The notes under the pieces were generated by a model. It was not told the origin of the DNA and did no database searches. It was given only the letters and a program-made list of their open reading frames with translations. Source: Deltaproteobacteria bacterium (GTDB taxonomy: Bacteria > Myxococcota_A > JAADFL01). Taken from it: 30,085 bases of DNA. Shown here piece by piece: positions 1-30,085 of the stretch (position 1 is its first letter; each line of letters begins with the position of its first letter). The stretch spans positions 1-30,085 of the forward strand of contig JAADFL010000090.1 of the NCBI GenBank assembly GCA_013152945.1, given 5' to 3'. Made by a program: the position numbers and the translations under genes.

Positions 1-300
1 GCCCTCTCGATGTCGTATCGCGGCACGCTGAAGAAGGTGGGCCCGCCCTTTGACGAGCCGAGTGACAAGTGTATCGGGTGTGGTGCATGCGTATTCGTGT
101 GCCCGACTGACTGCATAGGACTGACCCAGATGGTGGAGAAGCGAAGGATCGAACGATGGGGCACTGAAATGGATATGGCCAGGTGCAAATCGTGTGGCAC
201 CTTGTTCGCTCCGAAACAACAGCTCGATGCATTCAGAAAACTTGTAAACCTGCCTGATAATTTCTATGACTACTGTCCATCCTGCCGGCCGATGGGGTGA
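1..300 (+). CDS. Fe-S electron-transfer subunit (HoxU-like C-terminal part), 5' truncated by window edge
   Basis: The reading frame is open from base 1, so the protein probably begins outside the window; the ATG at 10 is only the first internal Met. The visible part has a [4Fe-4S] motif CIGCGACVFVCP at about residues 21-32 of the ATG-10 product. After it come a CKSC pair and a CPSC pair about 30 residues apart, able to hold a second cluster or a zinc ion. A C-terminal tail of this form (RCxxCG, FAP, QL, then CPxCR) is familiar from iron-sulfur subunits of NAD(P)-linked NiFe hydrogenases and related formate dehydrogenase or Nuo-like complexes, where they pass electrons between the hydrogenase and flavin modules. 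The Fe-S role is seen in the sequence; the HoxU-like assignment is inference. The partner subunits would lie to the left of the window. Confidence 0.72.
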   Translation, partial: ALSMSYRGTLKKVGPPFDEPSDKCIGCGACVFVCPTDCIGLTQMVEKRRIERWGTEMDMARCKSCGTLFAPKQQLDAFRKLVNLPDNFYDYCPSCRPMG

Positions 301-714
301 TGCTTTTTGAACTTCGGTTGACTGGATAAACCGTACTGGTTCAATGGAAACATGACATTGCCGGATTTCGGCCCGGATATGCCTCTGGTTGTCGGTGAGG
401 GCATGGAAAGTCGTCCCCGGCGCAAAGCGCCTGCGACCGGTCGGGCTTGGCTTGTATGCCCTGTACGTATCGTCCTCTTGGTTCATTAGGCCGGCTTTTT
501 TGTTGTCTCATTTCTCCTTATTTCCCTTGCAGATCCTGGTTTCTCTCGTACATTTCTCCCGGCCATAGCCGGATCTTTCGTGCTCCTTACCATAGATTGT
601 TTTGAGTTCACAGCTTCCGGGGGAACCGGTACGATTCAGGGTCGTTTTTTAGAAGGCATTATCGGAACCATGTCCATGTTCCAAAATAACAAGTGGTATT
701 TTTTATCGGCACAT
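301..714. other. 414-base convergent intergenic region with one folded element
   Basis: This gap separates the ends of the Fe-S subunit gene (plus) and lpxC (minus). I see no coding frame with a ribosome binding site. A 7-base inverted repeat at 398-404 and 456-462 (AGGGCAT/ATGCCCT) encloses a GGCGC-AAA-GCGCC hairpin at 419-431 and a CGACCGGTCG palindrome at 433-442. I found no clear terminator with a U-run for either gene. The function of the folded element is unknown. Confidence 0.4.
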
Positions 715-1644
715 TCAGACCGATGTCGCTGGTGAAAGGTCTTGCCAGGTAACCGGATCAAAAGGCAGACTTTCCTGCTCTCTATCCTTGTCAGGTTCAA
801 GAATAGTCCAGGCCGATCGATCGGAAAGCAGCTTTCTTACCAGCCGATTGTTTATCTGATGCCCTGCCTTGTAAGCTTCGAAGCGTCCCACGGGTATGGC
901 TCCTATCAGAGCCAGGTCTCCCATGGCATCGGTTATCTTGTGCCTCACAAATTCGTCTTGGTACCGCAATCCATCGGGATTTATTACCCTGAACTTGTCG
1001 AGAACCACGGCATTTTCAAGGGAACCTCCCAATGCCAATCCATTTTTCTTCATGAGCTCGACATCTTTAAGAAAACCGAAAGTCCTTGCCCTTGATATTT
1101 CCTTGTGGAAGTCCATCTCCCCTGGAATAAAGGTAAAAGATTGCGTGCCGATGAGCGGATGATTGAATTCTATGGTATAGTTTACCTCGAATCTCCCGGA
1201 GGGCCTGATTAATGCCTTTTTTCCGTCTTCTCTGACTTTTACGGTCTTGTTTAACACCATAAAACGCTTAAAACCATCCTGTTTGACAATACCTGATGTC
1301 TTTAGAAGGAAGATGAATGGGGCAGCCGACCCGTCGAGTATGGGTATTTCAGGACCGTCGACTTCAACCAATAAATTATCGATTCCCATGGCGAAAATTG
1401 CAGCCATCAGGTGTTCCACGGTGCCGATTTTACAAGTGCCATTGCCCAGTGATGTGGCAAGCTTGGTATCCACTACGCTGGTAGGACAGGCCTTTATCGG
1501 CCGGCTGTTATAGATGTCAGTCCTTAAAAAACGTATTCCAGTGCTTGGTTCAGCAGGTTTTATACTCAAATGAACCAGTGCACCCGAGTGAAGTCCAAAC
1601 CCAGTGCAACGGACTGGACGTAATATTGTTCTTTGATAAAGCAT
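715..1644 (-). CDS. lpxC: UDP-3-O-acyl-N-acetylglucosamine deacetylase
   Basis: Zinc-dependent deacetylase for the committed step of lipid A synthesis, acting in the cytosol on UDP-3-O-acyl-GlcNAc. The product is 309 residues, against about 305 in E. coli. It begins MLYQRTILRP, matching the family N-terminus, and GFGLHSG follows. The zinc and catalytic residues are visible: the EHL motif with His78, HKITDAMGD with His235 and Asp239, and GHQINN with His262. The start at 1644 is preferred over an upstream in-frame ATG (1716): GGAG lies 6 bases before it, and a TTGACA promoter (1675-1704) sits inside the longer frame. The gene stands alone and is divergent from the small membrane protein at 1842. 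It establishes a lipopolysaccharide-type outer membrane. Confidence 0.95.
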   Translation of the reverse strand: MLYQRTILRPVRCTGFGLHSGALVHLSIKPAEPSTGIRFLRTDIYNSRPIKACPTSVVDTKLATSLGNGTCKIGTVEHLMAAIFAMGIDNLLVEVDGPEIPILDGSAAPFIFLLKTSGIVKQDGFKRFMVLNKTVKVREDGKKALIRPSGRFEVNYTIEFNHPLIGTQSFTFIPGEMDFHKEISRARTFGFLKDVELMKKNGLALGGSLENAVVLDKFRVINPDGLRYQDEFVRHKITDAMGDLALIGAIPVGRFEAYKAGHQINNRLVRKLLSDRSAWTILEPDKDREQESLPFDPVTWQDLSPATSV

Positions 1645-1674
1645 ACGCAACTCCAGCGTAAAAATATTGCATGG

Positions 1675-1704
1675 AGAATAGCGTTCACTGACGCGATATG
1701 TCAA
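1675..1704 (-). promoter_or_regulatory. Sigma70-type promoter of lpxC
   Basis: On the minus strand a perfect TTGACA (complement of 1699-1704) is followed after 18 bases by TATTCT (complement of 1675-1680, four of six matches). Transcription would begin near 1668, giving a leader of about 24 bases with the GGAG ribosome binding site. Confidence 0.5.
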
Positions 1705-1725
1705 CTTGTTTCGCAAAATTGGGAC

Positions 1726-1754
1726 TTTACTGTTTTGGGTACCGAAACGATATT
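1726..1754 (+). promoter_or_regulatory. Possible promoter of the small membrane protein gene
   Basis: TTTACT (1726-1731), a 17-base spacer and GATATT (1749-1754), each four of six to consensus, lie about 90 bases before the chosen start at 1842. It sits back to back with the lpxC promoter. The match is weak and rests on position as much as on sequence. Confidence 0.25.
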
Positions 1755-1841
1755 GTAGATTGACTAGGGGAGGTATGTTTTGGTAACCATTTCACGGTAC
1801 AAAGTCGGATGGTAAATGCCGGCAAAGGAGAATGGCAGGAA

Positions 1842-2243
1842 ATGGCTATCGGATATAAGCCGATAAAGGGAAACAAGAAATTCTCCTTTACAGGTTTGAT
1901 AATGGTGCTGATCCCGGTTGTGCTCGTGTATGGCGCAATCGTGTACGTCCCTGTTTGGTGGAATGACGTGTCGGTTGAAGAGGTATTGCACAAGTGGGCC
2001 AATACCGCGTACAGGCACAGGGATATCGAGACTATCAGCAAAGGTATCAAGGGAGACTTGTCCAGGCTGGGGATAGAGGTCGATCCGGACAAGCTGGTTA
2101 TCAGTTTCGAGCAACCTGACAAGGACTATATTTATATCGACTTGGAATATTCTGTTGAAAGTAAGCTGCCCCTGTTGGGCAGGACGGTTACGACACACTG
2201 GAAGCACCACGTGGAAAATGATCTTTCAAGGGTCGTCTGGTAG
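1842..2243 (+). CDS. Small single-pass membrane protein, unknown function
   Basis: Not recognised with certainty. The product is 133 residues. A short basic N-terminus (YKPIKGNKK) is followed by one hydrophobic segment at about residues 17-38 (GLIMVLIPVVLVYGAIVYVP) and a polar domain of about 95 residues with alternating strand-like segments. The layout (N-in anchor, one helix, small alpha/beta domain facing the periplasm) resembles small DUF4845-like membrane proteins, but I cannot confirm the family. An upstream in-frame ATG (1809) has no ribosome binding site. The ATG at 1842 has AAAGGAG at 1824-1830, 11 bases away, so it is preferred. The gene is monocistronic, divergent from lpxC, and followed by a GC-rich hairpin. 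Confidence 0.7.
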   Translation: MAIGYKPIKGNKKFSFTGLIMVLIPVVLVYGAIVYVPVWWNDVSVEEVLHKWANTAYRHRDIETISKGIKGDLSRLGIEVDPDKLVISFEQPDKDYIYIDLEYSVESKLPLLGRTVTTHWKHHVENDLSRVVW

Positions 2244-2262
2244 CTATTAATAAGTTTTGTTT

Positions 2263-2282
2263 CCCCTGGCCGGCCCCAGGGG
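2263..2282. terminator. GC-rich hairpin 19 bases after the small membrane protein gene
   Basis: CCCCTGG (2263-2269) and CCAGGGG (2276-2282) form a perfect 7-base-pair stem with a 6-base loop. No T-run follows on either strand, so it is not a canonical Rho-independent terminator. Its position 19 bases past the stop codon suggests a transcript-end or stability hairpin. Confidence 0.35.
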
Positions 2283-2486
2283 ACATCTGTGAATTGGCCG
2301 CTTATTCAGGTAATTACAAAATCGCCAATTGTTTCAAGGCCGGGCCGAGTCCCTGTTTCCATGGTTACCATCGAGTATAAATTCGTCTTACTCGCGATTG
2401 GCATTTTTTACTTGAAGCCAATTTAAATATACTCATCCAAGGCAAACATTTTTCGTATTCGAGTAACCCGGACACCATGACTGATT

Positions 2487-5400
2487 TTATGGCTTCACCA
2501 CCTGTAGGGCATAGACACCACCATGGTTAGAGTTGTACGAATCAACAACAATATAATATGTCTTGCCTTGCTGCACCGTGATTGTCATGCTTTCTTTCTG
2601 ACCCACATCCCCGCTGTCCGATCCTTTCTCACAACTGCCGGAAGGATCGGAGCAATCTGAAAATGAGTACAACACAAGATCCCATGAACTATCGGGAACC
2701 GCATTGATCCGGATTTGTTCGGTACTTTGCGCAGTATACGCATAGACATGGTCCGGGCCCGGAGCCGATTTGCATACGTTGTGATCCTTTGCAGCCGCCT
2801 TGGTATCTCCAATCTTGACATCACCGATACCGATAGGCTCTGCCGTGGAACAGTTTTCTTGAGTTTGGGCCTGGATATCCAATACTGTTGTTGCAAAGGT
2901 GCCGTATGAGCTTGAGCCATAACCATCAACTGCCAGAAATCCTTTCTCGCCGGAGTTGGCATTGATCCTCATGAACTCAATGCCCCCGGTGCCGGAAGAA
3001 TCAGCGCCTCCTATGCAGGAATTTTTAATATCGGAACAATCCTGGAAAATGTACAAGGAAAGGTCCCACGACGAAGGAACTGCTGCAGCAAGGTAGTCAC
3101 CGTCTTTAGGTACGGTCCATTCATAAAAGATGTCCGGGCCAGGGGCCCCGTCTTTCGAACAAGTTTGTCCGGCATCATCCCGGAAGTTTGTCGTGTTGCC
3201 TGTATACACCTTGCCGATATCCATCCGGATTGGGGAGGAACAGGTTTCGCCTTCCGGAGGATCTGTTATTTGCACGTCCATGGTAAAAGGGCCGGATGCG
3301 CCCCTGTAACCGTCCACCACTATGAGGAGCCTGGAATCTGTTTGAACTACGCCTTCGATGCTTTCGGCTCCATCCTTGTCGGACCAAAGTTGACACGTGT
3401 CGCCGGTGGAATCACCACAATCCGTGATTATATAGAGCCCCATGTCCCAGTTGGTTGTGGGCGTGGCGGTTACTTTTAATGTCTGGCCTCCATGCACTTC
3501 CACTTCGTAGACCAGGTCCGGACCGTTCATGTTGCCGAGTTCGTTGTATCCATCTGGTCGGCAGCCGCCCGTGTACCCGCCAAGCCAATCTGTAGTGGTC
3601 TTGCCGTTGTATTCATCACCCTTGCCGGTCGTGTCATCTTCTACATGGGTCCCGGAAAAGACCCTGGTCGCGCCTTGACACGAGACCTCGCATGCATCGC
3701 CGATCTGGTTTTCATTATCATCTCTCTGATCCGGGTTCGGCGTGTCGGGGCAGTTGTCATGGCAATCCACAATGCCATCCTGGTCCTTGTCCAGTCCTTC
3801 ATCGATATCTCCATCGCAATCGTTGTCAACATCGTCGCAGGTTTTTTCATCGCCCGCTTCATAGGTATCCGGGTATTGACAATCCCACCCTTCTGCTCCC
3901 TTACATACGGGTTCACCATGATTGGCGCAGACTCCCTTGTTAAGACATGTATTAGGCCCTGGGCTCAGGTTTTCATCCACCTGGCCGTCACAGTCATTGT
4001 CGAGACCGTCACAACTTTTTTCATCGCCTTCCTCGTAGGTTGGAGGGAAATTGCATACGGGATCGCCCTTGCTGTTGCATACCGCTGTTGCTTGGGCACA
4101 TACGCCCTTTGTTGATGGACAGACATCGTTTGTAGTCACAAGTCCTTCATCGACTTGTCCGTCGCAATCATTGTCGAGTCCATCACAACTCTTTTCATCA
4201 TCCTTTTCATAGGTACCCGGGTACGGGCATTTCCATCCATTGTCGCAAACAGGTTGTGTGCCGCTACAAACCCCGTCGGCCAGGCATTCAGGGGGCTGGT
4301 CACTCAAGTGGTTATCCACTGTTCCGTCACAGTCGTTGTCTTTGCCGTCGCAGATTTCATCGACTGGTTCCTGGCCGCTGCAAGGGCCCCATACACCGGA
4401 TTTGCAAACCTGTTTGCCTTTGGTGCACATTCCCACGTCTGAACTGCACGGCCGTTCTTCTCCTTCCTTGCATGCATCACAGCCGGGGATGTCTTCATCG
4501 ACTGTTCCGTCGCAATCGTTGTCGAGTCCGTCACAGGTTTTTTCCTTACCTGCCTCGTAATTTGAAGGATAGTCACATTGCCATCCGGCCGAGCCCTTAC
4601 ATATCACTTTCACTCCCTCACACACGCCTTTTTGCATACACGGGTTGGGAGGAGTCTCGAGGTCTTCGTCGATTTGCCCATTACAGTTGTTATCTTTACC
4701 GTCGCATTTTTCGTCCTTCGGGCCTATGCCGTCACAAGGCCCCCAAGAACCGTTTTGACAATATTGGTATCCCTTTTCACATTCGCCTTCATCGGTTCCA
4801 CACGGCTGTTTTTGTCCGGCCGTGCAGGTGCAATCCGTGAGATTTTCGTCTGTCTTTCCGTCGCAATCATTGTCGAGTCCGTCACATGTACGTTCATCAC
4901 CGGCTTCGTAAGTCGAAGGGTAATTGCATTGCCACATCCCATTGATGCAATCTGCGGAAGAGTTTCTGCACACACCGAGGTTTAAGCACGTGCCCGGTGG
5001 AGCGGTCAAATCCTCGTCCGTCTTTCCGTCGCAATCATTGTCGAGTCCATCACATATTTCATCGGCTGCGGGGTTGGCTTGAGGATGCTGGTCGTCACAG
5101 TCCATTCCAAGGCAATCCGGGCCGACTCCATAGCTGTCACTGTCCATGTCGATACAACCGCCGGTGCCTGTGTCTGTGCCGGTATCCGTTCGGGTGCCTG
5201 TGTCAGTATCAGTGTCGGTGTCGGTGTCGACATCCGTGTCCGCGTCACTATGGCCTACACATACATGGTCTCTGCACCACTGGTCGCCCGGGCAATCACT
5301 GCTGTCATTGCAGAAATGAGTATTGTCATCACCCACACATACGCTGTTTTCGCACCACTGTGTTCCTGGGCAATCATCGTCGTTGAAGCAGGTTATCACT

Positions 5401-5526
5401 TCTTCGCCCTGTCCCCGAGGGGGCATTCGATGTGCAGGAAAAAGTCGAAATGGACATAAATGCAACAACCATAATGGGCTGGATGGTGTTGTTGAACATA
5501 ATATTGGTTGTTATTTTCCTTTTCAT
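2487..5526 (-). CDS. MopE-repeat lipoprotein with three C-terminal beta-domains, frameshifted near its N-terminus
   Basis: The main frame (2487-5468) lacks a usable signal peptide. In another frame, an ATG at 5526 with GGGGAG 8 bases upstream encodes a lipoprotein signal peptide, MKRKITTNIMF...STFSC, with Cys31 as the likely lipid site; that frame stops at 5374. The two join if one base is removed in the C5/G4 runs at 5413-5423, giving SNAPSGQGEEVITC. Domains in order: two Cys-rich DCPG-Q-WC modules; an Asp/Thr-rich linker; eight CDGxDNDCDGxxDExL repeats of the MopE metal-binding type; a thrombospondin-type-3-like calcium motif (DKDQDG...DNCPDTPNPDQ); and three related beta-sandwich domains of about 110 residues like pre-peptidase C-terminal domains. 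It is probably a surface protein binding calcium or another metal. It lies 121 bases downstream of the kinase-like gene. Confidence 0.8.
3760..5096 (-). repeat. Eight-copy MopE-type CDGxDNDCDG repeat region
   Basis: Within the lipoprotein gene the motif CDGLDNDCDG or a close variant occurs eight times, followed each time by a (K/Q/T)(T/V/I)DExL segment. Six of the seven intervals hold a Cys-rich spacer of about 40-55 residues; some carry PxTCLNxGVC, others GEERPC or GQKQPC. Variants include CDGKDNNCNG and the last copy CDDVDNDCDG. The DNA copies are strongly similar (GTCGCAATCATTGTCGAGTC on the plus strand recurs), so this stretch is prone to recombination and misassembly. Confidence 0.75.
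5160..5246 (-). repeat. Low-complexity Asp/Thr/Gly linker repeat
   Basis: This encodes about 29 residues, nearly all Asp, Thr or Gly (DTDTDTDTDTGTRTDTG). It links the N-terminal Cys-rich modules to the MopE repeats. The DNA is an imperfect GTGTC/GTATC-type hexamer repeat. A similar linker occurs in the phosphatase-like lipoprotein at 26669-26724. Confidence 0.7.
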
Positions 5527-5647
5527 ATTGAATCTCCCCGGCAAAGCACCTTTTCGGAACTTTGTTTTTCGAAATTACGTGTACCAACACAGGGACGATT
5601 AATCAAGGACTGAAATGCGGTTTGGATTCTGATGAAAAAGACAAGGA

Positions 5648-7299
5648 TCAGTAGTTGAAAGTGCTTCCCCCAATGAATTCCCGTAGTATCGAATTATGTG
5701 GAACATCATCCCTGAAGATTGGAACGAACAGCCTGAAAAACTGGAGCAGCCTGTACGCCTCGGGATATCCTGGATCGTCCCTGGGCACTTCGAGAAGGAA
5801 CCTCTGGGCAAAAATCATCAGCACCGCCGGTTCGTAGACCAGGGCTGAGTTGAACATGATGTCGGCTGTTTCCATGGGTACACGTATTTCCGTTCACCTG
5901 CCTGGACCGAGGGCCACATAGACAGAGTTCTGGCCGCCGAGTACCCCCGAAACAGCCTATCTCTCACGATTCTTCTGACCAGCCTGGAGTCGGAGGTAAA
6001 TATCCTGTTGTGGTCGTCAATACAGAGTTGGGTCAATGCGGAAATATAGATCTTATATTTCGAAGTGTCTGGTACCGACTCGGAGATTCGTGGATTGAGC
6101 CCGTGAATTCCCTCGATCAAGAGTACCTGATCTTTATCCAACCTTGCAGTGTTCCATTTTCCTTTTGGCTTCCTTTTGCCTGTGGGAAAATCGAAAACCG
6201 GCACCATGACCTCCTTGCCGTTCAGCAAGTCCAGTAGGTGCTGGTTGAACAGGTCGAGGTCCAATGCCTCTACAGCCTCGAAATCATAGCTGCCGTCCGG
6301 GTGTCTCGGTGTCTTGTCTCTGTCGACATAATAATTGTCCATGGAAAGGGATACGGGCTTTATTCCATTTACACGAAGTTGAACAGCCAATCTCTTCGTT
6401 GTAGTAGTCTTTCCTGATGAAGACGGCCCCGAGATGAGGATCAACCTGATTCGTTCGCATTCCTTGGCGATCTGGTCCGCGATATAAGTGATTTTCTTTT
6501 CGTGGAATCCCTCGGCTACCCTGATTATTTCCTTTATCGATCCATCCAGGCACCTTTGGTTGAGGTCACCGACGTTTGTAACCCCCAGCATCTCGTTCCA
6601 TTCTCTTGTTTCCCTGTATGCTTTGAAAAGGAGGGGTTGGCCGTTGATCTTTCGGGGCCTGCCCGAGCCTGAACGCGGAAACCGCAGCACCAGGCCCGGA
6701 GGATATGGAACAAGTTCAAAGTCATGTATCTTCGATGTGCTGTTTAGGACCGGCCCGTGTGCGATATCCCGGAATAGGCCCATACTGACAAGGTCCACTG
6801 TGCTGGATTTCCACGTGGAGAGTAATCTTACCTTGTCATGGTACCCCATCCTGGTAAAAATCTCCTCGGCCTCGGATACATCGTACGTTTGCCTTGATAT
6901 CTTGCGGCCTTCAGCCACGATGTTTTTCATGCGTTTGACAAGTTCCCTGATGATTTGGTCGGATAATTTCAAAGGACCATGAAAGTCGAAGTAGTACCCG
7001 TTGCCCAGTGATTGCCCTATAACTATTCTTGATTCAGGATAAAGGCTGGCGGCAGCTTCGTATAACAGAAGACTGGTGCTGCGAAACAAGATCGACTCTC
7101 CCTGCCTGTCCAGGTAAGTTACAGGTTTTATTTCAGCATTGCTGAAAAGGGGGAAGTCCAATCCCACGAGTCTGTTGTTGACCAAGGCCCCGAGGACAGG
7201 CGCTTCGTCCAGAGTCTCGGGTACCACTGCAGCTACGGGCGTGCCCTCAGGAATCTCTCTTTCCTTGTTTAGAACCGTGATTTTCAAATCTCTGGGCAT
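5648..7299 (-). CDS. TGS-domain uridine kinase-like (phosphoribulokinase/uridine kinase family) protein, frameshifted
   Basis: Domains in order: an N-terminal TGS-like region (KITVLNKEREIPEG); a threonyl-tRNA-synthetase second-additional-domain-like region (IGQSLGNGYYFDF, about residues 93-165); then a uridine kinase/phosphoribulokinase P-loop domain. GPSSSGKT lies at about 291-298, and MDNYYVDRDKTPRHPDGSYDFE and LLIEGIHGLNP follow. The architecture matches bacterial nucleoside kinase-like proteins of about 550 residues. The first frame (5818-7299) runs into aberrant residues after YVYPW (residue 476). The normal ending, ETADIMFNSALVYEPAVL...ILREFIGGSTFNY, lies in another frame (5648-5875). 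One extra G near 5871-5876 would restore a protein of about 550 residues. The start at 7299 has AGGAG 10 bases upstream; an ATG at 7350 does not. The biological substrate is unknown. Confidence 0.85.
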
Positions 7300-7353
7300 G
7301 ATATCTAATCTCCTGTTGAGTCGCATGTTGAACCGTTTATTGTTTTCCAAGAA

Positions 7354-7382
7354 ATACTAGCACGGCCCGGACTTGGTGTCAC
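7354..7382 (-). promoter_or_regulatory. Sigma70-type promoter of the TGS/uridine-kinase-like gene
   Basis: On the minus strand GTGACA (complement of 7377-7382, five of six) and TAGTAT (complement of 7354-7359, four of six) are separated by 17 bases. Transcription would start near 7347, about 48 bases before the chosen start codon. Confidence 0.45.
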
Positions 7383-7538
7383 CCGTATGGTTATTTACCA
7401 TTGAGGACAATAGGTTAGCTGCCTCCGTCCCTGCCTGCCCGTCCCTGCCTGCGTTTCTGCCTTTCGGGTCGGACACACAGGGTTGCCTGTACAGTGGTTT
7501 CGGCCGTGTTCTCCAACAACACTATGTATCGACAGTTC

Positions 7539-7566
7539 TTGACACCTGCCGACATTGCCGGTTAAT
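7539..7566 (+). promoter_or_regulatory. Sigma70-type promoter of the Ig-like lipoprotein/DUF547 operon
   Basis: A perfect TTGACA (7539-7544), a 16-base spacer and GTTAAT (7561-7566, four of six) lie directly before the GGAGG ribosome binding site of the gene at 7590. The leader would be short, about 15-20 bases. Confidence 0.45.
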
Positions 7567-7589
7567 TTGGGCATTATCTGGAGGACAAA

Positions 7590-8360
7590 ATGCGCCGATG
7601 CCTGTTCAACTTGTACAAGGTAAGCCTGATCATGACGATAATCATAGGACCAGGTTGTGGCTCGGACGATTGGAACGACGATACCGGACCAACTGTTGTC
7701 CGGACCGAGCCCGAGGAAGGCGCTACCGGTGTCAGGCTTACTGCGCCGGTGAAAATAACTTTCGATGAAGAATTGAGCAGCAATACATTGACTCCCAAGG
7801 TCATATTGATGGCCGGCTCTACACCAGGCTCAATCTCCTATGATGCTGCTTATTCGGTCTTGACGATTTTTCCGCCTGATCCGCCCTTGGATCCGGGAAC
7901 AAAAGTAGACCTGGTCATCAAGTCCTCGATTACCGATGTTCATGGTCATAAGTTGGTAGTAAGAAACAAAAACGGCGTCTACGTCCCCGGAGACTTCCAC
8001 CTTGACTATACATTGACATCAGATGTGGAACCGCCCGTGCTGTTATCGACCTCGCCGAAAGAGGGAAGCCGGGACATAGCGCTTACAACTCCGTTTGAAG
8101 CCGTGTTTTCAGAAGACCTGGACCCGGCATCTCTGGGCAAAGGAGCGATCGGAGCGGTATCGGGCGACAAGCCGGTGCCTACAATCCTTCAGTATTTCGG
8201 TTCGACAGATGAGCAGGAAGCCGGGGTAGATCTGTTCCCTATCGATGCCTGGCCTGCAAAGGCAGACATCAAGGTTACTATTTCCGGCAATGTTTCGGAT
8301 ACGGCAGGTAACAAGATGGGCAAAGATCAAGTAATCGTGTTTTCAACCGCAGGTGATTGA
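7590..8360 (+). CDS. Probable lipoprotein with two bacterial Ig-like (Big_5/SbsA-type) domains
   Basis: The product is 256 residues. A short basic N-terminus and hydrophobic stretch (SLIMTIIIGPGC) end at Cys23, a plausible though atypical lipobox. Two tandem domains of about 110 residues follow. Each starts with a Pro/Thr phrase (PTVVRTEPEEGATGVRLTAPVKITFDEEL and PPVLLSTSPKEGSRDIALT) and ends with an Asn/Asp-rich edge (TDVHGHKL; SDTAGNKM). This is the typical Big_5 'S.P.dGa..v......i.F...l' pattern of surface and adhesive proteins. GGAGG lies 5 bases before the ATG. The gene is probably co-transcribed with the DUF547 gene 36 bases downstream. The partner or ligand is unknown. Confidence 0.82.
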   Translation: MRRCLFNLYKVSLIMTIIIGPGCGSDDWNDDTGPTVVRTEPEEGATGVRLTAPVKITFDEELSSNTLTPKVILMAGSTPGSISYDAAYSVLTIFPPDPPLDPGTKVDLVIKSSITDVHGHKLVVRNKNGVYVPGDFHLDYTLTSDVEPPVLLSTSPKEGSRDIALTTPFEAVFSEDLDPASLGKGAIGAVSGDKPVPTILQYFGSTDEQEAGVDLFPIDAWPAKADIKVTISGNVSDTAGNKMGKDQVIVFSTAGD

Positions 8361-8396
8361 AATTATGGAGATGCGAAACATTTGGGAGGTTTGAGG

Positions 8397-9188
8397 ATGA
8401 AAAAAACTTTCCCCGGAAAGATTCTGATGTTATTCGTGTTGGGCGCTTTTCTGGCTCCTGTTACAAAGGCCCAGGTACAAGGCGAAGGGGAGGGCGAGGC
8501 ATGGGAGCCGAAGTTTTTCAGCCACCAGCTTTGGGACAATGTGCTGAAGAAACATGTCAAGGACGGTAAAGTGGACTATAAGGCAATAGCCAAGGATATA
8601 GACTTTCAAAAGTACATGCATAACCTTGCCCATGCCGATCCGAACCGCTATTGGGACAAGAAGGACCAGCTTGCATTCTGGATAAACGCTTACAATGCTT
8701 GCGTGGTGAAGCTGGTCATCGAAAACGGTTTCCCTTCAAGTATACGAACCGTAAAGGGTTTCGAAGATGAGCTGCGATGTAAGGTCGAAAGGGTGAAACT
8801 CACCTTGAACCAGATAAAGGACGGAATATTGAGAAAGGACCGGTACCTAAAAAAGGAGCCTCGCTCTCTGCTCATGCTGTCCAATGGTACAAAGAGCGGA
8901 CCCAAGCTTTGCAGCGAGGCTTTTACGGATGATAATATAGCCCGCCTGCTACAGGAAAAAAGCGAGGCTTTCCTGGCCGACAAGTCCAAGAACAAGTTCG
9001 ATAATCGTAAAAAGAAGGCTTACTTGTCCATGCTTTTCAAATGGTACGACAAGGATTTGGCGGTCAAGTACGGCTCGTTGAAGAATTTCCTGAAAAAATA
9101 TGCCCCCAGAAAATACAGGAAGATGCTTTCCGGTGACTATAAAATAGAATATATGGATTTCGACTGGTCCTTGAATTCGATGGATTGA
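8397..9188 (+). CDS. Exported DUF547 family protein
   Basis: The product is 263 residues. A Sec signal peptide (MKKTFPGKILMLFVLGAFLAPVTKA) is followed by an acidic, Gly/Glu-rich segment and a DUF547 domain. The domain is recognised by VDYKAIAKD, QLAFWINAYNACVVKLVI (about residues 92-109), the RCKVERVKLTLNQIKDGILR stretch and PRSLLMLSNGTKSGPKL. DUF547 proteins are widespread exported proteins of unknown role; a Cys-His-type catalytic site has been suggested for the fold, which I cannot confirm here. The start at 8397 has GGGAGG 7 bases upstream; a TTG at 8382 would overlap that site. The C-terminal 60 residues are very Lys-rich. It probably forms an operon with the preceding Ig-like lipoprotein. 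Confidence 0.88.
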   Translation: MKKTFPGKILMLFVLGAFLAPVTKAQVQGEGEGEAWEPKFFSHQLWDNVLKKHVKDGKVDYKAIAKDIDFQKYMHNLAHADPNRYWDKKDQLAFWINAYNACVVKLVIENGFPSSIRTVKGFEDELRCKVERVKLTLNQIKDGILRKDRYLKKEPRSLLMLSNGTKSGPKLCSEAFTDDNIARLLQEKSEAFLADKSKNKFDNRKKKAYLSMLFKWYDKDLAVKYGSLKNFLKKYAPRKYRKMLSGDYKIEYMDFDWSLNSMD

Positions 9189-9368
9189 TGGCGGCATATT
9201 TCTGCGTATCAAAATTATTTGATCGTATTTCATTAATTTGGCTCATTTCAGATGTTGAGTTCAGTCTATGGCAATGTAACGGCGTAAAATTCCGTCGGCA
9301 AACGCCGGTATTTCAAAAAGACCAATAACATGCTAGAGTCGATAACTGTTGTAATACGGAGGTTCAAC

Positions 9369-11639
9369 ATGGTGAACCGGTTTGCCGTCAAGGCAGGTGT
9401 TGTGATATCGGCCCTTGGGGCGTGTATGATTATTTCATGCACTGTCGACAAGTTCAACCCCGGGGACCTGGAGATTGGAAATGATGCACTGGATGAATCA
9501 GATGCCGAGCAGCGCGACGGTGATGGGGTAGAGGCAGAGCCCTGGACGCCGCCCAATGTTTACACCGATATCCCGTACGGCCAGGAATCAGCCGATTTTG
9601 TTAAAGGACTTCCTTCCAAGGATGTCTTGTCATTACACGTATCGGTTGACGGCCGTGTCATTGCAGGCACAACGGCCGGTGCCGCCGTGTTGCAAGATGA
9701 CAACTTTATTGCATACGGACCAGGGGATTTGACAGGACCCGTCCAAGCCATTTCTTCCAATGCCGGCGGCGTTGCCCTGGCATCCGGCACTGAAGTGTTT
9801 TTAGAGCATTCCAAAACATGGTCCAAGCTGGATGTCGGATCCAAAGTCAACTCGCTGGCTCCATATGGTGATCAAGGCTTCCTCCTGGCTACCGATGCAG
9901 GTCCGATCCTGTCTGGTGACGGAACGAACATTGTCCCTGTGAATGGATGGCCCGGAGGACCCTGTGTCGATGTTGCAACCAGGTCTGAAAACGGACAAAC
10001 GGAAATCATTATGGCGTCCCCGGAAAAGGTGCTCATCGGCAGGATTGACGGCGATTGGAAAACCTATCTTGCAGGCAAGGAACTGCCGGACGGAGAAATT
10101 CGGGCTGTTGCGGCAGGTGAACAACTCTTTGTGGGAACCGCGCAAGGACTCGCTGTGTTCGACAAGGGATCGTACAGTTGGTCGGTTGTGGAGCCCGTGC
10201 CTTACAAGGTGATAACAGGATTGTTCCTGGATGAAAAGGGACTGATAGTTTCAACCGAAATAGGCGCATATGCAAAACAAAAGGACAGGTGGAGGTACTA
10301 TCATTCCCTTACCTGGTTGCCCGGGGATTCGGTCAGGGCCGGTGCAAGAGACAAGGAGAATACGATTTACTTTGCCACTGCTGATGGTGTGGCCCGGATC
10401 AGGAAAATCGATTACACCTTGAAGAAAAAGGCCCGGCTGTTTGATGATTTGACCCAGGAAAGGCATGTGAGAATGGGATTCACGCCCACAGGGAATCACA
10501 TGTCCGTGGCAGGGGATGTTACGACCTCATACAATACCGATGATGACAATGACGGCCAGTGGACCGAGATGTACCTGGCCTCCCAGTGTTTCAGGTACGC
10601 TGTTACCGGCGATCAGGAGGCGGCAAAAAACGCAAGGAAGGCGGCGGAGTCAATGCTGTGGCTGGAAGAGGTGACAGGTGTGCCCGGTTTCTTCGCCAGG
10701 TCCATTGTGCCGGGCGATGAATGCCCGGCCAAGATAAAGGCAGGCGCAGGCGAATGGCATCTTTCGAACGACGGCAAGTGGTGCTGGAAAGGGGACACGT
10801 CTGCAGACGAATGGGTGGGACACTTTTTCGGACTTCCCCTGTTCTACGACCTTGTGGCAAACGGAGAAGAGAAGGCCAAGGTGGCGGCAACATTGTCACG
10901 GATCCTGGACAGGGCCATCAAATACGGGTACAAGCTCGTGGACATCGACGGCAAGGTAACCACCTGGGGGCATTTCGATCCCGAGTTCATGAAGCTGGAG
11001 GGCCAGTTCGGCGATGCAGGGCTGAACTCGGCCAAGATGCTGGCCGCCTTGGCCGCAGGGTACTACATGACCAAGAACCCGAAGTACATGGAGAGCTTCA
11101 AGAAGTTGGCCTATGACTATGGTTATATCGACTACGTGAGGCAGATAGAGCAAATAAATACCAGGGTGCAGGTCAACCATGACAGCGAAGAGATGAGCTT
11201 TTTGGCCCTGTATACCCTTGTAAGGTACGACAAGGATCCCGTGCGAATGAAGGCCTGGCTTGAAGGGCTACAGTATCTTTGGCAAGTCCAGAGACCGGAA
11301 CGGGATCCTGAGTTCAACATGCTGTACGCTGCTATGGCCGAGCCGGATGTGTACGACCTCGAAGAGTCGATAAGGACACTCAAGGAAATACCATTGGATC
11401 TCGTGCGCTGGGAGAATAAGAACAGCCATCGGAACGACTATACGCCCAACGGGGTGGACCGGCACAAAGTGCCCCAATCCAAGGATGTCTATCCCTACGA
11501 CGAGAGGCAGCCCACGAGATGGGCTGAAAACCCGTACGTCCTGGATCAGCCCGGTGACGGCAAGTCAGAATGTTCGGGAACGTTTTGGCTGCTTCCTTAC
11601 TGGCTCGGCAGGTATCTCCACGTAATCGAAAACCCCTGA
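9369..11639 (+). CDS. Lipoprotein with beta-propeller-like and alpha/alpha-toroid-like domains
   Basis: The product is 756 residues. The signal peptide MVNRFAVKAG...IISC points to lipidation at Cys24, followed by an acidic linker (DALDESDAEQRDGDG). Residues of about 60-360 contain repeated blade-like units of the form 'xxGTxxGxAVxxxxxW' (VIAGTTAGAAVLQDD, LFVGTAQGLAVFDKG, IYFATADGVARI), as in two-component-regulator-type propellers. From about 400 on the chain is helical. It carries a WCWKGDTSADEWVGHFFGLPLFYDL segment and a TWGHFDPEF segment, reminiscent of six-hairpin (alpha/alpha)6 carbohydrate-active folds. I do not recognise a named family; enzyme activity is speculative. GGAGG at 9358-9362 is 6 bases before the ATG, so the in-frame ATG at 9330 is rejected. 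The gene is convergent with the antiporter operon, 19 bases away. Confidence 0.8.
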   Translation: MVNRFAVKAGVVISALGACMIISCTVDKFNPGDLEIGNDALDESDAEQRDGDGVEAEPWTPPNVYTDIPYGQESADFVKGLPSKDVLSLHVSVDGRVIAGTTAGAAVLQDDNFIAYGPGDLTGPVQAISSNAGGVALASGTEVFLEHSKTWSKLDVGSKVNSLAPYGDQGFLLATDAGPILSGDGTNIVPVNGWPGGPCVDVATRSENGQTEIIMASPEKVLIGRIDGDWKTYLAGKELPDGEIRAVAAGEQLFVGTAQGLAVFDKGSYSWSVVEPVPYKVITGLFLDEKGLIVSTEIGAYAKQKDRWRYYHSLTWLPGDSVRAGARDKENTIYFATADGVARIRKIDYTLKKKARLFDDLTQERHVRMGFTPTGNHMSVAGDVTTSYNTDDDNDGQWTEMYLASQCFRYAVTGDQEAAKNARKAAESMLWLEEVTGVPGFFARSIVPGDECPAKIKAGAGEWHLSNDGKWCWKGDTSADEWVGHFFGLPLFYDLVANGEEKAKVAATLSRILDRAIKYGYKLVDIDGKVTTWGHFDPEFMKLEGQFGDAGLNSAKMLAALAAGYYMTKNPKYMESFKKLAYDYGYIDYVRQIEQINTRVQVNHDSEEMSFLALYTLVRYDKDPVRMKAWLEGLQYLWQVQRPERDPEFNMLYAAMAEPDVYDLEESIRTLKEIPLDLVRWENKNSHRNDYTPNGVDRHKVPQSKDVYPYDERQPTRWAENPYVLDQPGDGKSECSGTFWLLPYWLGRYLHVIENP

Positions 11640-11658
11640 ATCATGGTCGTATCGGGCT

Positions 11659-12996
11659 TCAACGCCGGGTTGATTTCATTCTTGCTCCTGCAGTCTCTTT
11701 GACCCTGTCCAGCGCAAATTTCAGGGCCACGGGACCTACCACCTGATTAAGGGCTATGGTGGCGATGAGCAAGGTCGCCACCTGCTCTCCCCAACCCGGG
11801 AACCTGGATGAGAGCATCCTGCACAAGCCGATGCTCACTCCGGCCTGTGCGAGGTAGGAAAGTCCAAATGCATTTCCGATCTTGCTTCCCTGACCGGCTG
11901 CAAGGGATGCTGCAAGACTTGCAAGCCAAAGTGACAGTGCCCGGGCTGCAAAGATGACCATGGCCAGCAACCACATGGAGGCAAGAGCTTCGACGTCGAT
12001 AGCGGCGCCGGCCATGCTGAAGAACAGGGCATAGATCGGCAGACTTCCATCTTTAAGAGCTCTCGACAGCCGTACCCCGTGTTCGGACTTGTTTCGTACC
12101 ACCAATCCTGCCACCAGGCATATCAACATGGGTTCCATGTGCAGGGACAATCCTGTTCCTGTCTCCAACCAGGGTGTAGCCAATCTCGCAAACCTGGAGA
12201 CTGCAAATGAAACGCCGAGTAAAGGAATCACCAGGCCGGTCTTTGCCCTGGAAAGGTAACGTATCAATGCCGCGCCGACCAGTGCGCCTGCAATCATGGA
12301 GAGCAGGATTTCGGCACTTGTCGTAACAAGAACAGCGTTTCCACCACCTTGGTCCGGGCCGGAAACCATACTTGCGGTAATGGAAATCATGGCGGCGAAA
12401 ATGAACAGGGCCAGCACATCCGAGGAAATGGTTACGGCCATGACTTGGTCTGTGAACGATCCCCTGGCCCTGGTCTCGCTTATGATACCGATTGCCGAAG
12501 AAGGTGAACGGGCCAGGGCAAGACCGGCTGCGGCAAGGGAACCTGCAAGTACGGCGCCTGAATCCAACCCCAGGTATGCAAGCCCCAAAAAGGCGGTTAT
12601 TCCACTCATCAAGGGCACCAAGATTGTTTGAAAGGCCAGGCTCAGACCTATGGCCTTCCATTGCCCGGCAAGGTCGGCAAAACCGAGTTCGGCTCCTGCC
12701 GCCAATGCAATGACGGCCAAAGCCAGGTCTTCTATCATGGAGAGATCCGCAATCTGTTCGGATGTCACGAATCCAAAGACATGGGGACCCAAGATTGTCC
12801 CGGCCAGGATGTACCCCGTGATTCTCGGAAGTTTTATTGCCGCAAAAACGTCTGACATGAGATATGGCAGCAGCAACAAGAGTGCGAGGACCAATTTTGC
12901 CGGAGCATCCGGAAGTTCCAGGCCCAAAGATGGACCGTACATTGCACCGGTTATAATTCCGGCAAGCAGTAATAGTCCGACGAGCCTGTTCAACAT
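11659..12996 (-). CDS. CPA2-type cation/proton antiporter (second antiporter of the operon)
   Basis: The product is 445 residues and almost entirely hydrophobic, with about 12-13 predicted membrane helices. Na+/H+ exchanger family features include IKLPRITGYILAGTILGPHVFG (residues of about 54-75), the helix-4-like GLALARSPSSAIGII and a helix-5-like TISSDVLALFIF. The latter keeps one Asp at the ion site in a Ser-Asp pair, in place of the Asp-Asp of electrogenic members. A late helix carries YLAQAGVSIGLC. There is no C-terminal TrkA-N or TrkA-C domain, so regulation must come from separate proteins. The start overlaps the previous gene by 7 bases, with AAGGAG 2 bases before the ATG. It is the last gene of a four-gene operon with EIIA-like, PII-like and another antiporter. 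The ion is not predictable. Confidence 0.88.
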   Translation of the reverse strand: MLNRLVGLLLLAGIITGAMYGPSLGLELPDAPAKLVLALLLLLPYLMSDVFAAIKLPRITGYILAGTILGPHVFGFVTSEQIADLSMIEDLALAVIALAAGAELGFADLAGQWKAIGLSLAFQTILVPLMSGITAFLGLAYLGLDSGAVLAGSLAAAGLALARSPSSAIGIISETRARGSFTDQVMAVTISSDVLALFIFAAMISITASMVSGPDQGGGNAVLVTTSAEILLSMIAGALVGAALIRYLSRAKTGLVIPLLGVSFAVSRFARLATPWLETGTGLSLHMEPMLICLVAGLVVRNKSEHGVRLSRALKDGSLPIYALFFSMAGAAIDVEALASMWLLAMVIFAARALSLWLASLAASLAAGQGSKIGNAFGLSYLAQAGVSIGLCRMLSSRFPGWGEQVATLLIATIALNQVVGPVALKFALDRVKETAGARMKSTRR

Positions 12997-14186
12997 TTCT
13001 CCTTGTCGTTAAGGAATATTTTTTGGGCCAGCCTGGTGGCTAATATTTCCTGGACCAGGAAAGCCAGGATTACGAACAGCAACAGGCCGTCGGAGGCAGC
13101 CCCGGGGAAAGCCCGCACCATTGATAATGCCATGGCAAGGGCTACGCCGCCCTGGGGTACCAGAAGGACACCTGCCCTTGTCCGGGTTTTCTCCCGGACC
13201 AAGGCGGAACCGAGCCACACACCCGCAAATTTTCCCGGAATCCTGGATGCCATGTAAACAACAGCCATGAAGATCGGCCATGTCGAGTCCAGCCGGATCG
13301 ATGCGCCTGCCAGGATCAACAGGGCAATGTACATGGGCCTCTCCATTGAAACCATTGCCCTGCGGATCCTTGCGCCGGCCGGCTCCAGGTTGGCCGCCAC
13401 TATTCCTGCCGATGCGTTTACGAGCAATGAGCATATTCCGAACCTGGAACTCACCCCGGCGCTCAATACCACCACGCCCATTATGAAGAGCACGAGTTCG
13501 TCCTGGCTGCACCTGAACCGGGCGAGGATATGCAGTGTCAACCCCAACAGTGCGCCGATGGCAACAGAGCCTGCAACCCAGATCAAGGGTCCGAGCCAGG
13601 ATTGGACTCCTTCGAAGGCCGGTAATCTGCTGGAAAACGGAATACTGAAAACGAATATTGCCAGCAGTCCGTCCAGGCCCGTAACGAAAATGAAGAGATC
13701 GAGGTCCCTGGATCGTTCAAGCACGTTCCTGCAAAATGCCAGGACCGCGGGTGAACTCGTAATGGCAAGCGCAGCCACGGCAAAGGCAAACATCAGGATA
13801 TCGACGGCGGGGAACATGCTCCGAAACAGAGCCAATGCTCCTCCTACAAGGGCGAACACAAGGACGAAGGTCGTTACAGACTGGACCAAGGCAACCTTGA
13901 AAAACCTGGAAGGAAAGATTCGTAGTCTCTTTAGTTCGATGTCTGCTCCACAAAGAAATCCGATTCCACCCAGGACAAGGGCTGACAAAGGAGAGAGCTG
14001 GTTCAATACCTCTTTGTCCAGCAACCCCAGTGCATGGTCTCCCAACAGGATACCGGCCAACAGGAATTCTATGCCGGCGAGCATGAGCCTTTTTTTGTGC
14101 GTGACCTTGCCGAGCCTGCTTATTACCCAATCAGAGCCCCAAATCGCCATGGCCAGGATCAGCAAGAAGGCCAGGAACAACTTCAT
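12990..14186 (-). CDS. CPA2-type cation/proton antiporter-like membrane protein (first antiporter of the operon)
   Basis: The product is 398 residues with about 12 hydrophobic helices. It is related to, but clearly different from, the next gene's product. The N-terminal helix includes DWVISRL, then LAGIEFLLAGILLGDHALG replaces the usual 'PxxxGYxxAGxxxGP' segment. The helix-4-like stretch is ALAITSSPAVLAFCRN. The helix-5-like stretch is FVTGLDGLLAIFVF, with a single Asp preceded by Leu. A late helix has VLLVPQGGVALAMALSMV. The ATG overlaps the PII-like gene's TGA (ATGA, 14183-14186), so translation is coupled. Two unlike antiporters in one operon may form a heterodimer or serve different ions; this is inference. 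No soluble regulatory domain is attached. Confidence 0.82.
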   Translation of the reverse strand: MKLFLAFLLILAMAIWGSDWVISRLGKVTHKKRLMLAGIEFLLAGILLGDHALGLLDKEVLNQLSPLSALVLGGIGFLCGADIELKRLRIFPSRFFKVALVQSVTTFVLVFALVGGALALFRSMFPAVDILMFAFAVAALAITSSPAVLAFCRNVLERSRDLDLFIFVTGLDGLLAIFVFSIPFSSRLPAFEGVQSWLGPLIWVAGSVAIGALLGLTLHILARFRCSQDELVLFIMGVVVLSAGVSSRFGICSLLVNASAGIVAANLEPAGARIRRAMVSMERPMYIALLILAGASIRLDSTWPIFMAVVYMASRIPGKFAGVWLGSALVREKTRTRAGVLLVPQGGVALAMALSMVRAFPGAASDGLLLFVILAFLVQEILATRLAQKIFLNDKEKC

Positions 14187-14536
14187 TGCGTGGTTCCCGG
14201 TCCCATGAAGTCGATAACCGGTAGTGTGAACAAGATGCCGGTTCCTTTTTCTCCAAAATCTCCACAGACCTCGGAGACAAGGGAGGCCGCCTCGTCGACC
14301 TGTTCTTTCAGAAGAACCGACATCAGGACATAGGTCTCCTCTCCTCCCCCGGGGAACATGGACCTGAATCCCGAGAATATGGGCAACTCCAGGCTCACTA
14401 TCTGTCCCATTCCCTTTGCATCGAATACGGTTGCGCCGGGCAATCCAAGTTCCAGGAATCCTTCCAGGACAGACTCGAGCCTGCGATGCCCTTTTATCAT
14501 TGCAATGAGCAACTTTCTTTTCTGTTCAGTACACAT
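14183..14536 (-). CDS. PII-like signalling protein associated with antiporters
   Basis: The product is 117 residues, the size of PII trimer subunits (about 112). PII-type landmarks: the N-terminal strand (KRKLLIAMIKGHRRLESVLEGFLELGLPGATVFDAKG); a long loop of about residues 40-68 at the T-loop position, here Phe/Gly-rich (SGFRSMFPGGGEE); and a C-terminal GEKGTGILFTLPV, comparable to the PII GxxGDGKIFVxPV. The classic uridylylated Tyr region of GlnB is absent, which places it among PII-like proteins linked to transporters, not GlnB/GlnK. Such proteins bind nucleotides and gate membrane transporters; the ligand here is unknown. It overlaps the EIIA-like gene by 11 bases and the antiporter gene by 4. 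GAGGAC precedes the ATG. Confidence 0.82.
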   Translation of the reverse strand: MCTEQKRKLLIAMIKGHRRLESVLEGFLELGLPGATVFDAKGMGQIVSLELPIFSGFRSMFPGGGEETYVLMSVLLKEQVDEAASLVSEVCGDFGEKGTGILFTLPVIDFMGPGTTQ

Positions 14537-15005
14537 GGCTCTTGTCCTCGTTAATCAGAATGTCGAACAATTCCCGCTTCCCGGCCTTACGCAACTTTTC
14601 CTGCATATCCCCATTTGTCAACAGGCGGGCCACTCTGGCAAGTATGCGCAGGTGGATGGTCTCGCCGGATGATGGGCTCAATATCATGACAACCACGTCA
14701 ACAGGAATGCAGTCGTCAGCCGAGAAGTCAATGGGTTGGTCCAGGACGGCGGCCGCGAGTACAGGCCTGTCGATGCCGTCCAGGAGTGCGTGGGGAAGAG
14801 CCAGCCCGAGGCCGAGCCCGGTTGAATGTTCAGACTCGCGCTCCAGCAGGGCCTTGTACACGATGCCCGGTGACAGGCCCTTGTGGAAATTGGACACCTT
14901 TGATGCAAGTTGTCTCAACAGGTCGTTCTTCGATCCGGCTTTGATAGTGCCCTTTCCAAAGACCAGCCCGGGATCCAGGTATTCTGAAAGCATTATCGAA
15001 GGCAT
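14526..15005 (-). CDS. PTS EIIA-Ntr/PtsN-like protein, first gene of the antiporter operon
   Basis: The product is 159 residues, the size of an isolated EIIA(Ntr/fructose) domain. The phosphorylation-site motif STGLGLGLALPHALLDG places the active His at 72. The rest follows the family: VVMILSPSSGETIHLRILARVARLL and a C-terminal LRKAGKRELFDIL. In proteobacteria EIIA-Ntr is known to control K+ uptake systems through protein contact, and EIIA domains are also found fused to CPA antiporters; here it is a separate gene. The ATG at 15005 has GGAGGGG 3 bases upstream. The longer frame to 15218 has no such support. It is translationally overlapped with the PII-like gene. No HPr or EI gene is visible in the window. 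Confidence 0.88.
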   Translation of the reverse strand: MPSIMLSEYLDPGLVFGKGTIKAGSKNDLLRQLASKVSNFHKGLSPGIVYKALLERESEHSTGLGLGLALPHALLDGIDRPVLAAAVLDQPIDFSADDCIPVDVVVMILSPSSGETIHLRILARVARLLTNGDMQEKLRKAGKRELFDILINEDKSHVY

Positions 15006-15233
15006 GTTCCCCTCCAGCAGTTGTTGATGCCGGTATTGACTTAGCGGACAAGATAGCCAAAGAACGATGTTCAGGCAACAGTGCCTGCTTGGGAGGAAAC
15101 AAGGAAGATGTATAATACTTGTGTATACGGTATTGGAGGCATGATAAGTATAAACGCATATATAGTCGACAGAACGTCGTGCAACGAACCGGCGGCCGTC
15201 ACTGGGACTGAACGGCAACCGGGGAGCCGTGAG

Positions 15234-18200
15234 CTAAGGAGTGCTGACCGCAGGCAGCCTGACGACGAACACGGCTCCGCCACCCGGCGCATCCTCAACC
15301 CATATAGATCCCTTGTGCTCCTGCACCAGTGTCCTTGTGATTGCCAGGCCCAGGCCGTGTTCTCCTCCTTTTCCCTTGTAGAATCTCTCAAAGATTATTT
15401 TTTTCTCAGAGTCGTCAACTCCGGGACCCGTGTCCCTGACTCTGATTTCAACCCACCCGGGTTCCCGGTTGTTGGATTTTGGCGTTTCCATCATGCCTGA
15501 ATACCCTTTTTGGGCCTTGCCCGGATGTCCATTCTTGTCATCATCCTTTACCGCGAGACAAGCGATTTGCACGGATTGGCCGTTTCCGGAATACCTTATT
15601 GCATTGGCAACAAGATTTGTAACCACCTGCGAAAGCCTGTCCCTGTCCCCCAATACCTTCGATGCACCCGGTCCCATGTTGAACTCCAAATCAACTCCTT
15701 CGACATCGGCCAAGGGTTTCATGGTCAGAGCGACTTCTTTCAGAAGGCTTTTTATATCGATCTTTTCCTTCTTGTATCTCATGGCCTTCGACTCCAACAA
15801 GGACAGGTCCAATACATCGTGCACGAGCCTGGCCATTCGTTGTACCTCGGTGGAAATGAGCTTAAGGTATTCCCTCTTACGCTGATCCGGTCCGGATGGC
15901 TCCATGAGCAACAGGTCGGTAAATCCTGATATTGCAGTAAGCGGGGTCTTCAATTCATGCGCAATGGTGGCCACTTGTTCCCTGCGCTTGACCTGTTCTT
16001 CGTACAATCGGGCATTCTCGATAGCCACGGCCGCATGTCCAGCCAGTGCCTCGAGCAGTGGCAAGTCCGGACCAACCAAGGTGGCGGCGGGATCCTTTGA
16101 ATCCACGTAGACCAGGCCAATGGGATCTGTAGAGCGGCCGATCAAGGGGACACATGCTACGGACCTCAGTCCGAGCGTCACAACGCTCCGCCTGTACCTG
16201 AAGTTATCCGCCTTGTCCATGTCTGCCACTGTCACAGGCTCCCCGGTTCTGAGCACTTGGTCTACTACGCCTCGTGATACTGCAAAGTCCTCTGGTCCAA
16301 GCGATCGCCCGGCACTGTTCCTGCCGACCCTGAACACGGGCCTGGTGTCATTGTCCAACAGAATGAGGAAACCTTTGTCCGCAGATACCACCTCTATGGT
16401 CTTGTCCACGACCTTTACCAACAAATCATCAAGGTCCAGTATCGGTGCGATCCCCTTTGCAACCTCGATGAGTATCCTGTGGTGTTCCAATTTCCTCGCA
16501 AGGTCCACGCCACCCAAGGTCAGCCTGTGTTCCAGAGCCTTTAGCTCTTCAAGATCGGTTCTGGCGCCAAGGGGTTCCAGTACGCTCCTGGACTTGGACA
16601 TCTCTTCTCTGGCTTCCCGTGCCATTCCAAGATCCGTGAGACACCTTGCCTTTTCAAGCCTCATCCGGGCCGCTTCGTATTCCTCTCCAAGATCTTCTAT
16701 TAACGCCTCGGCCCTTTTAAGTCGTGAGAGACCTGTCTCCGGGTCGCCGAATCTCCTTTCGAGACCTGCGATCAAAACATCTATCCTGGCTTCCTCGTGG
16801 GCAAGGCCCAGCCTTTTTGCCTCTGTATAGGCCTCCTTCAATATGCTCCTGGCGCGTGTCAACCTGCCTGAAATGAGGTGAAGCTCTCCGAACCTTCGTT
16901 TCAGCTCGACCAGTTCATCTTCCGCACCAATCCGGCGAGCCTCTTCTTCAGCCTGTTGATACAACCGGCGGGCCTTTTCCTTGTTTCCCTTTTGGGCCAT
17001 GATGTCACCCAGGTTTCCAAGCAGGGTGGCCCGCATCCTGCTGAAGCCTGTGCGCTCAGCCAACTCCAGGCCGAGGTTCAGGCTTCTCTCCGCCCGGACG
17101 AGATCTCCCCTTTGAGTATAGAGGTAACCGAGGTTGTTGAGAGCATTGACCAGTTCGGATTGTTCTCCCATTTGCCTGCAGGTCCGGGCATGCATTTCCC
17201 ACAGGTCGGCTGCCTCTTTCCACTTGCCCAAGAGGTATTTTGCGATTCCCAGGTTGTTCAATCCCTTGGAGACGGCGGACAATGAACCCATACTCCTGTA
17301 TTCGGTAAGTGCTTCCTGGTACAGCCCTGCGGCGACTTTGAGTTCGCCCCGGAACCTTGCAAGTGTTGCAAGGCCGGTTATCGAATCAGCCTTGCCCTTC
17401 CTGTCTCCAAGGCCGGCAAACATGCGACCGGCCTTTTCGAAGTTTTTTTTCGCTTCTTTGTACTTCGACGTGTACCATCCCAGGTTTCCACGCAGTATGT
17501 GTATCCTGGCAAGGACTTCCGGGATCCCGGCGGCGCTGTTTTCGGCAAGCCCGGCTTCCTTTTCGGCATCCTTGTATCTGCCGAGCATCATGAGACACCA
17601 TCCGGCGGAATAATGCAGCAGGGCTTTGAGCTTTGCATCAAGGGATGGCGATTCCAATCCCTCGCGGCACCACTTCAGGGAATCCGAGTATCTTCCGGCT
17701 TCCTTGTAACCATCGACAAGAATCTTGTATATCCATGGATCTTCATTCTCTTCGGCAAGGGGCAGCAGCAATGCCTCGGCTTGATCGAGCCTACCAAGAT
17801 CCACGGCGATGGTCCCGGCTGTTTTCGATACGTTTCTTTTTTTCAGTTCGCTGTCCGGGATGGTGTCGTGTCCGCGGTCGAGCCAATCGATCACCCTTGT
17901 CAGTATGTCCAGGGCATCCCAACCCGTGCCTGTTGCACGGGCCGAATTTGCAGCCAGGATTCCATGCTCCACGGCCGGACCGAAGTTGCCTGCTTCCGCC
18001 CACCGCGTGGCAATTACCTTTTGGGGGCAGCGTGATTTTTCAAGTGTCCTGGCTGAAGCCCGGAGCATCTTTTTTCTTCTCTTGATGGGAATACCGGCGA
18101 GAATAGCGGTCCTGGCCGTCGAGGTTCGTAATCTCCACCTGGGGCCTATTCTTTGTACAAGGCCCCTTCCCTCCAGGCCGGCCAGGGATGGCAAAAGGAA

Positions 18201-20039
18201 ACCATTGCCTTTGGCCTTAAGCTCACGAAAATAGGCTGTAAGTTCGTTGAGCGTGCATGGATATCCCATGGCTGCAAGCGCCCGGACGACACGCAATTGG
18301 TCCCTGGAAAGGTTGTCAAGGATTTCTGCGGGCAGCCCGGGTTCGACCGGCCAACTTGGCAGGGGTTCATCCGGCGGGGGAAGCATTTCCATGCGTACGT
18401 GCCAAGCCCCGGCCGAACGAATCAATGCTCCTGATTTTTCCAAGCCGCGCAACATTGTTACAGCAGTTGATGCCAAACCATCTGAATCTCTTTGCAGTCT
18501 GTCAGCAAGCAATTGAGCTTCCACTATTTCGCCGAATGTCTTTTCAAGTAACCGGATAGTCTCATTGTGATCAAACCGGTTGATTTTTTTGAGCAGCGTA
18601 TCCGGCTCTGATTGAAGGTCTGCGGCCAGTGAAAGGGCATAGGCATTGTCATTTTTACTGTTCATGGAGATGGCAAGGAAGTACGGGCCCCTGTTCTTCT
18701 TGAATGCGAGGTACCTTAATAGGTGCATGCTGTCTCCTGATGCCATATGCGCATCATCGAGCAACAAGGCAAACGGCCTGATTCGCGCCAATTCATCCAG
18801 GAGACATGAAATGTCATCATAGAATTTATAGACTTGATCTCGCTCGAATATTCCCGCCTCGGAAATAGCCGGGTCTCCCGAAATGAATGACATTGACTGT
18901 TGGTATTTTTCCACCAGCACACTGGCCACGTCCCTGTAACTCGACACCAAGCCATCCAGGATGTCATGAAAAGCAGCCAGCGGTCGATCATCGTTTTCAT
19001 GGAATAATCCCTTGAATACCTTTAATCCGGAAACTTCGATTGTTACGCCGAGCTCATCCAGGAGCCTGGATTTTCCCACCCCGGTCTCGCCGGTAACCAT
19101 GGCGATTCTGGGCACCTTGTCCAAAGCCATCAATGCTGCTTCTTCCAAGTCAGCAAGTTCTTTGGAACGGCCGACAAACCCGGGAAGCAAAGTATAGGTT
19201 TGTTCGATGGCCGTTCCGGCGACCTTGTCGTCTCTTCCAGAGACTTCGTTTAAAGCGGTGAGCACCTCGTCCACAGAGGAGAACCTTGCAGCCGGCTCCT
19301 TTGACATGAGTCCGTATACCACTTCTTCGAGACCGAGCGGCATGTCCGGGCAAAGTAAACGAAGGTCAGGTATTTCTTCGAACAAGGTGGCACGAAGCAC
19401 CTCAATCGGATTGTTCTTATCAAAAGGCGGATTTCCAGTTAAAAGCTCGAATAACAGGACTCCCAGGGAATATAGATCAGCTCTCTTGTCGACAGGACCG
19501 CCACGGATTACCTCGGGAGCCATGTAATGCAACGTGCCTCTCTGTATCAGCTCATCGGAGCCGGCCGGAGCGGCCAGGCTGAAATCCAGCAACTTTACAG
19601 CCGGTTTTTCGGGCCGTGTTGCGTCAACCATTATATTGGAGGGCTTGATGTCGTTGTGAACGAGTCCCCTCGAATGGATATATTGCAATGCCTTGCATAC
19701 ACCTGCCAGTGCGGGAAAGAAGGAAATATGATCAGGGCCTGATATCACCCGGTCAATGGTTTTTCCCGGAGCCAACTCCATTGCCAAGAAGGACCTGCCG
19801 TCAGCCCTGCCCATGTCCAGGATCCTGACCAGGTTCGGGTGGCGCAACCTGGAGAGATGAGCGAACTCCATTTCGAGGTCGTTGTCGGCAGCCTTGTCCA
19901 AGAGTTTCAGGGCTACCGTACGATTCGTTCCCAGGTCGAGCGCCTTGTACACGGTGCTTCGGCCGCCGGATCCAAGCTTTTCGAGTAAGGAGTACCTGCC
20001 GTCAACCTGTTTCAACGCCCCGTGCCTGATTTGTTTCAC
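15234..20039 (-). CDS. Giant Ser/Thr kinase - AAA ATPase - TPR - GAF - histidine kinase
   Basis: The product is 1601 residues, cytoplasmic, with no membrane helix. Residues 17-265 form a Hanks-type kinase with GSGG loop, Lys45, HND (128-130, normally HRD), DFS (152-154, normally DFG) and APE (174-176); catalytic Asp130 and metal Asp152 are kept. Residues of about 285-640 form an AAA/STAND-like ATPase, with P-loop GETGVGKS (317-324) and Walker B LLLDDAH. Residues of about 680-1170 hold ten or more TPR-like helical pairs. A GAF domain (about 1190-1345) precedes HisKA with His1361 (AHELKTPL) and a HATPase with N-box NLVANAIRYS and DTGPG. A Lys/Gly-rich insertion (about 1497-1530) splits the ATPase domain. 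The ATG overlaps the protease stop codon by 4 bases, so the gene is translated with the protease. It is likely a multi-input sensor whose output regulator may be the GGDEF protein. Confidence 0.92.
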   Translation of the reverse strand: MKQIRHGALKQVDGRYSLLEKLGSGGRSTVYKALDLGTNRTVALKLLDKAADNDLEMEFAHLSRLRHPNLVRILDMGRADGRSFLAMELAPGKTIDRVISGPDHISFFPALAGVCKALQYIHSRGLVHNDIKPSNIMVDATRPEKPAVKLLDFSLAAPAGSDELIQRGTLHYMAPEVIRGGPVDKRADLYSLGVLLFELLTGNPPFDKNNPIEVLRATLFEEIPDLRLLCPDMPLGLEEVVYGLMSKEPAARFSSVDEVLTALNEVSGRDDKVAGTAIEQTYTLLPGFVGRSKELADLEEAALMALDKVPRIAMVTGETGVGKSRLLDELGVTIEVSGLKVFKGLFHENDDRPLAAFHDILDGLVSSYRDVASVLVEKYQQSMSFISGDPAISEAGIFERDQVYKFYDDISCLLDELARIRPFALLLDDAHMASGDSMHLLRYLAFKKNRGPYFLAISMNSKNDNAYALSLAADLQSEPDTLLKKINRFDHNETIRLLEKTFGEIVEAQLLADRLQRDSDGLASTAVTMLRGLEKSGALIRSAGAWHVRMEMLPPPDEPLPSWPVEPGLPAEILDNLSRDQLRVVRALAAMGYPCTLNELTAYFRELKAKGNGFLLPSLAGLEGRGLVQRIGPRWRLRTSTARTAILAGIPIKRRKKMLRASARTLEKSRCPQKVIATRWAEAGNFGPAVEHGILAANSARATGTGWDALDILTRVIDWLDRGHDTIPDSELKKRNVSKTAGTIAVDLGRLDQAEALLLPLAEENEDPWIYKILVDGYKEAGRYSDSLKWCREGLESPSLDAKLKALLHYSAGWCLMMLGRYKDAEKEAGLAENSAAGIPEVLARIHILRGNLGWYTSKYKEAKKNFEKAGRMFAGLGDRKGKADSITGLATLARFRGELKVAAGLYQEALTEYRSMGSLSAVSKGLNNLGIAKYLLGKWKEAADLWEMHARTCRQMGEQSELVNALNNLGYLYTQRGDLVRAERSLNLGLELAERTGFSRMRATLLGNLGDIMAQKGNKEKARRLYQQAEEEARRIGAEDELVELKRRFGELHLISGRLTRARSILKEAYTEAKRLGLAHEEARIDVLIAGLERRFGDPETGLSRLKRAEALIEDLGEEYEAARMRLEKARCLTDLGMAREAREEMSKSRSVLEPLGARTDLEELKALEHRLTLGGVDLARKLEHHRILIEVAKGIAPILDLDDLLVKVVDKTIEVVSADKGFLILLDNDTRPVFRVGRNSAGRSLGPEDFAVSRGVVDQVLRTGEPVTVADMDKADNFRYRRSVVTLGLRSVACVPLIGRSTDPIGLVYVDSKDPAATLVGPDLPLLEALAGHAAVAIENARLYEEQVKRREQVATIAHELKTPLTAISGFTDLLLMEPSGPDQRKREYLKLISTEVQRMARLVHDVLDLSLLESKAMRYKKEKIDIKSLLKEVALTMKPLADVEGVDLEFNMGPGASKVLGDRDRLSQVVTNLVANAIRYSGNGQSVQIACLAVKDDDKNGHPGKAQKGYSGMMETPKSNNREPGWVEIRVRDTGPGVDDSEKKIIFERFYKGKGGEHGLGLAITRTLVQEHKGSIWVEDAPGGGAVFVVRLPAVSTP

Positions 20040-21913
20040 TTTTGTACCGGGCTCGTGCCCACGCTTGCATCACGGGCCCCTGCGCCAATAGCCCCATCGA
20101 TGTATGGGTTAAAGGTGGGAAAGCCTGATAGAGAGATGTTGAAGACGAAGCCTACCGGGCTTGTGCCCAGTCCGTCGCCCCCGGCCTTGAAGGACCCGAA
20201 AGAATTATATGCATTGAAGGATGACAGAGACGGTTCGATGTCCAGACCGAAGAAGAACCCTATTCTCTGGAACCAAGAGAGCAATAACCTGTTAAAGAAG
20301 CTTACCAGTCCCTGCGGGCTGGTTCCCAGGCCCGCAGCTTTGGCAGTCTTGTCCACAACAAGACCGATTACAACGTCCGGCGCTGTTATTTGATCCCTGC
20401 CCGGCTTATCCTGTTGATCATCCCATGGCAGAGTCCTCTCGATGACGCATTTTCCCCGGTAGTTGGTTGTACAAGATACATTTTCATACAATTTGCCAAT
20501 AAACCTGCCGAAGATTTTTTCACCGGGCACAGGCCTGCCCCGGCTATTGACCACAGTAATCCCGGCCCTGACAAAGAGACCCTGTTCGCCGTGCAACCTT
20601 CTTGTCTTTACCCGGATTTTGACATAACGCTTGCCGGGAATTTCGATATTTTTGCCGGAGACCATGTCTTGGGCGGCCTGACCTATGTTCAGCAGGCCAT
20701 TACCTGTTTCAAGGTCGAACCCGGGTTCCCCCAGGTCCGATGCCGAGGCATCGAGCCTTGCTGTAATGCTTTTCGGCTCAGCCCCGGCCGATAAAAGCAA
20801 TGCGGCGGAAGCGGAAACATGAGCTGCCGAGGCTGATGTGCCGGAGAGCATCCATGGGGCGGGTTTGCCCGGCATACCCGGCGGGAAGGATTCGCCTATT
20901 ATGCCGTCAGCCATGCCGTCGTTGTTTTCGTCACGGTCGAGATCTCCGCCCGGTGCCAGTATATCCAACCTGGCATCAGATGCGGAGTATTCGGCCCGAA
21001 CAATACCCGTGCTATCGAGCCTTGCAGCGCCGACCGCGATAACCCCCCTGAGTGCGGCCGGGTACAGGACCGGTCCGCCCCAGTCGTTTCCGGCAGCGCC
21101 GACAATCACTACTCCATTGTCGAGTGCTTGTCTCACTGCTTTGACCAGAGCAAGGGAAGGTGTGTAACCCGGGTCGAATGTCAGGGACAGGTTTATCACC
21201 TGTGCGCCATGCTCGACTGCATAGATTATACCCTGGACTATATCGGCCTCGGTGCCTACGGCATCCTTGTCAAGGACCCTGACAGGCATTATGGATACTC
21301 CGGGAGATATACCTGCGCCCGAGTCCGAGTACCTGGAATCCCGGGCAATTATACTTGTTACAAGCGTTCCATGTCCGTTTTCGTCCAGGGGCTCCCGGTC
21401 GCCATCCACAAAATCCATGGGCGCAACAAAGTCGGTGCCGGCCAATCCCGGTGGAACTCTGTAAGCCTCGTCATCAGTATCAAGGTATGAAACGCCTGTA
21501 TCCAGGACTCCGACAACGACGCCGCTTCCATCGCCGACAAGTTCCCATGCCTTTTCGACGCCGATTGCCTGCAGGTTCCATTGGTACGGATAGAGGTCGC
21601 CGTTCTCTACTGACGCCGCCCTGCAAATGGCATTGGCGGATGCTTGTAAAACATCCTTATCCTGGGAGAGGCGTTTCAGCAGGCCGTTCGTGTCTCCATC
21701 ATGCGAGTGGAGACGCAAAACACCGGCAGGTCCCCTGAACGGAACCAGCCATGCGCGGGACCGTTCGAGGAGCTTTTCGAGGTGCTTGGTGTCCAGAGGT
21801 TTCTTCAGTGTGACCAGGGCCTCGCCTCTTGCCGCGCCGGGCCATGCCTGCACTTGGCCGGAAAGTGAAAACGTGATTGCAGACAGTACAACCCAGAGAT
21901 TACGCATCTTCAT
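20036..21913 (-). CDS. Secreted subtilisin-like (S8) serine protease with GTSP-repeat tail
   Basis: The product is 625 residues. The signal peptide MKMRNLWVVLSAITFSLSGQVQA is followed by a propeptide-like region (about 30-95) and an S8 catalytic domain (about 115-420). The triad is visible: Asp in GVLDTGVSY, His in NGHGTLVTS and Ser in SGTSASAAHVS, with the oxyanion Asn in GAAGNDWGG. An Asp-rich loop (DLDRDENNDGMADG) looks like a calcium site. The last 200 residues are a beta-type domain with a Cys pair (CTTNYRGKC). They end in a tail with three GTSP motifs: GLGTSPQG, GLGTSPVG and SVGTSPVQK. AGGAGG is 5 bases before the ATG. The gene overlaps the GGDEF gene by 14 bases and the hybrid kinase gene by 4, which is unusual company for an exported protease. 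Confidence 0.92.
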   Translation of the reverse strand: MKMRNLWVVLSAITFSLSGQVQAWPGAARGEALVTLKKPLDTKHLEKLLERSRAWLVPFRGPAGVLRLHSHDGDTNGLLKRLSQDKDVLQASANAICRAASVENGDLYPYQWNLQAIGVEKAWELVGDGSGVVVGVLDTGVSYLDTDDEAYRVPPGLAGTDFVAPMDFVDGDREPLDENGHGTLVTSIIARDSRYSDSGAGISPGVSIMPVRVLDKDAVGTEADIVQGIIYAVEHGAQVINLSLTFDPGYTPSLALVKAVRQALDNGVVIVGAAGNDWGGPVLYPAALRGVIAVGAARLDSTGIVRAEYSASDARLDILAPGGDLDRDENNDGMADGIIGESFPPGMPGKPAPWMLSGTSASAAHVSASAALLLSAGAEPKSITARLDASASDLGEPGFDLETGNGLLNIGQAAQDMVSGKNIEIPGKRYVKIRVKTRRLHGEQGLFVRAGITVVNSRGRPVPGEKIFGRFIGKLYENVSCTTNYRGKCVIERTLPWDDQQDKPGRDQITAPDVVIGLVVDKTAKAAGLGTSPQGLVSFFNRLLLSWFQRIGFFFGLDIEPSLSSFNAYNSFGSFKAGGDGLGTSPVGFVFNISLSGFPTFNPYIDGAIGAGARDASVGTSPVQK

Positions 21914-23303
21914 GGAGACCTCCTTTTAGCCCCTGGTCACCCGGTTTCTCATTCTTGCTTTGTACTGGCGATTTCAACTTCGAGAACATGATATTACTTC
22001 CGGACAGGCTCTTTACCTTGTGTTTCAGTTCGGCCGCACTTGTTGCCAAGTCCACGATACCGGCCGAAAGGGGCTCCTCCACGATAATAGCTGCAAGCGA
22101 AAGGGACATGAGAGGAAAGCGCCTCAGTGTGCCGTACCTGTCGACTGCTTTGATGTAACCGGCATTCAGATCGAATTCGTCGTAGTGGAGGCGCATCAGG
22201 CGGTCGAAACTGGTAGTAACATCGTGAGCGAAATCGTCGATGTCGGCCAAACCCGCTATTGCAATGAAGTCATCTCCTCCTATGTGGCCGACAAAAACAT
22301 TATGTTTCGCTGAAAGCACTGCCAGCAATCCGGCCAAGTGCTTGAGTGCGCCGTCAGCCTTGGCAAAACCATACACGTCGTTGTATACCTTGAAATTATC
22401 TACATCCATGTAGCAGAAGACGAAAGGTTCACCTGCAGCGGATCTTTTGGCGATCTCTTTTTCTATTGCAGGGCTGCCGGGAAGACCTGATGACGGGTTG
22501 ACCTGAAGAAGCGCATGCGTGCGCTCGATTAGTCTTTTAAGCCTTGCATTGAGTTCGCTTGGAAAGACAGGGGCCTTCATGACATCATCACATCCGGTCT
22601 CTATGGCCTGTACACGTTCTTCAGGGGACATGCGGTTTCCAACAGCCATGATCGGCAGGGCCGCTGTTGTTCCGCCGGACCGTATTTTGCCTATTGCTTC
22701 AATCAAGTCGAATGAAGGTGATGCAGCGTCGATCAGTACTGCTCCTATTCTTGTACTGTCGATGATTTCCAGCATTTTTTCGATATTCGCCGCTGAAACG
22801 AATTCAAAGCCTGTCAGAGGTGAAAGAGCGCGAACCACGTGCCTATAAAAAGATCTCCTGCCTGTTACAAGGATGTTGGCCGAGTTTCCGGGTCGATGGG
22901 CGGCCAGGGCACTGTCCACGGTCTCATAGAGCTTTACAGGCTTAACCGGTTTTTTAATAAAGGCAAAGGCACCTTTTGAAACAGCTCCTCTCGCAGCATC
23001 CATGGCCGAGATTATTATCACCGGGATGTGCATGGTCTCCGGGTCGTTTCTTAAAACCTCCAGGAGTTCGAGCCCATTGACGTGTGGCATGGAGATGTCG
23101 AGTGTAAGCAGGCATGGCTTTAGCATGCGCGCCAGAAGAACAGCGCGATTCGGATCTTGCTCACTAACTACTTTGAAGCCTTTCTTTTCGATCATCCTGG
23201 AAAGAAAATGGGCGGTAGGCTTGTCGTCATCCACTACCAAAACCAGTTTTTCAACTAAATGGTCTGGATGGTTCATGGTCGTTGTAGCTTTTTGCTCGTG
23301 CAT
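21900..23303 (-). CDS. Response regulator with two REC-like domains and a GGDEF domain
   Basis: The product is 467 residues, PleD-like in order. REC1 (about 19-130) has the acidic VVDDD, phospho-acceptor Asp69 (TLDISMP) and Lys118 (KKPV). The second REC-like domain (about 142-262) starts VTGRR without the acidic pair, though Asp192 remains; it is probably a non-phosphorylated adaptor. The GGDEF domain (about 272-430) has SSGLPG, FCYMDVDNF with metal Asp300, and a signature GGDDF (342-346) in place of GGDEF. No RxxD inhibitory site is present 5 residues upstream. It may make c-di-GMP or bind GTP; activity is uncertain. The start at 23303 has GAGGTGA 7 bases upstream; the longer frame to 23381 lacks support. 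It is the first gene of the GGDEF/protease/kinase operon. Confidence 0.9.
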   Translation of the reverse strand: MHEQKATTTMNHPDHLVEKLVLVVDDDKPTAHFLSRMIEKKGFKVVSEQDPNRAVLLARMLKPCLLTLDISMPHVNGLELLEVLRNDPETMHIPVIIISAMDAARGAVSKGAFAFIKKPVKPVKLYETVDSALAAHRPGNSANILVTGRRSFYRHVVRALSPLTGFEFVSAANIEKMLEIIDSTRIGAVLIDAASPSFDLIEAIGKIRSGGTTAALPIMAVGNRMSPEERVQAIETGCDDVMKAPVFPSELNARLKRLIERTHALLQVNPSSGLPGSPAIEKEIAKRSAAGEPFVFCYMDVDNFKVYNDVYGFAKADGALKHLAGLLAVLSAKHNVFVGHIGGDDFIAIAGLADIDDFAHDVTTSFDRLMRLHYDEFDLNAGYIKAVDRYGTLRRFPLMSLSLAAIIVEEPLSAGIVDLATSAAELKHKVKSLSGSNIMFSKLKSPVQSKNEKPGDQGLKGGLHEDA

Positions 23304-23438
23304 GTCCGATTCACCTCGGTGTGCATTTAATGCAAGCATCGTTCCATGAACAATGCTTAGCCGCCTCAAAATTATCGACATTATTTCAATGAGTTATTAG
23401 AGTCCAAGCAAGCAATGGTCCAAGCAATCTATTTTTTT

Positions 23439-23506
23439 TGTTGAAAACAGAGGTGAACAGTGGCGTAAACGCCACGTTTTTTATAAAGCCATTGATTTTT
23501 TCAACA
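23439..23506 (+). ncRNA. Possible structured RNA: 9-bp inverted repeat enclosing a terminator hairpin
   Basis: TGTTGAAAA (23439-23447) pairs perfectly with TTTTCAACA (23498-23506), and a textbook terminator hairpin lies between them. No plus-strand gene lies upstream to need a terminator. A short plus-strand RNA antisense to the leader of the GGDEF gene is one explanation. A mobile-element remnant or a bifunctional leader structure is another. No convincing plus-strand promoter was found. Confidence 0.25.
23460..23482 (+). terminator. Rho-independent terminator reading rightward
   Basis: GTGGCG (23460-23465), a TAAA loop and CGCCAC (23470-23475) form a perfect 6-bp GC-rich stem. G and six T follow (23476-23482). 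The T-run is on the plus strand only, so it ends rightward transcription, although the nearest genes on both sides are leftward. Confidence 0.6.
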
Positions 23507-23854
23507 GCGCCAATCCATTGAAGTCGTTGCCAACAGTATTCTCCACATCCTGTTGCTTCTCGGAACACCTGGCTTGTTGCTTTTATCCGATATACCCGTA
23601 GGTATTACTTTGTTGTCGCGATTTGCAGGCACTGCGCTCGCTCGCTCGCCTATTTAGATAAAAAACCGGGAAATCCATGGGCAACGGCCCTGTTTGCTCC
23701 CACCTGTCTGTTCCTACATTGCGATTTTTTCGCTCATTTCTTTGCCGCCAAGTGGTTTCGGGAAACAATAATATAACAAGTAACTTCAATCCGGAACGAA
23801 TAAGCATTTGGCTGATGTTACGTTAACGCCACAATAATGCGGTGTATACACCAC

Positions 23855-25288
23855 CTAATGGCTATGGCCCTGCATCTTCCGCTTGAACGGCTTTGGATCG
23901 ATATTGTTTCTCTTCAGCAGGGCCCATAAGGATTTTCTGTCCAATCCACCCATCTTCGCTGCTTCGGTTATTTTCCCCTTGGCTGCAGTCAGCAGCTTTG
24001 TGGCATAGGCTTTCTCGAAAGTCCTGATTAATTCGTCACGCTGCTGTCGATAGGGCTGTGAAAGATCGACTTTGCTGGTGGCGTCTATTTCTCCCTGCTC
24101 GAATTGGAAAAGGTCTCTCACATGGATCACCGGGCCGTTTGCAACCACCATGGCCTGCTTGATAATGTTTTGGAGTTCTCTAACGTTGCCGGGCCAGGAA
24201 TGCTCTTTTAACCTTTTTAAAGCCCCTGGACTGATTCCCTCGATGTTTTTATCCAGTTCGGAATTGTATAAAATCCTGAAATGGTCCACGAGTTCGGGCA
24301 AGTCTTCGAGTCTCTCCCGGAGCGGCGGCAGGATCATTGGCAGCACGTTTATCCTGTAGTACAGGTCTTGCCTGAAGGTACTTAAGGCGACCATGTTCTG
24401 GAGCGGTCGGTTCGTGGCTGCTATTATCCGCACGTCGATCTTGGAGGTTACATCTCCGCCAACAGGCCTGACTTCGCCTGTTTGGAGCACCCGTAGCAAA
24501 CCGACTTGTAGCCTGGGTGACATCTCGCTGATTTCATCCAGGAACAGCACACCCTCGTGGGCTGCGAAAAACAGGCCGGCCCTGTTCGACGATGCTCCGG
24601 TAAACGCTCCTTTTACGTGACCGAACAACTCGCTTTCCAGCAACTCTTCTGGCAAGGCGCCGCAGTTAACCGGAACAAAAGGTTTTTCATTCCTCGAGCT
24701 GAGCCTGTGAATGGTCCTGGCAGCCAGTTCCTTGCCGGTTCCGCTTTCTCCGTAGATTGTTACCGGTACATCGTTTCTTGCCACAAGGGATATTTGGTCC
24801 AGTACTTTTCTCATGGCCGGAGAAGAACCTATGATATAATCACTCCTGCGCCTCTTGGTGTTCTTGCTCTTTCGGAGTTCTGAAATTTCCCGGAGCATGT
24901 CGCGCCTGGACAAGGCCTTTGCGATCCTTTCTTTCAACTCTTTGGGTGATATCGGCTTGGTGACGAAATCATCCGCGCCACGCCGCATGGCCTCTACTGC
25001 CTGGGCCACTGTTCCATAAGCAGTTACAAGTATGACAGGGAGGTTGGGTTTTGCCGACTTGGCTTCAACCAACAAATCGAGACCGTCCATGCCTTCCATG
25101 CGCAAGTCTGTTACCAGGATATCGAAATGCCTGGACTTGAGAAGGCCGAGAGCCTCATCGCCTGATGACGCGGTCTTCACTTCATAACCTGTCTCTGTAA
25201 GCATGGTTGCAATAGCACGCCTGACAGTGCCTTCGTCATCGGCAAGCAATACGCTGGGCCGGCTTTTTTTCATATTGTCCGGTCTCAT
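23855..25288 (-). CDS. NtrC-family sigma54-dependent response regulator
   Basis: The product is 477 residues in the classic three-domain layout. REC (about 10-125) has DDE near residue 18, phospho-acceptor Asp61 (TDLRMEG) and Lys111 (TKPIS). The AAA+ domain (about 150-385) has Walker A GESGTGKE (180-187), the sigma54-contacting GAFTGA (227-232) intact, Walker B GVLFLDE and the PPLRER and WPGNVRELQN motifs. A C-terminal Fis-type helix-turn-helix (KITEAAKMGGLDRKSLWALLKRN) is followed by a basic tail. It activates transcription from -24/-12 promoters when phosphorylated. The ATG overlaps the stop codon of the zinc-ribbon gene (ATGA), so the two are coupled. No cognate histidine kinase is adjacent; the nearest is the hybrid kinase at 15234. 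Target genes are unknown. Confidence 0.94.
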   Translation of the reverse strand: MRPDNMKKSRPSVLLADDEGTVRRAIATMLTETGYEVKTASSGDEALGLLKSRHFDILVTDLRMEGMDGLDLLVEAKSAKPNLPVILVTAYGTVAQAVEAMRRGADDFVTKPISPKELKERIAKALSRRDMLREISELRKSKNTKRRRSDYIIGSSPAMRKVLDQISLVARNDVPVTIYGESGTGKELAARTIHRLSSRNEKPFVPVNCGALPEELLESELFGHVKGAFTGASSNRAGLFFAAHEGVLFLDEISEMSPRLQVGLLRVLQTGEVRPVGGDVTSKIDVRIIAATNRPLQNMVALSTFRQDLYYRINVLPMILPPLRERLEDLPELVDHFRILYNSELDKNIEGISPGALKRLKEHSWPGNVRELQNIIKQAMVVANGPVIHVRDLFQFEQGEIDATSKVDLSQPYRQQRDELIRTFEKAYATKLLTAAKGKITEAAKMGGLDRKSLWALLKRNNIDPKPFKRKMQGHSH

Positions 25289-25707
25289 CCCTTGTAGTTG
25301 TGGACCAGCACCTTGGGGCCGCTTCTGAAGCCGACCTCGATTTTGTTCCCGGAAAAATAGTTCGTTACAATGCCTACGCCGAAGGCGGGATGATCTATCA
25401 GATCTCCCTTTTCATAGGACTCGTACATGTTGTATCGCTTCCTTGGTATCGGGCCTGCCTCGTCGAGCAGGCGTTTCCATGTGGCTTCGGCCTCTGCCGG
25501 TCCGCTTGGCCTGGACTTCCTGGCCCGCAGCCCCGAACCTTTTGGTATGTTCCTGCTTTTTCTTACTTTGTGCTCATACCCGCAGGTGTTACAGCGTACC
25601 TTCACCGGTTCGCCGTCTACCATGGCCAGGATTGTATGTGCCAGGTTCAATTTGCACTTGGGGCAATCGAGGTCGATTTCTCCGCCCACTCTCAATTCAA
25701 GATTCAT
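25285..25707 (-). CDS. Zinc-ribbon protein with C-terminal Tudor-like (PcrA/UvrD-tail-like) domain
   Basis: The product is 140 residues. An N-terminal zinc ribbon uses Cys15/Cys18 (DCPKC) and Cys39/Cys42 (RCNTC), followed by a basic linker (KVRKSRNIPKGSGLRARKSR). The last 45 residues (KGDLIDHPAFGVGIVTNYFSGNKIEVGFRSGPKVLVHNY) resemble the 'G..V.H..FG.G.V' Tudor-like fold at the C-terminus of PcrA/UvrD helicases and in CarD-type proteins, which bind RNA polymerase. The RNA-polymerase or nucleic-acid link is inference from that likeness. The start at 25707 has GGGAG 7 bases upstream; the frame to 25755 would add 16 unlikely residues. It is coupled to the NtrC-type gene by a 4-base overlap, suggesting a shared role in transcription control. 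Confidence 0.75.
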   Translation of the reverse strand: MNLELRVGGEIDLDCPKCKLNLAHTILAMVDGEPVKVRCNTCGYEHKVRKSRNIPKGSGLRARKSRPSGPAEAEATWKRLLDEAGPIPRKRYNMYESYEKGDLIDHPAFGVGIVTNYFSGNKIEVGFRSGPKVLVHNYKG

Positions 25708-25772
25708 ATTTCCACTCCCTGCATCCAGGTGACAATTGGATTGGAGCAAAAACACGGGCTGAGGGCAACCCC

Positions 25773-25813
25773 AAAAAAAACAGTTTTTTTTATTATCCTG
25801 TCAGCCCGGACAG
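25773..25813. promoter_or_regulatory. A8/T8 inverted tract and CTGTC/GACAG inverted repeat upstream of the zinc-ribbon gene
   Basis: Eight A, CAG and eight T (25773-25791) sit next to ATTATC (25792-25797, minus-strand GATAAT, a possible -10). An inverted repeat CTGTC-6-GACAG follows (25798-25813). This could be an operator/promoter for the minus-strand pair, but no convincing -35 lies at the right distance. The remaining divergent gap (25708-26002) shows nothing else I can name. Confidence 0.25.
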
Positions 25814-26002
25814 TGACACTTGGCTGCCGCAGGGTATACATGTAAGAGCGCTTTTTTGGGGCGGTCGGCGGGAAACATCTTTTTCCCCAAATGTGTATCC
25901 ACAAGTTTTATTATGATTCCAAAAAATCCTTGCGATGTGTTAATATCAAAAACCGAAATGTTTGATTGCTTTGGATATCGTTTGCTGACAGGGTGATTGT
26001 AT

Positions 26003-26527
26003 ATGAGAAACAAAGCCCCGGACCTTGAGCAAAAAGTCCAGGAATTGGAAAAGCAGGTGGCTTACCTAAAGGGGCTATCCGAGGGGGCGGGCCGCGGTGT
26101 ACGCATAGGTTATGAATACAAGTCGAAACGGAAGATACTTGGAATGCCCTTGGTTCATATAAACCAGGGCTTGGATCCTAAAACCGGGGCTCCTGCTGTT
26201 GCAAGAGGTTTCGTTGCAATCGGAAATATCGCCATAGGCGTATTCGCTTTCGGCGGCTTGAGTTTAGGAGTGTTCACGCTTGGCGGAATAGCTATGGGCT
26301 TATTGTCGTTCGGGGGTATTTCGATTGGTATCGGCTTGGCGCTGGGCGGAGTATCGATCGGATACGTGGCAATCGGAGGATTGGCAATAGGCAAATATGC
26401 AGTGGGAGGCATGGCCCTGGGCGTTCATACCATAAGTGCACGGGGCGTCGATCCAAGGGCCGTGGAATTTTTCAAGAGTTTCGTGCCCGCCTTTCTGCAA
26501 AAAGCGGGGACAGGCATGGGAGGTTGA
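26003..26527 (+). CDS. Glycine-rich decapeptide-repeat protein with N-terminal coiled coil
   Basis: The product is 174 residues, not a family I can name. Residues 5-30 (LEQKVQELEKQVAYLKGL) form a short coiled coil. Residues of about 70-140 contain seven near-perfect 10-residue repeats of the pattern xx(A/F/L)(I/F/L)GG(I/L/V)(A/S)(I/L/M)G, for example VFAFGGLSLG, VFTLGGIAMG and YVAIGGLAIG. The regular small/hydrophobic spacing could make a beta-solenoid or a glycine-zipper-like membrane assembly. The middle also contains a basic KSKRK patch. Start: ATG 26003 with GGGTGA about 6 bases upstream; a TTG at 25997 is also in frame. The stop codon lies 1 base before the phosphatase gene, so the two are probably co-expressed. 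Confidence 0.8.
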   Translation: MRNKAPDLEQKVQELEKQVAYLKGLSEGAGRGVRIGYEYKSKRKILGMPLVHINQGLDPKTGAPAVARGFVAIGNIAIGVFAFGGLSLGVFTLGGIAMGLLSFGGISIGIGLALGGVSIGYVAIGGLAIGKYAVGGMALGVHTISARGVDPRAVEFFKSFVPAFLQKAGTGMGG

Positions 26528-26528
26528 T

Positions 26529-28007
26529 ATGGGGAAGGTAACTCCGGTCAAAAAGATTTCAAGTATGCTGGTATACAGCGCCCGGCATTTTGCCGTATGT
26601 TGGTCAATCTTGCTGCTTTTCGTGGCCGGCCCGTTTTCGTGCCGGGCCGACAACTCCGTAAATAACGGCGATGCAGACACGGATCTCGATACCGATACCG
26701 ATACTGATACCGACACGGATACCACTTGGAAAAATTTCGAGTTCGAAGGATGTGATCAAAAATTCAACCCATGGAAGGCAGGCGAGCAAAAGTATGTGGC
26801 TGCACCGTGGATCGTAAACCCGACACAGAACTCGGCGACCATTATGTGGGAGTCGGCCGAGGCAAAACCGTCATTTATACTTTGGGGCAGGAAGGGGCAG
26901 TGGGAGAAGGTCACGTGTGTCAATGAACCGTTCAAGGCACCGATAAAGGCCGAGTTCGAGGATGTCCACGAGACGTGGCTGTACAGGGCCCGGCTTGAGA
27001 ATCTCGAACCGGGGCAGAGATACCAGTACACCATGCCCGGGGCAGAAGTGCCTGTGCGTGACGAGATGATGCCGTATTTCATTACCAACTTGCAGGATTT
27101 CCAGGACAAGGTCGATTCCGGCAAGATAAGTTGGGAAGAAGTGGGCGTTCATTCATTTGTAACCGCACCCAAACCCGGCGATCCGTTCACCATAATGATA
27201 GCGGGAGACAACCAGTCCATTCCAAACTACGAGAGTGAAGTGGCCGATGCAATGACCAGGAATCCGGCCGACTTTTTCATCCACCTTGGTGACATAGTGC
27301 AAGATGGATTTTGCAGGGAATACACGTTCAACTATCTCTGGATGTTCAGGGCGGCATTGGCCGACATGGCTTCGGTCCATGTTTCAGGTAACCATGAAGG
27401 GGACGGGGACGTGATTCCGTACGATACGTACTTTGATATTCATCCTGGTGAATCCATCGATATCAAAGGACAAACAGTTGCGCCCGGACCCAGGTCTTTT
27501 ACGTACGACTATGGCCCGATAAGATTCTTTGCTCTCGATACCCAAAGGGACATGGGTCCGGATTCGGCCCAGTTCAGGTGGCTTGAGCATGAAATTGAAA
27601 AAACGGTTAAAAATGACAAGAACATAATTTACCTGTTCCCGGTATGGCACAGGCCTGTTTTCAGTTGGCAGGCCGGACGATTGAAGCCGTATATCGACTC
27701 GATCCAGGGATTAATGAAGAAGTGGAGGGTCGATGCCGTATTTACCGGACACATACATTGGTATGAGCGTTTCGAGCAGGAGGGCGTAACCTATGTCGTG
27801 ACAGGCGGAGCAGGCGCCGGACTCGATCCAAAGGATGCCGGAGAGCCTCTCGATGGAGCAAACAGGGTGGTTCACGATTCTTGCAGGCATTTCCTTATCG
27901 GCGATGTGAACGACCAGAGAATCGAGTTTCGTGTAATAAAAGCGGACGACGACTCCGAGATAGACAGTTTCACCATAAAGGCCAAGGACAGGTCTGACCT
28001 GCGTTGA
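26529..28007 (+). CDS. Purple-acid-phosphatase-like metallophosphoesterase lipoprotein
   Basis: The product is 492 residues. The signal peptide ends at FSC, with lipidation at Cys38, then an Asp/Thr linker (DTDTDTDTDTDTT) lifts the domains off the membrane. Residues of about 88-215 form a fibronectin-III-like PAP N-terminal domain (NPTQNSATIMWES...ARLENLEPGQRYQYTM). The metallophosphatase domain has metal-ligand motifs in order: GDNQS (Asp227), HLGDIVQDG (Asp255), SGNHEGDGD (Asn288/His289), WHRP (His374) and FTGHIHWYER (His408/His410). It probably hydrolyses phosphomonoesters or diesters in the periplasm or at the surface. GGGAGG is 5 bases before the ATG at 26529; the longer frame from 26436 overlaps the previous gene. 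It is 52 bases upstream of the pseudouridine synthase gene. Confidence 0.9.
   Translation: MGKVTPVKKISSMLVYSARHFAVCWSILLLFVAGPFSCRADNSVNNGDADTDLDTDTDTDTDTDTTWKNFEFEGCDQKFNPWKAGEQKYVAAPWIVNPTQNSATIMWESAEAKPSFILWGRKGQWEKVTCVNEPFKAPIKAEFEDVHETWLYRARLENLEPGQRYQYTMPGAEVPVRDEMMPYFITNLQDFQDKVDSGKISWEEVGVHSFVTAPKPGDPFTIMIAGDNQSIPNYESEVADAMTRNPADFFIHLGDIVQDGFCREYTFNYLWMFRAALADMASVHVSGNHEGDGDVIPYDTYFDIHPGESIDIKGQTVAPGPRSFTYDYGPIRFFALDTQRDMGPDSAQFRWLEHEIEKTVKNDKNIIYLFPVWHRPVFSWQAGRLKPYIDSIQGLMKKWRVDAVFTGHIHWYERFEQEGVTYVVTGGAGAGLDPKDAGEPLDGANRVVHDSCRHFLIGDVNDQRIEFRVIKADDDSEIDSFTIKAKDRSDLR
26669..26724 (+). repeat. Asp/Thr hexamer repeat linker
   Basis: The DNA consists of GATACC-like hexamers (GATACCGATACCGATACTGA and variants) encoding DTD units behind the lipidated Cys of the phosphatase-like protein. 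The same kind of linker follows the Cys-rich modules of the MopE lipoprotein. Confidence 0.7.
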
Positions 28008-28059
28008 TCGATCATACCTTGAAACAAATTGTCTTGATATTCGAACCCGGAGTCACTCG

Positions 28060-28743
28060 TTGAGGGACTTGGATGTAATTTTCGAGGATAACCACCTCTT
28101 ATGTATAAACAAGCCAGCAGGATTGCCCACGCAACCCGATGTCAAGGGCGGGGCCAGCGCCCTCGAATCAGCCAGGACGTACCTGAAGCTGAAATACAAC
28201 AAGCCGGGGAACGTTTACCTCGGTATGGTACACAGGCTTGATAAGCCTGTCTCGGGCGTGCTCCTGTTTGCAAAAACTTCCAAGGCAGCAAAACGATTGT
28301 CGGCACAATTCAGGGAACGGCATGTTAAAAAGCATTATCTGGCGGTTGTGGAAGGGCGCATTCGGCAACAGGCGAATGTTATTGAGTCCTTTGTCTGGAG
28401 GGATGAAGGGGCATGTGTTACCCTGGTGTCAGATGTTCCCACGAAAAACGCCAAGCCGGCAAAACTCGAGTTTTTTGTGCTTGCGGTTCGAAAAGACTAT
28501 TCATTGGTTGAAATCCATATGCTTACAGGCAGGAAACACCAGATAAGGGCCCAGTTGTCTTTTATCGGTCACCCGATAGTGGGAGATAACCGGTACGGTG
28601 GGAAGGCCAGGTTAAAATCAGGATCTATTGCTCTGCAAAGCAGTAGTTTGGAGATCGAACATCCAACGAAACATTCCATTATGACATTTTCCATTGAACC
28701 TCCGGGCACGTACCCATGGGATCTTTTTACAGGGCTTTTGTGA
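28060..28743 (+). CDS. RluA-family RNA pseudouridine synthase
   Basis: The product is 227 residues. The catalytic motif HRLDKPVSG is at residues 58-66 with Asp61, followed by LLFAKTSKAAKRLSAQFRERHVKKHYLAVVEG. The C-terminal motif is LTGRKHQIRAQLSFIGHPIVGDNRYG. Together these define the RluA family, which isomerises uridines in rRNA or tRNA. There is no N-terminal S4 domain, so it is the short form. The exact target cannot be told. The best start is TTG at 28060 with GGAG 7 bases upstream; no ATG fits the family N-terminus. It may be co-transcribed with the phosphatase gene 52 bases upstream. It is convergent with the methyltransferase. Confidence 0.93.
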   Translation: MRDLDVIFEDNHLLCINKPAGLPTQPDVKGGASALESARTYLKLKYNKPGNVYLGMVHRLDKPVSGVLLFAKTSKAAKRLSAQFRERHVKKHYLAVVEGRIRQQANVIESFVWRDEGACVTLVSDVPTKNAKPAKLEFFVLAVRKDYSLVEIHMLTGRKHQIRAQLSFIGHPIVGDNRYGGKARLKSGSIALQSSSLEIEHPTKHSIMTFSIEPPGTYPWDLFTGLL

Positions 28744-28905
28744 AGGCCGCGTTCGCAGATTCCCGAACTCTCGGACATGATTTCACGAAACAGGAAAAGG
28801 GTGACTGTATATCCACGTGCGGCATTGCCATGAGTGCGGTTGTATTCTTCTTGCCGGGGCTTCACATTCGGGTACCCTGCCCGGCAGAGTAATTGACTAA
28901 GAGAT

Positions 28906-29820
28906 TTACCCGGCAGGCTTACCGCCGGATACCCACCTGGCATAGTGACCACAGGGCAATACGTTTTGCGATTCGGTTGCTGCGAGCAGGTTTTCCCCGG
29001 CCTCTATGAGCCCGCCTCTTTTTACCGCCAATGGAATCAGCAGGTTTGCAAGAGCCGAACCTGTGACACCAGGAGTATGACTGGTGACGGCAAAGAGACA
29101 TGCATCCCCGGAGAGAAGGGATATGCAGTTTTCAACAAGCCCCGGCAGATCTTTTTCCAGCTTGAAAACCTGGCCTTGGCTGCCTCTTCCGAAAGAAGGC
29201 GGGTCCATGATCACGGCTTCGTATCTTTTTTTTCTCCTTATTTCCCTTTTCACGAACTTGAGGCTGTCGTCCGTAATCCACCTTATTGATTCGATATGGT
29301 TCAGTTTCGCATTCTCTTTAGCCCATTGCACGGTGCTCCTGGATGCATCCAGGTGAGTAACCTGCCATCCGGTAATAGCCGAAGCCAGGGAAATCGCGCC
29401 CGTATATCCGAACAGATTGAGCATGTTCATATTCTTGCGATCTTTGTCGACAGCTATCTTTTTCATGATGTCAGCCTGGGGAAGATGCTCTGGGAAAAAG
29501 CCCAGGTGACCAAAAGATGTAGGCTTGAGCTTCAGCAGGAGTTCAACGGTTCCGATTCCAATGGTAAAGCTTTCAGGCAACCCGGAACCAAGCCACTTGC
29601 CGCCCTTGCTGTCGGTTCGCTTGAAATATGCTTTCTTCATGTCCCACTTTGCACATTCCCTGTTCTTCGGCCAAAAGGCTTGGGAAGCCGGTCGCTCCAC
29701 AAGGAAATCGCCGAATTGTTCCAATCTCGAATTTTCTCCGCAATCGATGAATTTGTAATCTCTGCTTTTGGTAATGACCATGTTGGTTAGTTTGATTCTG
29801 TATTCCGGGGAATGCCTCAT
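28906..29820 (-). CDS. RlmI-like SAM-dependent methyltransferase
   Basis: The product is 304 residues, class I Rossmann methyltransferase. The SAM-binding loop is LNLFGYTGAISLASA (about 133-147), LDASRSTVQWAKENA is the acidic-loop region and AVIMDPPSFGRG is the catalytic D-P-P-S-F motif. The N-terminal half has the EQFGDFLVERPASQAFWP and FFPEHLPQ phrases of the family that includes the 23S rRNA methyltransferase RlmI/RlmK. Family members often carry a PUA domain at the N-terminus, which is absent here. The ATG at 29820 has AGG 8 bases upstream; an internal ATG (29781) has no site. RNA methylation is likely; the exact substrate is unknown. It is convergent with the pseudouridine synthase. Confidence 0.85.
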   Translation of the reverse strand: MRHSPEYRIKLTNMVITKSRDYKFIDCGENSRLEQFGDFLVERPASQAFWPKNRECAKWDMKKAYFKRTDSKGGKWLGSGLPESFTIGIGTVELLLKLKPTSFGHLGFFPEHLPQADIMKKIAVDKDRKNMNMLNLFGYTGAISLASAITGWQVTHLDASRSTVQWAKENAKLNHIESIRWITDDSLKFVKREIRRKKRYEAVIMDPPSFGRGSQGQVFKLEKDLPGLVENCISLLSGDACLFAVTSHTPGVTGSALANLLIPLAVKRGGLIEAGENLLAATESQNVLPCGHYARWVSGGKPAG

Positions 29821-29893
29821 TTTTTTAACCTGTTTGGGTTTCCTCCTGCTTCGTGTAATAACCCGATTTGGATCTTTTAGGCAACCTGTCGAA

Positions 29894-29941
29894 GCCGAGT
29901 CGATATGTCAGTAAAGTGCCGAGTGAAAATGTCAGTAGGGG
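29894..29941. repeat. Two 24-bp imperfect tandem repeats
   Basis: GCCGAGT-4-ATGTCAGTA-4 occurs twice in tandem (29894-29917 and 29918-29941). Sixteen positions are fixed by GCCGAGT and ATGTCAGTA. Multiple short direct repeats with a TGTC core are a trait of IS21-family element ends; no transposase is visible, so this is only a suggestion. Confidence 0.5.
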
Positions 29942-30052
29942 TAATGGTTCATGCCAAATACCTTTGGTTGGAGTCAGGCCCTCCCGGCCCGGCCCTCCCC
30001 ACCCAGGTTGATTTTCAGGGTGCCTAAAATATGCTGTTATTTCATGAAGTAG

Positions 30053-30072
30053 GGGCGGTTCGCGAACCGCCC
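30053..30072. repeat. 20-bp perfect palindrome at the window edge
   Basis: GGGCGGTTCG followed by CGAACCGCCC reads the same on both strands and can form a GC-rich hairpin with a central CGCG. It is intergenic, upstream of the methyltransferase gene. It resembles dispersed extragenic palindromic repeats seen in many genomes; copy number cannot be judged from this window. Confidence 0.6.
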
Positions 30073-30085
30073 TTGCGAGATCCAA

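Follow-up and report, generated by a model that had tools for sequence, protein, structure and literature searches.

The known antiporters of the CPA fold are, to our knowledge, homodimers. Bacterial regulators of CPA antiporters are usually RCK domains, and in the KhtTU and KefFC systems a CPA2 antiporter is controlled by a small protein of the same operon, the RCK-C protein KhtT or the oxidoreductase KefF. GlnK, which acts with AmtB, is a transporter regulator of the PII type. PII-type SbtB is likewise reported to bind the transporter SbtA (PMC8352866), and in E. coli the K+/H+ antiporter YcgO is bound and inhibited by PtsN in its unphosphorylated form (PMC11808508). A search of the open-licence literature on PII-like or EIIA proteins encoded with antiporters, and on heteromeric CPA antiporters, turned up no account of the gene set described below, which is weak evidence of absence. 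A paper on a Borrelia PII-like protein (PMC6516651) was set aside because it concerns an unrelated DUF2179 membrane protein.

The locus described here lies in a window of 30,085 nucleotides, by which the whole stretch of DNA analysed is meant. Four genes on the minus strand encode, in order, an EIIA protein (PTS_EIIA_2; 14526..15005, 159 aa, ATG at 15005), a PII-like protein (14183..14536, 117 aa), a CPA-fold membrane protein termed subunit C (12990..14186, 398 aa), and a CPA antiporter termed subunit D (11659..12996, 445 aa). According to the ORF coordinates, successive genes overlap by exactly 11, 4, and 7 bases, in full agreement with the first-pass annotation. An upstream gap of 228 bases (15006..15233, minus strand), which separates the operon from the next gene, is the probable promoter site; a promoter scan upstream of the EIIA gene returned a weak minus-strand promoter-like match at 15169-15141 that did not exceed chance level.

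The reading that we favour, and to which we lean somewhat, is that the four genes specify one antiporter of K+ (or Na+) against H+, probably electroneutral, built of two subunits, a catalytic D and a non-catalytic C, and gated by phosphorylation of EIIA together with a PII-type ligand signal. Gene linkage of the four parts is strongly supported; from the whole we infer contact, ion, and direction of regulation. D and C would come together in a heterodimer or mixed dimer. In it, D would exchange one cation for one proton, with K+ favoured, and C would be the fixed half, giving the dimer its shape and providing a surface for docking. EIIA would bind or release C-D according to its phosphorylation state, set by the PEP relay, and the putative PII-like trimer would do so according to its bound small ligand, so that ion flux and cytoplasmic pH would be gated by two metabolic signals. 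If this holds, the CPA fold is able to divide its labour between catalytic and non-catalytic subunits, and EIIA and the PII-like protein, sometimes as one polypeptide, link carbon/nitrogen status directly to the homeostasis of ions and pH. A family of PII-like proteins and many C genes missed by Pfam would then also acquire a probable function.

Each of the described systems shares some features with this locus and differs in others. PtsN, which belongs to the Pfam family of the EIIA protein in the window, acts on the CPA antiporter YcgO in a phosphorylation-dependent way, and EI and HPr are encoded in the genome of the window. YcgO, however, is a single polypeptide that includes a cytoplasmic RCK/CorC region of its own and has no linked PII-like protein, whereas the antiporter in the window is a C-D pair free of such domains, and a better-scoring EIIA is encoded elsewhere, near EI and HPr. 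The likeness to SbtB-SbtA and GlnK-AmtB lies in the linkage of a small protein of PII fold to a membrane transporter, for which gating by the loop would be expected; the window differs in transporter class, in its loop signature (E-x-PIF[AS]G-x-R), and in the pairing or fusion with EIIA. The CPA fold of NapA, NhaP, and KefC is present in both C and D, but the window encodes two unlike subunits and not a homodimer, with catalytic residues unequally kept and no RCK domain. KhtTU and KefFC resemble the window in having a separate small regulator encoded in the operon of the antiporter, and differ from it in having neither a PII-like or EIIA regulator nor a second CPA subunit.

The two putative regulators were assigned by profile searches. 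EIIA matches PF00359 at 97.3 bits (cut-off 27; 1e-27), and His72, located within an LALPH motif, is invariant in 16 of 16 homologues. At the equivalog level, the NCBI model for PtsN is missed (TIGR01419, 76.4 bits against a cut-off of 138.7), and the stronger EIIA match of the genome is located on contig C57. Since EI and HPr are encoded in the same genome, His72 could be phosphorylated. The single sequence of the PII-like protein scores 20.7 bits against PF00543 (5e-4), just under the Pfam gathering cut-off of 25, and a profile of its family retrieves solved PII proteins (best 9.7e-6), so that the assignment to the PII superfamily is upheld at family level. By eye, the T-loop Tyr51 uridylylation motif of GlnB/GlnK is absent from the 23 aligned rows, and the aligned loop carries the signature given above.

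Recurrence of the arrangement was assessed by a context-blind scan, in which loci were collected by PII-like sequence alone (n=25). An EIIA gene was adjacent in 17 of these and a CPA antiporter in 13, both far above chance, and an arrangement by chance in one genome was thereby ruled out. The colinear order EIIA-PII-C-D was recovered at L014, L026, L029, L030, L032, and L033, in Planctomycetota, Thermodesulfobacteriota, Acidobacteriota, and one further bacterium; in a relative from the same phylum as the window (L008/L013) the module is present as two convergent halves. Fusions of EIIA and PII, with both domains matched and the histidine motif kept, were found directly upstream of C in two genomes of the same phylum (L075 and L076). 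The neighbourhood search proposed in the first-pass annotation thus shows a conserved order in several phyla and supports a module. On this sequence evidence, EIIA and the PII-like protein are one unit, adjacent or fused, whose companion is either C-D or a lone CPA antiporter of the DD type.

It is unlikely, in our judgement, that EIIA and the PII-like protein mainly serve other targets, such as a general PTS-Ntr output, with their link to C-D being co-regulation of expression and not gating. Such a division of labour would suit the PII-like genes that stand alone beside other genes (L016, L017, L020, L025) and the KSB1- and Deferribacteres-type genomes in which EIIA-PII lies far from C-D. Eight whole genomes were searched in which EIIA-PII (at L015, PII alone) had no neighbouring antiporter. 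In two of them (L012 and L024) EIIA-PII is present with no D anywhere, which speaks for other targets and against the gated antiporter. The other six carry a C-D pair elsewhere, with C beside D, and a missing neighbour was therefore rejected as evidence against the link. The fusions directly upstream of C also argue against other targets, as does the occurrence of the PII-like family with single DD-type CPA antiporters, whether EIIA is present or not. Among the C-D pairs examined across the wider phylum, a majority lack the EIIA-PII cassette, which is not a universal part of them.

Returning to the gated antiporter that we favour, D is its predicted catalytic subunit. D matches PF00999 (Na_H_Exchanger) at 63.5 bits (cut-off 26.2; 2e-17), and the nearest structure to its model is clearly NapA (4bwz; Z 34.7, rmsd 3.9, 376 residues aligned). 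In a MAFFT alignment with NapA, Asp193 of D corresponds to Asp157, the essential Asp on TM5, and is Asp in 35 of 35 D sequences; the equivalent in KefC is Asp156 (PMC11150392), and Asp occupies this position 7 in 94% of CPAs (PMC6181914). The residues of the electrogenic CPA2 antiporters (NhaA/NapA type) are missing, with Ser192 at the first position of the DD pair and Leu356 at that of NapA Lys305. Across the D sequences the former is never acidic and the latter never Lys, and electroneutral exchange is expected of CPA2 proteins that have no acidic residue at position 6 (PMC6181914). Arg163 of D, located in the broken helix 4 where NapA has Thr, is unusual next to a cation site and counts against the favoured reading.

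C was recognised as a CPA protein by other means. No Pfam family was found for C at E 0.1, the Na_H_Exchanger profile included, and no sequence match was found in the PDB. The AlphaFold2 model of C (pLDDT 83.8), like that of D a single chain, has the NapA/NhaP fold (MjNhaP1, 4czb; Z 34.8, rmsd 3.7, 375 residues aligned), and comparison of the C and D profiles with hhalign gave 99.9%. The CPA membership of C rests on this modelled fold and on its profile similarity to D. A Pfam search of both subunits confirmed that neither carries TrkA-N/C domains.

The first-pass annotation had presented C as a second ordinary antiporter with a Leu-Asp ion site in register with the Ser-Asp of D. That register was ruled out both by hhalign and by the MAFFT alignment with NapA, which place Asp172 of C opposite Ser192 of D and Gly173 opposite the essential Asp193. 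C thus lacks the essential Asp, and it retains the two residues absent from D, namely an Asp at the first position and a Lys at that of Lys305 (Lys in 27 of 33 C sequences). In this lineage only D is therefore predicted to carry ions, which would make it the sole ion-carrying subunit of the pair. The essential Asp is gone in 10 of 15 C members from genomes with the EIIA/PII-like module, and in Acidobacteria the entire stretch is missing from the C proteins; the loss is not universal, since most C proteins of C-D pairs without EIIA/PII retain DD or DE and may be active antiporters there. Degeneracy of one antiporter had been held to speak against a joint system. As C has been kept next to D in different phyla, the missing Asp argues instead for a non-catalytic partner.

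C and D form two separate clades in a quick tree (SH-aLRT 99 and 100), and in several phyla C is nearly always encoded directly upstream of D, the two genes usually sharing 4 bases. Their trees agree in outline and their distance matrices correlate (r = 0.51; none of 5000 permutations as high), a correlation that partly reflects shared organism history. An ancient and almost always adjacent pair is what a heteromer would lead one to expect. The rather unlikely alternative is that C and D work independently, each as a homodimeric antiporter with its own ion or pH range, and have only the operon and the regulators in common; this would account for the complete CPA fold modelled in both proteins, the DD or DE of C in most pairs without EIIA/PII, the C-type proteins found away from D beside TrkA (L150, L156), and three D genes without an adjacent C (L151, L153, L157). 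It sits poorly with the missing essential Asp in C of the window, the loss of the whole stretch in Acidobacteria, and the near-constant position of C directly 5' of D with trees that agree in outline. The conserved linkage, the fusions, and the C-D pairing support the module first proposed, while C as an ordinary antiporter does not stand. With belief and doubt evenly balanced, we extend the two-subunit reading to a widespread class of CPA antiporters, in which a catalytic subunit is joined by a paralogue turned pseudo-antiporter in some lineages, and of which one branch would be gated by a fused or paired EIIA/PII-like unit joining the PEP phosphorelay to a small-molecule signal.

That the C-D pair no longer works as a cation/proton antiporter, and instead transports or senses an anion, a weak acid, or nothing at all, is improbable. 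It could explain why most D proteins have a basic or amide side chain in their broken helix 4 (R/K/N/Q in most relatives), why several relatives have Lys in place of the first Asp, why C of the window lacks the essential Asp, and why the D model also resembles, less strongly, the CPA-like sensor LYCHOS (Z about 24). Against it are the invariance of the essential Asp in D, the clear first rank of NapA for the D model, and the gene neighbours. C-D pairs that lack EIIA/PII are frequent in the phylum of the window, some adjoining MscS or Trk genes, and TrkA/TrkH or MscS genes adjoin C or C-D in relatives; these neighbours are hints of K+ and are consistent with a role in ion and osmotic balance.

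Four minus-strand open reading frames were found in the window with the same coordinates, and the same overlaps of 11, 4 and 7 bases, as in the first-pass annotation: EIIA (14526-15005; PTS_EIIA_2, 1e-27), a PII-like protein (14183-14536; P-II matched weakly, 5e-4), and the paralogous CPA-fold membrane proteins C (12990-14186), with which a Pfam search matched no family, and D (11659-12996; Na_H_Exchanger, 2e-17). The absence of TrkA domains from C and D, which that annotation had noted, was confirmed with Pfam. NCBIfam equivalog cut-offs were reached by none of the four products, EIIA scoring 76.4 bits against the PtsN equivalog (cut-off 138.7). Because the set is preceded by a 228-base gap and a convergent gene lies 19 bases downstream, the transcription unit probably consists of these four genes alone. 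Upstream on the same strand are encoded a 1601-aa protein (15234-20039) with Ser/Thr kinase, AAA_16, TPR, GAF, HisKA and HATPase domains and a 625-aa subtilase (20036-21913, minus strand), whose top NCBIfam match, the mycosin family, was below cut-off.

Conservation was assessed in a collection with one genome per species (84,980 species) using the PII-like family as the sole query, so that loci were found independently of their neighbors. The surrounding DNA of the 25 loci obtained was then scored with profiles of the four families; the PII-like gene is adjoined by EIIA in 17 and by a CPA antiporter in 13. Colinear EIIA-PII-C-D was found in Phycisphaera (L014), Syntrophobacteria (L033), Acidobacteria (L029, L030, and L032) and the bacterium of locus L026, and in a relative from the window's phylum (L008/L013) EIIA-PII and C-D form two convergent operons, tail to tail. 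Eight of the genomes in which no antiporter adjoins EIIA-PII, or in L015 a PII-like gene lacking EIIA, were searched in full. A C-D pair was located on another contig in six, among them genomes of KSB1 or Deferribacteres type; the other two (L012 and L024) have EIIA-PII with no D or C-D pair and do not yet fit the reading that the signaling proteins act on C-D. By eye, a VKOR-DsbA-fusion-like gene was seen beside PII-like genes having neither EIIA nor antiporter (L016, L017, L020, and L025), and among L018, L019, L021, L022, and L023 a hisS-like gene follows the EIIA-PII pair in several genomes and a CNNM/CorC-like membrane protein precedes it in some.

In two genomes of the window's phylum, G308 (L075) and G174 (L076), EIIA and the PII-like protein are a single protein encoded directly upstream of C. 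The family profiles detected both domains (9.9e-15 and 1.3e-16 for the PII part), and the EIIA PH motif and the loop signature EVPLF-[AS]-GFRD are kept in both. These fusions are the strongest evidence that the two signaling domains would act together. The proposal that the four genes form a system was upheld; the set is real and conserved, and apparently undescribed in the open-licence literature. The PII-like family also adjoins single CPA antiporters, with EIIA (L028, L034, L036, and L071) or without it (L027, L031, and L035); each of the seven carries the ordinary DD motif, and six carry the Lys. The family therefore recurs as a partner of CPA antiporters.

AlphaFold2 models of C (pLDDT 83.8, pTM 0.86) and D (pLDDT 81.9, pTM 0.81) are of good predicted quality. 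The nearest structure to C was MjNhaP1 (Z 34.8, rmsd 3.7, 375 aligned), tied with several other NhaP/SLC9-type structures, and that to D was NapA (Z 34.7, rmsd 3.9, 376 aligned); profile comparison of C with D gave 99.9%. NapA Asp157, which is essential for ion binding, aligns with D Asp193, and in the profile alignment D Ser192 and Asp193 correspond to C Asp172 and Gly173. Among the collected proteins, the essential Asp is present in 35 of 35 D sequences, none of which has an acidic first position or a Lys at the NapA Lys305 position; this Lys is present in 27 of 33 C sequences. C has lost the essential Asp in 10 of 15 members from module genomes, and in Acidobacteria it is shortened with the motif lost. 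Since Asp is kept in D and lost in the window's C, only D is predicted to carry the ion there, and the first-pass reading of two antiporters with different ion sites gives way to that of a catalytic subunit paired with an apparently non-catalytic one. In CPAs, position 7 is Asp in 94%, and those without an acid at position 6 are expected to be electroneutral (Masrati et al., PMC6181914); by these rules, D should be a 1:1 cation/proton exchanger. Some features fit this reading poorly so far: DD or DE is kept by C in most pairs without EIIA-PII, D has Lys at the first Asp position in many relatives, and broken helix 4 of D carries Arg163 (12508-12510), where NapA has Thr. Most D-type antiporters have A-R/K/N/Q-S-P in this helix, and a basic or amide residue is unusual beside a cation site.

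In the window genome, EI and HPr are encoded on contig C57 near another EIIA, which scores better, and phosphate could therefore be relayed to His72 of the window's EIIA. TrkA-type proteins are also encoded. The PII-like family profile found solved PII proteins; the loop differs from theirs, and the Tyr uridylylation motif is absent from it. No canonical PII protein reached threshold in the whole genome (94% complete; PF00543, E 0.001), the same model matching 13 of 14 control genomes, and the PII-like protein may therefore be its only PII-type sensor. In the proposed mechanism, the ion would be carried by D, with C as a paralogous partner subunit; EIIA would sense the PEP relay and the PII-like protein a small ligand, both of them acting on C-D from the cytoplasmic side. 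Gene linkage, the fusions, the predicted fold and the retention or loss of key residues are shown here; we infer the heterodimer, its ion and stoichiometry, the contact and the direction of control. Precedents are E. coli PtsN, which binds and inhibits the K+/H+ antiporter YcgO (PMC11808508), and SbtB, which is reported to bind SbtA (PMC8352866).

D-type and related antiporter genes were matched at E 1e-40 or better in 172 of 377 genomes of the phylum, a count whose weaker matches include ordinary single antiporters, whereas the PII-like family was matched in only 26. In about 31 loci read, the C gene immediately precedes D in the same orientation, with an overlap of exactly 4 bases in at least 18; exceptions to this arrangement are L151, L153, and L157, where D has no adjacent C, and L150. 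In a quick tree, C and D formed separate clades (support 99 and 100) with branching that agrees in outline, and their distance matrices were correlated (r 0.51, as high in 0 of 5000 permutations), to which shared organism history contributes; C evolves faster than D. An MscS-type gene precedes C-D in some genomes without EIIA-PII: a protein of 413-497 aa with 6-7 TM segments is encoded directly upstream of C in L139, L142, L145, and L158, and a Pfam scan of those from L139 and L142 gave the MscS beta-domain. These neighbors favor a putative K+/osmotic role. In L150 (1150-9828), TrkA and TrkH genes separate the gene of the C-type protein from that of a D fusion of 1504 aa. The long C-terminal part of this D fusion has only a weak AAA_16 match, and D matches lie in similarly long open frames in many genomes of the phylum. 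In L156 (1538-4158) the gene of a C-type protein overlaps that of TrkA and is divergent from a C-D pair encoded separately, so TrkA may be a further partner of C-type proteins.
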